Shown here: positions 1 through 64,000 of the stretch, piece after piece
Numbering within the stretch: position 1 is the first letter of the stretch
How the letters are laid out: each line of letters begins with the position of its first letter
Assembly (NCBI RefSeq): GCF_002729955.1
Contig: NZ_PBYA01000004.1
Span: forward strand, 115,424 to 179,423
Direction of reading: 5' to 3'
Source of the DNA: Salinisphaera sp.
GTDB lineage: Bacteria > Pseudomonadota > Gammaproteobacteria > Nevskiales > Salinisphaeraceae
Length of the DNA: 64,000 bases
The notes under the pieces: model-generated
What the model saw: only the letters and a program-made list of their open reading frames with translations
The model's database searches: none
What the model was told of the DNA's origin: nothing
Program-made: the position numbers and the translations under genes

Positions 1-392
1 CCCAGATCCTTCTGCGACAACAGGGTGGTGGCCGGAATCACCACCGCGCCCAGCTTGATTGCGGCCAGCATCGTCTCCCACAGCTCGACCACGTTATCGA
101 GCATCACCAGCAGCGTATCGCCGCGGCCGAGGTCGTGGTCCCGCAGGAAGTTGGCCACCTGATTCGAGCGCTGGCGCATGGCCTCGAAGCTGTAGCGTTG
201 TTCGCTGCCATCGGCATCGACGAGCCACAGAGCGATCTTGTCGTTGCCGCGGGCATAATCGTCGAACCAGTCCAGTGCCCAGTTGAACTCGTCGAGCTGC
301 GGCCACTTGAAGGCCTCGTAGGCCCGGGCATAGTCCTCGCGCAGGTCCAACAGCTGTTGGCGCGCGGCCTTGAATGCGTCTGCCGAATGCAT
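1..392 (-). CDS. AMP-binding acyl-CoA synthetase (N-terminal part, truncated by window edge)
   Basis: Minus-strand reading from ATG at 392: MHSADAFKAARQQLLDLREDYARAYEAFKWPQLDEFNWALDWFDDYARGNDKIALWLV...; open to the window edge; next to valine catabolism genes. Confidence 0.75.
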   Translation of the reverse strand, partial: MHSADAFKAARQQLLDLREDYARAYEAFKWPQLDEFNWALDWFDDYARGNDKIALWLVDADGSEQRYSFEAMRQRSNQVANFLRDHDLGRGDTLLVMLDNVVELWETMLAAIKLGAVVIPATTLLSQKDL

Positions 393-471
393 CGCCCTCT
401 CCTTTTATCGCGTTCGGCGGGTTCGTTTTATGCCCGCCGTCGTTATGGTTTTAATCGTCGCGGCTTCGTAT

Positions 472-1383
472 TCAGCCGTTTGCGTTGTCGCTGGAATAGC
501 CTTGCAACAGATTGAGAATGCTTGAAAAATCGTCGCCCCCGTGGCCGGCCTGGCTATGCACCGAATACAGGTTGCGGGCCATCGAGCCCAGCGGGGTGGC
601 CACGCCTTTCTTCAGACTGGAGTCCATGGCCAGGCCCAGATCCTTCAACATCAGATCCACGCCGAAGCCGGGCTTGTAGCCGTTCGAGGCCGGGGCGTTG
701 TCCATCACGCCGGGATAGGGGTTGTAGACGTTGAGCGCCCAGTTGCCGCCCGAGGCGTTTTTCATGATGTCGGACACCACGCTCGGGTCGAGGCCGTTGG
801 CCACGGCCAGGTTGATGGCTTCCGAAGTGCCGGTCATGAGAATGCCCAGCAGCATGTTGTTGCACATCTTGGCGACCTGGCCTGCCCCGGCGGGCCCGGC
901 ATGGAAATAGGTCTTGCCCATGACGTCGAACAAGGCGCTCGCTTTTTCAACCGCGGCCGCCTCGCCGCCCACCATGAAGGTCAGGCCACCCGCCTTGGCG
1001 CCATTGACGCCGCCGGAGACCGGCGCATCGAGCATGGACAGCCCGCGTTCGCCCGCGGCTGCAGCCACCTGGCGTGCAGTTTCGGCGTCGATGGTCGAAC
1101 AGTCCACCAGCAGCGTTTCCTGGCCGACGACGTCCAACAGCCCACCCTCGCCCTGATAAAGCGCGGCCACATGTTGGCCGGCCGGCAGCATGGAGATGAC
1201 GATATCGGCCTGTTGCGCCGCGGCGGCCGCACTCTCGGCGCGCTCGGCGCCCAGTGCCACGGCATCGGCCATGGCCTGTTCGACCAGGTCGAACACCGTC
1301 AGCGCATAGCCGGCCTTGATGAGGTTGGCGGCCATCGGCGCGCCCATGTTGCCCAGGCCGATGAAAGCGATTTCCTTGGCCAT
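472..1383 (-). CDS. mmsB: 3-hydroxyisobutyrate dehydrogenase
   Basis: MAKEIAFIGLGNMGAPMAANLIKAGY NAD-binding motif; DAPVSGGVNGA; clustered with other valine degradation genes. The longer ORF to 1740 is an upstream extension. Confidence 0.9.
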   Translation of the reverse strand: MAKEIAFIGLGNMGAPMAANLIKAGYALTVFDLVEQAMADAVALGAERAESAAAAAQQADIVISMLPAGQHVAALYQGEGGLLDVVGQETLLVDCSTIDAETARQVAAAAGERGLSMLDAPVSGGVNGAKAGGLTFMVGGEAAAVEKASALFDVMGKTYFHAGPAGAGQVAKMCNNMLLGILMTGTSEAINLAVANGLDPSVVSDIMKNASGGNWALNVYNPYPGVMDNAPASNGYKPGFGVDLMLKDLGLAMDSSLKKGVATPLGSMARNLYSVHSQAGHGGDDFSSILNLLQGYSSDNANG

Positions 1384-1436
1384 TCTCTCCTCCCTGTCGT
1401 AATCGTTTGTCTGTTTTGGGCGCTGGCCGTAGCCGG

Positions 1437-2576
1437 TTAAAGATCGGCCAGCGGGTGCTGCGCGTAATCGTCGGGCAGCGTGAAATGGGCCGCGATCTGT
1501 TCGGACGTAACCGCATCCAGCGTGGTCGGCGTCCACTGCGGGTTCTTGTCCTTGTCGACCAGCAGGGCACGGATGCCCTCGGCGAAATCGGGCCGGCGGG
1601 TACAGGCAATGGCCATCGCCAGTTCGCGCTGAAACACCTGTTCGATCGACAGTTTCGGATCGCGGGCGAGCTGGCGATGTACCACCGTCAGCGACAACGG
1701 CGATGCGCCGGCAATGGCCTTGGCGCCGTGGGCGAACCAATCGTCGGCTTCGGCCTGCTCGGCCAGGCGTTGAGTGAACGCCGCCACGCTGGGCGTATCG
1801 GTCAGCCGCGCGATGGTCTGTTGATTGGCAAAGAGCATGGATTCGCGCCGTGCGTTGTCGCTTTCGGCGACGTCCTCGAATTCGTGCAGGCCACGTGCGA
1901 GTACCGCATCGTCGGCAGCGCGCTCGCCCTGCCAGTCCAGCTGCGTGAGCGCGGCAAACACCGCCTCGCGCTGGCCCGAGTCGATGCGATAGTCACCCAG
2001 GCCCAGCCAGAGCGCATCGCCTGGCTGCATGGGCGTGGTGGTCAGCCCCAGAAACAGGCCGATGCGTTGGGGCATGCGCCCCAGAAACCAGCTCGCACCC
2101 ACATCCGGAAACAGCCCGATGGTGACTTCAGGCATGGCAATCCGGCTGCATTCGGTGACCACGCGATGGCTGGCCCCGGCCATCACACCCAGGCCGCCGC
2201 CCATGACCGTGCCGGTTGCCCAGCACAACACCGGTTTGGGATAGCGATGAATACGATGATCGAGCCGGTATTCGCGGGCGAAAAAAGCTTCGGCATCCGC
2301 ACTGGGCGCGTCGGCGGTCGCAGTCATCGCCTTGTACAACCCGATGACGTCACCACCGGCACAGAAGGCTCTCTCGCCGGCGCCGTAAAGCACGACACAT
2401 ACGATATCGTCGCGCTCGGCCCAGGCGTCGAGTTGCGCCTGAAGGCGGTCGATCATCGTGCGCGACAGCGAGTTCAGCGCCCGGGGTGCATTGAGCTGGG
2501 CAAAGGCCACGCAATAGCCTTTGGCCGTACTACGTTCCTCGAACACCACGCTGCTGTCGTTCGTTGCTTCGCTCAT
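1437..2576 (-). CDS. 3-hydroxyisobutyryl-CoA hydrolase / enoyl-CoA hydratase family
   Basis: LNAPRALNSLSRTMID, GAGERAFCAGGDV, MPEVTIGLFPDVGASWFL crotonase/HIBCH motifs. Confidence 0.88.
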   Translation of the reverse strand: MSEATNDSSVVFEERSTAKGYCVAFAQLNAPRALNSLSRTMIDRLQAQLDAWAERDDIVCVVLYGAGERAFCAGGDVIGLYKAMTATADAPSADAEAFFAREYRLDHRIHRYPKPVLCWATGTVMGGGLGVMAGASHRVVTECSRIAMPEVTIGLFPDVGASWFLGRMPQRIGLFLGLTTTPMQPGDALWLGLGDYRIDSGQREAVFAALTQLDWQGERAADDAVLARGLHEFEDVAESDNARRESMLFANQQTIARLTDTPSVAAFTQRLAEQAEADDWFAHGAKAIAGASPLSLTVVHRQLARDPKLSIEQVFQRELAMAIACTRRPDFAEGIRALLVDKDKNPQWTPTTLDAVTSEQIAAHFTLPDDYAQHPLADL

Positions 2577-3367
2577 CGATTGCGGCTCCTGTCGTGTGTC
2601 CATACGGGCTCGCGTTTGCCCAGAAAGGCGGCGACACCTTCGGCAGCGTCGGCGGTTTCGAACAGCGTGCCAAAAGCCGCCCGCTCGCTGGCCAACGCCT
2701 TGGTCAGCGCCGCGCCCTGACTGGCGTCGATCAGCCGCTTGGTGGCCGCAAGCGCGGTCGGGCTCTGGCGGGCGGCCTGTTGGGCGAGCGCCAGTGCGGC
2801 CGGCAGACTCTCGCCGCCGGCCACCGACTGTTCGACCAGCCCGATACGCTCGGCGGTTTCCACGTCCACGGTTTCGCCGCATAGAATCAGCCGCTTGGCC
2901 CAGCCACGGCCGATCTGGCGCGCCAGCGTGGCCGTGCCGCCGCCACAGGGCAGCAGCCCGACCCGCCCTTCCGGCAAGCCCAAACGGGCATGGCGTTCTG
3001 CGATGCGAATATCGCAGGCCAGCGCGCATTCCAGCCCGGCGCCCAGACACCAGCCATTGATGGCAGCGAGCGTGAGGCCGGAAAAATCGTGTAGCCGGGT
3101 TACCACGGCCGCCAGCAGGCATGTGAGTTCGCGGGCGACAGCCGGGCTGATGCCGTCGTACATGTTGAGATCATCGCCGGCACAGAAGAAACGCTCGCCG
3201 GCGCCGGTGATCACAAGCGTACTGATATCGCGATCGGCTTCGAGCGCGTCCAGCTGTGTGGCCAGTTCACGCAGCGACGTGGCATCCAGCACATGCGCCG
3301 GCGGGCGGTCGAACGTGAGCACGGCCGTGCGGCTGAAACGTTCCATACGGAAGCCGGCGCCGCTCAT
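2573..3367 (-). CDS. enoyl-CoA hydratase/isomerase family protein
   Basis: FSRTAVLTFDRPPAHVLDA, GAGERFFCAGDDL, AINGWCLGAGLECALACDIRIA; overlaps the neighbouring genes by 4 nt on both sides. Confidence 0.88.
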   Translation of the reverse strand: MSGAGFRMERFSRTAVLTFDRPPAHVLDATSLRELATQLDALEADRDISTLVITGAGERFFCAGDDLNMYDGISPAVARELTCLLAAVVTRLHDFSGLTLAAINGWCLGAGLECALACDIRIAERHARLGLPEGRVGLLPCGGGTATLARQIGRGWAKRLILCGETVDVETAERIGLVEQSVAGGESLPAALALAQQAARQSPTALAATKRLIDASQGAALTKALASERAAFGTLFETADAAEGVAAFLGKREPVWTHDRSRNR

Positions 3368-4524
3368 CGCAGTATGTCGCCGTCGTGGTCGGCGAGCACG
3401 CGCCGGGCGATGATCAGGCGCATGATTTCGTTGGTGCCTTCGAGTATCTGGTGCACCCGCACATCGCGTACATGACGCTCCAGCGGATATTCGCGGATAT
3501 AACCGTAGCCGCCGTGAATCTGCAGCGCGGCGTTGCAGATATCGAAACAGCGGTCGGTCGCGAAGCGCTTGGCCATGGCACAGAAGGCGGTGGCTTCGCC
3601 GTGCCCGGCATCGAGTCGGCTGGCGGCAAGCCAGACCATCTGGCGCGACGCGACCAGTTCGGTGGCCATATCGGCCAGCTTGAATTGCAGCGCCTGAAAA
3701 TCCTCCAGCCTGCGCCCGAACTGCTGGCGTTCGCTCATGTAGCGACGGGCGGCATCGAGTGCTGCCTGGGCGGTGCCCAGCGAACAGCAGGCGATATTGA
3801 TACGTCCGCCGTCGAGGCCCTTCATGGCGATGGCAAAGCCCTGGCCCTCTTCGCCCAGCCGGTTCGCGGCGGGCACGCGCACATCCTCGAAGGTGATGGT
3901 GCGTGTGGCCTGGCTGTTCCAGCCCATCTTGGGCTCCTTGCGCCCATAGCTGATGCCCGGCGCATCTGCCGGCACGACAAACGCGCTGATGCCACCCGCG
4001 CCGGCCTGGCCGGTACGCGCCATCACCACCAGCAGATCGGTATCGCCCGCGCCGGAAATGAAGCACTTGCTGCCGTTGAGCACGTAATGCTCGTCGTCGC
4101 GCACGGCCCGGGTCTTGAGCGATGCCGCATCCGAGCCGGCGCCCGGTTCGGTCAGGCAGTAGGAGGCCAGCTTCTGGCCGGCCGTGAGTTCGCCGCACCA
4201 CTGATCGCGTACATCGTCGCCGCCAAACGTGGCGACCATCCAGGTCGCCATGTTGTGGATGCTGATGTAGGCCGCGGTCGACGTACAGCCGCCGGACAGG
4301 GCTTCGAAGATCAGCGCGCTGTCGAGGCGTGTCAGCCCGAGCCCGCCCTGGGCCTCGGGCGTATACAGCCCGCAGAAGCCCAGCTCGCCGGCCTGGGCGA
4401 TCACCTCGCGCGGGAAATAGGCCTCGGCGTCCCACTCGGCGGCCTTGGGCGCGAGTGCTGCACGGGCGAAGTCCTCGGCCGCCTCGCGCAGGGCGATCTG
4501 GGTATCGTTGAGTTCGAAATCCAT
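3364..4524 (-). CDS. acyl-CoA (isobutyryl-CoA-like) dehydrogenase
   Basis: MDFELNDTQIALREAAEDFAR, YCLTEPGAGSDAASLKTRA, QIHGGYGYIREYPLERHVRDVRVHQILEGTNEIMR. Confidence 0.92.
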   Translation of the reverse strand: MDFELNDTQIALREAAEDFARAALAPKAAEWDAEAYFPREVIAQAGELGFCGLYTPEAQGGLGLTRLDSALIFEALSGGCTSTAAYISIHNMATWMVATFGGDDVRDQWCGELTAGQKLASYCLTEPGAGSDAASLKTRAVRDDEHYVLNGSKCFISGAGDTDLLVVMARTGQAGAGGISAFVVPADAPGISYGRKEPKMGWNSQATRTITFEDVRVPAANRLGEEGQGFAIAMKGLDGGRINIACCSLGTAQAALDAARRYMSERQQFGRRLEDFQALQFKLADMATELVASRQMVWLAASRLDAGHGEATAFCAMAKRFATDRCFDICNAALQIHGGYGYIREYPLERHVRDVRVHQILEGTNEIMRLIIARRVLADHDGDILR

Positions 4525-4533
4525 GACTGCCTC

Positions 4534-6060
4534 TTAACGCATGTTGATCGTCATGTTCGGCCCTGAGGGCACATCGTCTTCGGGCCAGCGCGAGAGCACG
4601 GTCTTGGTTTCGGTATAGAAACGCACCGCCTGCTTGCCATAGGCATGCAGATCGCCGAAGAAGGAGTTCTTGGAGCCGGTAAAGGAGAAGAACGGCGCCG
4701 GCACCGGGATCGGCAGATTGATGCCGACCTGACCGACTTCGGTTTCGTGCTGATACTTGCGCGCGGCAGCACCCGACTTGGTGAAGATCGACGTGCCGTT
4801 GCCGTAGGGGTTGGCATTGACCAGTTCGATCGCTTCTTCGAGCGTATCGACATGCATCACGCACAGGGCCGGGCCGAAGATCTCTTCCTGGTAGATCGCC
4901 ATGTCGGTGGTGACGTTGTCGAACAGCGTGGGGCCGACCCAGTTGCCGTCGGGATAGCCTTCAACGGTGCAGTTCGAGCCGTCGAGCAGCACGTCGGCGC
5001 CCTCGGCGGAAGCGCCCTGGATCAGATCGCGTACGCGATCCCGCGATTTCTTGTTGATCAGCGGACCATAGGCCGCGCCCTCGTCGCCCGGCGCACCGGG
5101 GCGGATATCGGCCAGTGCGTTCTTGATGTCATCGACCCAGGCGCGGGTCGATTCGCCTACCAGCACGGCCACGGAAATGGCCATGCAACGCTGGCCCGCC
5201 GCCCCGCAGGACGAACCCACCAGCGACGATACGACCTGATCCTTGTCGGCATCGGGCATGACGATCATGTGATTCTTGGCCCCGGCCATGGCCTGGACAC
5301 GCTTGAGGTTGTCCGTGCCTTTGCGATAGACATGCTCGGCCACCGGCACCGAACCCACGAACGACACCGCCTTGACGTCCGGGTGATCGAGAATGGCGTC
5401 CACCTGCCGCTTGTCGCCGTGGATGAGCTGCAACAGCCCCTTGGGGAAACCGGCTTCGGCGAACAGCTCGGTGAGCATGACCGGGGTGAGCGGGTCCTGC
5501 TCCGAGGGCTTGAGGATGAAGCTGTTGCCGCAGGCCACCGCCAACGGATACATCCACAGCGGGATCATCGCCGGGAAATTGAAGGGCGTGATGCCGGCGC
5601 ATACGCCGATCGGGTGCACATAGCTGTGTGTATCGATATTGCGGGCCACGTTCTCAGCGGTTTCGCCCATCATGTGCGTGGTCATGCCGCAGCCGTGCTC
5701 CACCACTTCGATCCCGCGCCAGACATCGCCCATGGCATCGGCAAAAGTCTTGCCGGTTTCTTCGGCCAGCACTTTGGCGATGTCTTCCTGGCGTTCCTTG
5801 AGCAGCGCCTGATACTTGAACAGATAGCGCACCCGCTCGACGGTGGGCACATCGCGCCAGGCCTTGAACGCGGCCTTGGCGGATTCGACCGCCCGCTGCA
5901 TTTCGTCGTCGGTGGCCACCGGTACCTGGGCGATGACCTCCTGACTGGCCGGGTTGTTCAGCTCAATCCACTCCGAAGTGGCGCTATCGACGAATTCACC
6001 GTCGATGAACAGCGGCACGCGGCCACTCTTGCGTATGTTCTGGATCTGGGACGAGGTCAT
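4534..6060 (-). CDS. mmsA: CoA-acylating methylmalonate-semialdehyde dehydrogenase
   Basis: [70 protein letters not shown]. Confidence 0.93.
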
Positions 6061-6159
6061 GGCATTCACCTTCTGGCTTTCAAATGGTCGGCGCTGTTCG
6101 AGCCGCCGAATCAACGAATGTCTGGCGAACCGGGCACAGGGCTGTGCCGCGGTTGCGGG

Positions 6160-7470
6160 TCAAAAAATCGTGTACAACACCACCGCGATCGCGAGCACGA
6201 TGGACGGCACCAGCACGCTGGCCATGAAGATCGCCGGATAGGCGCGCTGATGCGTTTCGTTACAGATCACGCGGATGGTGGTCACCACATAGCCGTTGTG
6301 CGGCAGGGAATCGAGCCCGCCCGAGGCGAGCGCGGAGATACGGTGCATGGCGCCGTTGTCCAGCCCCATCCCCTGATAGATGGGCGCCAGGATCGGCAGG
6401 GCGATCCCCAGCCCGCCCGAGGCCGAGCCGGTAATGCCGGCGATCACGGTCACCGCCATGGCAAGGCCCGCGTATTCCAGGCCGGGCATGCTCGTGAGCT
6501 GATCGACGATCTGATCGAAGGCCGGCGTCTGCGACACCACCGCGCCGAAGCCCACCACCGCACAGGTGTTGGCAGTGGCTACCAAGGCATTGTCGGCGCC
6601 GCTGCCGAGCGTGCGAATACGCGCCTGCAGGCGCCGGTTCAACAGCACGAACCCAAGCGCCAGGCTGATCAGAATGGCGACCAGCAGCGCCTCCACCGCG
6701 CGAATATCGAATACGAAGGAAAAGACGTTGAACGAGCCCACGAGCACGATCATCGGCGTGAGCGCGGCCAGGATATGGACCGGCCTATCAGCGTCAGTGC
6801 CGGCCTCGGCCGTCGCAGCAGCCGGCGGATCGAAGGTTTCGCCGGCGGCCACCGCACGGCCGATGGTGCGACGTATCACCAAGGAGCCGATTACGAGGAT
6901 CAGCAGCCCGCTGAATACGCCGATCAGTCCGCCGGCGACCGGCGTGGTACCGAAATACTCGGTGGGAATGAGGTTCTGCACCTCCGGCGAGCCGGGCGAG
7001 GTCATGGTGAAGGAGATCGAGCCGAACACCATGGCCACAGGGATGAAGCGATGCGGCAGATCGGCACCGCGAAACAGCTCGTAGGCGATCGGGTAGACGC
7101 TGAAACCCACCACGAACACGCTCACCCCGCCATAGGTCAGGATCGCGGCCGCGCCGACAACGGCCGCCACCGCCCGCTTTTCGCCGAACCATTGCCGTGA
7201 CTTGGCCGCAATCGCCTTCGCCGCGCCGCTGTCGTCCATGAGCTGGCCGAAGATGGCGCCGAGCAGAATGGCCGGAAACCAGGTGGTGAAAAATCCGGTA
7301 AAGCCATCCATGTAGTCGACGAGCATGGCCTCGCGCAGCGGCACCTGGCTGCACAGGGCCACCAGCACCGAACACCCGACCGCGGCCACGATGATGTTCA
7401 CACCGCGCATGGTCAGCGCGACGAGCAGCACCAGGCTCGCCAACAGACCGAAATAGCTGAGCATCAGCAT
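6160..7470 (-). CDS. GntP-family permease
   Basis: 436 aa multi-spanning protein; TTWFPAILLGAIFGQLMDDSGAAKAIA; ALASGGLDSLPHNGYVVTTI. Confidence 0.8.
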   Translation of the reverse strand: MLMLSYFGLLASLVLLVALTMRGVNIIVAAVGCSVLVALCSQVPLREAMLVDYMDGFTGFFTTWFPAILLGAIFGQLMDDSGAAKAIAAKSRQWFGEKRAVAAVVGAAAILTYGGVSVFVVGFSVYPIAYELFRGADLPHRFIPVAMVFGSISFTMTSPGSPEVQNLIPTEYFGTTPVAGGLIGVFSGLLILVIGSLVIRRTIGRAVAAGETFDPPAAATAEAGTDADRPVHILAALTPMIVLVGSFNVFSFVFDIRAVEALLVAILISLALGFVLLNRRLQARIRTLGSGADNALVATANTCAVVGFGAVVSQTPAFDQIVDQLTSMPGLEYAGLAMAVTVIAGITGSASGGLGIALPILAPIYQGMGLDNGAMHRISALASGGLDSLPHNGYVVTTIRVICNETHQRAYPAIFMASVLVPSIVLAIAVVLYTIF

Positions 7471-7587
7471 TTCGTCTCCTCCGTCCTCTTGTTATGTCTC
7501 GACGACGATCGACCGCCGGGCCGTCGTGCCGATTTCTAATTTATTGCCAATCAGATCATGCTGATCTACCGTCTGAAATGGCTTTAA

Positions 7588-8553
7588 TTGACCCGGGCTG
7601 GACAAAATTGCTTCATGCGTGATCTAGCGGATGCCGGTATCGAAACCTCGCGCTGGCCGCTGCCCGACACCGGCCGACGGGTGATCATCCCGCAGAGCCT
7701 GGTCGATGCCATGGCAGGCAACCCGCTCTGTCGCGACTGCCTGCCCCACGGCGTGGGCTACTACCCCACCGCTGCCGGCCATCGCATGGGCCGGCGCAAT
7801 CCGGGCGATCATCTGTTCATCTATTGTCTGGCCGGCTCAGGGATCGCGCGGCGGGAGGGCCGTGAGCAGGCGATCGGCCCGGGCGACGTGCTGCTGCTAC
7901 GAGCCGGCGAACGCCACAGCTACTGTGCGAACCGTAACGACCCCTGGTCGATCTACTGGGCGCACCTGGGCGGCGCCGCGGTGGACTGTCTGTTCGATGA
8001 GATTGCCGAAACGCGGGAGACGTTCGTCGTGCCGGTCGGGCTGCATCCGCGCCTGACCGACGACCTGAATCTGCTGCTGGCGGTGGCAGAACGCTTTCGC
8101 GACCATCACTTCGTGTACGCCGCGAACCTGCTGCAGAGCATTCTGTCGTTCATGGCGCTGGTGCATCGCCAGCACAGCCAGCGCAGCACCGCACTCGATA
8201 TCGATCGCGTCCAGGCCTGGCTGCAGGCGCATCTGCACGACCGTATCGATCTCGACGAACTGGTCGCGGCGACCAGCTCGATATCGCGCTATCACTTCAT
8301 TCGCGAATACAAGCGCCAGACCGGGCAAACGCCCATGCAGGCATTCCAGCGCCTGAAGATCAGCCGGGCCTGCTATCTGCTCGATATCACCGAATGGAGC
8401 GTCACAGACATTGCCTGCGACCTGGGCTATGACGACCCTTATTATTTTTCGCGGCTGTTCAAGAAGGTGACCGGCATGCCGCCACGCGACTATCGGCGCG
8501 AACATCAGGCCCAGGACGCGATTGCCCCGGCCGCCCACCGACAGGCTTTCTAA
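7588..8553 (+). CDS. AraC-family transcriptional regulator with N-terminal cupin domain
   Basis: PGDVLLLRAGERHSY cupin; C-terminal FQRLKISRACYLLDITEWSVTDIACDLGYDDPYYFSRLFKKVTGMPPRDYRR. Start could be 7615. Confidence 0.9.
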   Translation: MTRAGQNCFMRDLADAGIETSRWPLPDTGRRVIIPQSLVDAMAGNPLCRDCLPHGVGYYPTAAGHRMGRRNPGDHLFIYCLAGSGIARREGREQAIGPGDVLLLRAGERHSYCANRNDPWSIYWAHLGGAAVDCLFDEIAETRETFVVPVGLHPRLTDDLNLLLAVAERFRDHHFVYAANLLQSILSFMALVHRQHSQRSTALDIDRVQAWLQAHLHDRIDLDELVAATSSISRYHFIREYKRQTGQTPMQAFQRLKISRACYLLDITEWSVTDIACDLGYDDPYYFSRLFKKVTGMPPRDYRREHQAQDAIAPAAHRQAF

Positions 8554-8563
8554 GCCAAAAAAA

Positions 8564-8592
8564 ACCGGCATGCGCCAAGGGCGCATGCCGGT
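8564..8592. terminator. Perfect 13-bp stem / 3-nt loop hairpin after the AraC gene
   Basis: accggcatgcgcc-aag-ggcgcatgccggt, preceded by an A-run. Confidence 0.75.
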
Positions 8593-8688
8593 ATCTTTAC
8601 CGCACAACAGCTACCATGAAATCAGCCGCCGACCGGGACCGGCGCCGGTTCCGGCTCATGGGCTGTATTTCGATCCTACGCTCGGCGT

Positions 8689-10542
8689 TTGAATCGTTGT
8701 ATTCGCCATTCGCCGCATACGCCGGCTTGCCGACGGCGCAGCGGTCCCAGCCCAGCCGTTGGCGCATGCAAGACGTGCGAACGCACAATGCCGCGGCCCG
8801 TCGGGCTTCGTCGTCGAAGACCCTTGTCGCGCCGGCCGCCGAGCGACTATGAAACACTGGCGCGGGCGGTGCACCGCTGCGCCCGCCACCGCCCCTGGCT
8901 CTCGACCCTGGAGCTGAACGCTTTGCCCGTTTTTCGTTTCGCCCCCGTAGCCGGCGCAGTCATCGCGCCGGCCCTGCTGTATGCACTGGCGGCTGTACCG
9001 CGCCTGCCCGGTGGCGACTGGCGTTGGGCCACGATCGAACCCGCCCTGCTGCTCGGCGCGCTGTTGATGCTGCCGCGCGCACCGGCAAAAGCGCTGCGCG
9101 GGCTGTTCGTGGTCATCGTTGCCGGTGTGCTGGCGTTGACCCTGGCCGACTGGGCCACCGGCCTGGCGTTCGGCCGGCCGTTCAACCTCGGCCGCGATAG
9201 CCAGCTGCCGGGGTTCGGCTGGAACGTGTTCGCCCATGCCGTTGGACCGGTACCGGCCGCCGCGGCGCTGATCGCTTTCGCGGCTGTTCTGCTGTTGTTA
9301 CTCACGCTTTTGTTTCTGGCCCTGGGCAGCTGGGCGCAGGCAAGTGGGCGTGATCGGCGCGTGCTGGCGGCGGTGCTCGGCGTGTTCATCGCGGCCACGC
9401 TCGTCGCGGCCTGGCTGGGTCCGCACAAGCCGACGCCGGTCTACGACCGCCTGGCAATGCACGTCGACCAGTTCCAGAACCGCCATGCCGAGACCGCACG
9501 ATTCGAAGCCGGTCTGCGTGCGACACCCCCGCGGGCCGAAACGCCCCTGGCCGGTCTGGCGGGCAAGGACGTGTTGTTCGTATTCGTGGAATCCTATGGA
9601 CGCACCCTGTTCGAGCGCGCGCTTTATGCCGACACGGTCAGCGCACGGCTGAGCGATTTCGAACGACGTATCGGCGAGGCCGGCTTTGCGGCCCGCAGCG
9701 GCTGGCTTACGTCACCGACCGTCGGCGGCCAGAGCTGGCTGGCCCATGGCACGCTGCTGTCCGGGCTCTGGATCGACAGCCAGCCGCGCTACGAGGCGTT
9801 GATCGCCAGCGATCGCGTATCGCTCAATCGCCGTTTTCGCCAGGTCGGCTGGCGTACGGCAGCGGTCATGCCGGCGATCACCCGGGCCTGGCCGGAGGCC
9901 GCCTGGTTCGGCTACGACCGGGTCTATGCCAGCGACGATCTGGGCTATGAAGGCGAGCCCTTCAACTGGGTGACCATGCCCGATCAGTACACGCTGGCCG
10001 CCCTGCAGCGCGCCGAACTCGACCGCGCCAGTGGCCAGCCGGTCATGATCGAAGCCGCGCTGATTTCCAGCCATGCGCCCTGGGTGCCCATTCCGCCGCT
10101 GCTGGACTGGGCCACGGTCGGCGACGGAACCGTGTTCGACGAGTATGCCCGCGCGGGCGATCCGCCGGTGGAGGTCTGGAAAGATCCCGATCGGGTCCGC
10201 GCCCAGTATCTCGAGGCCATCGACTATTCGCTGGCCACCCTGGCCTCGTTCGTCGCCGAACGCGCACACGACGATCTGGTACTGGTCATCCTCGGCGACC
10301 ACCAGCCGGCCCCCATCATCACTGGCAGCGAGGCCTCGCGGGACGTGCCGATCCATATCCTCTCAACCGATCCGGCCGTGCTCGGCGCCATCGACAGCTG
10401 GCAGTGGCAGACCGGCATGACACCCGGCGCGGCAACACCCGTCTGGCGGATGGACGCCTTCTACGAACGCTTCCTGCGCGCGTTCTCGGGCGATGTCGAA
10501 CCGTTACCATCCTCCGCCGCCCCGCCCCTGCGGGCCGAATAA
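8689..10542 (+). CDS. LTA synthase-like sulfatase / alkaline phosphatase superfamily membrane protein
   Basis: N-terminal hydrophobic segments then KDVLFVFVESYGRTLFERAL, TVGGQSWLAHGTLLSGL, LVILGDHQPAPIITG; likely start 8788. Confidence 0.8.
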   Translation: MNRCIRHSPHTPACRRRSGPSPAVGACKTCERTMPRPVGLRRRRPLSRRPPSDYETLARAVHRCARHRPWLSTLELNALPVFRFAPVAGAVIAPALLYALAAVPRLPGGDWRWATIEPALLLGALLMLPRAPAKALRGLFVVIVAGVLALTLADWATGLAFGRPFNLGRDSQLPGFGWNVFAHAVGPVPAAAALIAFAAVLLLLLTLLFLALGSWAQASGRDRRVLAAVLGVFIAATLVAAWLGPHKPTPVYDRLAMHVDQFQNRHAETARFEAGLRATPPRAETPLAGLAGKDVLFVFVESYGRTLFERALYADTVSARLSDFERRIGEAGFAARSGWLTSPTVGGQSWLAHGTLLSGLWIDSQPRYEALIASDRVSLNRRFRQVGWRTAAVMPAITRAWPEAAWFGYDRVYASDDLGYEGEPFNWVTMPDQYTLAALQRAELDRASGQPVMIEAALISSHAPWVPIPPLLDWATVGDGTVFDEYARAGDPPVEVWKDPDRVRAQYLEAIDYSLATLASFVAERAHDDLVLVILGDHQPAPIITGSEASRDVPIHILSTDPAVLGAIDSWQWQTGMTPGAATPVWRMDAFYERFLRAFSGDVEPLPSSAAPPLRAE

Positions 10543-10675
10543 AGGGGCGCGTTTCCACGGGGCCAAGCGCTGCGGACTGGCTGTGCTGGCGCGCGTGGCG
10601 TAAACCGGGAGGCCTTCGCCCGGCCGCACGGGAAAACCGTTCCGAGTTCTCGAAACGCTTGCATCAAGCAGCCGC

Positions 10676-10699
10676 TGAATCTATCATTACATCGATTCA
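10676..10699. promoter_or_regulatory. Inverted repeat upstream of arsR-like gene (possible auto-operator)
   Basis: TGAATC-(12)-GATTCA about 20 bp before the ArsR start. Confidence 0.4.
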
Positions 10700-10717
10700 T
10701 GGAACGAAAGAATACAG

Positions 10718-11074
10718 ATGACGGCTACAGCACACAGCGCCTGCGAACATTCGGTCGATCCCCAGCCGCCACGGCTGCCGCTCGATGCGGATCTTTCGTT
10801 TGCCGCAGACATGTTCAAGGCACTCGCCGACCCCGATCGCCTGCGCCTGCTGGCACGGCTGGCCGACGGCGAGACCTGTGTCACCGAGCTGGCCGCGTTG
10901 GAAGACCAGAAGGTTACGACCGTATCGGCGCGGCTCAAGCTGCTGCTCGGCGCGCGGCTGGTGAGCAGGCGCCGTGAAGCCAAGCATATGTATTACCGGC
11001 TGACCGACGATCACGTACTGCAGATCGTCATCACGGCCCTCGAACACTCAGCCGAGGATTCCGTTTCGCGCTGA
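10718..11074 (+). CDS. ArsR/SmtB-family metal-responsive repressor
   Basis: MFKALADPDRLRLLARLADGETCVTELAALEDQKVTTVSARLKLLLGARLVSRRREAKHMYYRLTDDH winged-helix pattern. Confidence 0.9.
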   Translation: MTATAHSACEHSVDPQPPRLPLDADLSFAADMFKALADPDRLRLLARLADGETCVTELAALEDQKVTTVSARLKLLLGARLVSRRREAKHMYYRLTDDHVLQIVITALEHSAEDSVSR

Positions 11075-11116
11075 TGCGCGGACGCACCCTCGGATCATCC
11101 ATCCCAGGAGTTCAGC

Positions 11117-11473
11117 ATGACCGAATGCAATCACCACCATCATCAGCCCCATCCGCATACCCACGGCCCTGAGTGCGAGCACACCGGCGTACGCCACGGC
11201 GACCATGTGGACTATCTGCATGACGGCCACCTGCACCACCCCCACGGTGATCACGTCGACGAACACGTGATCGAGGTGTCCGAGAAAAATCCGGAGCAGT
11301 GCACCCCGGCCCACGACTGCGGCTGCCATGACGCCTCGCATACGCACGGCCCCGGCTGCGGCCACGAGCCGGTTCCGCACGGCGACCATATCGACTACCT
11401 CGTCGATGGCCACCTGCACCACCCACACGGCGATCACTGCGACGATCACGGCCCGCTGGAAGTGGTCAACTAG
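11117..11473 (+). CDS. Histidine-rich small protein with internal duplication (putative zinc binding/storage)
   Basis: MTECNHHHHQPHPHTHGPECEH...; two ~37-aa repeats HTHGPxCxH..HGDHxDYLxDGHLHHPHGDHxDxH. Confidence 0.85.
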   Translation: MTECNHHHHQPHPHTHGPECEHTGVRHGDHVDYLHDGHLHHPHGDHVDEHVIEVSEKNPEQCTPAHDCGCHDASHTHGPGCGHEPVPHGDHIDYLVDGHLHHPHGDHCDDHGPLEVVN

Positions 11474-11488
11474 GCACTTGCCCTACAG

Positions 11489-11519
11489 GCCCGGGCGCAG
11501 CCGCGTCCGGGCTTTTTTT
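11489..11519 (+). terminator. Rho-independent terminator after His-rich gene
   Basis: gcccgg-(12 nt)-ccgggc followed by TTTTTTT. Confidence 0.85.
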
Positions 11520-11560
11520 GGCCTTGGGCAGCGAATAGGCAAGACACGCAGGCCCAACAC

Positions 11561-11580
11561 ATGTAACGTTATAGCGTCCC
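11561..11580. promoter_or_regulatory. Candidate Zur-type operator upstream of ABC ATPase
   Basis: atgtaacgttatagcgtccc; ACGTTATAGCGTCC is 13/14 identical to the site at 14497. Confidence 0.45.
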
Positions 11581-11598
11581 TGGCCTGCTTGTTGATTC

Positions 11599-12246
11599 AT
11601 GCTCTGTATTCGCGATCTGGAGCACTGCTATACCGACGTGCCCGTCGTACGCCTTGCGCATCTGGATGTGGGCGCCGGCGAACAGCTGGCGATTCTCGGC
11701 CCCTCCGGCAGCGGCAAGTCCACGCTTTTGCATCTACTAGCGGGCGTACTCACGCCGACGCGGGGCGAAATCCAGGTCTGCGAACAGCCGCTGGCACGCA
11801 TGAGCGAAGCCGCCCGCGATCGTTTTCGCGGCCGCCATATCGGGCTGGTCTATCAGAGCCTGCACCTGATCGCAGCGCTTTCGGTGGCCGAGAATCTGGC
11901 CCTGGCGCGCTATCTCGCTGGCCTCGCGCCGGATCCGGCCCGTATTGACGATACGCTCGAACGCGTGGGCCTGGTCGCCTTCAAGGCCAGCTACCCGGCA
12001 CAACTCAGCCAAGGGCAACGCCAGCGCGTGGCCCTGGCCCGTGCCCTGGTCAACGAACCGCGGCTGATCCTGGCCGACGAACCCACCTCCAGCCTGGACG
12101 ATGCCAACGCCGAGCGCGTGGCCACGCTGCTGATCGAACGGGCCCGAGCCGCAGATGCGGCGCTGGTGGTGACCACCCATGATCGCCGTCTCGCCGATCG
12201 CTTTGAACGCCGGCTCACACTCGGCGAGACCAGGGTGGTGGCATGA
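11599..12246 (+). CDS. ABC transporter ATP-binding protein (LolD/MacB-like, PA4064-like)
   Basis: Walker A GPSGSGKST, signature LSQGQRQRVALARAL, Walker B LILADEPTSSLD. Confidence 0.93.
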   Translation: MLCIRDLEHCYTDVPVVRLAHLDVGAGEQLAILGPSGSGKSTLLHLLAGVLTPTRGEIQVCEQPLARMSEAARDRFRGRHIGLVYQSLHLIAALSVAENLALARYLAGLAPDPARIDDTLERVGLVAFKASYPAQLSQGQRQRVALARALVNEPRLILADEPTSSLDDANAERVATLLIERARAADAALVVTTHDRRLADRFERRLTLGETRVVA

Positions 12247-13601
12247 ATCTCTGGCGATTGAGCCTGGCCTATCTGCGCCATCAGAAACTTACGGCTGCGT
12301 TGAATGTGTTCCTGCTGGCACTTGGCAGCGCCATCATCGTGGTCCTGCTGCTGGCATCGACTCAACTCAAGGACAATCTGGTACGCGATGCCGGCGGTAT
12401 CGATCTCGTGGTGGGCGCCAAGGGCTCGCCGCTGCAGCTGATTCTATCGAGCATCTACCATATCGATGCACCCACCGGGAATATCGATCTCGCCGAGGCC
12501 CGGCGCTGGTCCCGCCACCGGCTGGTCGACCGCGCGATTCCGGTTGCGCTCGGCGACAGCGTGCAGGGTTTTCGTATCGTCGGCACGAGCGACGATTTCC
12601 TGCCGCTCTACGATGCCGAATTTGCGGGTGGCCGCGGCTGGCATGCACCGATGCAAGCCGTGCTGGGCGCCCAGGTCGCGGCTGCCACTGGCCTGTCCGT
12701 GGGCGACAACTTTGCCGGCGTGCATGGCTTCGCCGCCAGCGGGCATACCCACGAGGATTCACGCTATACCGTGGTCGGGGTGCTTGCGCCTACGCGCAGC
12801 GTGATCGACCGGCTGGCGCTCACCGATGTGCGCAGCGTCTGGGCGCTGCATGGCGGCCTGGGCCACGACCACGGGCACGAAGACGAGCACGCCGCCGATG
12901 ACCATGGGCACGAGCACGAGCACGAGCACGACGAAGACCATACCCACGGACATGCCGAACAGCCGGGCGCTCCTGATCACGACCATCACGACACGCACGC
13001 AGCCGTCGAGCAGGCGCCGCTGCCGTCGGTCCTGGAGCCGGACTTTCCGGCCACGGGCCGTCAGATCACCGCGCTGCTGCTGATTTCCGACTCGCCGCTG
13101 GCGGCCCTGACGCTGCCGCGGCTGATCAACCGCGTCTCCAGCCTGCAGGCGGCCGCGCCGGTCGCCGAAATCACCCGCCTGCTGGGGCTGATCGGCTTCG
13201 GCCTGGACACGCTCGCCGCCTTTGCGGGGCTGATGATCGCAGCCGCCGCGCTGAGCGTATTCGTCGCGCTTTACAACGCCCTGCGAGCCCGGCGCGTGGA
13301 TCTGGCCATGATGCGCTCGCTGGGCGCTTCCCGCGTGCAACTGCTGCGCCATATCCTGCTCGAAGGTCAGATGCTCGCGCTCGGCGGTGTCACACTGGGC
13401 TTGCTGATCGGACATCTGGTGACCGAAGGATTGGGTTTATGGCTGCAGGACGCACAACTGTTTCATCTGACCGGCTGGGCCTGGCAGCCCGCGGAATGGG
13501 GCCTTCTGGTGATGGCCGTGGTCGTGGGCCTGCTGGCCGCACTCCTGCCGGCGATTCAGGCCTATCGGGTGGATATCGCCCGGACGCTGGCCGGCGAATG
13601 A
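12243..13601 (+). CDS. FtsX/MacB-like ABC permease with His/Asp/Glu-rich extracytoplasmic segment
   Basis: N-terminal TM then large domain containing HDHGHEDEHAADDHGHEHEHEHDEDHTHGH, three C-terminal TMs; ATGA overlap with ATPase gene. Confidence 0.9.
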   Translation: MNLWRLSLAYLRHQKLTAALNVFLLALGSAIIVVLLLASTQLKDNLVRDAGGIDLVVGAKGSPLQLILSSIYHIDAPTGNIDLAEARRWSRHRLVDRAIPVALGDSVQGFRIVGTSDDFLPLYDAEFAGGRGWHAPMQAVLGAQVAAATGLSVGDNFAGVHGFAASGHTHEDSRYTVVGVLAPTRSVIDRLALTDVRSVWALHGGLGHDHGHEDEHAADDHGHEHEHEHDEDHTHGHAEQPGAPDHDHHDTHAAVEQAPLPSVLEPDFPATGRQITALLLISDSPLAALTLPRLINRVSSLQAAAPVAEITRLLGLIGFGLDTLAAFAGLMIAAAALSVFVALYNALRARRVDLAMMRSLGASRVQLLRHILLEGQMLALGGVTLGLLIGHLVTEGLGLWLQDAQLFHLTGWAWQPAEWGLLVMAVVVGLLAALLPAIQAYRVDIARTLAGE

Positions 13602-14395
13602 ATCGGCGTGCGCACTGGCGCAGCCTGCTGCTGGGCCTGGCGATCGGGCTGATCGCCAGCACCGCCTGGGCGAATGAACCGGCCTCCATCGACCTGATCT
13701 ACGAACAGCTCGCCCCCAGCGACGGCGCGCCCGTGATCCCGGCCATTCAGAACGACATCGTCTATCTGGCCGCCGAGGTACGCGACGCCGACGGCGAGCT
13801 GCTCGACGATGTACCCATCAGCTTAAGCTCCACCCGCGACAACGCACTCGTCGGCCCCGAGCCGGTGACCCGCGACGGCGGCTATACCGATCTGGCCCTG
13901 GTCGCCCGTTCGCTCGGCCGCGATACGCTCACGGTGTCGGCCGGCTCGGTTTCTACCCAGATCGGCCTCGACGTGCGCGAACCCGACGCGGTGGACGACT
14001 ACGCCAGCGCCCTGGAAGGCATCGACGACAGCGATAACGTGCTGGGCTGGGCGGCGCTGATGCAGGCCCAGATCGACTATGACGAACAGTTTCGCGTATC
14101 CGCGACCTACCCGGCAGCGCTGAAAGAGCGCTTCGGCCAGAGCGTGCGCCTGGTCGGCTATATGCTGCCCATGCAGATGTCCACGACCCAGACCCGCTTC
14201 ATCCTTTCGGCCAATCCGCCGGTGTGCTTTTTCCATATGCCGGGCGGCCCGGCCACCGTGGTGGATGTCCATACCCAGCGCGCCATGGAGATGGCCTGGG
14301 AGCCGGTGGTCGTTGAAGGCACGCTCCAGGCCGAAACCCAGACCGACGACGGCCTGCTCTATCGTCTGACCGACGCCCGGGTCGTCAACCGCTAG
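13598..14395 (+). CDS. Exported DUF3299-like protein of zinc-linked ABC operon
   Basis: Signal peptide MNRRAHWRSLLLGLAIGLIASTAWA; C-terminal GWAALMQAQIDYDEQ...VRLVGYMLPMQ...PPVCFFHMPGGPATVVDV; ATGA overlap with the permease. Confidence 0.65.
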   Translation: MNRRAHWRSLLLGLAIGLIASTAWANEPASIDLIYEQLAPSDGAPVIPAIQNDIVYLAAEVRDADGELLDDVPISLSSTRDNALVGPEPVTRDGGYTDLALVARSLGRDTLTVSAGSVSTQIGLDVREPDAVDDYASALEGIDDSDNVLGWAALMQAQIDYDEQFRVSATYPAALKERFGQSVRLVGYMLPMQMSTTQTRFILSANPPVCFFHMPGGPATVVDVHTQRAMEMAWEPVVVEGTLQAETQTDDGLLYRLTDARVVNR

Positions 14396-14496
14396 CGCGA
14401 GTCGACACCGCCGGGCGTGGGCCACCGTCCGGCGGGACCTGCCAGCACCGTTACCTGCGAAGCCTCGATATGGTCAGCTTAATTGACAGATTTGAT

Positions 14497-14508
14497 ACGT
14501 TATAACGT
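14497..14508. promoter_or_regulatory. 12-bp perfect palindrome ACGTTATAACGT, candidate Zur operator before adhC-like gene
   Basis: tttgatACGTTATAACGTcc about 27 bp upstream of the ATG; related to the sites at 11566 and 19329. Confidence 0.55.
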
Positions 14509-14534
14509 CCTTAACAGAACCCAAGGGTTTGCAA

Positions 14535-15716
14535 ATGAAAACGCGTGCTGCCATCGCCTGGGCGCCCAACACCCCGCTCGAGATCGAAGAAGTCGATCTG
14601 CAAGGCCCCAAGGCGGGCGAAGTCCTGGTGCGTATCGTCACCACCAGCCTGTGCCATACCGATATGTTCACCCTTTCGGGGCGCGACCCCGAGGGCAATT
14701 TTCCCTGCATTCTCGGCCACGAAGGCTGCGGTATCGTCGAAGATGTCGGCAAGGGCGTGACCTCGGTCAAGGAAGGCGACGTCGTGATCCCGCTTTACCA
14801 GCCGGAGGACCCGAACTGCCCCTATATCCAGTCGGGCAAGACCAATCTGTGCCAGACCATCCGCAAGACCCAGGGCCAGGGGCTGATGCCGGACGGCAGC
14901 AGCCGCTTTTCCTACCGCGGGCAGATGCTGCACCACTATATGGGCACGTCGACGTTTGCCGAATACACCGTGCTGCCCGAGATTGCCGTCGCCAAGATCG
15001 ACCCGGCCGCGCCCTTGTCCAAGGCCTGTGTCATGGGCTGTGCCGTACCCACGGGCGTGGGCGCGGTGCGCAATACGGCCAAGGTCCAGCCGGGTGACAC
15101 GGTCGCCGTATTCGGCCTGGGCGCGGTCGGCATGGCCGTGATCCAGGGCGCGGTTCTCCAGGGTGCGGGCCGTATCATCGGCATCGATATCAACCCCAAC
15201 AAGTTCGCCCTGGCCGAATCGCTGGGTGCGACCGAGTACATCAACCCGCGTGATTATTCCGAGCCGCTACACGAAGTCATCATCGACATGACCAACAGCG
15301 GCGTGGATTTCTCCTTCGAATGTGTCGGCAGCGTGGAGCTGATGCGTGCGGCGCTGGAGTGCTGCCACAAGGGCTGGGGCGAGAGCATCATCATCGGCGT
15401 GGCCGGCGCCGGCGAAGAAATATCGACCCGCCCGTTCCAGCTGGTAACGGGCCGGGTATGGCGTGGCTCCGCCTTCGGCGGCGTGCTGGGTCGCTCGGAG
15501 CTGCCCGGCATGGTCAATGAATGGCTCAACGGCACCATCGACGTGGACCCGTACATCACCCACAACATGGACCATGAGCAGGTCAATACGGCCTTCGACC
15601 TGTTGCGCAGCGGCCAGGCGATTCGTTCGGTGATTCACTATCGCGACGACACCCTCACGCCGGATTTGCCGGGTGAACTGGTCACATCCCGAAACGCGGT
15701 GGTCGAACCCGCCTGA
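14535..15716 (+). CDS. adhC: S-(hydroxymethyl)glutathione dehydrogenase / class III alcohol dehydrogenase with altered structural-Zn loop
   Basis: [27 protein letters not shown] catalytic ligands; structural loop [16 protein letters not shown] in place of a C-x2-C-x2-C-x7-C loop. Confidence 0.92.
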
Positions 15717-15735
15717 TACGACGCATCCCGAACCG

Positions 15736-15765
15736 GCCCGCCGCATGGCTCATGCGGCGGGCTTT
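15736..15765. terminator. Hairpin terminator after adhC-like gene
   Basis: gcccgccgcatg-gct-catgcggcgggc followed by a T-rich tail; perfect 12-bp stem. Confidence 0.75.
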
Positions 15766-15803
15766 CGCTCTATCCCGTCGCTAACCTGCTGCAAGAGGCC
15801 GCC

Positions 15804-16046
15804 ATGACAGCCCAAAACGACGTCGTCCCCCACAGCTACGAACAGTGGCGCCACTGCATTACGGTCGACTGCGGTATCGCATTGACGTCGGCCTATATCG
15901 AACAACGGCTGCACGCGCTGCGCGATGACGCGGATTACACCACCCGGCGATTCATCGAAGTCTATGGAGCGGCCCACCATCGTGCCGTCATCGACTGGTT
16001 CGAACGCGCGGCCGCCGAGCTGAACACGCCCGATCCGGCACACTGA
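15804..16046 (+). CDS. Conserved-looking small protein, unknown function
   Basis: 80 aa MTAQNDVVPHSYEQWRHCITVDCGIALTSAYIEQRLHALRDDADYTTRRFIEVYGAAHHRAVIDWFERAAAELNTPDPAH, directly upstream of a COG0523 GTPase. Confidence 0.7.
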   Translation: MTAQNDVVPHSYEQWRHCITVDCGIALTSAYIEQRLHALRDDADYTTRRFIEVYGAAHHRAVIDWFERAAAELNTPDPAH

Positions 16047-16085
16047 CTGGCCGAGCGCCGAAACATCCCGCCACTTCTCCCGCCC

Positions 16086-17186
16086 ATGCCTTCATCCGCC
16101 GACACGACCATTCCCATCACCCTGCTGACCGGTTTCCTGGGCAGCGGCAAGACCACCCTGCTGAACCAGCTGGTACGCCAACCCGGCATGGACCGCACCC
16201 TGGTGGTCATTAACGAATTCGGCGAAATCGGCCTGGATCACCAGCTATTCAGCGCCAGCCGCGAAACCGAACTCGTCGCGCTCGACAGTGGCTGTCTATG
16301 CTGCACGGTACGCGGCGATCTCGTCCGTACCCTGCGGGATGCCACCTGGCGTTTCGCCCGCGGCGGCGAACGCTTTTTCGACCGGCTGGTGATCGAAACC
16401 ACCGGCCTGGCCGACCCGGCGCCGATTCTGCACACCCTGATGACCGACGCCCGTATTGCCCGCGCCTACCGGCTGGACGGCGTGGTGACTTGCGTCGACG
16501 CCGTCCACGGTCATGCCAGCCTCGATGCGCACGACGAGGCGATGAAGCAGGCCGCCATGGCCGACCTGCTGCTGCTGACCAAGGCGGATCTCGCCGATAC
16601 CGCGACGCTGGCCAAGCTTCGCGCACGTCTAGGCGCCCTCAACCACGGCGCACGCCAGATCACGGTGACCCACGGCCATGTCGATGCCGGCGCGCTGACC
16701 GATCTCGGCATCGACCCGCAAAGCGCACACGGGGCCGATATCGAACGCTGGCTGGGCAGCACTCCCACCGTGAAGACGCCGCAGACAGGCGCCGCTACCG
16801 GACTGCGCCTGGGCGCGGCCGTTAAGACCCCGGCACCCACGCTTGCGCCGACGTCGGTCGCCAACGATCCGAATCGCCACGACGATCGCGTGCGTGCGCA
16901 CTGCTTTACTTTCGATACGCCCATCGACGCCGATCGTCTTGAGGTCTGGCTGCAGCTGATGGTATCGCTCATGGGCGAGCGCATGCTGCGTATCAAGGGC
17001 CTGATCCATATCACTGGCGAAGCCCGACCCGCCGTCATCCACGGGGTGCAGCATATCTTTCACCCCATGACATGGCTCGACGCCTGGCCGGACGAAGATC
17101 GACGCTCGCGACTGGTCTTCATTACCCGTGATATCCCGCGCGAGTCGCTGGCGGGCATTCTGGCCGCGCTGGACACTACGGCATAG
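16086..17186 (+). CDS. COG0523 (CobW/P47K-family) GTPase, putative metal chaperone
   Basis: GFLGSGKTTLLN Walker A, GCLCCTVRGD (CxCC metal motif), LLLLTKADL. Confidence 0.93.
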   Translation: MPSSADTTIPITLLTGFLGSGKTTLLNQLVRQPGMDRTLVVINEFGEIGLDHQLFSASRETELVALDSGCLCCTVRGDLVRTLRDATWRFARGGERFFDRLVIETTGLADPAPILHTLMTDARIARAYRLDGVVTCVDAVHGHASLDAHDEAMKQAAMADLLLLTKADLADTATLAKLRARLGALNHGARQITVTHGHVDAGALTDLGIDPQSAHGADIERWLGSTPTVKTPQTGAATGLRLGAAVKTPAPTLAPTSVANDPNRHDDRVRAHCFTFDTPIDADRLEVWLQLMVSLMGERMLRIKGLIHITGEARPAVIHGVQHIFHPMTWLDAWPDEDRRSRLVFITRDIPRESLAGILAALDTTA

Positions 17187-17677
17187 CCTGGGCTCGCGCT
17201 TGTGTCGGCACGCACGCGCAACGCAGCGCGCCCGCAATCGAAACGCCGAACGCCTCTGCGATAGCCTTTGACGCATCTAGCGACAAAAGAATCGATGACT
17301 TTTCGGGTCAAGCGAGCGCGTAAAACCACGCGAGTCGCAACCCGCAGCCACGAAGCTTAAAAACAAACGACTAACCGGTACCCGCCCTTACTTTTAATCG
17401 CGTCCTGGTTATACAAGAAATCAAGCAGGCGCCGTGAAGCAATCCCCGGGCTCAATCGATCTGTCTTTCGCCTTATTCGCGTTTTTTCGCGTTCATTTGC
17501 GGACAACCTGCCTGCTTGAAAACAGCCATCTGAGTTTCATAGATATCAGAAACGGCGTTGAAACCACTGACCGCATCCGCTGTTTCGATAGCGGGTGGCT
17601 AGCAGGATAAAAAGGCCCCGGCGTCGCGAGGAAACGAGCGCCGGGACAGACGGACGACCGGTTGTTGCAGAAGGCGT

Positions 17678-18880
17678 TTAGTGGGCGGCGAGCTGCCAGC
17701 GTGGGAACGGGTCGTCGAACTCGCGCCACATTTCGGGCCCGCCCATGCATTCGGCCTCGGTCAGCAGACAGGCATCCAGACGCTCGATCAGCGCGGCTTC
17801 GTCCATGCCCATGCCGATGATCACGATCTCCTGGCGCCGATCGCCGTAGAGCGGATCCCAAAGCGCTTCGACGCTGGCCCGTGCTTCGGCATCTTCAGGT
17901 GCCTGGCCCGCCCGGTCGCTGGCCCACCACAGACCGATCGCCTGGTGGGTGAGCGCGCCGCCGGCCTGGGCCATTTCGCCGACGAAATCGGGCCGCGTGG
18001 CCAGCCAGAACCAACCCTTGCTGCGCAGCACGCCGGGCCAGTCCGAATGGAACAGTTCGAGTAGGCGCTGTGGATGAAACGGCTGGCGGCGCCGATAGAC
18101 GAAGCTGCTGATGCCGTATTCCTCGGTTTCGGGGGTATGCACGCCCTGCAGCTCTCGTACCCAGCCCGCCGACATCGCCGCGCGGTCGAAGTCGAAACGC
18201 CCGGTGCCGACGATATCGCCCGTGGCGATGCGACCGTGCGCGACCTCGATCACCTGCGCGGCCGGATTGAGCGCGGCAATCACGCCGCGCGCGGCGCGAC
18301 GTTGCTCCGGCGTGGCCAGGTCGGTCTTGTTGAGCACGATGACATCGGCAAACTCGATCTGGTCGACCAGCAGATCGACCACGCTGCGTTCGTCTTCTTC
18401 TCCCAGCGATTCGCCTCGATCGGCGATGATGTCTGCGCTTTCGTAGTCGGCCAGAAGCGCAGCGGCATCGACCACGGTGGCCATGGTATCCAGACGCGCG
18501 ACGTCGGCCAGCGAAAAGCCGTCTTCGTCGCGTACTGCAAACGTGGCCGCGACCGGCATGGGCTCGGAGATGCCGGTGGATTCGATCAGCAGATAGTCGA
18601 AACGCGCTTCTCGTGCCAGCCGCGTGACCTCGGCGAGCAGGTCGTCGCGCAGGGTGCAGCAGATGCAGCCGTTGGAGAATTCGACCAGCTTTTCGTCGAC
18701 CCGCGACAGCGCGCCGGTATCGCGGATACGGGCGGCATCGATATTGATCTCGCTCATGTCGTTGACGATTACGGCCACGCGCAGACCATCGCGGTTGGCG
18801 AGTACGTGGTTGAGTACGGTGGTCTTGCCCGCGCCTAGAAAGCCCGAAAGCACGGTGACCGGCAGGCGTGTGTCGCGCAT
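17678..18880 (-). CDS. zigA: ZigA-type COG0523 zinc metallochaperone GTPase
   Basis: [66 protein letters not shown]. Confidence 0.9.
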
Positions 18881-18912
18881 ATCCAATCCTTTTTGAAAGC
18901 GTGTGGGGTAAT

Positions 18913-19320
18913 TCAGCGCGCCGCGCGAAACGCGCGCTCGCGCAGCTCGGCGTCGGTCTTGACGTCGGCACAGGTGGTGGCGGTGGGTCGGGCCAGCAGG
19001 CGCTCAACGCCGATCGGCTCGCCCGAAACCTCGCACCAGCCGTAATCGCCGTCGCGAATCAGCTTTAGTGAGGCATCGATCTTGTTGCGCAGCTGCGCTT
19101 CGCGATCCCGCAGGCGCAGGTCCAGCCACCGTGCCTCTTCGGCCAGAGCGCGATCACCCGGATCGGCAAACGTGAGGTTTTCATTGAGCCGTACGCGAAT
19201 ATCACGTTCGCGTACGAGCACTTCTTCGCGCAGCTGCAACAAGCGGTCTCGAAAGAACGCGAGCTGGTCCGGGCTCATATACTGGCTGTCGGGCATGGCC
19301 CGGAGTTCGTCTTCTGTCAT
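18913..19320 (-). CDS. dksA2: DksA2-like TraR/DksA family protein lacking two zinc-finger cysteines
   Basis: [33 protein letters not shown]: canonical CxxC..CxxC reduced to CxxS..CxxV. Confidence 0.85.
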
Positions 19321-19325
19321 GATTT

Positions 19326-19346
19326 AATACGTTATAACATAACAAA
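19326..19346. promoter_or_regulatory. Candidate Zur operator upstream of dksA2-like gene
   Basis: AATACGTTATAACATAACAAA; GTTAT-AAC-ATAAC dyad with the arm spacing of GTTATAnTATAAC Zur boxes, ~10 bp from the start codon. Confidence 0.65.
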
Positions 19347-19388
19347 TAAACTATATAGAAGCTGTCAAGCATCGAGCGCGCGGACGGC

Positions 19389-20207
19389 TTAACCCAGAAG
19401 GAGTTTCAGCCCGAGCATGAGCAGGATGCCGATCGCGACCGGCAGCCAGATATGCCAGCCCGGCGTGTCGGGGCTAGCGGAGGCCGGACCCTCGAGGGCG
19501 ACGCATTCCAGACCCACATGCAGAAACACCCCGGCGGCAAGGCCTTGAGCGACTGCCCCCACCCCGACCGACGGTGGCAGCACGCCGGTGGTCATGGCCG
19601 CGAGCACGGCGACGATCCCCACCGCACAGGCAGGCAGCAGGATGCCAGCCAGCGCGCCGTCGTTGGCGCGCAGACGCCTTGCCACCGCATAGCCTGCCGG
19701 GAACTTGTGGGCCACGATGACGCTGCCCACCCATAACCCCAGGCTCGGCGTCTGCGCATACAGCATGCCGATCACGACACCCGCACCGGCCGAATGCACC
19801 GTCAGCGCCAGTAGGCTGGATTCGCCCAGCGCCCCCGGGCGCCAGGCCTGGAAGCGACAGGCGCGATGCAAGGCCAGACCGAACAGCAGGCCGAACGACA
19901 CGCCCACGCCCGCCAGCCCCGCATCCAGGGACACGGCCTTGGGCAACAGCAAAATACAGGCCGCCGCGATCATAGCCCCGCCGGCCACGCCGTCCAGGGC
20001 CTGCCAGAACGCACTCGTGCCCTGCGTGCGATAGCCGAGCACGCCGCCGGCCAGCATCGCCACGCAGGCAATCAGGGCGATCGAGGCGACCTTTGTATAG
20101 CCCGTATGCACAGTAAAGCCGACCGCGACGATAAACACCGCCGCGATCGTATAGCCAGCACTGCGCCCGGGCCGATCGACCGGCGCGTCAGCCACCGGTT
20201 GCCTCAT
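19389..20207 (-). CDS. ZIP-family metal transporter-like membrane protein
   Basis: 8-TM pattern; LTVHSAGAGVVIGM and VIVAHKFPAGYAVA at ZIP TM4/TM5 positions; next to TonB receptor. Longer start to 20303 possible. Confidence 0.7.
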   Translation of the reverse strand: MRQPVADAPVDRPGRSAGYTIAAVFIVAVGFTVHTGYTKVASIALIACVAMLAGGVLGYRTQGTSAFWQALDGVAGGAMIAAACILLLPKAVSLDAGLAGVGVSFGLLFGLALHRACRFQAWRPGALGESSLLALTVHSAGAGVVIGMLYAQTPSLGLWVGSVIVAHKFPAGYAVARRLRANDGALAGILLPACAVGIVAVLAAMTTGVLPPSVGVGAVAQGLAAGVFLHVGLECVALEGPASASPDTPGWHIWLPVAIGILLMLGLKLLLG

Positions 20208-20303
20208 CGTCTGCCACGGCCGCGAGCGCGCTCGCGCGTTCCGGCCTCCCTCGAAGGATGAGCCCGGCGCATGCCGGGCCGGGTTTCCATAGGCACAACG
20301 CAC

Positions 20304-22484
20304 CTAGAACGGCAGGCGCGCGGTCAGGCGCACGTCGCGGCCCGGCGACAGCGCATAGCCTTTATAGGTATCCAGAAAACCGCGGTAGTCCTCGTCCAGC
20401 AGGTTGTTGATGGCCAGATCGAGGTGCACCGTCTGCCCGCCAAGCTGCGGCGAGAAACCGGCGCCAAGGTCGATCAGGTAGTAGTCGTCGGTGGAGGCGG
20501 TGCCGAACGGCGCATCGTCGAACTGAGCAAAGGGTTCGCCGGGGGCCGCATCCTTGGAGTCGTAGTAGCGCACGGTCACCGACGCCCGCGGATCCTTGAT
20601 CCAGCCGTCGCTGGCGGGGGTGAACTCGGCGCCCAGGCGCACGTTATCGGCCGGCAGCAGCGGCAGCTCGTCGCCGTTGTCCCGACGTTCGCCGTCCACG
20701 GTGGCGGCCGCAGCACTCAGCGTCATCCAGCTGCCGATATCCTTTTCGACGGACAGCTCGGCGCCTGTGAGCTTGGCATCCGCCTGGTTGTAGGCGGCCA
20801 CCGGCAGGCCGTTGATCGTGTCGCCCGTGTTGGCCAGAAAGATGTAATCGTCGATGGCGTTGCGATACACCGTAGCCTTGGCGCGCAACGTATCCGAGGC
20901 CCAGCGCAGCGACAGGTCGGTATTGAGCGAGGTTTCCTCGTCGAGATCGGCATTGCCCTGCTGGAATGCCGCGACCCCGCCGTGCTGGCCGGCGACGTAC
21001 AGCTCGAACAGGCTCGGCGCCCTGAAGCCACGGCCCACGTTGGCGGCCACCGACAGGCGCTCGGTCAGGCTGTAGATACCACCGAGCGAGCCGGTGACGA
21101 CATCATAGGATTGCGTCTTGGCGTCGAGCACGCTCTGCGACGGGCTCGCCGTCTTCGAGGCCTCGCCTTCGACCTCGTGGTGGTCGTAGCGCAGACCGGC
21201 CTGTAACAGCAGATCGCCGACGCCTTTTTCCTCGAAGGCGAAGATGGCGGCGTTTTCGACCGTGCCGCCCGGCGAAAGCTGGGTGGTGCCACGCGAGACC
21301 TGATCCTTGTTCACGTATTCGATACCCACGGTGCCGCCGTCCAGGCCGAGCAGCGGGCCGTGCTGGCCTTCCAGGCGGACCGTGTACTGGTCGAATTCGA
21401 TATCGAGCGCGTTATCGAAACCGGCCGCGCGCGGCGTGCCGGCGGCGTTCGAGCGGCGCCGGTTGTTCTGCCAGACGAGCTTGGGCTTCCAGGTGATGCC
21501 CCCGGCCTGCTTGTGACCGGCCAGCTCGACCTGTTCGTTATCGATGTACTGACCCACGCCTTCTTCACCGGCGGCCGGCGGCAGGTTGCCCGCAGGCGGC
21601 GGCAGTAGAAAATTATGCTCGTCGTTGTAGCGCGAGTAGCGCGCGGTCCATTCGCCGCCGCCGTCATCGCGATAGCCCAGCGCGAAATCGCCGTTGACCT
21701 GGTTGAAGTCGGTATAGCCGAGCTTGCCGGTATAGGCCGGCGCGTCGCGAAACTGCTCGGCCGGCGGCGGCGGGAAATAGGTCGTTTCGTCGGGCGTTTC
21801 GATATTGCCCGCGCTGCGGCGAATGAGCCCGGCCGCATAACCGAAGCGGCCGTTGCCGCCGGTGGCCTTGATGCCCGTATCCCACTGGCCGTTGTTGGTG
21901 GAATAACGGGTCAGCGCCTCCCCTTCGACCGGCGTATCCCAAGCGATTGCGGGCGGCAACAGGTTGATCGCCCCGCCCAGCGCGCTGGAGCCATAGAGCA
22001 CGCTTGAGGCACCACGCACGACTTCCACCCGATCCATCAGGAATGTGTCGGTGGTGGGCATATGGCGCACGCCGTACTGCTGGTGATCGACGCCCACGCC
22101 GTTCGACAGAATCTTGATGCGTTCGCCCGACAGGCCGCGAATCACCGGCTTGCCCACGCTGTTGCCGGTGCTGATCGAATCCACGCCGGCCAGATCCTCG
22201 ACCGCCTCGCCGAGATTGGTCGCGCCCTTGGCTTCGATATCGTCGGATTCCACCACGTCGACATCCGCCGCCTGCGACAACGGACTGCCCGGCAGCGGCG
22301 CGCCGGTCACCGAAATCGGGCCGAGTTCCTGCTGCTCGGCGCCCTGGTCCGGCAAGGCCAGCGTGTCGACATCGCCACCCGCTGCCCAGACCGATGCCGG
22401 CAGGCACAGCAGCGCAAGACACACAGCCGAATGCCGCCACGACCGACCCACCACGACCGGCCCGTATTGATGATCCCCCAACAT
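20304..22484 (-). CDS. znuD: TonB-dependent receptor, putative zinc receptor (ZnuD-like)
   Basis: Signal peptide; plug IEAKGATNLGEAVEDLAGVDSISTGNSVGKPVIRGLSGERIKILSNGVGVDHQQYG; C-terminal LAINNLLDEDYRGFLDTYKGYALSPGRDVRLTARLPF. Confidence 0.8.
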   Translation of the reverse strand: MLGDHQYGPVVVGRSWRHSAVCLALLCLPASVWAAGGDVDTLALPDQGAEQQELGPISVTGAPLPGSPLSQAADVDVVESDDIEAKGATNLGEAVEDLAGVDSISTGNSVGKPVIRGLSGERIKILSNGVGVDHQQYGVRHMPTTDTFLMDRVEVVRGASSVLYGSSALGGAINLLPPAIAWDTPVEGEALTRYSTNNGQWDTGIKATGGNGRFGYAAGLIRRSAGNIETPDETTYFPPPPAEQFRDAPAYTGKLGYTDFNQVNGDFALGYRDDGGGEWTARYSRYNDEHNFLLPPPAGNLPPAAGEEGVGQYIDNEQVELAGHKQAGGITWKPKLVWQNNRRRSNAAGTPRAAGFDNALDIEFDQYTVRLEGQHGPLLGLDGGTVGIEYVNKDQVSRGTTQLSPGGTVENAAIFAFEEKGVGDLLLQAGLRYDHHEVEGEASKTASPSQSVLDAKTQSYDVVTGSLGGIYSLTERLSVAANVGRGFRAPSLFELYVAGQHGGVAAFQQGNADLDEETSLNTDLSLRWASDTLRAKATVYRNAIDDYIFLANTGDTINGLPVAAYNQADAKLTGAELSVEKDIGSWMTLSAAAATVDGERRDNGDELPLLPADNVRLGAEFTPASDGWIKDPRASVTVRYYDSKDAAPGEPFAQFDDAPFGTASTDDYYLIDLGAGFSPQLGGQTVHLDLAINNLLDEDYRGFLDTYKGYALSPGRDVRLTARLPF

Positions 22485-22503
22485 GACTTCCCCAACGCAA
22501 ATA

Positions 22504-22535
22504 TAAAATGAAATAACATTACATTTGTATCACGT
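22504..22535. promoter_or_regulatory. Candidate Zur-like site upstream of TonB receptor
   Basis: Minus strand ATGTAATGTTATTTCATT, sharing ATGTAAYGTTAT with the site at 11561. Confidence 0.4.
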
Positions 22536-22561
22536 GGGTAAAGCCACACCCAAACCGTACT

Positions 22562-23164
22562 TCAGTCCTGTGCGTGAATGAGCCCGGCCCAGAACACCGT
22601 CCAGCTCGAAGTCAGGCGACGCCGATATTCGGCTTCGTCGTAGATGAAGCGCTGGCTGTAAAGGCCGTCCATCAGGCAATAGAAGGCATCGAGAAAAGCG
22701 CGTTCGCCAACGTTTCGCCAGCAGCCCTCGCGCTGGCCCTGCAGATAGAGATCGCGCAAGGCGCTGTCGATACGTCGTTCGTTGGCGGCGTTTATTTCAC
22801 GAATCTGCGCGGCCAGCGGCTCCGGCGGAAACAAAAGACAGCGCTTGTAGAACGCCCCCTGGGACTCGGTGAAGATGAATACGCTCAAATCCTCGACCAG
22901 CGCATGCAGCCGGGTCTTCACATCGGCTTCGGCATGCCGGGCAAGGCTTGCGTCCTGAACCACGAAGAAGGCGGCCTCCACCTGGGCCACGAGGTCGAGA
23001 AACAGCGCCGCCTTGCTGTCGATATGGTTGTAGAGCGAGGGCTTGCGGATCCCCACGCCGTCGGCGATCTGCGCGAGCGTAGTGGCTTCATAGCCCTGGC
23101 GCGCGAACAGCGCGAGGGCAGTCGTTTGGATACGTTCGGCGGTCGATGCGGCAGCGTCATTCAT
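22562..23164 (-). CDS. TetR/AcrR-family regulator
   Basis: IQTTALALFARQGYEATTLAQIADGVGIRKPSLYNHIDSKAALF helix-turn-helix. Confidence 0.93.
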   Translation of the reverse strand: MNDAAASTAERIQTTALALFARQGYEATTLAQIADGVGIRKPSLYNHIDSKAALFLDLVAQVEAAFFVVQDASLARHAEADVKTRLHALVEDLSVFIFTESQGAFYKRCLLFPPEPLAAQIREINAANERRIDSALRDLYLQGQREGCWRNVGERAFLDAFYCLMDGLYSQRFIYDEAEYRRRLTSSWTVFWAGLIHAQD

Positions 23165-23227
23165 CGTGCCCATTCTAGCCTGACCCAACCGATCGACCGG
23201 ACTTGAAATCGCGCCATGCCGGCTTAT

Positions 23228-23243
23228 ACTAACGACCGTTAGT
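23228..23243. promoter_or_regulatory. TetR-type operator in the divergent TetR/SMR intergenic region
   Basis: ACTAACG-AC-CGTTAGT perfect 7-2-7 dyad overlapping a TATACT -10-like box. Confidence 0.7.
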
Positions 23244-23258
23244 TAGCAGGAGTCAGAA

Positions 23259-23591
23259 ATGCGTAGCGTGATGTGGCTGGTACTGGCCGCCGCCGCGGAA
23301 GTCGGCTGGATTTCCGGCCTCAACGCCGCCGACAGCGTCGTCGACTGGGTAGCAACCGGGGGTTGCGTGGTCGCGAGTTTCAGCCTGGCGCTGCTCGCCG
23401 CACGCCGGCTGGCCGCGACCACGGTCTATATCCTGTTCGTCGGCCTGGGTACGGCGGGCACTGCCCTGCTCGACCATTTCGCCTTTGGCATGCATTTCGA
23501 CCCGGCCGCGCTGGCCTGGCTGACGCTGCTGCTGGCGGCGGTCTGCGGGCTCAAGCTCACCGCCACATCGACCGCGAAGGCCACGTCATGA
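23259..23591 (+). CDS. SMR-family efflux subunit 1
   Basis: ~110 aa, 4 TM; MWLVLAAAAEVGWISGLNAA (SMR Glu). Confidence 0.85.
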   Translation: MRSVMWLVLAAAAEVGWISGLNAADSVVDWVATGGCVVASFSLALLAARRLAATTVYILFVGLGTAGTALLDHFAFGMHFDPAALAWLTLLLAAVCGLKLTATSTAKATS

Positions 23592-23902
23592 GCTGGCTGG
23601 CCCTGCTCTGTGCCGGGGCTTTTGAAATCGTGGGCGTGGCCGGTTTCGAACGTCTGACCCGGCGGGTCTATCTCTCTGGTCTGGTGCTGGGCGTGGGCGG
23701 CTTCGGCCTGGGGCTGACCTGTCTGCATTACGCCATGCACAGCATCCCCATGGCCGTGGCCTACGGCGTGTTCACCGGCGTGGGCGCTGTGGGCAGCACC
23801 CTGCTGGGCATCCTGTTCTGGGGCGATTCCGCCCGCCCGGCGCGGCTTGTGTGCGTGCTGGCAATCGTGGTCGCAGTTATCGGGCTCAAGAGCAGTTATT
23901 GA
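23588..23902 (+). CDS. SMR-family efflux subunit 2
   Basis: ~104 aa, 4 TM; AGAFEIVGVAGFERLTR, MAVAYGVFTGVGAVGSTLLGILFWGD; ATGA overlap with previous gene. Confidence 0.88.
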   Translation: MSWLALLCAGAFEIVGVAGFERLTRRVYLSGLVLGVGGFGLGLTCLHYAMHSIPMAVAYGVFTGVGAVGSTLLGILFWGDSARPARLVCVLAIVVAVIGLKSSY

Positions 23903-24011
23903 CTGCCTACGAGACTCGGCGGACGAGGAAGTCCGCAAATGAACGCTAAAAGCGCAAATTAGAGTGAGCGATTCAACCCGCGTCTTTTGCACGCGCCACA
24001 GAAGCCGTGCC

Positions 24012-24060
24012 CTGTTGGCTTACGGCCTGGCGGCCCAAGCCAATCTACGCGGCCTCGGCC
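24012..24060. repeat. Intergenic TTGGCTTACG-type repeat copy
   Basis: ctgttggcttacggcctggcggcccaagccaatctacgcggcctcggcc; similar to 24239 and 48461. Confidence 0.75.
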
Positions 24061-24150
24061 AACGCCCCATAAAGTCCGCCGCTGGGCACCAAGCGATCAA
24101 AGGATGGCTCGCCATTCGACGACGATAAAGAGCACCCGCGAACGAAGAAC

Positions 24151-24184
24151 GTAGGTTGGATTAGCGCAGCGTAATCCAACAGGG
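24151..24184. repeat. Palindromic GTAGGTTGGATTAGCG..CGTAATCCAACA repeat copy
   Basis: gtaggttggattagcgcagcgtaatccaacaggg; near-identical to 48371 and 48532. Confidence 0.85.
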
Positions 24185-24238
24185 AACGCAGCCCGCGGGT
24201 TCGATTCCCACCGCTTTCAACCCGAGGCGGGCGTTCCA

Positions 24239-24285
24239 TGTTGGCTTACGTCCTGGCGGCCCGAGCCAGCCCACGCGGCCCCGAG
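24239..24285. repeat. TTGGCTTACG-type repeat copy abutting the arsM stop codon
   Basis: tgttggcttacgtcctggcggcccgagccagcccacgcggccccgag. Confidence 0.7.
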
Positions 24286-25332
24286 CTAACAGCAGCCACC
24301 GGCCTCGGCTGTCTCAGGCATCTGTTCATCGAAAGGCAGCGCCGTACCACAGCCGGCAAAGATGCCGTAATGGGTGTCGAAATTGCCGATGAACTCGAAA
24401 TGCGCCGCGAAACGGCTCTCGGCGAGCATGCGCCAGGTATTGCCGCATACGGGAAATACCCGGCCCGTTTCGATCCTGTGGTGGCCATCGAGCACAAAGG
24501 CCTGCGGCATGTCGGCAAGCGTGCCCTGATAGATCACGGCCTGACCGTAATCCTCACAGGCCGGCTCCAGGGCATCGATATTGAATAGCCGATAGGTCGC
24601 CGAATAGAAACGAATATTGCCCAGGCGCGCTTCGATGGCCGGGTTGTCGATGCCCAGGCGTCGCGATTCCACCAGGCGCGGGTCGCCAAAGCCCGATGCC
24701 CGGGCGAGATTTTCGAAATCGTTCCAGTAGAGCGCGCCGGCCAGACATTCGCCGTAGAGCACCGGGTCGCGCGCGAGCTCGGCCGGCACGCGGCGGTCGG
24801 CATAGACATCCGAAAAATAGAATTCGCCGCCGGGTTTAAGCAACCGTTTGACGTCGGCCAGCACCTTGGCCTTGTCGGTACTCAGGTTGATCACGCAGTT
24901 CGAGATCACGATATCGAAGCTCGCCGGCGCCAGATCGAGTTCGTCGAGCGCTTCGATATAGCCCTGGAGAAAACGCACGTTGGAACGCTCGAAACCGAAA
25001 GCCTGCCGATGATAATCCTGGTGGCGGCGGGCGATCTCGAGCTGTTCGTCGGTCATGTCGACGCCGACGACTTCGCCTGTTTCGCCGACCAGGGCGGACA
25101 GCAGATAAACGTCGCGCCCGCTGCCACTGCCCAGATCCAGAATGCGCATGCCCTCGAGCGCGGCCGGGGCCACCAGACCGCAGCCGTAGTAGCGGCTGAT
25201 CACCTCGTCGTGGAGCTTGGCCAATACCGGCTTGAGATGCTCAGGCGGGGCCTGATCGCAGCAGGCCGTGGTGGCCAGATCCTGACTGCCGGTGAGCTGG
25301 CGGCCGTAATAGTCCTTGACCTCGTCGCGCAT
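24286..25332 (-). CDS. arsM: Arsenite methyltransferase (ArsM-like SAM methyltransferase)
   Basis: CCDQAPPEHLKP, ILDLGSGSGRDVYLLS, ISNCVINLSTDKAKVLADVKRLLKPGGEFYFSDVYADRR, C-terminal GGCC. Confidence 0.9.
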   Translation of the reverse strand: MRDEVKDYYGRQLTGSQDLATTACCDQAPPEHLKPVLAKLHDEVISRYYGCGLVAPAALEGMRILDLGSGSGRDVYLLSALVGETGEVVGVDMTDEQLEIARRHQDYHRQAFGFERSNVRFLQGYIEALDELDLAPASFDIVISNCVINLSTDKAKVLADVKRLLKPGGEFYFSDVYADRRVPAELARDPVLYGECLAGALYWNDFENLARASGFGDPRLVESRRLGIDNPAIEARLGNIRFYSATYRLFNIDALEPACEDYGQAVIYQGTLADMPQAFVLDGHHRIETGRVFPVCGNTWRMLAESRFAAHFEFIGNFDTHYGIFAGCGTALPFDEQMPETAEAGGCC

Positions 25333-25402
25333 GATCGATCGTATAAGGGGAACGACCGATACAGCTTATACCGCCGCATCGCACGGCCGCCATGGCCGGC
25401 CT

Positions 25403-26959
25403 TCAGGTCGGCAATACGCCTCGACGTACGGACTCGGTCACCGATTCCTTGGGCGGACGCTGGCGGTGCCGGCGTTCGCGTCGCCCGCCAGGCCCGGCGG
25501 TGTCCTCGGCCGGGATACGAAAATAGCCGATCGCCTCGCCGAGCATGTCGGCTTCGCGGTTCAAACGCTCGGCGACGTCGCGCGTGCTCTCGATCGACTG
25601 CGCCGAGGCGGCCATGGCCTGCTGCATGGCCCGAATACCTTCGTCGAGCACGTCGAGGCCGACCTGCTGCTCGCCGCCCGAGGCGCTGATTTCGTGCATG
25701 CGCTGCTGGATCTGTTCGAACACCGCTACCACGGCCTGCATGCGTTCGGCCGCGCACTCGACATCGGCCACCCCGGTTTCGACATGGCCAAGCGAACGCT
25801 CGACACGTTCGCGGATCGAGCGGGCGATATCGCTGCTGCGCTGCGAGAGCTTGCGCACCTCGCCGGCCACGACCGCGAAGCCACGCCCTTGCTCGCCGGC
25901 GCGTGCCGCTTCCACCGACGCATTCAGCGCGAGCAGATTGGTCTGTGCGCTGATCGCATCGATCTCGCCGAGCAGCCGGGCGATATCACGGGCGCTTTCA
26001 TCGACTCGTGCCATCGTATCGTCCAGACGCTGCACGCTCTGTGCACTTTCATCGAGCGCCCCGCCCACGTTCGTGGCCAGATCGTGGCCCTGCTCGGCCT
26101 GCTCGGTGCTATGGCGGGTAGTCGTCGCCAGCTTGCGGCTGTTGGTAGCCATGCGTTCGATATGGACGCCGCTGCGCTCGGTCTGAACCTGAAGCTTTTG
26201 TTGAACCTGCGTGGCATCGCCACTGAGCCGGCGTACCGCATTCGCTGCCTTGCCGGCCGCGGCCAGCCGCTGCGAAAACCGCGACTGCAGACGGGCGACG
26301 GCGGCGACTGCCGGGCGCTGCAGCTCGGCAGCGGTGAATGCCTGGGTGAGCGTGCCGCGTTCGGCCGCTTCGGCGAATACCTGGATCGCGGCATTATCGC
26401 GCACCGCGCGGCCCAGGCTTGCCGCGATATAACCGAGCACGCCGGCATAGACCGCCAGCGCGCCGGCATGCATCGCGAATAGCACGGCCGGCGCCGTGGT
26501 CTGGCCGGGCTGTGCATAAAGCGAAACCAGGCCCTGGGACTGCAGATAGGCGAACACGCCTTGATGCGCGATCGCGATAGCCACACCCGCCACCGGCACA
26601 CGCCAGTCGGCATAGGCCACGAGTGCGGCAAGCAGGATGAACACAGCCAGATGGGCTTCGCCGCGCCCGCCACTCTGTTCGATGAGCAAAGCCGCCAGCA
26701 CGACGAACTGAGCCGCCATCAACAGCGCGCTGGCCAGCGCTCCCGGCGCAAGGAAAGCGACCAGCAGGGCCACCACCGCGCTCGGCACGAGCACGCCAAG
26801 CGCAAGCAGCATGTGTCCCGTGCCCAGCCCCACGCCCAGGCAGAGCAGCATGAACATGAGCGCCATCGTGCCCATGACTGGGTCGATACGCTGTCGGTAG
26901 GCGGTCATGAGAGTGCCCGTCGCGTCTTGCATGCTTGTCCCGTTGCACGCCGCGTACAT
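25403..26959 (-). CDS. Methyl-accepting chemotaxis protein with N-terminal multi-TM sensor
   Basis: Hydrophobic N-terminal half; [47 protein letters not shown]. Confidence 0.92.
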
Positions 26960-27072
26960 GCTCTCGCCGGCCCACGGCTTATATCCTGAGAACGGATAGC
27001 GGCCGTGCCAGGCGATTCTTGAATGGCACGATACCCCGCCGATGCTAGAATCGCGGGCCTGGATCGCAACGA

Positions 27073-27336
27073 GTGGCCGTCGTGGACAAGAAACTGCTGG
27101 ATATTCTGGTTTGCCCCGTCTCGGGCGCGGCCGTCACCCTGGCCGATCAGGACACGCTGGCCCGCCTGAACGAACGCGTGAGCGCCGGCCAGGCCCGCTA
27201 TGCGGACGACAGCACGGTGGACGCCCCGCTCGAACAGGCGCTGGTCACCGCCGACCGCCATACCGCCTATCGCGTGGACGACGGCATTCCGGTGATGCTG
27301 CCCGAGCGGGGCATCGATCTATCCAGCCACGCCTAG
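27073..27336 (+). CDS. Trm112/YcaR-like protein
   Basis: [17 protein letters not shown]...[16 protein letters not shown]. Confidence 0.8.
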
Positions 27337-27466
27337 CATCCGGGCGTTAGCCAGCGACCACGAAGAGATACCGCGTCACGCTGGCCCGGCCTTTCATCCC
27401 GTGCGTGGACTCGTACGAAACGGTCACAGGTCATAAACTGGGGGCAAATTCCTACTGCCTCGCCGC

Positions 27467-28813
27467 ATGACCGATTACCTGATTGCGAACGCCTGTCTCG
27501 TCAACGAAGGCCAGCGCCGCGAAGCCGATGTGCTCATTCGCAACGGGCGCATCGAAAAGATCGCCGGCCAGATCGACGCCCCGGACGGTGTCGAGGTCGT
27601 CGATGCCCAGGGGCACTATCTGCTGCCCGGCATGATCGACGACCAGGTGCACTTTCGCGAGCCCGGGCTGACCGACAAGGCCGATCTGGCCAGTGAGTCG
27701 GCAGCGGCCGTGGCCGGCGGTATCACCAGTTTCATGGACATGCCCAACGTCAAGCCGCCGACCGTCGACCACGACGCGATGGTGGCCAAGCATGCGCTTG
27801 CCCAGGGGCGCTGCACGGCGAACTACGGTTTTCACTTCGGTGCCACCAACGACAACATCGAAGAAATCAAGAAGCTCGACACCCGCCTGTCGGCCGGCGT
27901 GAAGATCTTCATGGGCGCGTCCACCGGGCGCATGCTGGTCGACGACGACCGTGCGCTGGAACAGATCTTCGAGCATTCGCCGCTGACCATCCTCACCCAC
28001 TGCGAAGACACGCCCATGATCGAGGCGAACGCAGCCCGGGCGCGCGAGCTCTACGGCGAGGATGTACCGATGAGCGAGCATCCGATCATCCGCTCGCGCG
28101 AGGCCTGCTATGCATCCTCCTCCAAGGCCATCGACCTGGCCCGGCGCCACGGCGCACGGCTGCATATCCTGCATATCACCACCGCCGACGAACTGGATCT
28201 GTTCGAAGCCGGGGCGATGGCCAGCAAGCAGATCACCGCCGAGGCCTGTGCCCATCATCTGTTCTTCGAAGACAGCGATTACGCCGCCCGCGGCACGCTG
28301 ATTAAGTGCAATCCGGCCATCAAGACCCATGCCGATCGCATGGCCCTGTTGAAAGCCGTGGCCGACGACCGCATTGATGTATTGGCCACGGATCATGCCC
28401 CGCATCAGCTCTCGGAGAAGGATCAGCCCTATTTTTCGGCACCGGCCGGGCTGCCGCTGGTTCAGCATGCCATGCCCACGCTGCTCGACCATGTCAGCGC
28501 CGGGCATTTCAGCCTGGAACAGCTGGTCGCCAAGAGTGCCCACAACGTGGCGGATCGCTTCGATATCGCCGAGCGGGGGTATATTCGCGAAGGCTACTGG
28601 GCCGATCTGGTCATTGCCGACCCGAGCGGCCAGACGGTGGTCGATCACGAGCCGATCCTGGCCAAATGCGGCTGGTCGCCGTTCGCCGGCCATACGTTCC
28701 AAAGCCGCATCATGAGCACTTTCGTGTCTGGCCAACTGGCCTATCATGAAGGTAAACTTAGCCGAGGCTGTATCGGCCGAGCGCTGACCTACGATCGCGA
28801 TCACACGCGCTAG
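27467..28813 (+). CDS. pyrC: Dihydroorotase
   Basis: MIDDQVHFREPGLTDKADL, GVKIFMGASTG, LTHCEDTPMI, LHILHITTADEL, VLATDHAPHQLSEK. Confidence 0.9.
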   Translation: MTDYLIANACLVNEGQRREADVLIRNGRIEKIAGQIDAPDGVEVVDAQGHYLLPGMIDDQVHFREPGLTDKADLASESAAAVAGGITSFMDMPNVKPPTVDHDAMVAKHALAQGRCTANYGFHFGATNDNIEEIKKLDTRLSAGVKIFMGASTGRMLVDDDRALEQIFEHSPLTILTHCEDTPMIEANAARARELYGEDVPMSEHPIIRSREACYASSSKAIDLARRHGARLHILHITTADELDLFEAGAMASKQITAEACAHHLFFEDSDYAARGTLIKCNPAIKTHADRMALLKAVADDRIDVLATDHAPHQLSEKDQPYFSAPAGLPLVQHAMPTLLDHVSAGHFSLEQLVAKSAHNVADRFDIAERGYIREGYWADLVIADPSGQTVVDHEPILAKCGWSPFAGHTFQSRIMSTFVSGQLAYHEGKLSRGCIGRALTYDRDHTR

Positions 28814-28898
28814 GCAGTGCGACGACCGGGCTGAATCATTCAGCGCCCGGACGGTCCTTACCAACGGACCGTTCTGCGATTCATCGAGGTGCCGACGC

Positions 28899-29333
28899 AT
28901 GGAAACCAGCGATCTGCGCAAAGCCGGACTCAAGGCGACACTGCCCCGCCTGAAGATCCTGGAAGTGCTGCAAAACAACCGAGAGGATCATCTCTCGGCC
29001 GAAGACGTCTATCGGCGCCTCATGGCCGAGGACGAAGACATCGGCCTGGCCACGATCTATCGCGTGCTGTCCCAGTTCGAGGACGCGGGCCTGGTGATTC
29101 GTCACCATTTCGAGGACGGCCATGCCCTGTTCGAGCTGGAACAGGGCCCGCACGATCACCTCATCTGCGTGAAATGCGGCAAGATCGAGGAATTCTTCGA
29201 TACCGAAATCCAGCAGCGTCAGCGCGACGTGGCCCAGAAATCCGGTTTCGATCTGTCCAAGCACACGCTGGTGCTCTACGGCGAATGCCGGGCGGACAAC
29301 TGCGAAAACGACACCAGCAAGAAAAGCTCCTAG
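28899..29333 (+). CDS. fur: Ferric uptake regulator
   Basis: LRKAGLKATLPRLKILEVLQ...DIGLATIYRVLSQFEDAGLV...HDHLICVKCGKIEEF...GECRADNC. Confidence 0.95.
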   Translation: METSDLRKAGLKATLPRLKILEVLQNNREDHLSAEDVYRRLMAEDEDIGLATIYRVLSQFEDAGLVIRHHFEDGHALFELEQGPHDHLICVKCGKIEEFFDTEIQQRQRDVAQKSGFDLSKHTLVLYGECRADNCENDTSKKSS

Positions 29334-29534
29334 CCGAAACCATTTTGGCCGGTCGGCGCGCCAGCCGATGGGTCGCGGCCTTGTGTCACGGGCATGACGC
29401 CCGCAATACGTTAGAATCTGCAAAATCCTGACGATCGAAAACGCGGCGCGACAGCCGCGTTTTCGGTTACGCATGGCACGCTGGGCGCGTCATGCGACCC
29501 GTTTTTGCCATTCGACAACGCAAGGCGCGACGAC

Positions 29535-30719
29535 ATGATCAAACCGCACGGTTCCGATACGCTCAATCCGCTGTATGTGGCCGACGAGGCCGACCGCGAG
29601 CAACTCATACAGGAAGCCCACGAACTGCCGGCGATCACCGTCAGCTCCGCCGCCGCGGCCAACGCGGTGATGCTCGGCGCCGGTTATTTCAACCCGCTGA
29701 CCGGCTTCATGAGCAAGGCCGATGCGCTATCCGTCGGCCGCGACCTGCGTACCGCCGACGGCCTGTTCTGGCCGGTACCGGTGCTCAACCTTGTCGAGGA
29801 CATCGAACCGATCAAGGGTGCGGCCCGTATCGCCCTGCGCGACCCGAACGTCGAGGGCAACCCCGTGATCGCGGTGCAGGATATCGAGGGCATCGACGAA
29901 TTCAGCGACGACGAGCTGAACACCCTGCTCGAGCAGATCTTCACCACCACGGATGAAGAACATCCCGGTGTGGCCACCTTCAAATCGCTTGGCCGCCATG
30001 TGGTCCACGGGCCGATCCAGGTGCTGAACTTCAGCTATTTCGAGAAGGATTTCCCCGACACCTTCCGTACCGCCCAGTCGATTCGCGACGAATTCGCCGA
30101 ACGCGGCTGGGAGAAGGTCGTGGCCTTCCAGACGCGCAACCCCATGCACCGCGCGCATGAAGAACTCTGCAAGATGGCCATGGAAGCCACCGGCGCCGAC
30201 GGCATTCTCGTGCACATGCTGCTGGGCAAGCTCAAGCCTGGCGATATTCCGGCCAACGTGCGCGATGCCGCCATTCGCACGATGGTGGATCATTACTTCC
30301 CCAAGAACTCGGTGATGATCACCGGCTACGGCTTCGACATGCTTTATGCCGGCCCGCGCGAGGCCGTGCTGCATGCGGTGTTTCGCCAGAACGCCGGCTG
30401 TTCCTATCTCATCGTCGGCCGCGACCATGCCGGCGTGGGCGATTTCTTCGGGCCCTTCGATGCCCAGAAGATCTTCGAGGAACGCGTGCCCGACGACGCC
30501 CTGGATATCGAGATCTTCGCGGCTGATCACACCGCGTTTTCCAAGAAACTCGGCAAGGTGGTGATGATGCGCGACGTGCCGGATCACACCAAGGAAGACT
30601 TCGTGATCCTCTCCGGCACCAAGGTGCGTGAAATGCTCGGCAACGGCATCGCCCCGCCGGAAGAGTTCTCGCGCCCCGAAGTGGCCGAGATTCTCATGCA
30701 GTACTACCAGAGCAAATAG
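29535..30719 (+). CDS. sat: Sulfate adenylyltransferase
   Basis: QTRNPMHRAHEELCK, YLIVGRDHAGVGDFFGPFDAQ, FVILSGTKVREMLGNG. Confidence 0.94.
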   Translation: MIKPHGSDTLNPLYVADEADREQLIQEAHELPAITVSSAAAANAVMLGAGYFNPLTGFMSKADALSVGRDLRTADGLFWPVPVLNLVEDIEPIKGAARIALRDPNVEGNPVIAVQDIEGIDEFSDDELNTLLEQIFTTTDEEHPGVATFKSLGRHVVHGPIQVLNFSYFEKDFPDTFRTAQSIRDEFAERGWEKVVAFQTRNPMHRAHEELCKMAMEATGADGILVHMLLGKLKPGDIPANVRDAAIRTMVDHYFPKNSVMITGYGFDMLYAGPREAVLHAVFRQNAGCSYLIVGRDHAGVGDFFGPFDAQKIFEERVPDDALDIEIFAADHTAFSKKLGKVVMMRDVPDHTKEDFVILSGTKVREMLGNGIAPPEEFSRPEVAEILMQYYQSK

Positions 30720-30746
30720 CGCGCTCGACGCTCGCGCGTCGTTTCC

Positions 30747-30785
30747 AAAGCCCGGGTGCGCAGGACAACAGCGCCCGGGCTTTTT
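30747..30785 (+). terminator. Rho-independent terminator after sat
   Basis: aaagcccgggtgcg...gcgcccgggcttttt. Confidence 0.85.
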
Positions 30786-30818
30786 CATGCCCGCCCGCGG
30801 GGCGGCTACGCGCCTGCG

Positions 30819-31031
30819 CTATCGCCTTTGCTTGCTAGTTTCGGCCGCAGAGGCGCCCTCTTGGCCCACAACCTCGGCCATATCCAGACGGCGTATCACG
30901 CTGATCGCCATCTCCAGGGCGCCTTCCCCGCAGAGGCCGGCGATGGCGGCCTCCTCGTAACCCTCAAGCGCGGCTGCGATACAGGCCTCGCGAACGCGTT
31001 CGGCGTCGTTCAGGCCGGCCGTATCGCTCAT
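30819..31031 (-). CDS. Small hypothetical protein (acetyltransferase-associated type)
   Basis: MSDTAGLNDAERVREACIAAALEGYEEAAIAGLCGEGALEMAISVIRRLDMAEVV; overlaps DUF488 gene by 4 nt. Confidence 0.65.
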   Translation of the reverse strand: MSDTAGLNDAERVREACIAAALEGYEEAAIAGLCGEGALEMAISVIRRLDMAEVVGQEGASAAETSKQRR

Positions 31032-31384
31032 GCGGCGTCTTCCAGCCAGTCCTTGAGCACGACGGCGTGGTTGCATTCGGTATCGCGGGCGGCAAAAAGC
31101 AGCGTCACTTCGTCTTCCTGGGCCACGATTTCGCGCAGGGCATCGAGAGCCTCGTTGTCGGCGTCGTCCAGCTCGGCGCGATAGCTTTCGCGAAATTTTT
31201 CCCAGCGATCACGATCGTGGCCGAACCAGCGCCGCAGTTCGCTCGACGGCGCCACCGATTTGTACCAGTCGTCCAGTGCGGCATCGGCTTTCTTGACGCC
31301 GCGCGGCCACATGCCATCCACCAGCACGCGGCGTCCGTCGTCATCGGATACCGAATCGTAGATACGCTTGAGTTGTATCGACAT
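31028..31384 (-). CDS. DUF488 family protein
   Basis: IQLKRIYDSVSDDDGRRVLVDGMWPRGVKKADAALDDWYKSVAPSSELRRWFGHD. Confidence 0.92.
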   Translation of the reverse strand: MSIQLKRIYDSVSDDDGRRVLVDGMWPRGVKKADAALDDWYKSVAPSSELRRWFGHDRDRWEKFRESYRAELDDADNEALDALREIVAQEDEVTLLFAARDTECNHAVVLKDWLEDAA

Positions 31385-31413
31385 GGCCAATCCTTGCCCG
31401 TTGCCTGTCGGGC

Positions 31414-32388
31414 TTACGTAGCCACGCCGCAGTCCGTGTCCACCGCACAGGCCCTGGCGGTCTGGCGGTCTTCCGGCTGCAGCGTGGTATGGGTGATGGA
31501 AAATCGCTCGGCGAGCAGCGTCTGCAGTCGCGGCAGGATGGCCTGCCAGTCGCTCATGCGACCAATCTCGATATGCGCGGCCAGCGCGCGCTGGCTCGAA
31601 GACAGGCTCCAGATATGCAGGTCGTGCACCGCATGCACCCCTTCCACGCCGGCCAGTTCATCGCTGACCCGCGTCGCGTCCACGCCCTTGGGTACGCCTT
31701 CCATGAGCACGTGCACCACATCCTTGAGCAAACGCCAGGCCGAGACCAGAATCAGCGCGCTCACGGCCAGCGACAGCAGCGGGTCGATCGGCATCCAGCC
31801 GGTCAGCAGAATCACCGCGCCGGCCACGATCGCGGCCACCGACCCGAGCAGATCGCCCAGCACATGAATGAGCGCGCCGCGCACGTTCATGGTCTGTTCG
31901 CCGCGCATGAGAATGGCGGCCACCGCGATATTCATCACCAGCCCGATGGTAGCAATCACCATCACCGGCATGCCCGCCACCTCGCGCGGCTCGGCGAAAC
32001 GCTGTATCGCCGAAAAGGCGATCGCCACGACCACGACGATCATGAGCACGGCGTTGATGAGCGCACCCAGCACCTCGGCGCGCTGCAGGCCGAAGGAATG
32101 CATCTTGGACGCCGGTCGTTTGGCCATCCAGGCCGCCAGCGCGCCGATGGCCAGCGAGGAACTGTCGGTGAGCATATGGCCGGCGTCGGACATCAAGGCC
32201 AGCGAATCGGCCCACCAGCCGCCGACGGCTTCGACGAAGGCAAAGGAAAGCGTCAGGCACAGCGACAGTACGAGCGCCCGGCCACTGCCGCCATGATGAT
32301 GGTGGCCGCCCAGGCCATGTTCGTGTTCGTGTTCGTGTTCGTGACCGTGTTCGTGGTCATGACGGGCGTGGGCATGCGCATGGGCCAT
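31414..32388 (-). CDS. czcD: Cation diffusion facilitator (Zn/Co/Cd efflux) with His-rich N-terminus
   Basis: HAHARHDHEHGHEHEHEHEHGLGGHHHHG; SLALMSDAGHMLTDSSSLAIG; HVLGDLLGSVAAIVAG. Confidence 0.94.
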   Translation of the reverse strand: MAHAHAHARHDHEHGHEHEHEHEHGLGGHHHHGGSGRALVLSLCLTLSFAFVEAVGGWWADSLALMSDAGHMLTDSSSLAIGALAAWMAKRPASKMHSFGLQRAEVLGALINAVLMIVVVVAIAFSAIQRFAEPREVAGMPVMVIATIGLVMNIAVAAILMRGEQTMNVRGALIHVLGDLLGSVAAIVAGAVILLTGWMPIDPLLSLAVSALILVSAWRLLKDVVHVLMEGVPKGVDATRVSDELAGVEGVHAVHDLHIWSLSSSQRALAAHIEIGRMSDWQAILPRLQTLLAERFSITHTTLQPEDRQTARACAVDTDCGVAT

Positions 32389-32393
32389 GACGA

Positions 32394-32708
32394 CTACTCC
32401 TGAATGCTGTGCTCGACCATGTCGCGCAGCACGCGCTGTACATGCGCATCGGCGGCCACATAGAACACCTGCTTGCCGCGACGCTCGGCCCGCAGCAGGC
32501 GCGCGGCCCGCAGCAGGCGCAGATGATGACTGGCCAGCGACATGGAGATATCGATATCGGCCGCCAGCGTCTGCACGCTCTGCGGCTCTTCGAGACAGGC
32601 ATAGACCAGCGACAGCCGGTTCGGCTCGCCCAGCAGGCGAAACATCTCGGCCAGGCGCGAGGTCTGGCCGGTGCTCAGAACCTGCAGTTCAAGATACGTG
32701 GTGGTCAT
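32394..32708 (-). CDS. ArsR-family metal sensor repressor
   Basis: LAEMFRLLGEPNRLSLVYACLEEPQSVQTLAADIDISMSLASHHLRLLRAARLLRAERRGKQVFYVAADAHV; adjacent to CDF gene. Confidence 0.9.
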   Translation of the reverse strand: MTTTYLELQVLSTGQTSRLAEMFRLLGEPNRLSLVYACLEEPQSVQTLAADIDISMSLASHHLRLLRAARLLRAERRGKQVFYVAADAHVQRVLRDMVEHSIQE

Positions 32709-32714
32709 GCGAAC

Positions 32715-32743
32715 CTCGACAATTGAACAAGCATTGTATCGAG
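32715..32743. promoter_or_regulatory. Imperfect dyad, candidate ArsR operator
   Basis: CTCGACAATtgaacaagcATTGTATCGAG between divergent arsR-like and HAD genes. Confidence 0.5.
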
Positions 32744-32755
32744 CGAGCGCCTGTT

Positions 32756-33484
32756 ATGGTATTGCGCACAATAAAACAGCGGCGACGGCTTCCGTTGCGA
32801 TCGCAATACCGACTGCTCAGCTTCGACGGCGACATGACGCTCTGGGATTTCGAGGCCAGCATGCGTGCAGCACTCGAAAACACCCGCACGCTCCTGATCG
32901 AGCGCCGGCCGCATATGGCTGCGGCGCTTGTCGATATTACGCCAATGATGGCTCTGCGCGATCGCATTCTGGCCGATGAAGGCGCCTCGGGCCTGTCGTT
33001 TGCCGAGATTCGCCGGCGTGCGTTTCATGCGCTGCTCGCCGAACACGACCGGCCCGACGAGGCATTGGGCAATGAGCTATATGCGGCCTATCTGCAACAC
33101 CGCCTTGAGGCAACGTCCTTGTATGCCGATACCGCCCCGTTTTTTGGCGCCCTCGACAAAAGCCTCCGGCTCGCGCTGCTATCCAATGGCAATACCCATC
33201 CGCAGCACCTGGGGATCGCCAATTACTTCGACGTAATCGCGTTTGCAGACGACGCCCACCGGCCCAAGCCGGCAGCCGACATGTTCTCGCACGCGCTCAT
33301 GCGTACCGGCTGCAGCCCGGCAGATATGATCCATGTCGGCGACGCGCTGGATACTGACGTGGCCGGCGCCAACGCCGTCGGTGCCACGTCGGTCTGGCTC
33401 AACCGCGACCGCCGGGCCAACGATACGGCGATCGTGCCGGATTACACGATCACCAGCCTTGATGAGTTGAACGCGCTGCTATAG
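32756..33484 (+). CDS. HAD-superfamily hydrolase
   Basis: LLSFDGDMTLWDFE, LALLSNGNT, MIHVGDALDTDVAGANAVGATSVWLNR. Confidence 0.88.
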   Translation: MVLRTIKQRRRLPLRSQYRLLSFDGDMTLWDFEASMRAALENTRTLLIERRPHMAAALVDITPMMALRDRILADEGASGLSFAEIRRRAFHALLAEHDRPDEALGNELYAAYLQHRLEATSLYADTAPFFGALDKSLRLALLSNGNTHPQHLGIANYFDVIAFADDAHRPKPAADMFSHALMRTGCSPADMIHVGDALDTDVAGANAVGATSVWLNRDRRANDTAIVPDYTITSLDELNALL

Positions 33485-33490
33485 GCGCGT

Positions 33491-34921
33491 CTAACCCTGT
33501 TCCGAGGCGAATGCGACCACCGCCGCATCCAGGCGTGCCAACGTTTCATCGCGCCCGAGCAGCACCAGCGTATCGTCGATCGAGGGCGATACCGGCCCGC
33601 CAGTCACCGCAATTCGAATCGGCTGGGCGACCTTGCCCATGCCCACCTCGTTGTCGCTCGATACCTGCTTGACCACCGCGCTCGCGGCTTCGCCGGTCCA
33701 GTCGTCCAGCTTCGCCAGGCCATCGCGTACCTGGGCGAGCAGGTCCGGCGTATCCGCCTTGATATGTTTCTTGACCGCCTTGGGCTCGTATTCGTCCACC
33801 GGCTGGAAGACGAACAGGCTCTGCTCGGCCATTTCCAGCACCGTCTTGCAACGGCCCTTCTGGATCGCGGCGATTTCGGCCAGACGGGTATCGCCCACGC
33901 CCTCGATGCCCAGGCGTGCCAGATGCCAGCGCAGCTCGCCGACCAGCTCCTCGGGCGCGGCCATCTTCAGGTGTTCCTGGTTCACCCACAGCAGCTTGTC
34001 CGGGTCGAAGGTCGAAGCCCCGCCCTGGACATGCTCGATATCAAAATGCTCGAGCATCTGTTCGCGGGTGAAGATTTCCTGATCACCATGTGCCCAGCCC
34101 AGGCGCACCAGATAGTTGAGCAGCGCGCCGGGCAGATAGCCTTCTTCGCGATAACGCATCACGCCGACCGCGCCGTGGCGCTTGGACAGACGCTTGCCGT
34201 CGGCGCCCAGAATCATGGGCACATGGGCATAGACCGGCAGCTCGGCAAAATCGCCGATCAACGCCTTGAGGATATTGATCTGGCGCGGCGTGTTATTGAC
34301 GTGGTCATCGCCGCGAATGATGTGGCTGATGGCCATGTCCATGTCGTCGACCACCACACAGAAGTTGTAGGTGGGCGTGCCGTCAGCGCGGGCAATCACC
34401 AGATCATCCAGCTCGGTGTTGGAGATGGTGATATCGCCCTTGACCATGTCATGAATGACGGTCTGGCCGTCCAGCGGCGTGGCAAAACGAATGACCGGGT
34501 CAACGCCCGCCGGCGGCTCGGGCAGGGTCTTGCCCGGCATCGGCCGCCAGGTGCCGTCGTACTTGGGTTTCTCGCCCCGGGCCCGCGCGGCCTCGCGCAT
34601 GGCCTCGACTTCCTCGGCGCTCGAATAGCAGCGATAGGCCTTGCCTTCGGCCAGCAGCCAGTCGATGACTTCGGCATAGCGATCGAAGCGCTTGGTCTGG
34701 TAGTAGATCTCGCCGTCGTGTTCGAGATCCAGCCAGGCCATGGCATCCAGAATCGCCTGCACGGCTTCGTCGGTCGAGCGCTCGCGATCGGTGTCCTCGA
34801 TACGCAGCACGAAGCGCCCACCGCTGGCCTTGGCATGCAGCCAGGAATACAGCGCGGTACGTGCACCCCCGATATGCAGATAACCGGTCGGCGACGGCGC
34901 GAAACGGGTGGTGATGGTCAT
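33491..34921 (-). CDS. gltX: Glutamyl-tRNA synthetase
   Basis: TRFAPSPTGYLHIGGARTALY (HIGH), KRLSKRHGAVGVM (KMSKS-equivalent). Confidence 0.95.
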   Translation of the reverse strand: MTITTRFAPSPTGYLHIGGARTALYSWLHAKASGGRFVLRIEDTDRERSTDEAVQAILDAMAWLDLEHDGEIYYQTKRFDRYAEVIDWLLAEGKAYRCYSSAEEVEAMREAARARGEKPKYDGTWRPMPGKTLPEPPAGVDPVIRFATPLDGQTVIHDMVKGDITISNTELDDLVIARADGTPTYNFCVVVDDMDMAISHIIRGDDHVNNTPRQINILKALIGDFAELPVYAHVPMILGADGKRLSKRHGAVGVMRYREEGYLPGALLNYLVRLGWAHGDQEIFTREQMLEHFDIEHVQGGASTFDPDKLLWVNQEHLKMAAPEELVGELRWHLARLGIEGVGDTRLAEIAAIQKGRCKTVLEMAEQSLFVFQPVDEYEPKAVKKHIKADTPDLLAQVRDGLAKLDDWTGEAASAVVKQVSSDNEVGMGKVAQPIRIAVTGGPVSPSIDDTLVLLGRDETLARLDAAVVAFASEQG

Positions 34922-34994
34922 AGGAGCAGGCCGGGCGGGTAATGACAGGCGACGTAGTTTAACAACCCGCCCGGCTGTCGGTGGCACCCGATTA

Positions 34995-35042
34995 GTTGAC
35001 AAAATCAACCAATGCATCGACCATCAGTTGCCTTAGTCAACT
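34995..35042. promoter_or_regulatory. Two inverted repeats upstream of marR-like gene
   Basis: GTTGA-caaaa-TCAAC (34995-35009) and AGTTG-ccttagt-CAACT (35026-35042). Confidence 0.5.
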
Positions 35043-35052
35043 ATTAAGCGTC

Positions 35053-35490
35053 ATGCACCCCCCCATCGGCGAAACCCTGCACCGGCTGCTGCATGCCTAC
35101 AAACGCGCCCTGCGCGAAGGTTATGCCACCGCGGGCATCGAACTTACCGTGGCCCAGATCCGCATGATCAAGGGCATCGCCGGCGATCCGAACGCCTCCG
35201 CTCAGGACATCGCCACGCGCACGCGTCAGGACAAGGGCCATATCGCCCGTCTCATTCGGGATCTGGAAGGCCTGGATCTGGTGACACGCCGCCCGCACCC
35301 GCAAGACAGCCGGTATCGCCAGCTCCTGCTCACCGACGCCGGCCGAGCGCTCGCCGAACGCATCGCCGAAGTCGAGGCCGAAGCCGGGACGCGCATGGCC
35401 GGCCAACTGCCGGCAAACGATATCGAACGCTTCATCGACATCGCCGAGGCGATGATCGCCAACCTCGAACCCCGCGAGAACCCGCTATGA
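35053..35490 (+). CDS. MarR-family regulator
   Basis: LTVAQIRMIKGIAGDPNASAQDIATRTRQDKGHIARLIRDLEGLDLVTRRPHPQDSRYRQLLLT. Confidence 0.9.
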   Translation: MHPPIGETLHRLLHAYKRALREGYATAGIELTVAQIRMIKGIAGDPNASAQDIATRTRQDKGHIARLIRDLEGLDLVTRRPHPQDSRYRQLLLTDAGRALAERIAEVEAEAGTRMAGQLPANDIERFIDIAEAMIANLEPRENPL

Positions 35491-36233
35491 GCCGCCGCGC
35501 CCCGCCTCGTACCTTCACCGTGCTCGACAAGACCGAGATCACCCCGAATATGCTGCGCATCACGTTGGGTGGCGAAGGCATGGACGACTTTCCGGCCGAT
35601 CAGCCCAGCGCCTATGTAAAACTTCAGCTGCCGCATCCGGAGCGCGAAAAGCCTTTGCTGCGCACCTACACCATCCGTGCCCAAAGACCGGATGCCGTGG
35701 ATATCGACTTCGTACGCCATAGCGACGACGGGCCGGCCGCGCGCTGGGCCGAAACCGCCGCGCCCGGCGATACCATCGATATCGCCGGCCCGGGGCCAAA
35801 GAAACGCGTCGATGCCAGCGCCGACTGGGTGCTGCTCATCGGCGATATGACCGCCCTGCCCGCGATCAGCGCCAACCTCGAACAGCTGCCAGCGGACACC
35901 CGCGGCCATGCCGTGATCGAAGTCGTGGACGAACGCGATATCCAGCCGCTCTCCGCGCCGGAACACCTACAGCTGCACTGGGTCATCAACCCCCAACCCG
36001 GCGAGAACAGCGACGCGCTTTTCGATGCAGTCCGCGCACTCGACTGGCTCGACGGCCGGGCGGCAGTCTGGTGCGCCTGCGAATTCCAGACCATGCGCCG
36101 CCTGCGCACCTACCTCAAGCAGGACCGCGATGTGGCCCGCGAGGAAATGTATATCTCCAGCTACTGGCAGCACGGCGCGAACGAGGAGAGCCACAAACAG
36201 GCCAAGAGCGCCGATGCCGAGCGCGCCGGCTGA
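35487..36233 (+). CDS. Siderophore-interacting protein (ferric-siderophore reductase family)
   Basis: ITPNMLRITLGGEGMDDFP, RTYTIRAQRPDAVDIDFVRH, AGPGPKKRV, LLIGDMTALPAISANLEQLP, EEMYISSYWQHGANEE. Confidence 0.93.
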   Translation: MSRRAPPRTFTVLDKTEITPNMLRITLGGEGMDDFPADQPSAYVKLQLPHPEREKPLLRTYTIRAQRPDAVDIDFVRHSDDGPAARWAETAAPGDTIDIAGPGPKKRVDASADWVLLIGDMTALPAISANLEQLPADTRGHAVIEVVDERDIQPLSAPEHLQLHWVINPQPGENSDALFDAVRALDWLDGRAAVWCACEFQTMRRLRTYLKQDRDVAREEMYISSYWQHGANEESHKQAKSADAERAG

Positions 36234-36254
36234 CGACCGGCCTTATCGCCGCGC

Positions 36255-37130
36255 CTATGCCCCGGACAGCCGTGCCCGCAGATCCGGGGGCTCGAAGGCG
36301 TCGATGAGCGCCTGGCGCAGCACGCGCACCCTTGCCGTACGGCGCATGTCGGGATGCACCAGCAGCCAGATCGGCGTGCTCAGTGGCGGAATCGGCTCGG
36401 TAACACGTACCAGGGCTGGATCATCATCGGCGAGATAACACGGCAGCAGCGCCTCGCCCACGCCATCGGCCACCGCACGCTGCATGGCGAGCATGCTGTC
36501 GACCTGCAAGGCGATGTCGTCTTGATCGACGTAAGCCGCCATCCATCGGTGCAGGGCTGCAAACGGCACGGCTTCGCTCAGCCCGACCCAGGCGTTGGGC
36601 GGCGGCGCATGCTGCGCGCAGCGATAACGCGCCATGGCGATATCGCCCAGCCGCTGGGCAATCAACGGGTCCGGCGGCGCGTCGGCGGCACGAATCGCCA
36701 GATCGGCATCGCGGCGCGCCAGATCGAGGGGCGCGTTGGACAACCGCACATCCAGACGAATAGCCGGAAAACGTTGGCGAAACGCTCCCAATACGGGCGA
36801 GACGAGGCCGTGCAGCAGTGTATCCGTGGTGGTCAGGCGTACCGTGCCGGCCGGGGTGACGTCGCGTCCGGCGATACGGCGCGCGGCATCGATTACCGCG
36901 CCGTCCATGTCGTCGGCCACGGCCACCCATTCCGCCCCGGCCGCGGTCGGTACATGACGCCCCCGATCACGTTCGAACAGCGCCGTGCCCAGGGCGCGTT
37001 CACAGGCAATCAGTCGTCGGTAGACCGTGGCGTGGTGCAGCCCGAGCGTGCGCGCAGCACCGGCCAGCGTTTCGGCCCGTGCAATGGCCAGCACCAGGCG
37101 CAGATCGTCCCAGGCGATATCAGTTTGCAT
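36255..37130 (-). CDS. LysR-family regulator
   Basis: WDDLRLVLAIARAETLAGAARTLGLHHATVYRRLIACERALGTALFERDR. Confidence 0.9.
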   Translation of the reverse strand: MQTDIAWDDLRLVLAIARAETLAGAARTLGLHHATVYRRLIACERALGTALFERDRGRHVPTAAGAEWVAVADDMDGAVIDAARRIAGRDVTPAGTVRLTTTDTLLHGLVSPVLGAFRQRFPAIRLDVRLSNAPLDLARRDADLAIRAADAPPDPLIAQRLGDIAMARYRCAQHAPPPNAWVGLSEAVPFAALHRWMAAYVDQDDIALQVDSMLAMQRAVADGVGEALLPCYLADDDPALVRVTEPIPPLSTPIWLLVHPDMRRTARVRVLRQALIDAFEPPDLRARLSGA

Positions 37131-37217
37131 ACGCGCAAATACGGCTTGCCGTTCTGTCTATTTCGCGACGATAACGCAAACCACAGACTGAAGGCCCGGT
37201 TTCAAAGGCACCCCGTC

Positions 37218-37967
37218 ATGCACGCCCATATCGTATTCGCCCATCCCGAACCCGCCTCCTTCAACGGCGCGCTCGCCGATACCGCCGAGCAGACGCTGGC
37301 CGACCAGGGCCACAGGGTCACCCGTTCGGATCTCTACGGCGAAGGTTTCGACCCGGTCGAAGGCCCGGCCCACTACGACTCACGCGCCGATGCGGACTAT
37401 TTCTCGGCGCTGACCGAACAACGCCATGCAGGCAATGAGCGCACCCGTGCACCTGACGTACAGCGCGAAATCGACCGCTTGATGGCGGCGGAGATGGTCA
37501 TCCTCCAGTTTCCACTCTGGTGGCATGCCCAGCCGGCCATCCTCAAGGGCTGGTTCGATCGCGTATTCGTCTACGGCGAGCTCTATACCGGGCGCATGCG
37601 CTACGACGAGGGCGTTTTCAACGGCAGGCGCGCCTTGCTGTCGGTGACCACCGGCGGGCCGGCGGCCACGTTTTTGCCCTACGGCCGCGGCGGGCCGATC
37701 GAACGCCTGCTCTGGCCCATCCACTACTCGCTGCACTATATGGGTTTCGATGTGCTGCCACCGTTCGTCGCCCACGGCATTCAGGGCGGCGGTATCGCCT
37801 ACGAACAGCGCGACGTGTTCGAACAGCATCTCGACAGCCTGAAACGGGGCTGGGCCGAGCGCCTGAACACGCTCGACTCGGCCCGACCGATCCCGTTCAC
37901 CGGCTGGCAGGATTGGGACGCGAACGGCGTACTACGCGCCGATCATCCGCTGCGCTGGGGCCCGTGA
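37218..37967 (+). CDS. NAD(P)H quinone oxidoreductase, flavodoxin-like fold
   Basis: HIVFAHPEPASFNGALADTAEQTLADQGHRVTRSDLY, ILQFPLWWHAQPAILKGWFDRVFVYGELY; divergent from the LysR gene. Confidence 0.92.
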   Translation: MHAHIVFAHPEPASFNGALADTAEQTLADQGHRVTRSDLYGEGFDPVEGPAHYDSRADADYFSALTEQRHAGNERTRAPDVQREIDRLMAAEMVILQFPLWWHAQPAILKGWFDRVFVYGELYTGRMRYDEGVFNGRRALLSVTTGGPAATFLPYGRGGPIERLLWPIHYSLHYMGFDVLPPFVAHGIQGGGIAYEQRDVFEQHLDSLKRGWAERLNTLDSARPIPFTGWQDWDANGVLRADHPLRWGP

Positions 37968-38015
37968 GGTCGCAGCCGGCCGCCCCGACGAGCTAGCGGG
38001 GCGGCGGCGATCGCC

Positions 38016-40292
38016 TCAGGCGGCCTGTCTCTGGCGCAGTTCGCGCGCAGCGTCGACCATATGCTCTAGCGCCGGCCGAACCTCGGCCCAGCCGCGGGTC
38101 TTGAGGCCACAGTCCGGGTTCACCCAGATCCGCTCGGGCGGCAGCACTTCGGTGGCCTTTTCCAACAGGGCGATCATTTCGGCCTTGGCCGGCACCCGCG
38201 GGCTGTGGATGTCGTAGACGCCCGGGCCGATTTCGTTCGGGTAGCGGAATTTGACGAAGGCATCCAGCAGTTCCATCTGCGAGCGCGAGGTTTCGATGGA
38301 GATGCAGTCGGCGTCCATGGCCGCGATCGCTTCGATGATGTCGTTGAACTCCGAATAGCACATATGGGTATGCACCTGGGTGTCGTCGGCGACCCCGCCT
38401 GCGGTCAGGCGAAAGCTTGCGCTCGCCCAGTCCAGATATTCGGCCCACTCGGAGCGGCGCAGCGGCAGGCCTTCACGAAAAGCCGCCTCGTCGATCTGGA
38501 TGGCGGCCAGGCCGGCGGCTTCCAGATCGCAGACCTCGTCGCGAATGGCCAGGGCCACCTGCTTGACCGTCTCGGACCTCGGCTGGTCATCGCGCACGAA
38601 CGCCCACTGCACCATGGTGACCGGGCCAGTGAGCATGCCTTTCATGGGCTTTTCGGTCAGCGACTGGGCATATTTCGACCATTTCACCGTCATCGGCTCG
38701 GGCCGCGAGACGTCGCCGAAGATGATCGGCGGCTTCACATAGCGCGTGCCATAGCTCTGGACCCAGCCGAACTTGGTGAAGGCATAGCCGGCCAGCTGTT
38801 CGCCGAAATACTCGACCATGTCGTTACGCTCGAATTCGCCGTGTACGAGCATGTCGAAGCCCATGGCCTCCTGCATTTCCACGGCCTCGGCGATCTGCGC
38901 CTCGAGAAAGGCATCGTAGTCGGCGTCGCTCATATCGCCGCGCTTGTGGGCCGCACGGGCCTTGCGCACCTCCGCGGTCTGCGGAAAGGAGCCGATCGTG
39001 GTGGTGGGGAAAGCCGGCAGATCGAGCTTGGCCTGCTGTTTCTCGGCCCGTTCGGGATAGGCAGAAAAACGCCGATAGTCGGCATCGCTGGTATCGGCCA
39101 TCCGGGTTTTGACCGCGCTGTCATGGATACGCGTCGAGTTGGCGCGGTCGACCATGGCGGCCGCGTTGGCGGCGAGCATGTCCTTGTCGACCTTGCCGTC
39201 CACCGCCCCGGCGAGGAATACGATCTCGTCGAGCTTTTCCTCGGCAAAGGCCAGCCAGTTGAGCAGTTCATCGTCGAGCTTGTGCTCGCTGCGAAGGGTC
39301 ACCGGGCAATGCAGCAGCGAACAGCTGGGCGCGACGATCAGGCGGTCGCTGCCCAGCTCGCCGAGCACAGGCTGCAGTCGGTCCAGCGCTCGGGTGAGAT
39401 CGGTTTTCCAGATATTACGCCCATCGACGATACCCACCGAGAGCAGCTTGTCGTCCGACAGGCGTGCGGCCACGGCCTCGATTTCATCGACGCCGCGCAT
39501 GCCGTCGATATGCAGGGCGGCAACCGGCAGGGAGACGAACAGCTCGCGGTTGTCGGCCAGGGCACCGAAATAGTTGGCCACCATGACCTTGATGCCGGCA
39601 ACGCCCGCGAGTGCATCGTAGGCCTTGCGAATGACCTCGCGCTGGGCATCGTCCAGGTCAAGTGAAAAGATCGGCTCGTCGATCTGCAGCCATTCGGCGC
39701 CCTCGGCGGCCAGCCGTTCGGCGATCTCGACATAGATCGCGATCAGCTCGTCGGCGAGGTCAAACTTGTTCAGATCGGAGCCGTCGGTGACCTTGCCCAG
39801 GCTCAGATAGGTCGCCGGGCCGACGATCACCGGCTTGGTGATCATGCCCTGCGCCCTGGCCTCGGCGAACTCGTCGAAAATCTTCGTGCCGACCAGCTGG
39901 AACGTGGTATCGCGGGTGAATTCCGGCACGATGTAGTGATAGTTGGTATCGAACCATTTGGTCATTTCGCAGGCGATCGCGGCGTCGGTGCCACGGGCCA
40001 TATCGAAGGCCACGTCGATATTCATGGTCTGGCCATCCCAGCCAAAGCGGGGCGGCACGTTACCGATCAGACACGACAGACCCAGCACCTGGTCGTAGAA
40101 GGAGAAATCGTTCGACGGGATCAGATCAATGCCTGCCGCCTGCTGTTTCGCCCAGTTGGCACGGCGCAGCTCGGCGCCGGTGGCTTCGAGACCGGCATGG
40201 TCGAGATCGCCTTTCCAGTAGGCCTCGGTGGCCTTCTTGAGTTCGCGGCGCTCGCCGATACGCGGGAAACCGAGGTTCTGGGAAATCGTCAT
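38016..40292 (-). CDS. metE: Cobalamin-independent methionine synthase
   Basis: [69 protein letters not shown]. Confidence 0.96.
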
Positions 40293-40409
40293 GGTCGCTC
40301 CGATAGGTGTGGGGTGCTGCCGACGTCCGCTGCCTGACTCCGGTATTCGCGAACCGGAACTCTATAGCGGGCGACTGATGAATAAAATTGGTATATTTGC
40401 ATTAATAAA

Positions 40410-40422
40410 TGAATTCCGCTCA
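40410..40422. promoter_or_regulatory. Candidate MetR box (TGAAnnnnnTTCA-like)
   Basis: TGAATTCCGCTCA in the metE-metR divergent intergenic region, one mismatch. Confidence 0.4.
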
Positions 40423-40429
40423 TTGACTG

Positions 40430-41323
40430 ATGATCGAGCGTATCCACCTGAGCATCCTCCGGGCGATCGAGCGGGAGGGGTCGCTCACCGCCGCTGCCCG
40501 AACCCTGCATTTGAGCCAGTCCGCCCTGAGCCATGCGATCCGCAAGCTCGAACGACGCTCGGGCGCGACGATCTGGAGCCGGGAAGGCCGGCGGGTACGG
40601 CTCACCGCCGCCGGTGAACAGCTGCTGATCGCCGCCAACCGGCTGCTGCCCCAACTCGAACGCGTTGACGACATGCTGGCCGACTATGCCAGCGGCACCT
40701 TCGGCGCCCTGCGTATCGGCATGGAATGCCATCCCTGCTATCGGTGGCTGCTCAAGGTGGTCGAGCCCTATCTGAGCGCCTGGCCGGGGGTGGATGTGGA
40801 CGTGGTGCAACAGTTCCAGTTCGGCGGCATGGCCGCGCTGTTCAACCACGAGATCGATATCCTGGTCACGCCCGACCCGCTCAACAAGAAAGGCGTGCAG
40901 TTCGAGCCGGTGTTCGACTACGAACAGGTGCTGGCCGTGGCTGCCGACCATCCGCTGGCCGCCTGCGACGTGGTACGGGCCGAGGATCTGGCCGGGGAAA
41001 CGCTGTTGTCCTACCCGGTCGACCCCAGCCGGCTGGACGTCTACGTATCGCTGCTGACCCCGGCCGGGGTCATGCCGCATCGTCACAAGACGGTGGAATC
41101 GACCGACATCATGTTGCAGATGGTGGCCGCAGGCCGCGGTGTGGCAGCCCTGCCGCGCTGGTTGATCGAGGAATACCAGCCGCAGCTTGCGATCGTTGCC
41201 CGGCCGCTGGGCGAGCAGGGTATCGCCAAGCAGATTCATCTGGGGGTGCGTCGGGGGGATCGTGGGCTGCCGGCGCTCGAGGGGTTTCTTGAGCTTGCCG
41301 CTGCGCACAGGGGGAGGGTTTGA
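40430..41323 (+). CDS. metR: LysR-family regulator MetR
   Basis: IERIHLSILRAIEREGSLTAAARTLHLSQSALSHAIRKLERRSGATIWSREGR; divergent from metE. Confidence 0.9.
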   Translation: MIERIHLSILRAIEREGSLTAAARTLHLSQSALSHAIRKLERRSGATIWSREGRRVRLTAAGEQLLIAANRLLPQLERVDDMLADYASGTFGALRIGMECHPCYRWLLKVVEPYLSAWPGVDVDVVQQFQFGGMAALFNHEIDILVTPDPLNKKGVQFEPVFDYEQVLAVAADHPLAACDVVRAEDLAGETLLSYPVDPSRLDVYVSLLTPAGVMPHRHKTVESTDIMLQMVAAGRGVAALPRWLIEEYQPQLAIVARPLGEQGIAKQIHLGVRRGDRGLPALEGFLELAAAHRGRV

Positions 41324-41442
41324 TTGGGGGTTTTCCTTCGCAGCGCACTCCCCTACTGGGCCACATCTATTTCTGGAGTTAATTCAGAAAACGGGCGCTT
41401 CGAGCTACACGTTTTTCAGCACTCACGAGTTTATCGAACCCT

Positions 41443-41700
41443 CGGTTTCGCACTGCTGTGCGACTCCCTTTCGTTTGCTCGTCCAAACGAAAGGAAGCAA
41501 AGAAAAAGACGCCCGGGTTACGCGTCGGCGCTGCGCGCCGAACCACTGCCAGAGCAATAAGAAGTTCTCGGGCCGAAGGGTGCGGCAAAAACTCGGGCGG
41601 CTTTCGCCGCCCTCAAACACCTTGCCGCACCGGCGCAGTGCGCCGGGAACCCTTCGGCCCTGTGCTTCTCGTTCGCTTCACACGGGGCCTGAATACAGAC
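41443..41700 (+). repeat. Multi-hairpin intergenic element, copy 1
   Basis: Ordered stems CGCAC-TGCT-GTGCG; CCTTTCGTTTG-CTCGTC-CAAACGAAAGG; CGGCGC-TGC-GCGCCG; nested GGGCCGAAGGGT..ACCCTTCGGCCC; ends GGGCCTGAATACAGAC. Confidence 0.75.
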
Positions 41701-41766
41701 GGGTAACCCATAGCAGTGAGTTGGTACGGCTACACACCGGAATCAAGGCTATTGGCTACGTTCTTG

Positions 41767-41797
41767 TCGGATTACGCCTTCGGCTAATCCGACCTAC
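41767..41797. repeat. Palindromic TCGGATTACGCC..GGCTAATCCGA repeat
   Basis: gtcggattacgccttcggctaatccgacctac; variant of the GGATTA/TAATCC palindromes at 24151 and 48532. Confidence 0.7.
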
Positions 41798-41832
41798 ACC
41801 AATCGTGACCTTGAGCGAGCGATAGCGAGCTT

Positions 41833-42051
41833 GTCTGTATTGGGCCCCTTGGGCGCAGCGCCGAGCAGCGCGGCCGGCAAGCGGAAAAGACGGCCGGATG
41901 TTTGAGCGCAGCGAGTTTCCGGCCGCCCCGCTTGCCGGCTGCGATGGGAGGGCATCGGCGCGTAGCGCCGACGCAAGACAGGGTGTCCTTTGCTTTGGTG
42001 ACTTTCATTTGGACAAGCAAATGAAAGTCACTCGCGCAGCAGCGCGAAACC
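41833..42051 (-). repeat. Multi-hairpin intergenic element, copy 2 (inverted relative to copy 1)
   Basis: Minus strand: CGCGC-TGCT-GCGCG; GTGACTTTCATTTG-CTTGTC-CAAATGAAAGTCAC; CGGCGC-TAC-GCGCCG; nested GCCGGCAAGCGG..CCGCTTGCCGGC; ends GGGCCCAATACAGAC. Confidence 0.75.
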
Positions 42052-42173
42052 ACAAGCCAAAATGCACCCCCTCAGTTGATTCAGACCGCACGCGGATTCG
42101 ATCTACGATCACCGCCGAACTCACGGACTCGGCTAATCTTGCATTTCGCGCCACAGCCGATTCGGGATATCCC

Positions 42174-42806
42174 ATGAACAAACCCCACACCATCGACTGG
42201 TACTTCGATTTCATCTCCCCATTCGCCTATTTCGCCTGGCAGCGCCTCGGCGAGTTCCGAGAGCACGCCGTGGTGGCCCATCGCCCCATCCTGTTTGCGG
42301 GCGTGCTGGCCCACCACGGTCAGAAGGGGCCGGCCGAAATCGACCCGAAACGACGCTGGACCTATCGCTGGTGTGCCTGGCATGCGCGCGAAAACGGGCT
42401 GGCGTTTCGCATGCCGGCCGCGCATCCATTCAACCCGTTGCCGTATCTGCGGCTGGCAATCGCGGCCGGCAGCACGGCGGAGGCGATCGACCGCATCTTC
42501 GACGGACTATGGACGACCGGCGTCGACCCGCAGGATCCGGCCGTGGTGCAGAGGCTGGCGCAGGCGCTGGACGTGGACCCGGCTGGACTCGCCGCGCCCG
42601 AGGTCAAACAGCAGCTGCGCGTCGAGACCGAGAACGCCTGCGCGCGAGGCGTATTCGGCGTGCCGACGCTCGCGATCGGCAACGAACTGTTCTGGGGTGC
42701 GGATGCGATGCCCATGGCCGCGCAGTATCTGGCCGATCCGGCCACCCTGGATGACGATGCCGAGATTAAGCGGGTGTCCGAGTTGCCCGTTGGGGCCATG
42801 CGGTGA
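42174..42806 (+). CDS. DsbA-family / 2-hydroxychromene-2-carboxylate isomerase-like protein
   Basis: IDWYFDFISPFAYFAWQRLGEF ... ACARGVFGVPTLAIGNELFWGADAM. Confidence 0.9.
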   Translation: MNKPHTIDWYFDFISPFAYFAWQRLGEFREHAVVAHRPILFAGVLAHHGQKGPAEIDPKRRWTYRWCAWHARENGLAFRMPAAHPFNPLPYLRLAIAAGSTAEAIDRIFDGLWTTGVDPQDPAVVQRLAQALDVDPAGLAAPEVKQQLRVETENACARGVFGVPTLAIGNELFWGADAMPMAAQYLADPATLDDDAEIKRVSELPVGAMR

Positions 42807-42859
42807 AACAACCGAGCCACCCAAGTGGCCATCTAAAAACGCGAATAGCGGACACGCAA

Positions 42860-42892
42860 AAGCCGGCCGGCGTATTTCACGCCGGCCGGCTT
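42860..42892. terminator. 14-bp perfect-stem terminator-like hairpin
   Basis: aagccggccggcgt-atttc-acgccggccggctt between DsbA-like and rpmE2. Confidence 0.75.
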
Positions 42893-42944
42893 GCATGCAT
42901 CACGCGCCGCGCCCGAATGCGATCGAACGCGGGGGCCAGAAGCC

Positions 42945-43208
42945 TTACTGCTTCTTGGCGCCCTTCATCATGCCAAAGCGGCGGTTGAAGCGCTCGACCT
43001 TGCCGGTCGTGTCCATGATGTTCTGCTTGCCGGTATAGAACGGGTGCGTCGCACTCGTGACTTCCAGCTTGACGAGCGGGTACTCGTTGCCATCTTCCCA
43101 TTCGATGGTTTCGTTGGTCTCGATGGTCGAGCGCGTCAGAAACGCGAAATCGCCGCCCATGTCCTTGAATACGACGGGGCGATAATTGGGGTGGATGTCT
43201 TTCTGCAT
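42945..43208 (-). CDS. rpmE2: 50S ribosomal protein L31 type B (Cys-less, zinc-independent)
   Basis: [29 protein letters not shown]...[27 protein letters not shown]; no cysteines. Confidence 0.95.
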
Positions 43209-43266
43209 GGCCTGCTGTCTCGACTGTCGATCGTTAAAAAGTAAAACCGTTGCGATTCGCGCGTTG

Positions 43267-46200
43267 TTAGACGCGCGCCAGGGCTAGCGTGATCTGCGCG
43301 CCGTCGATATCGAAGGCCTGTTCGACCTCGCCCGACGGCTGCGCGTTCGGCTCGTACGCTTCGGCCAGGGTTTCACGTGCGATCACCGTCCTGTGGCTTT
43401 CGATCGCCTTCGCCAGTTCGTCATCGGCGTGATATTGCACGCGAATCCGATCGGCGACATGAAATTCGGCCTGTTTGCGCAACCGCTGTACGCGATTGAT
43501 CACTTCGCGCGCCAGCCCGCGTTCGCGTAGTGAATCCGTCAGTGTACTATCAAGTGCGACCGTAACGCCATCCTCGCGGCCCACGAGCCAGCCTTCCACG
43601 CCTTCGGCGGATACCAGCAGGTCCCCTTCGCCGAGTTCGATGTCCTCGCCGTCGGCGCTCACGATGAGCCGCATGTCGCGCATGTAGCGCGCGATGGCTT
43701 CGTCGTCCAGGGCGGCGACCGCGCCAGCGACCGCCTTCATCTTCTTGCCCAGACGTTTGCCCAGGGTCTTGAAGTTGGGCTTGGCGCTGCGCTTGACCAG
43801 ATCACCCTCGCCGGCCACGAACTCGATGGCATCGACGTTGATCTCGTCGCGCACGATGGGGGCGATGGCGTCGACGTCGGCGCGCGCGACGTCGGCTTCT
43901 TCGACGACAAGAATACGGGCCAGCGGCTGGCGTACGTTCAGCCCGGCTTCGTTACGCAACGCCAGCGCGTTGGCCACGATCGCCCGTGCCAGCGCCATGC
44001 GGCGTTCGAGATCGGCGTCGATGAGCGCGGCATCGGTCGCCGGGAAGTCGGCGAGATGAACCGAGGCCCGCGCGCCGGATTCGCGGCCGAGCTGGCCGTA
44101 CAGCCAGTCGGCAAAGAAGGGCGCGATCGGCGCCATCATGGCCGCGACGTCACGCAGACAGGTGAGCGTGGTGTGATAAGCCGCACGCTTGTCCGCAACG
44201 GCTTCATCACTGGCCGCACCGCCAGCATCGGCACGTGCGCCGGCCCAGAAGCGCGCCCGCGAGCGGCGGATATACCAGTTCGACAGCGCATCGATGAAGC
44301 GCTCCACCGCACGCGCGGCGCGGGTGGGGTTGTATTCGTCCAGTGCGGCCGAGGCTTCGGCAGCCGTGGATTGCAGCCGCGAGAGAATCCAGCGATCCAG
44401 CTCGGGGCGCTCTGCCACGGCCGGCGCTGGCGTATCGGCGGTAAAACCGTCGATATTGGCGTAGGTGGCAAAGAACGAATACACGTTCTCCAGCGTGCCG
44501 AAGACCTTGGTGCGCGTTTCGCGCAGGCCGCGATCGGCATACTTGGTGTTATCCCAGGGCGGGCTGTTGGCCAGCATGTACCAGCGGATAACGTCCGCGC
44601 CGTGGGTATCCAGGGCTTCGAACGGGTCCACCGTATTGCCCTTGGACTTGGACATCTTCTCGCCGTTGGCGTCCAGCAGCAGCCCGTTGACCACCACGTT
44701 CTTGTAGGCCGGCGAGTCCTTGATGAGCGTGCCGATGGCATGCAGCGAATAGAACCAGCCGCGGGTCTGGTCCACGCCTTCACAGATGAAATCGGCCGGG
44801 AAGTTGGCCTCGAAGCGCTCCTGGTTTTCGAACGGGTAGTGCCACTGCGCGAACGGCATGGCGCCGGAGTCGAACCAGACGTCGATGATTTCGGGCACAC
44901 GGCGCATGGTGCCACCGTCTTTCGCCGTCCAGGTGATGGCATCGACCTGCGGCTTGTGCAGATCGAGGCTGTCGTCGTCGGCGACCTGATCACCGGCATA
45001 CTCGCGCAGCTCAGCAATGGAACCGATAACCACGATATCGTCCGGGTTGTTGTCGTTGACCCAGATCGGCAGCGGCGTGCCCCAGTAGCGGTGCCTGGAC
45101 AGCGCCCAGTCGACGTTGTTTTCCAGCCAGTCGCCGAAGCGGCCGGTGCCGACATGGGCCGGGAACCAGTTGATACGGTCGTTGTAGGCGACCAGCTTGT
45201 CCTTGTTCTGCTGCGTGGCCACGAACCAGGACTCGACCGGGTAGTTCATCAAGGGCGTGCCCTTGCGCCAGTCGTGCGGGTAGTTATGCACGGTCACGCT
45301 CTGCTCGAACAGCAGCCCGCGCTCCTTGAGATCGCGTGCGACCGGCTTGTCGGCATCCTTGAACCACAGCCCGCCGACCAGCGGAAAATCGGCCTGGAAA
45401 TGGCCGTCGCGCTCGATGGGGTTGAATACGGGCATGCCCTCGGCCGAGGTCACCCGGAAGTCGTCGGCGCCGAAGGCCGGGGCTTCGTGGGCGATGCCGG
45501 TACCGTCGTCGGTGGTGATGAAATCGGCCGCGATCACGCGCCAGGCCCGGTCGGCCTCGGGATGATCGGTGAAACAGTCGTAGGGCGGCTTGTACCGCCG
45601 GCCAATGAGCGCATCGGCACCAAAGGTTTCCAGAATTTCGGCCCGCTCGCCCAAGGTGGCGTTCACGCAGGCCTTGGCCACGATATAGACCGACCCGTCC
45701 TCGCCGCGGGCCTTGGCATATTCGATGCTCGGCCCGACCGCCAGGGCCACGTTGGAAGGCATGGTCCAGGGCGTGGTCGTCCAGGCCAGAAGTGCGACGT
45801 CCGGCTCGTCTTCGAGGAAGAACTTCACCGTGATCGACGGGTCCTGCACTTCCTTGTAGCCCAGGCTGACCTCGTGCGAGGACAGCACCGTGCCCGAGCC
45901 CGGCGAATACCAGTGAATCTTGTGGCCCTTGTAAAGCAGGCCCTGTTCGTGGAGCTGCTTGAGCAGCCACCAGACCGACTCGATGTATTCGTTGGAGAAG
46001 GTGACGTAGGGCGCGTCCAGATCCGCCCAGAACCCGATGCGTCGGGTCAGCTCGTCCCACTGCGTCTTGTAGCGCAGAACCGACTCGCGACAGGCGGCGT
46101 TGTATTCGGCGATGCCGTAGTTCTCGATATCCTCACGCGAGGAAAGACCGAGTTCCTTTTCTACCTCGATCTCGACCGGCAGGCCGTGGGTGTCCCAGCC

Positions 46201-46488
46201 CGCCTTGCGATCGACCCGATAGCCGCGCATCGTCTTGTAGCGACAGAAGGTGTCCTTGATCGTGCGCCCGAGCACATGGTGAATACCCGGCCGACCGTTG
46301 GCCGTGGGCGGGCCTTCATAAAAGGTGAAGGTCGGGCCATCGGCACGCGCGGCGGTGCTGGCCTCGAAAACGTCTTGCTGATCCCACCAGCGGCGGATAT
46401 CGCCGTCCAGTGCAGACAGATCCAGCGGCTTGTGTTCGGTGAAACCGGTCATGGGCGAGGCGTCGATCCAGGCAGGCTTGGCAGTCAA
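43267..46488 (-). CDS. ileS: Isoleucyl-tRNA synthetase, type 2 (eukaryote-like) signature
   Basis: [57 protein letters not shown]. Confidence 0.93.
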
Positions 46489-46541
46489 AGCGCGACATCA
46501 TAAACCCTGCGTGCGCCCCATGCATCGGTCGCAGGGCGCTG

Positions 46542-46820
46542 TCAACGCTTGTCGCGGGGCGGCGGCACCGGGTCGAAACCGCCTTCGCGCAGCGGATGAC
46601 ACCGCGTAATGCGCCGAAACGCCAGCCAGGAGCCGCGAATCGGCCCGTGTACCTGCAGCGCCTCCAGCGCATAGGCCGAGCAGCTGGGCACATAGCGACA
46701 GCGCGGCCCCAGCAGGGGTGAGAGCGTGTAGCGATAGATCACGATCGGCAGCTGCAGCAGGCGCACCAGCAGCCAGCGCAGCGCTGCCGAGATTCTGGCC
46801 ATGACCGATGGGCTTTGCAT
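46542..46820 (-). CDS. yidD: Membrane protein insertion efficiency factor YidD
   Basis: [65 protein letters not shown]. Confidence 0.95.
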
Positions 46821-46927
46821 GCGGCCAGTCTAGCCGCTGGCGACGATGCACACGAGCATGAACGCTTGACTGGCCCGCGCTATGGCCCAAGCTTGTAACA
46901 GGTACACCTCGTTTGAACACGCGCCGT

Positions 46928-47344
46928 ATGGATACACAGATCGAGCAACTCAAGGCCACCTTCGAGATGCTGCCCGACTGGGAGGAACGCTATCGTTTCA
47001 TCATCGATCTGGGCCGCAAGCTCGAACCGCTGGACGACGACGAGCGCAACGAGGCCACGCGCGTACGCGGCTGCATGAGCCAGGTCTGGCTGGTGGCCGA
47101 CGAAAGCAACGACGACCGGCTGCATTTTCGCGGCGATTCGGATGCCCATATTGTGCGCGGGCTCATCGGCGTGCTGCTGATGATTTATTCCGACAAGACG
47201 CCGCGCGAGATCGCCGAAATCGATATCAACCAGGTATTCGCCGATCTCAACCTGGAGCAGCACATCACCATGAACCGGCGTAACGGCCTGTATTCGATGG
47301 TGGAAACAATCCAGCGCACCGCCCACCGGCAGCTCGACGCCTAG
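46928..47344 (+). CDS. sufE: SufE family protein
   Basis: DWEERYRFIIDLGRKLEPL, VRGCMSQVWL. Confidence 0.93.
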   Translation: MDTQIEQLKATFEMLPDWEERYRFIIDLGRKLEPLDDDERNEATRVRGCMSQVWLVADESNDDRLHFRGDSDAHIVRGLIGVLLMIYSDKTPREIAEIDINQVFADLNLEQHITMNRRNGLYSMVETIQRTAHRQLDA

Positions 47345-47345
47345 C

Positions 47346-47492
47346 GCCTGTTGAGGTTTCATACGAGCGCCGCGTTGGCGTGCGTAAATCATGTTTAGCA
47401 AGGCGCGAGTCGCAGCGTCGTGGCGCGCCTCGATCAAGACTCGCAACGCCGCCAAGCACGATTCGCGGCCCAACTCTTCGGGACAAACAGGC
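47346..47492. repeat. 147-bp intergenic element with terminal inverted repeats GCCTGTT/AACAGGC
   Basis: gcctgttgaggtttc...gggacaaacaggc; no convincing gene. Confidence 0.35.
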
Positions 47493-47583
47493 TCTAGAAC
47501 GGGCACGATCGGCTATGCTGCGGCGTTGATTCACGCCGCGCCTCGGTCACATCCGGCATGTGCGGCCTGCCAAGGAATAGCGC

Positions 47584-48354
47584 ATGTCCAACGATCGCCC
47601 CGTCGCCCTGATCACCGGCTCGTCCTCCGGCATCGGCGCGGCCACTGCCCGCCTGCTGTCCGAACGCGGCTACAACGTCGTCATCAACTATTCACGCAGC
47701 GCCGAGGCCGCCGACAAGGTGGCCGCCGAATGCGAAGCGCTGGGCGCACAGACGCTCGTTCAGCAGGCCAACGTCGCTGAAGACGCCGACTGTCGCGCCC
47801 TGGCCGATAGCGCGCTCGAGCGCTGGGGGCGTATCGACGCCCTGGTCAACAACGCCGGCACCACGCGTTTCTGTGCCCACGAAAACCTCGACGGGCTGAG
47901 CGCAGAGGATTTTCATACGCTCTACGGCGTGAATACGGTGGGCGCTTTCCAGATGGTGCGGGCCGTCACCCCGGCCATGCAGCAGGCCGGCCAGGGCAGC
48001 ATCGTCAACGTCGCCTCCATCGCCGGCGTGCTCGGCTTTGGCAGCTCGATTGCCTATGCCGCCTCCAAGGGCGCGCTGATTACCATGACCAAATCCCTGG
48101 CCCGTGCGCTCGGCCCGGCCATTCGCGTGAACGCGGTCTGCCCCGGCTTCGTGCGCGGCAGCTGGCTGGCCGAGGGCCTGGGGGAGAAACGCTACACCGC
48201 GATGATCGAGCGCCTCGAAGCCAACTCGCCGCTGGCCCGCGTCTGCACGCCGGAAGACGTGGCCGAGTCGATCGCCTATTTCGCCGCCGGCGCGGGTATT
48301 ACCACAGGCGAAACGCTGCTGCTCGACGCCGGCATGCATCTCGGGCGGATGTAA
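47584..48354 (+). CDS. Short-chain dehydrogenase/reductase (FabG-like)
   Basis: ALITGSSSGIGAATARLLSERGYNVVINYSRS, NNAGTT, YAASKGALITMTKSLARALGP. Confidence 0.93.
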   Translation: MSNDRPVALITGSSSGIGAATARLLSERGYNVVINYSRSAEAADKVAAECEALGAQTLVQQANVAEDADCRALADSALERWGRIDALVNNAGTTRFCAHENLDGLSAEDFHTLYGVNTVGAFQMVRAVTPAMQQAGQGSIVNVASIAGVLGFGSSIAYAASKGALITMTKSLARALGPAIRVNAVCPGFVRGSWLAEGLGEKRYTAMIERLEANSPLARVCTPEDVAESIAYFAAGAGITTGETLLLDAGMHLGRM

Positions 48355-48370
48355 TGCAGCTCGGATAGCA

Positions 48371-48405
48371 CGTAGGTGGATTAACGAAGCGTAATCCAAC
48401 AGGGA
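48371..48405. repeat. GTAGGTGGATTAACG..CGTAATCCAACA repeat copy
   Basis: cgtaggtggattaacgaagcgtaatccaacaggga. Confidence 0.8.
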
Positions 48406-48460
48406 ACACCGCCCGCAAAGCCGTATCGCGCCCCGTCGCTGCGGCAAGCCCCGAGGCGCT

Positions 48461-48510
48461 TCCTGTTGGCTTACGGCCTGCAGCCTAAGCCAACCTACGC
48501 GGCTTCGGCC
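48461..48510. repeat. TTGGCTTACG-type repeat copy
   Basis: tcctgttggcttacggcctgcagcctaagccaacctacgcggcttcggcc. Confidence 0.8.
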
Positions 48511-48531
48511 AGGCGTTGAGGCCGTAGCGGA

Positions 48532-48568
48532 CGTAGGTTGGATTAGCGAAGCGTAATCCAACAGGGCA
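48532..48568. repeat. GTAGGTTGGATTAGCG..CGTAATCCAACA repeat copy
   Basis: cgtaggttggattagcgaagcgtaatccaacagggca. Confidence 0.85.
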
Positions 48569-48597
48569 CACGGCAGGCAAGCCGCGTCACGCCACAA

Positions 48598-49773
48598 TCA
48601 ATAGCGAACGGGCGCGATCGCTGCGCGTGTGAGCCCGTCGATCCGATCGTGGCCGGTCAAGGCCAGGGTCAGGTCGATATCCGCCAGCAGCCGGCGCAGC
48701 ACTTCGGCCACGCCCTGCTCGCCGGCACAGGCCAGCCCCCAGGCAAAGGGACGCCCGACGAGCACCGCATCCGCGCCCAGGGCCACCGCCTTGAGCACGT
48801 CGGCGCCGCGGCGGATGCCGCTGTCGAAGAGCACGCTCATATGATCGCCCACGGCGTCCACCACGCCGGCCAGGGCATCGATGGCGGCAATACTGCCGTC
48901 CACCTGGCGGCCCCCGTGGTTGGATACGATCACGCCGTCCATGCCGGCACGACGTGCGGCCAGCGCGTCTTCGGGGTGCAGCACGCCCTTGAGAATGAGC
49001 GGCAGGTTGGTGGCGGCACGCAGCTTGGCCAGGTCCGGCCAGCTGCGTTCGGGCGAGGCATAGACCTTGGACCAGTGCTTGACCGTGGCCACCACGTCCT
49101 CTTCCGGTGCCTTGTCCAGCCCGGCACGAAACACCGGGTCACTGGTGTAGTTGGCCAGCCCCTTGCCCTGTAGAAACGGCAGGTAGGCGCCTTCGAGATC
49201 GCGCTCGCGCCAGGCCAGCATCTTGGTGTCCAGGGTGATGACGATGGCCTCGTAACCGGCCTTTTCCGCGCGCTGTACCAGGCTGGTGGCCAGTTCGTCG
49301 TCGTTGGGCCAGTACAGCTGATACCAGCCGGTGGTATCGCCCAGCTCGCTTTTGACCTGTTCCATCGGATAGGACGACACGGTCGACAGGATCATCGGTA
49401 CGCCCACCTCGGCCGCGGCGCGTGCAACCGCGAGCTCGGCCTCGGGATGCAGGATCTCCTGTACGCCCAGCGGTGCGAGCATCAGCGGCGTGGCCTGCGT
49501 CTTGCCGAGCACCGTGGTGCTCAGATCGCGTTCGCTGACGTCGGTCAGCATGCGCGGCACGAGCGGATAGCGATCGAAGCTGCGTCGATTCGCCGTCATC
49601 GACGCCTCGCCTGCGCCACCGGCCACATACCAGTAGGCCGCCGGGTCGAGCACCTCGCGTGCCCGCGCTTCCAGGTCTTCATAGCGTAACGGCAAGGTGG
49701 GCAGTTCGCCCTTGAGACCGGCGCTGTAAATCCCGAACTGATGATTGCCGTAGGGGGTGTTGCTGCGTTCCAC
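48598..49773 (-). CDS. FMN-dependent alpha-hydroxy acid oxidase/dehydrogenase (LldD-like)
   Basis: RYPLVPRMLTDVSERDLSTTVLG, LILKGVLHPEDALAARRAGMDGVIVSNHGGRQVDGSIAAIDAL, DSGIRRGADVLKAVALGADAVLVGRPFAWGL. Confidence 0.93.
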   Translation of the reverse strand: MERSNTPYGNHQFGIYSAGLKGELPTLPLRYEDLEARAREVLDPAAYWYVAGGAGEASMTANRRSFDRYPLVPRMLTDVSERDLSTTVLGKTQATPLMLAPLGVQEILHPEAELAVARAAAEVGVPMILSTVSSYPMEQVKSELGDTTGWYQLYWPNDDELATSLVQRAEKAGYEAIVITLDTKMLAWRERDLEGAYLPFLQGKGLANYTSDPVFRAGLDKAPEEDVVATVKHWSKVYASPERSWPDLAKLRAATNLPLILKGVLHPEDALAARRAGMDGVIVSNHGGRQVDGSIAAIDALAGVVDAVGDHMSVLFDSGIRRGADVLKAVALGADAVLVGRPFAWGLACAGEQGVAEVLRRLLADIDLTLALTGHDRIDGLTRAAIAPVRY

Positions 49774-49905
49774 CGGCGTACTCCTCGATTATTGCTTTAT
49801 TTCGTAAGTGCCGGCGTCGCTACGAAAACAGCCGGCACGGGGCCGGCTGAATCAGAACAGCATTTCGTTTTCCACGCAAGCGCAGGGCGCGCCCGCGCGA
49901 TGCGG

Positions 49906-50667
49906 TCATTCCAGACCGTAGCGCTTGCCGTCCTTGTTGTTGCTTTCCTTGTTCCAGGGCCGGTCGTTGGAGGAATCGCTGTTCATCACCGCATCGCGGT
50001 TGGTGGCGTCTCCGGTCTTCGTATCGGCCTTGGCATCGGATTTGGCCTTGGGATCGGTATCGGCCTTGGCACCCGGCGTGCCGGCGGTCTGGGTGGCGCT
50101 CTTCTCGGCGCTCGCTGCGCTCGTGGAAGCCTTCGGGTCGGCTTTTGCCGAGGTCGCGGCAGTATCGCTTTGGTTCTTGCCCTGTGCCGGCTCGCCTGTC
50201 TTGGTCTGCGTGGACGACTGGGTGTGGGTCCCGGTCGGTTTCTGTGGCGATGCGGCGGGTTTGGCTTCGGCCGTATTGTTGGCGCTGCGATCGCCGCCCT
50301 GCTTCGACTGGGCCGCGTGGGTCTTGGCCGTCGATTGATCCACCGGCGTATCGCGGGTGATCGCCTCCGGGGCCGGCGGCGGCGTCACCAGCTTTTCCGG
50401 ATGCATTTCGGCCAGCTTCTCGGCGCCATCGGCCATGTGCTTATACATGTCGCGATAGTCGTCGACCATGCGCGACATGATCGCCGAGGTCTGTTCGAAG
50501 TGTTCGCGTACGTCGTTCTTGTAGCTGTCGTGCTTTTCCGTCGCCTCTTTCATGGCCACGGATTTCCTGCCGCCAAAGCGGCTACCGAGGAAATAACCGA
50601 CCGCGAGCGCGATGCCGACGCATACGACCAGAATCAGGATGAGGACGATAGGGCTGAGATTGTCCAT
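49906..50667 (-). CDS. YhcB/DUF1043-like membrane protein with long low-complexity C-terminal tail
   Basis: Single N-terminal TM, YFLGSRFGG; EHFEQTSAIMSRMVDDYRDMYKHMADGAEKL; then Lys/Ala/Thr/Ser/Gln-rich tail. Confidence 0.8.
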   Translation of the reverse strand: MDNLSPIVLILILVVCVGIALAVGYFLGSRFGGRKSVAMKEATEKHDSYKNDVREHFEQTSAIMSRMVDDYRDMYKHMADGAEKLAEMHPEKLVTPPPAPEAITRDTPVDQSTAKTHAAQSKQGGDRSANNTAEAKPAASPQKPTGTHTQSSTQTKTGEPAQGKNQSDTAATSAKADPKASTSAASAEKSATQTAGTPGAKADTDPKAKSDAKADTKTGDATNRDAVMNSDSSNDRPWNKESNNKDGKRYGLE

Positions 50668-50897
50668 GGAGCGGTATCTCCCGGGGGCAGGGCATGAATC
50701 GTACGTGCGCCCCATACTGTGTTGTCGCGTCGCGAACGGCAAGTGCCAGGCATGCAACCCAGGTCGCGATCAACGGGCTTGCGCGCCGCCTGCGTGGGGC
50801 AGACGCAGGGGCACGATATCGCCCAGCACTCGCCGCCCGTCACTGGCAACAATCCTGCGCCAGCAACGGGCGGTTCGAGCTGAGGCCAGGGGGCTTG

Positions 50898-51311
50898 TCA
50901 GCCCAGCAGGCGCCGGTATTCCTTGAGCATGCAACGGTCCATGACCACTTCGATGCCTGCATCCACGGCCTTTTGCGCGGCTTCGTGGTGAATCACGCCT
51001 TCCTGCAGCCACAGGGTGCGGACATGACACTCGATACAGGCATCGACGATCTGGGGCACGTGCTCGGAGGAACGGAACACGTCCACGACGTCCGTCAAAC
51101 CCGTGACATGGCGTAGGTCCGGGAACGCATTCACGCCCAGCACTTCGCGCTCGTTCGGGTTGACCGGCACGATATCAAAGCCCTCGCTTTGAAGCGCCTG
51201 GGCCACTTCGTAGGACGGCCGATCCGGGTTGGAGGACAGTCCGATCACGATCACGCGACGGGTCTGGGCCAGGATCTCTCGAATACGACTATCTTCGGTA
51301 ACTATGGGCAT
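50898..51311 (-). CDS. CoA-binding protein (YccU-like)
   Basis: RRVIVIGLSSNPDRPSYEVAQALQSEGFDIVPVNPNEREVLG; DACIECHVRTLWLQEGVIHHEAAQKAVDAGIEVVMDRCMLKEY. Confidence 0.93.
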   Translation of the reverse strand: MPIVTEDSRIREILAQTRRVIVIGLSSNPDRPSYEVAQALQSEGFDIVPVNPNEREVLGVNAFPDLRHVTGLTDVVDVFRSSEHVPQIVDACIECHVRTLWLQEGVIHHEAAQKAVDAGIEVVMDRCMLKEYRRLLG

Positions 51312-51316
51312 TTGGA

Positions 51317-52162
51317 TCAGCTGGAAGCGGGAGTGAAGTTTTCGGTCACGCGATCGCTGGCCGCGGAAAGCGTGTCGATGATGGCGTTCTTGAGCGCCTG
51401 ATTGGCCCAGACGAGCGCCGGCTGATTCTGCAGGGCGACATACTCGCTCAGCGTGCTGTCGTCGACGTCGCGATAGACATAGAGCAGCATCAGCGGCACG
51501 CGCTGTTCGAGCTTGTTGCCGATATCCGCCCGCGTTTCGGCGACCATCTGTTCCACGCGGCTGTTGTCGACCTGGTATTCCGCTGCCGAGGCCTCGTTGC
51601 GGGCGCGAATCATGGCTTCGAGCAGCGTGACGTTGAAGTCGGTCTGCAGTTCGACGACCTTCATGTTCTCGGCCAGCATATCGACCTTGCGCAGGCGCTC
51701 CTTGCGCTCGGCCGTGGCCGGCTGTTCGACGAACGCCTTGAAGTTGGCGGCGAAGTCCGGATCCCCGGTCGCCGACTCCAGCGCGATCATGCGCGTGGCC
51801 AGGGGCGTATGCAGGGCGTCGGCCGCGCGCGTGAGCCCGCGCTGCTGGTCGTCCCGGGCGGCGGCATCGCGCAGACGATCGAGCACGTCCTGCTGCAGCG
51901 TCTGCGGGTCGTAGGCTTCATAGACGGCATCGCGCAGCGCGCTGCGGGTGGCCGTGTCCACGTCGTCGGGCAGGTTCTGGTTGAGCGACTGGGTCACGGC
52001 CGGCGCGGCCTGGGCGAGCAGGTCCGGTACGTCATAGGCCGCCATCACACGGTCGGCAGCGCTTTCCTGCGCGGCCTTGTCGACCGGTCCGGTCGCACAA
52101 CCCGCCAACACGGCAGCAGCCATCAACACGCCAATAAGATAGGATTTCGCTTGCGGTTTCAC
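51317..52162 (-). CDS. Lipoprotein, DUF2059-like
   Basis: Lipobox VLAGC; repeated helical domain with MLLYVYRDVDDSTLSEYVALQNQPA. Confidence 0.65.
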   Translation of the reverse strand: MKPQAKSYLIGVLMAAAVLAGCATGPVDKAAQESAADRVMAAYDVPDLLAQAAPAVTQSLNQNLPDDVDTATRSALRDAVYEAYDPQTLQQDVLDRLRDAAARDDQQRGLTRAADALHTPLATRMIALESATGDPDFAANFKAFVEQPATAERKERLRKVDMLAENMKVVELQTDFNVTLLEAMIRARNEASAAEYQVDNSRVEQMVAETRADIGNKLEQRVPLMLLYVYRDVDDSTLSEYVALQNQPALVWANQALKNAIIDTLSAASDRVTENFTPASS

Positions 52163-52176
52163 GTTTCACCTGTGCA

Positions 52177-52719
52177 TTGAGCAATCTGCATACTGTACGC
52201 CAAAGCCCCGACGCCGTGCCCGAAACGCACGACGTGCTCGCCGTTGACTCCCTGGGTTTCGACACCCTGGCGCGCTTTTTCGACCGGCTGGGCCTCACGC
52301 TTGCGCATGTCCCGGGCGGCGAGCCCATCCCCGGCAGCTTCTGGGGCGACGAGGAAGCCGGCCTGATCGGCGACACGCTGTACGTGCGCGACGATACGCC
52401 GGTGCATTCGGCCATGCACGAGGCCGGCCACTACGTGTGCATGGACCAGACACGCCGCAACGGTCTGCATACGAATGCGGGCGGCACCTACGACGAGGAG
52501 AACGCGGTCTGCTACTGGCAGATCCTGGCCAGCGACCATCTCGATGGCATGAGCCGGGAGCGCATGTGCGCCGATATGGACCGCTGGGGTTATACCTTTC
52601 GCCTGGGCAGCGCCGCGGCTTGGTTTGCCGACGACGCCGAGGACGCCCATGCCTGGCTGGTGGCCGCGGGCCTCGTCGACGCCGACAGCGGCGCGCTCAA
52701 CGTTCAAGTACGCCGCTGA
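52177..52719 (+). CDS. Putative zincin-like protein with HEAGH motif, unknown function
   Basis: HSAMHEAGHYVCMDQTRR...DEENAVCYWQILASDHL; TTG start as called by the ORF track. Confidence 0.65.
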   Translation: MSNLHTVRQSPDAVPETHDVLAVDSLGFDTLARFFDRLGLTLAHVPGGEPIPGSFWGDEEAGLIGDTLYVRDDTPVHSAMHEAGHYVCMDQTRRNGLHTNAGGTYDEENAVCYWQILASDHLDGMSRERMCADMDRWGYTFRLGSAAAWFADDAEDAHAWLVAAGLVDADSGALNVQVRR

Positions 52720-52734
52720 GCGCAACGCCCGGCG

Positions 52735-53484
52735 CTATTTCGACTTGGCCTGATCGGCGACCGCTTTCGCAGCGGCCTCGGCGGCTTCGGCGTCGCCCAG
52801 ATAACGCGATTCGATGACGTTGAGCTCGTCGTCGAGCGTATACAGCTGCGGAATGCCGGTGGGGATGTTCACCCCGGTGATCACATCGTCGGCGATGCCG
52901 TCGAGGTATTTGACCAGCGCACGCAGGCTGTTGCCGTGGGCGGTCACCAGCACCGTCTCGCCCGCCTTCAAGCGGGGCGCGATGGCGTCGTGCCAGTAGG
53001 GCAGCACGCGATCGAGCGTGAGCGCGAGGGACTCGGTGCCCGGCAGCACGCGCGCGTCCAGATGCCGATAGCGCGGATCATTGCGCGGGTGGCCCGGATC
53101 GTCTGCGGCCATTTCCGGCGGCGGAATATCATAGCTGCGGCGCCAGACATGAACCTGTTCCTCGCCGTGCTTGGCCGCGGTTTCGGCCTTGTCCAGGCCC
53201 TGCAGCCCGCCGTAATGGCGTTCGTTCAGGCGCCAATGACGCACCACCTCGACCCAGGGCTGCTCCAGCTCTTCCAGCGCCAGCCACATGGTCTTGATGG
53301 CACGCTGGAGCATGGACGTGAACACGATATCGAAGCGAATGCCTTCTTCGGCCAGCAGACGACCCGCGGCGCGTGCCTCGGCCCGGCCCTGATCGGTCAG
53401 GTCGACATCGACCCAGCCGGTGAATCGATTCTCGAGGTTCCACTGGCTCTGACCGTGGCGTAGCAGTACGAGCTTGCCGGGCAT
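52735..53484 (-). CDS. gpmA: 2,3-bisphosphoglycerate-dependent phosphoglycerate mutase
   Basis: [50 protein letters not shown]. Confidence 0.96.
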
Positions 53485-53533
53485 CGTCTCTCCTTGTATC
53501 GATGGCAGCCGACGCATGCACGCCGGACGGGTA

Positions 53534-53944
53534 TCAGCTGCCTGGCTCGGCCCAGCTGATACGCAGGTCGTGTTGTATACCGAATTCGCGTGCCGCGTCG
53601 ATATCCTTGCCCATGTAGATATCGATCTTGTTGCTCCAGCGGCTGTTCATCTTATCGCGAACCACGTACACGCCGGGCATGCCCTCGATCTTGACCCGGG
53701 CGCCATGGGTCAGCCCCTGCTTGATCAGATCGCGGGATACGGCGATGGCGCGCATCCCCGGTCGCAGCTCGTCACCCCAGGCGGCAATCGACGGCTTGTT
53801 CGCCGTGGTCTGCCACGGCACGGAATTATACGCCGTAGCCGAGACGCTAAGTTCTTTCCATTCAACGGACTCGGCCATTGCCGTAGAAAGTGACGCGCAC
53901 AGCAGTACGAGCACGCTTATCGTTGTTATGACAAAACGACGCAT
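53534..53944 (-). CDS. Exported 3D-domain protein
   Basis: Signal peptide; [14 protein letters not shown]...[10 protein letters not shown]...[31 protein letters not shown]. Confidence 0.8.
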
Positions 53945-53991
53945 GATTACGTAGGCGACTAAATTAAGCGGCGCAGGATACACGCCGAAGC

Positions 53992-54852
53992 TTAACGTAA
54001 GCTGTCCGAGACCACTTTATTGACGAAGTCCGCGAAGTCATCGAGTTCGCTGCCCGTGCTGCGCAGAGGCGCGACAAGCGGTGCGATGACACCGATATGA
54101 GAGGTATCCGGATAGATTTCCAATTCGGCGCTTGTGCCGACCTCATTCACGCGAGCTGCCAGATTTCGGCTGTTTTTCGGTAGCACCGTGGTATCCGTCG
54201 CGCCGTGCATGAGCAGCATCGGCGGCTCGTCGCCGTCGACGAACTCGATCGGCTGGCTTTGCGGCCAGTCTTCGCGCGGGGCGAAAATCTGCTGTAGCAC
54301 CGGGTCGCGAATGGGGAGAAAATCATAGGGCCCGGCCATGCCGACGAAGCCCGACAGCGCCGAAATCGAAGACCCGGCCGCGTTCAGATAGCGCCCGTCC
54401 GTGGCCAGCATGGCGGCGATATGGGCACCGGCCGAGTGACCGGAGACGAACAGGTTCCCGACGTTGCCGCCATAGTCGGCCGCATGCGCCTGAGCCCAGG
54501 CCACGGCCTTGGCCCCGTCTTCGACGAAACCTGGGAAGGTCGTGGGCGGATACAGCCGGTAGTCCGGCAGCACCGCGATGAAGCCACGCGAGGCCAGGGC
54601 CTGGCCGACGAAGCGATAGCCGTTCTTGTCGCCGCTCTGCCAGCTGCCGCCATAGAAGAACACCACCACCGGCGCGCCGGCCGCGCGGTCGTTGGGCACG
54701 TAGACATCAAGCGTCTGGCGCTCGAGTTCGCCATAGGCGATATCCGCATGGCGATCGTAACCCCAGCGCGGGGTGAGCGCATTGGCCCAGAACTGCCCGG
54801 AACATGCGCTCGACAGCAAAGCGAGCGCGCCCATTAGCAGCGCCCCGCCCAT
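53992..54852 (-). CDS. Alpha/beta hydrolase (carboxylesterase-like lipoprotein)
   Basis: LLSSACSG lipobox; APVVVFFYGGSWQSGDKNGYRFVGQALASRGF; VSGHSAGAHIAAML. A GTG start at 54870 is also possible. Confidence 0.88.
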   Translation of the reverse strand: MGGALLMGALALLSSACSGQFWANALTPRWGYDRHADIAYGELERQTLDVYVPNDRAAGAPVVVFFYGGSWQSGDKNGYRFVGQALASRGFIAVLPDYRLYPPTTFPGFVEDGAKAVAWAQAHAADYGGNVGNLFVSGHSAGAHIAAMLATDGRYLNAAGSSISALSGFVGMAGPYDFLPIRDPVLQQIFAPREDWPQSQPIEFVDGDEPPMLLMHGATDTTVLPKNSRNLAARVNEVGTSAELEIYPDTSHIGVIAPLVAPLRSTGSELDDFADFVNKVVSDSLR

Positions 54853-54866
54853 ACGCACGACATGTC

Positions 54867-56213
54867 TCACGTCATGGTGACGAATTCTTCCGCACTGGTC
54901 GGATGAATCGCCACGGTATCGTCGAAATCGGCCTTGGTCGCGCCCATCTTCACCGCCACCGCAAAGCCCTGCAGCATCTCGTCGGCGCCGTCGCCGATCA
55001 CATGCGCACCAACGATCTTTTCCTCTGCGCCCACGCAGACGAGCTTCATGTCGCTGGGTGTCTTGTGTTCGAGCACGCCGTGATAGAGCGCCACGTAATG
55101 GGTGGTATAGATCTTCACCGCAGCGTCGCCGTACTGGCTGCGGGCGTCGGCTTCCGACAGGCCCACGCTGCCGATCGGCGGATGGGTGAACACCACGGTC
55201 GGGATGTTGTGGTAATCCAGTTTTCGATCCGGCTGGCCGCCGAACAGCCGATCCGACAGCCGTCGCCCGGCGGCGATCGCTACTGGCGTGAGTTCGATCC
55301 CCCCGGTCACGTCGCCCAGCGCATGCACGCCGTCGATGGCGGTGTCCTGCCATTCGTCGACCACGATCGTGCCGTCGGCGGCCAGCTCCACGCCCGTGTT
55401 TTCCAGATCGAGATTGTCGGTGTTGGGCAGGCGGCCGATCGCCCAGATCAGCTTGTCCACGGTGACCGAGTCGCCGTCTTCGAAATCGACCCGGATCTGT
55501 TCGCCAACCTCGCTGAGTTCGGCGGTGCTGCGATTCATCTGCACATCGATGCCGGCCTCTTTCATTCGCTCGATCAGCGTGTCGCCCAGCATCGAATCGA
55601 AGTTCTTGATGACGTGCTCCTTGCGCAGCAGCAGTTTGACGTCGCTGCCCAGCGCATTGAGCACGCCCGCCAGTTCCACCGCGATATAGCCGCTGCCCAC
55701 GATGGCCACGCTGTTCGGGCGTTCGCGCCAGGTGAAGAAACCGTCCGAATCGGTGCCGAGCGCCGCCCCCGGAATATCCGGCCAGTGCGGCTTGCCGCCG
55801 GTGGCGATTACCACATGGTCGGCATCGAGCTCGCGCTCGCCGACGGCAATACGGCGCTCGCCGAGAAAGCGCGCGTCGCCGGCGATGAATTCCACCGCGT
55901 CCTTGTCGAGATTGCGCGCATAGATGCCGTTCAGGCGCTGGATATAGGTCTCGCGGTTATCCACGAGTTTGGCCCAGTCGTGCTCGGGCACACCGGTGGC
56001 AAAACCGTAGTGCGCCGCATCGCCCGCGTGGGTAGCGAATTCGGCCGCATGCCACATCACCTTCTTGGGCACGCAGCCGACGTTGACGCAGGTGCCGCCC
56101 AGCCGACCGCGTTCGATCAGTGCCACTTTCTTGCCGTAGCTGGCGGCCCGGCGGGCAGTGGCCATGCCGCCGCTGCCGCCGCCGATGACCACCAGGTCGA
56201 AATGTTCGCTCAT
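54867..56213 (-). CDS. gor: Glutathione-disulfide reductase
   Basis: [53 protein letters not shown]. Confidence 0.94.
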
Positions 56214-56356
56214 AACTGCTCGCTCACCATATGATGGTGCCCATTGTATTCACCGAAACGCGGCACGTCGTGTTGCGCTCTTGATACAGCACAAGCCCAG
56301 CCGCAGATTCAGGTTAATTGACGGCGCCGTGGCGCCTGCTTCGCTTCCTAGCCGAG

Positions 56357-58435
56357 ATGATCATGACCGATACGCAAGACAACCCGCTGGTGACCATGCT
56401 CGACGGCGGCCAGCTGCCGGATTTCGATGCCATCAAGCCCGAACATGCCGAACCGGCCGTCGAACGCATGATTGCCGACGCCCGCCGAGCGGTGGATCGC
56501 GCCATCGCCGAAGGCGTGAACCCGACCTGGGACAAGCTCATCGCGCCGCTGGACGCCGCCGAGGATCGCATCGGGCGCGCGTTTTCGCCGGTATCGCATC
56601 TGCATTCGGTCATGGATTCGCCGGCTTGGCGCGAGGCCTACCAGGCCTGCCTGCCCAAGCTGACCGCCTTTTCTTCGGAGCTGGGCCAGAACACGGCATT
56701 GTTCGAAGCCGTGCAACGCCTGCGCGACTCCGACGAATTCGACACGCTCGACGCCGCCCAGCAGCGGGTGATCACCGACATGCTGCGCGATTTCCGTCTG
56801 GCCGGCGTGGCGCTGGACGAGGCCAACAAGAAACGCTATGCCGATATCGCCCAGCGCCTGAGCGAACTGTCGACCACCTTCCAGCAGAACGTGCTCGACG
56901 CCACCCAGGCCTGGCGCAAGCATCTCACCGACGAAGCCCGGTTGAGCGGCCTGCCCGACTCGGCGCGTTCGCTGCTGGCCCAGAATGCGGGCAACAAGGA
57001 ACTCGACGGCTGGCTGGTCACCCTCGATGCGCCGAGCTTCATCGCCATCATGACCCATGCCGACGATCGCGAGCTGCGCGCCGAGGTCTACGAGGCCTTC
57101 TCCAGCCGGGCATCGGAAGTGGGCCCGAATGCCAACGAATTCGACAACGGCGCGATCATGGACGAGATTCTGGCGCTACGGCATGAAGCGGCGGGCCTGC
57201 TCGGCTTCGACAACTATGCCGAGAAATCGCTGGCCACCAAGATGGCCGAAACGCCGGATGAGATTGAAGCCTTCCTGCTCGATCTGGCCGAACGCAGCCG
57301 TGCCCCGGCCGAAGCGGAACTGGCCGAACTCAAGGCGCTGGCCGCCGACGACGGCATCGACGATTTCGCCGCCCGGGACGTCGGCTACTACAGCGAAAAG
57401 CTCAAGGAACAGCGCTACGACTATTCCGCCGAGGATCTGCGGCCCTATTTCCAGGCGCCCAAGGTCATCGACGGCCTGTTCAAGGTGGTGGAAAAGCTCT
57501 ACGGCATTCGTATCGCCGCGCTCGAGGGCGTATCGACCTGGCACGAGGACGTCACCGTCTACGAAATCCGCGACGACGCCGACGAACGCCGTGGCGTGTT
57601 CTATCTCGACCCCTATGCCCGCGAAGGCAAGCGCGGCGGCGCCTGGATGGACGGCTTCCAGAGCCGGCGTGCCGACGACAATGGCCTGCAGCTGCCGGTC
57701 GCGTTTCTGACCTGCAACTTCTCGCCGCCGATCGGCGGCGAACCGGCGCTGTTGACCCACGACGAAGTCACCACGCTGTTCCATGAATTCGGCCACGGCC
57801 TGCACCACATGCTCACCCGCGTGGACTATGGCCCGATTTCCGGCATCGCCGGCGTGGAATGGGATGCGGTCGAGCTGCCCAGCCAGTTCATGGAAAACTG
57901 GTGCTGGGAACGGGCATCGCTGGATCTGTTCGCGGCCCACTTCGAGACCGGCGAGGCGCTGCCCCAGGATCTGTTCGACAAGCTCTATGCCTCGCGCAAC
58001 CACATGGCCGGCTGGCAGATGCTGCGCCAGGTGGAAATCTCGTTGTTCGATCTGCGCCTGCACCGCGACTACGACCCGACCACCATCAGCCAGGTCATGG
58101 ATACGCTGGCGAAAGTGCGCGCCGAAGTGGCCGTACTCACGCCGCCGGCGGTCAACCGCTTCCCGCACAGCTTTCAGCATGTCTTCGCGGGCGGCTATGC
58201 GGCCGGCTACTACAGCTACAAATGGGCCGAAGTGCTCTCCGCGGATGCCTTCTCGGCCTTCGAGGAAACCGACCTGTTCGATACCACGACCGGCCAGCGT
58301 TTTCTCACCGAAGTGCTCGAACGCGGCGGCACCCGCGATGCGATGGACAACTTCGTGGCCTTTCGCGGGCGCGAACCGTCGATCGAGGCGCTGCTGCGCC
58401 ATAGCGGTCTCGACGGCAACGAACGCGCCGCCTAG
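56357..58435 (+). CDS. prlC: Oligopeptidase A (M3 family)
   Basis: TLFHEFGHGLHHML HExxH; GVEWDAVELPSQFMENWCWE. Confidence 0.95.
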   Translation: MIMTDTQDNPLVTMLDGGQLPDFDAIKPEHAEPAVERMIADARRAVDRAIAEGVNPTWDKLIAPLDAAEDRIGRAFSPVSHLHSVMDSPAWREAYQACLPKLTAFSSELGQNTALFEAVQRLRDSDEFDTLDAAQQRVITDMLRDFRLAGVALDEANKKRYADIAQRLSELSTTFQQNVLDATQAWRKHLTDEARLSGLPDSARSLLAQNAGNKELDGWLVTLDAPSFIAIMTHADDRELRAEVYEAFSSRASEVGPNANEFDNGAIMDEILALRHEAAGLLGFDNYAEKSLATKMAETPDEIEAFLLDLAERSRAPAEAELAELKALAADDGIDDFAARDVGYYSEKLKEQRYDYSAEDLRPYFQAPKVIDGLFKVVEKLYGIRIAALEGVSTWHEDVTVYEIRDDADERRGVFYLDPYAREGKRGGAWMDGFQSRRADDNGLQLPVAFLTCNFSPPIGGEPALLTHDEVTTLFHEFGHGLHHMLTRVDYGPISGIAGVEWDAVELPSQFMENWCWERASLDLFAAHFETGEALPQDLFDKLYASRNHMAGWQMLRQVEISLFDLRLHRDYDPTTISQVMDTLAKVRAEVAVLTPPAVNRFPHSFQHVFAGGYAAGYYSYKWAEVLSADAFSAFEETDLFDTTTGQRFLTEVLERGGTRDAMDNFVAFRGREPSIEALLRHSGLDGNERAA

Positions 58436-58462
58436 GGAAGCTTGCGCGCGTGTCGGGGCGGC

Positions 58463-58933
58463 TCAGGCTTTGGCCGACAGCTGCGCGTTGAAGCGGGCGC
58501 GCAGCTGTTCCACCCGTTTTCGATTGACGCCGAAGTCGTAGTAGCCCAGCCGCGACGAGGACTTCACGTCGATGATCTCGGCCTGGGGCTGGACGATGAA
58601 GGTCACGTCATCGACGAATCCCAGCGTGCTGCGAAAAGTGGCATGGATGAAGCGCTCTTCGGCGCGCTCCACCGTCGCCCCCTCGCTGGCGGCGAGGATA
58701 TCGAGCAGGGTCTGGCGGGCGACGTCTGCGCTGGTCTGCTTGTAGGCAAACGGCGCCACGTATTTCGACCCGCCCTTTTCGGCCTGGGAAGATACGCAGT
58801 GGGGCGCGCTCGAACAGGCGGTGAATTCGTCCGCCGAACGGGTGAACTGCTTCGGCGGCGGGCTGGCACAGCCGATTACGCCCGAGGTCATTACAATGGC
58901 GGCGGTAAACGGCTTGGATAGAAGTCGACGCAT
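58463..58933 (-). CDS. DUF1499 lipoprotein
   Basis: VIGCASPPP lipobox; APHCVSSQAEKG; HATFRSTLGFVDDVTFIVQPQAEIIDVKSSSRLGYYDFGVNRKRVEQLR. Confidence 0.85.
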   Translation of the reverse strand: MRRLLSKPFTAAIVMTSGVIGCASPPPKQFTRSADEFTACSSAPHCVSSQAEKGGSKYVAPFAYKQTSADVARQTLLDILAASEGATVERAEERFIHATFRSTLGFVDDVTFIVQPQAEIIDVKSSSRLGYYDFGVNRKRVEQLRARFNAQLSAKA

Positions 58934-59017
58934 GGCGTGCTATCAAAAGGGTCGAAGGAGTGACCCAAGGTATAGCGCGCCCACCGCCTCGACCGCAACG
59001 CAAAGGAACCCCGTCGC

Positions 59018-59791
59018 ATGCAGATCGCCACCTGGAACGTCAATTCGCTCAACGTGCGCCTGGAACACGTGCTGGCCTGGCTGGAGAAGAACCCGGTCGA
59101 TGCGCTCGCGCTGCAGGAAACCAAGCTCACCGACGACAAGTTCCCGCACGAGGCCATCCGCGAGGCCGGTTACGAAACCGTATTCACCGGCCAGAAAACC
59201 TACAACGGCGTGGCCCTGCTCACGAAAACGCCGGCCGAGGACGTGGCCTATGCGCTGCCCGGCTTCGAGGACGACCACAAGCGCGTGATCGCGGCCACCG
59301 TGAACGGCGTGCGCGTGATCGGCGTGTACTGCCCCAACGGCCAGGCGCTGGATTCACCCAAGTTCGAATACAAGCTGGCCTGGTTCGAAGCGCTGGCAAG
59401 CTGGTTGAAAGCCGAGCTACAGAACCACGACAAGCTGGTGCTCACCGGCGATTTCAATATCGCCCCGCGCCCGGAAGACACCTACGACCCGGACAAATGG
59501 GAAGGCCGTATCCTGTGCTCGCCGCCCGAGCGCGCCGCCCTGCAGACGCTGCTCGACGCCGGACTTGCCGACTGCTGGCGGCTGTTCGACGAACGCGAAG
59601 GCCGGCATCGTTTCACCTGGTGGGATTACCGCAATGGCGGCTGGGCGCGTAACGCTGGGCTGCGTATCGACCACGTGCTCGCCACCCCGGCGCTGGTCGA
59701 AGCCTGTCGCGACTGCAAGGCCCATGTCGGCGAGCGCGGGCGCAAGCGCCCCTCCGACCATGTACCGGTGGTGGCCGAGTTCGATCTCTAG
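59018..59791 (+). CDS. xth: Exodeoxyribonuclease III
   Basis: MQIATWNVNSLNVRLEHVLAWLE, LALQETKL, LTGDFNIAP, RIDHVLAT, KRPSDHVPVVAEF. Confidence 0.95.
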   Translation: MQIATWNVNSLNVRLEHVLAWLEKNPVDALALQETKLTDDKFPHEAIREAGYETVFTGQKTYNGVALLTKTPAEDVAYALPGFEDDHKRVIAATVNGVRVIGVYCPNGQALDSPKFEYKLAWFEALASWLKAELQNHDKLVLTGDFNIAPRPEDTYDPDKWEGRILCSPPERAALQTLLDAGLADCWRLFDEREGRHRFTWWDYRNGGWARNAGLRIDHVLATPALVEACRDCKAHVGERGRKRPSDHVPVVAEFDL

Positions 59792-60657
59792 CCGGCCGGG
59801 CGCTGGATCAATCGACCGGCGCCGATCAATCCGACACCGAACACGAACATGAGAACGCCGTAGACGGCCGAGGGCACGGACATTTCGCTCGAATCCAGCA
59901 GTGTCAGCGTCACGAGCAGGCCCAGCGTCGCGTTCTTGATGCCGAGTTCGATCGCGACGGTGAGGGCATCGCGTAAAGGCAGTCCGGCAAGCCGGCCACC
60001 CAGCAAGCCCAGCAGGATACCGGCGATATTCAGAGCCGCCGCGGCCAGCCCCGCGGTCTGTAGCAGGGCCCAGAACTCGTCGCGTACCTGCATCACGATG
60101 GCAGCGATAAGCGCGACCAGCACGAACATGCCGAACAGGCTGACCAGACTCTCGGACCGTTTTGCAAAGGCCGGCGCCACACGGCGTATCGCCATGCCGA
60201 GCGATACCGGAATCAGGATGATGACCACCAGCGTTGCAACGGTTCGCAGCACGGGTAGCGAGATGCGCTCGCTGGTATCCATATAGAGCTGCATGGCCAG
60301 ATTCGTGAACAACGGCAGGGTGAGGATCGTCACCAGGCTCGCCAGCACCGTGAGCACGATCGACAGCGCCACGTTGCCGCGCGCAAGAAAGGTAAACAGA
60401 TTGGACGTGGTCCCGCCCGGGCATGCGGCGATGATTACCAGGCCCACCGCGATGGGGCCCGGCAACCCCAGAAGCGCGACGATTCCGAAGGCGGCGACCG
60501 GCAGCAGGAGAATCTGGGCGATGGCGCCCATGATCGTGGCGCGTGGATAAACGACAACGTTGCGGAAATCGCGCGGTGCGAGCGTCAGCCCCATCCCGAG
60601 CATGATGATGAACAAAGAGACCGGCAAACCGATCTGAATCAGCGGACCCTGTTCCAC
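59788..60657 (-). CDS. Bile acid:sodium symporter (BASS) family transporter
   Basis: MLGMGLTLAPRDFRNVV...GLVIIAACPGGTTSNLFTFLARGNVALSIVLT; ELGIKNATLGLLVTLTLL. Confidence 0.9.
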   Translation of the reverse strand: MEQGPLIQIGLPVSLFIIMLGMGLTLAPRDFRNVVVYPRATIMGAIAQILLLPVAAFGIVALLGLPGPIAVGLVIIAACPGGTTSNLFTFLARGNVALSIVLTVLASLVTILTLPLFTNLAMQLYMDTSERISLPVLRTVATLVVIILIPVSLGMAIRRVAPAFAKRSESLVSLFGMFVLVALIAAIVMQVRDEFWALLQTAGLAAAALNIAGILLGLLGGRLAGLPLRDALTVAIELGIKNATLGLLVTLTLLDSSEMSVPSAVYGVLMFVFGVGLIGAGRLIQRPAG

Positions 60658-60772
60658 GCGCGCTCCTCCATTTTTTCATGGCGCCGTTTTCAGCACGGCT
60701 GTGTTTTTTTTCGAGATCGCCGTCCGCGCCCCGAGGCAACGAATATGGCCTGTATCGGCGGTCCGCACAAAC

Positions 60773-60798
60773 AAAAACGGCGCCTCTCGGGCGCCGTT
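60773..60798 (-). terminator. Rho-independent terminator after Gfo/Idh/MocA gene
   Basis: Minus strand AACGGCGCC-CGAGA-GGCGCCGTTTTTG. Confidence 0.85.
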
Positions 60799-60821
60799 AT
60801 CGAGCGGTTGCAGCAGGCCGG

Positions 60822-61775
60822 CTAGTAGCGGCTGGACTCTTCCACCGCCGCGTTGATGCGCTCCAGCGTTTCCACCACCGCCAGCGCGCTTTCGCCGTCG
60901 GAGCGGGCGGGCTTGCGATCGGCGATGCGGTCGAGGAAATGCTGCAGCTCGAGCTTGAGTGGCTGGCCGTCGCCGCGGTGGACCACTTCGCTGCCTTCGT
61001 CGTGGTTTTGCAGTTCGGCATCGATCCAGCGGCGGTGGTGGGTCACCGTCTGGGCCACTTCGTCGTAGACCAGCATGCCGCGCGAGCCGCGCAGAATGGT
61101 GCGGCGATCGGTTTCCGGCCATAGCCAGGATGTATGGATATTGCCACGCACGCCGTTGGCGAATTCCAGATGTACATGCACTTCATCCTCAACGCCCAGG
61201 CCGAGCATGCGATGGCCGGTGCCGCGCACCCGTTCCGGTGCCTCGCCGACGAGATACAGCATCACCGCCATATCGTGCACGCCGATATCCCAGATCACGT
61301 TCTCGGCACTGCGCGCCCGACCGAGATTGAGCCGTTCGTGGCGAATCGAGAACAGCTCGCCGATTTCACCGCTGGCAACATAGTCGCGTATCCAGGCGAT
61401 CGCCGGCTGGTAGATCAGCAGATGGCCGACCATGAGAATGGCGTTATTGTGCCGGGCGGCGTCCACCAGCTGACGGGCTTCGCCCGAGCTGTGCGTAAGC
61501 GGTTTTTCGACGAACACGTCCTTGCCGGCTTCGATGGCCGCCATGGCGATCTCGAAGTGCGACGGGGTGGGCGTGGCGATGGTCACCGCGTCGCAGTCGG
61601 CGGATTCCAGGGCAGCACGCCAGTCCTCGAACAGTGACACGCCCGGATACTGTTCGCCGTATCCGTTCAGCCGCTCCGTGTTGCCTTCCACGATCCCGGC
61701 CAGCACGCCGAGTTCGTCGAGGTTGCGGATGATGTTCTTGCCCCAGGCGCCGGCCCCAATCGCCACTACTCGCAT
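60822..61775 (-). CDS. Gfo/Idh/MocA-family oxidoreductase
   Basis: MRVVAIGAGAWGKNIIRNLDELG, VTIATPTPSHFEIAMAAIEAGKDVFVEKPLTHSSGEA. Confidence 0.93.
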   Translation of the reverse strand: MRVVAIGAGAWGKNIIRNLDELGVLAGIVEGNTERLNGYGEQYPGVSLFEDWRAALESADCDAVTIATPTPSHFEIAMAAIEAGKDVFVEKPLTHSSGEARQLVDAARHNNAILMVGHLLIYQPAIAWIRDYVASGEIGELFSIRHERLNLGRARSAENVIWDIGVHDMAVMLYLVGEAPERVRGTGHRMLGLGVEDEVHVHLEFANGVRGNIHTSWLWPETDRRTILRGSRGMLVYDEVAQTVTHHRRWIDAELQNHDEGSEVVHRGDGQPLKLELQHFLDRIADRKPARSDGESALAVVETLERINAAVEESSRY

Positions 61776-62088
61776 ACGTCGTCGTCCTGTCACCGGTTCG
61801 TAACGCGCCGTAGTGTACGCGCTTGTCCTCAAGCAGGCCGGGCCGGACCTCGAGATCCCCGGTCGCGCCCGCCGCTCGACCTGCGCGCAGGGCGCGACTG
61901 ACGCCCGTCGGGCCGGGCCTGAACGAAACCCGCGAATCATTCTCATATTATTGAATAAACATGATTTTTCGACAGAACGAGGACCAAAGTCCGTACCCGG
62001 GTCCACGTTGTCGCCGTGGCGTGCGCGTGGCTATATTCGGGGTCATCCAACCCGCGCATGCAACGCGCCCAGCTGTCGGAGCCACGCC

Positions 62089-62529
62089 ATGACCGCGTCT
62101 CGTTTTCGCTCGCTCTACCGATTCACCGCCACCCTTCTGCTATGGGCCGTCGCCAGCGCCGCCCTCGCCGCGCCGCTGAGCGCGACCCTGTATCGCGATG
62201 CCAACTGTGGCTGCTGCCATAAGTATGTCGATCATCTGCGCGCAGCCGGCTTCGACGTGACGGTGGCCGAAATGGGCGATCGCGCCGAGCGGTTTCGCGC
62301 TGCGGGCGTCGCGCCCGAGCTGAGTTCCTGCCATATGATGCGCGTCGGTGGTTATACCGTGGTCGGCCATGTGCCGCTCGAAGTCGTGGCGAAACTGCTG
62401 CGCGAACAGCCGGATATAGACGGCATCGCCCTGCCCGGCATGCCGATCGGCACCCCCGGCATGCCCGGCGAGAAAACACAGACCTTCGTCGTGCGCACCT
62501 TGCAGGCCGACGTCTATGCGCGCCTCTAG
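62089..62529 (+). CDS. DUF411 exported metal-binding protein
   Basis: Signal peptide; LYRDANCGCCHKYVDHLRAAGFDVTV; SCHMMRVGGYTVVGHVPLEVV. Confidence 0.92.
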   Translation: MTASRFRSLYRFTATLLLWAVASAALAAPLSATLYRDANCGCCHKYVDHLRAAGFDVTVAEMGDRAERFRAAGVAPELSSCHMMRVGGYTVVGHVPLEVVAKLLREQPDIDGIALPGMPIGTPGMPGEKTQTFVVRTLQADVYARL

Positions 62530-62573
62530 ACCCACTCCGAACCCGGCCCAGGATTTCGAATTCAGGAGCACTC

Positions 62574-64000
62574 ATGGCGCAACGAACCACCGATAGCGAC
62601 CGTCGCCGCCTGCTACGCGCCATGGGGGCGAGCGGGCTGCTGGCCGGCTTCAATGCCCTGCTACCGGCCTATGCCCGAGATAGCCGCGGCACGGATGCAC
62701 GACAGCAGCCGAGCGCCCCTGCGGCCCGGGTCGCAGGCGGGGCGCCCCGGGATGTCGTCATGGATCTGCACGTACGCCGCGAGCGCATCGATATCGCCGG
62801 CGGCCGGGCTTCTGCGCTCACCATCAACCACAGTACGCCCGGCCCGATCCTGGAACTCTGGGAAGGCCGTAATGCCCGCCTGCGGGTACACAACCATCTC
62901 GATGAACCGACCTCGATGCACTGGCACGGCCTGTTGCTGCCGTTTCAGATGGACGGCGTTCCCGGCGTGGCTTTTCCGGGGATCGCCGCGGGCGAGCGCT
63001 TCGAAGTCGATTTCCCGGTCCGGCAGGCGGGCACCTACTGGTATCACAGCCATTCCGGATTGCAGGAACAAAGCGGCCAGATCGGCCCGATCGTGATTCA
63101 TCCGGCCCAGGATGACGGCATCGATGCCGACCGCGAGTACGTCATCGTGCTCAACGACTGGACCTTCGAGGATCCGCAACGGATCGTCGCCCGGCTCAAG
63201 AAGATGAGCGACTACTACAACTTCAGCGAGCGCACCCTGGGCGATCTGGCCGAGGATTTTCGTACCGCCGGTGTGGCCGACACGCTCAGGGACCGTCTGG
63301 CCTGGGGCGATATGCGCATGAGTGCCCGCGATATCGCCGACGTCACCGGCCATACCTACACCTATCTGATGAACGGCCTGCACCCCGAGGCCAACTGGAC
63401 GGGGCTGTTCACGCCGGGCGAGCGTATCCGCCTGCGGGTGATCAATGCCTCGGCCATGACCTATTTCAACGTCCGCGTGCCGGGCCTGCCGATGACCGTG
63501 GTGGCGGCCGACGGCAAGGAAGTCGAACCGGTCGAGACCGACGAATTCCAGATCGGCGTCGCCGAAACCTTCGATGTGGTGGTCCAGCCGCAGGCCGACC
63601 AGGCCTATACCGTCATGGCCGAAAGCATGGACCGTAGCGGCTACGCCTGCGGCACCCTCGCCCCGCGCCTGGGCATGGTCGCTCCCGTGCCCGCGCTGCG
63701 CGAACAGCCGCAGCGCACGATGATGGATATGGGCATGGACATGAGCCATATGGACATGGGCGGCATGCAGATGGACCACGGCCAGCACGCCCAGGCGATG
63801 AGCCATGACGACAAGGCCATGGATCACGGCTCGATGCAGAAGATGTCGGGTGCAGACAAGCGCCACGATATGGGCGGCATGGGCGAGGCAAGCCATCAAG
63901 GCCACGCGATGGGCGGCTCGAAAATGGCCGGCATGGACCACGACAAGGGCAAGATGCCTCCCGGCCGTGGACCGAGCGCCGAAAAAACGGGCACCGGCGC
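62574..64000 (+). CDS. copA: CopA-type multicopper oxidase (truncated by window edge)
   Basis: RRRLLRAMGASG Tat-like signal; MHWHGLLLPFQMDGVPG, TYWYHSHSGLQEQ; Met/His-rich MDMGMDMSHMDMGGMQMDHGQH; open to window end so absent from the ORF track. Confidence 0.95.
   Translation, partial: MAQRTTDSDRRRLLRAMGASGLLAGFNALLPAYARDSRGTDARQQPSAPAARVAGGAPRDVVMDLHVRRERIDIAGGRASALTINHSTPGPILELWEGRNARLRVHNHLDEPTSMHWHGLLLPFQMDGVPGVAFPGIAAGERFEVDFPVRQAGTYWYHSHSGLQEQSGQIGPIVIHPAQDDGIDADREYVIVLNDWTFEDPQRIVARLKKMSDYYNFSERTLGDLAEDFRTAGVADTLRDRLAWGDMRMSARDIADVTGHTYTYLMNGLHPEANWTGLFTPGERIRLRVINASAMTYFNVRVPGLPMTVVAADGKEVEPVETDEFQIGVAETFDVVVQPQADQAYTVMAESMDRSGYACGTLAPRLGMVAPVPALREQPQRTMMDMGMDMSHMDMGGMQMDHGQHAQAMSHDDKAMDHGSMQKMSGADKRHDMGGMGEASHQGHAMGGSKMAGMDHDKGKMPPGRGPSAEKTGTG

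Follow-up and report, generated by a model that had tools for sequence, protein, structure and literature searches.

A large multi-hairpin intergenic repeat in Salinisphaera, folded around a conserved internal loop and with matches in several bacterial phyla

The region between a LysR gene and ileS in the 64,000-nucleotide stretch of the Salinisphaera sp. genome analysed here (the window) carries one copy of a repeat unit of about 670 bp, composed of an A half, a spacer and a B half and located at 41412-42083. A putative DsbA-like gene, identified as an open reading frame, follows the unit at 42175-42806. The limits of the unit are approximate and correspond to the segment, from about 41412 to about 42083, over which six copies of the host genome can be aligned before diverging outside. 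An inverted pair of diverged multi-hairpin elements had been recognized here in a sequence-only reading; the pair is real and all the stems then named are present at their positions, while it was missed that both members lie within one larger unit with conserved outer ends, that this unit is repeated genome-wide, and that the conserved loop motif is found on the minus strand of the A half and on the plus strand of the B half. The features of the unit are as follows (position, strand, description, basis).

41412..42083, no strand: whole unit, comprising left outer end, A half, spacer, B half and right outer end (six-copy alignment)
41412..41443, no strand: left outer conserved segment TTTTTCAGCACTCACGAGTTTATCGAACCCTC (kept in six copies of the host genome)
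41444..41703, minus (strand of the loop motif): A half (nhmmer and covariance-model match, E 4e-27)
41448..41463, minus: hairpin gamma of A, TCGCAC-TGCT-GTGCGA on the plus strand (fold, alignment of A halves)
41464..41497, minus: hairpin beta of A (inverted repeat I4; double changes in the alignment of A halves)
41525..41541, minus: hairpin TCGGCGC-TGC-GCGCCGA of A, with the triloop GCA on the minus strand (sequence, fold)
41570..41660, minus: alpha structure of A, with an outer 12-bp stem, a second stem, an internal loop and an inner 7-bp hairpin (inverted repeat I7, fold, double changes)
41590..41619, minus: core of A, minus-strand TGTTTGA (41613-41619) and GAGTT (41590-41594) flanking the inner hairpin 41595-41612
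41766..41797, minus: spacer REP hairpin with a GTAG foot (sequence)
41833..42052, plus (strand of the loop motif): B half (nhmmer and covariance model, E 1e-60)
41873..41939, plus: alpha structure of B, with an outer 12-bp stem GCCGGCAAGCGG/CCGCTTGCCGGC, a second stem, an internal loop and a GC-GCA-GC cap (inverted repeat I2, fold, helices 1-3)
41899..41917, plus: loop motif TGTTTGAGCGCAGCGAGTT, found across bacterial phyla (exact match of the 19-mer)
41955..41971, plus: hairpin TCGGCGC-GTA-GCGCCGA of B (helix 4, double changes in three pairs)
41998..42031, plus: hairpin beta of B (inverted repeat I3; helix 6, double changes in 9 of 12 pairs)
42032..42047, plus: hairpin gamma of B, TCGCGC-AGCA-GCGCGA (helix 7)
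42048..42083, no strand: right outer conserved segment with the terminus GTTGATTCA (six-copy alignment)

The modules occur in the same order in each half: the alpha structure with its internal loop TGTYTGA/GAGTT, a GNA-capped hairpin, beta and gamma. The outer arms of alpha in A form a perfect 12-nt pairing (41570-41581/41649-41660), and beta has 13 of 14 bases paired in A (41464-41477/41484-41497) and perfectly paired arms of 14 nt in B (41998-42011/42018-42031). Read on the motif-bearing strand (the S strand, minus for A and plus for B), the constant part consists of TGTYTGA, a capped helix and then GAGTT, and the core is thus an internal loop between two helices which are variable but paired. 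The inner of these is mostly 7 bp long in A halves, where at least seven different paired sequences are found with caps that are mostly CAAA or GAAA, and in the parsed B halves is mostly GC capped by GNA or GNNA, being longer in others. GNA triloops are recurrent on the motif strand, and GC-GNA-GC is an exceptionally stable DNA mini-hairpin. A kink-turn reading of TGTTTGA/GAGTT was considered, and its fit is incomplete. The GTAG REP of the spacer is present in five of the six aligned copies of the host genome and absent from one unit (C37a).

The fold of each half is much stronger than that of its dinucleotide shuffles (z -6.3 for A and -5.9 for B, with 0 of 200 shuffles as good for either). 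In an alignment of 37 B halves, 96.1% of the cells at 44 base pairs are paired and double compensatory changes are found at 24 of the 44, including a G-C to A-T change in gamma in 17 of the 37 copies. None of 500 shuffles reached any of these measures; the shuffles leave relatedness among copies in, and slid structures, which retain the same relatedness, give a pairing of only 32-45%. Several Watson-Crick types occur in many pair columns of 64 A and 59 B copies, and a covariance model built from B halves only detects the A half of the window (E 4e-27), with no other match across the 64 kb better than E 0.25, as well as copies in other genomes. A lack of significant covariation had been named as a result that would refute selection on a fold; against shuffles the covariation is significant, and the fold is preserved by compensating base-pair changes. 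An earlier single-anchor test of stem length around the 19-mer is weak because its control let stems float over 49 offsets, and was superseded by the covariance model.

The possibility that the element is a decayed coding gene, raised by the same reading, takes its only appeal from short ORFs that overlap the element. These ORFs lie in several frames, the stems carry compensatory changes and the same structure recurs across phyla without shared ORFs, which leaves this origin with next to no probability; no gene is present, and the element holds only short or host ORFs. No shared gene family was found beside or between copies among 1414 ORFs at 116 loci, except for ORFs overlapping the element and sporadic families. 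An autonomous version with genes between the halves was looked for, in a search that was not exhaustive, where inverted motifs lie far apart in Nitrospirales (L204), Clostridium (L293) and Flammeovirga (L301); the genes found between them are ordinary ones.

In the host genome, at least 23 half-unit matches were found with the covariance model and 33 places with BLAST of the unit, counts which derive from searches rather than from a reading of the whole genome. Many host contigs end within a copy, as is expected of a repeat that breaks assemblies. The family is present in all 14 genomes of the genus. The 76 stretches compared (the window and 75 fetched loci) contain mostly A and B halves that read convergently as the pair of a single unit and are separated by about 25-170 bp of spacer, either singly or in arrays; in some species both halves are of the A type. 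Dispersal in multiple copies is borne out by these searches.

The window site itself is vacant in genomes G007 and G008, in which the intergenic DNA lacks the element, and occupied in other species, which answers a search for empty sites suggested earlier. A minimal form is found at this site in G003 and G004, the latter having in addition one full and one partial unit, and a medium form in G006; the left outer segment adjoins the minimal and medium forms in all three. Such shorter forms may represent stages in either the loss or the growth of the element. The DsbA-like gene is missing in G004, where the junction lies inside the second, partial copy of the element. Several further loci are orthologous in a large part of the genus, and many copies, probably most, are therefore old and static. 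The two halves of a unit do not always diverge equally: the orthologous copies L010 and L052 are 98.4% identical in A and 80.5% in B, and two copies of genome G560 have nearly identical B halves and dissimilar A halves. We read this pattern in the sequences as exchange between copies, with gene conversion as the presumed cause. In two G560 loci (L404, L405) a different REP-like hairpin (GTCATTCCCGCGAAAGCGGGAATCCAG) stands in inverted copies on either side of an A/B pair. Copies of genome G588 have terminal inverted repeats, with a GGTGTYGGTTTCGGCC-like sequence at both ends; no target-site duplication was visible by eye beside four G588 copies or six copies of the host genome, and no movement of the element was seen in the genomes compared.

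The distribution extends well beyond the genus. When 143 genomes of the class that had not been preselected were searched with a covariance model built from this genus alone, 33 gave full-length matches (E up to 1e-4), as a rule in large number, and many of the 33 have 14-18 matches among the matches listed. The exact 19-mer TGTTTGAGCGNAGCGAGTT is found in at least 116 genome-contig stretches of Bacteroidota, Bacillota, Pseudomonadota, Nitrospirota, Desulfobacterota and others, compared with about eight stretches expected by chance according to our estimate. An earlier remark on similar AAACTCGCTGCGCTCAAACA sequences in other proteobacteria is thereby extended to several phyla, with model matches across the class. 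The 19-mer is usually located at the tip of a stem of varying sequence, and is followed by a second hairpin, with a mostly pyrimidine-rich 5' arm, in 44 of 106 stretches versus 17 of 318 random ones. At loci preselected by the loop motif, model matches were obtained in Bacteroidota, Desulfobacterota, Nitrospirota and Pasteurellaceae, and the B-half model aligned over its full length in Variovorax (E 7e-29), Desulfuromonadales (6e-20), Nitrospirales (7e-19), Haemophilus (1e-12), Parabacteroides (6e-10) and Sphingobacterium (2e-7), E-values which are flattered because the loci were chosen by the 19-mer; the partner copies beside such loci were mostly not themselves chosen. The loop motif reaches 39 copies in Clostridium sp. 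KNHs205, 47 and 59 in two Flammeovirga genomes and 29 in Flavobacterium sufflavum, with almost none for a reversed pattern in the same genomes. Of 399 genomes in a sample of the phylum searched with the exact pattern, 17 gave a match, and every one of these belongs to the class of the window. Copies of the Lachnospiraceae type have only the loop and a long hairpin in common with the family and may represent a separate branch or convergence. KNHs205 (G078; L293-L297, L302, L303, L278) has a family of near-perfect hairpins of about 210 nt with the same apical loop, in which compensatory changes are visible between copies and which is perhaps a separate branch.

The 19-mer was also encountered in viral contigs. 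The window unit as a whole gave no BLAST match to plasmids and phages. In three groups of filamentous-phage-like contigs (L315 2800-2818, L335 1779-1797, L349 1379-1397) the bare 19-mer is intergenic, preceded by GCGCCAG, and lies some 60 nt past a hairpin that has an ACGGGGGTA arm. The first of these has a Zot-like gene and resembles Vibrio inoviruses in its DNA, and its 19-mer is on the coding strand. Such occurrences fit single-stranded DNA but also mRNA. In two different viral contigs (L333 4753-4771, L362 8991-9009) GACCCTAGA directly precedes the 19-mer, with no matching stem after it, and in a cluster of 39 similar viral contigs (L306 2637-2655) the 19-mer lies within a putative phage replication gene and may be a coding chance or an origin feature. 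The exact 19-mers in L306, L374 and L381 may all be of coding or chance origin.

The S strands point outward in 31 of 32 close inverted pairs (one is convergent; p 1.5e-8, hand count), numbers that refer to copies and not to independent events. Relative to neighbouring genes the orientation of the motif strand is random (21 same, 24 opposite), and intergenic settings are biased towards gene ends, with 21 convergent, 30 tandem and 1 divergent in the genus and 20 convergent, 45 tandem and 7 divergent across phyla, all these strand and context tallies being based on a simple ORF chooser rather than on annotation. The copies thus avoid divergent promoters. Such a bias would be expected if the repeats were a passive family of palindromes, paired through template switching during replication, tolerated at gene ends and serving at most as terminators or mRNA 3' ends, and the near-perfect Watson-Crick stems and the nested forms at one site agree with this. 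That the loop, beta and gamma modules are invariant across phyla while stems vary freely, that pair geometry is fixed and that the multi-copy spread is patchy all speak against it, and we regard it as unlikely.

Earlier interpretation left two options, a structured non-coding RNA or a non-autonomous mobile element recognised by its hairpins; selection on a fold is supported and a DNA element is favoured. A multi-copy family of structured RNAs, in which each half would be transcribed along the motif strand as a small RNA or an element of untranslated regions, is in keeping with covarying helices around an invariant internal loop, with the RNA-like look of the GA/GA beside the inner helix and of the GNA caps, and with the excess of GT over AC in the stems of A halves (126:50). 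This excess is not seen in B halves (24:21) or in pan-phylum stems (12:11), unlike the acceptor stems of 17 tRNAs used as a control (GT 9, AC 0), a wobble pattern that may weakly favour DNA. Moreover, Rfam gave no match, the strand is random relative to genes, and copies are arranged as fixed divergent pairs and tandem arrays. An RNA family is accordingly possible but rather improbable. As to the form of the DNA, a single-stranded fold and a cruciform would be alike in sequence.

Among known DNA repeats the closest resemblance is to REPINs and BIMEs, which are likewise intergenic, biased to gene ends, arranged as inverted pairs with a short insert or in clusters, and vertically persistent. The halves described here, however, each comprise multiple hairpins and the conserved internal loop over about 190-260 nt, as opposed to a hairpin of 20-40 nt with a GTAG or CGTC foot, and the element shows no regular association with RAYT genes. 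Its two inverted hairpin units enclose a short insert, as in a REPIN, whereas RAYT genes flanked by the repeat are not the rule among carriers, and the 20-40 nt hairpin with a GTAG or CGTC tag is lacking in A and B, only the nested spacer REP having GTAG. The element is consequently REPIN-like but no REPIN by the definition tested. The spacer REP also occurs beside two Y1_Tnp (RAYT) genes of the host genome (L047 2874-3064, L048 2146-2243) and is probably a genuine REP of the RAYT-associated kind that sits inside the larger element. These REPs, the REPIN-like inverted pairs and the Y1_Tnp genes of most carriers might suggest a giant REPIN that a RAYT (Y1_Tnp) transposase mobilizes. Yet of 65 loci retrieved around Y1_Tnp hits, just 2 have the element nearby according to the model, both in one genome and one of them an IS200; seven carriers have no Y1_Tnp hit, two of these with at least 25 copies of the loop motif; and a GTAG or CGTC foot is absent from the module. 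RAYT was rejected as the motor, being not adjacent as a rule and not detected in the seven carriers, and a giant REPIN of this kind is very doubtful. The two cases among the 65 both come from G536 (L414 1133-2301, L415 1431-2596), where a copy of the element has a RAYT-like gene of 256 aa at a distance of about 200 bp and an IS200-like gene is some 550 bp away from a copy.

The other classes compared differ in further respects. MITEs such as ERIC and NEMIS are similarly ORF-less and long near-palindromic, with terminal inverted repeats as found in G588, but the present family shows no visible target duplication, a wide phyletic range and a structure kept by covariation. The end hairpins of IS200/IS605 elements are recognition sites in single-stranded form, and these elements make no target duplication; here, no tnpA lies inside, and the unit consists of two diverging halves. 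The GTAG and CGTC REP families are palindromic intergenic repeats (PMC3733652), compared to which the module is far larger and multi-hairpin and lacks a GTAG or CGTC terminus. Repeated stem-loop families, many intergenic, have been computed for bacterial genomes (Cozzuto et al. 2008, PMC2267715), among them Hin-1 of H. influenzae, built on uptake-signal repeats (PMC2267715); no family with the present loop was found in the text of that paper. In Rfam 15 nothing exceeded the curated gathering threshold for the window and 20 loci, and neither the loop nor the beta-hairpin sequence was found in the open-access papers searched. As far as these two sources go, the family is apparently unnamed.

The explanation we favour, with about even confidence, is that of an ORF-less dispersed intergenic element, a large REPIN-like non-autonomous DNA recognised as folded single strands by a factor acting in trans. 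The folded strand would become exposed as single-stranded DNA, for instance on the lagging-strand template, and an enzyme supplied in trans would recognise the alpha loop together with the inverted pair and, very rarely, copy or move the unit. Copies would afterwards be inherited in place, and half-units may be exchanged by gene conversion. A wider and more tentative possibility is that the TGTYTGA/GAGTT loop and its GNA-capped helix define a new pan-bacterial class of DNA replicator or chromosomal site. A host factor of wide occurrence would recognise it in its folded single-stranded DNA form, and some phages with single-stranded DNA would make use of it too.

For genome annotation, the covariance model (R1) provides a defined handle on the family. 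The repeat explains assembly breaks, as many host contigs end inside copies, and judging from the overlapping ORFs would also account for spurious hypothetical proteins. A near-invariant loop with freely changing but paired stems, in dozens of copies and several phyla, implies a shared and so far unnamed partner, the identity of which would reveal either a new way for repeats to persist in bacterial genomes independently of RAYT, or else an RNA or single-stranded DNA site of wide occurrence.
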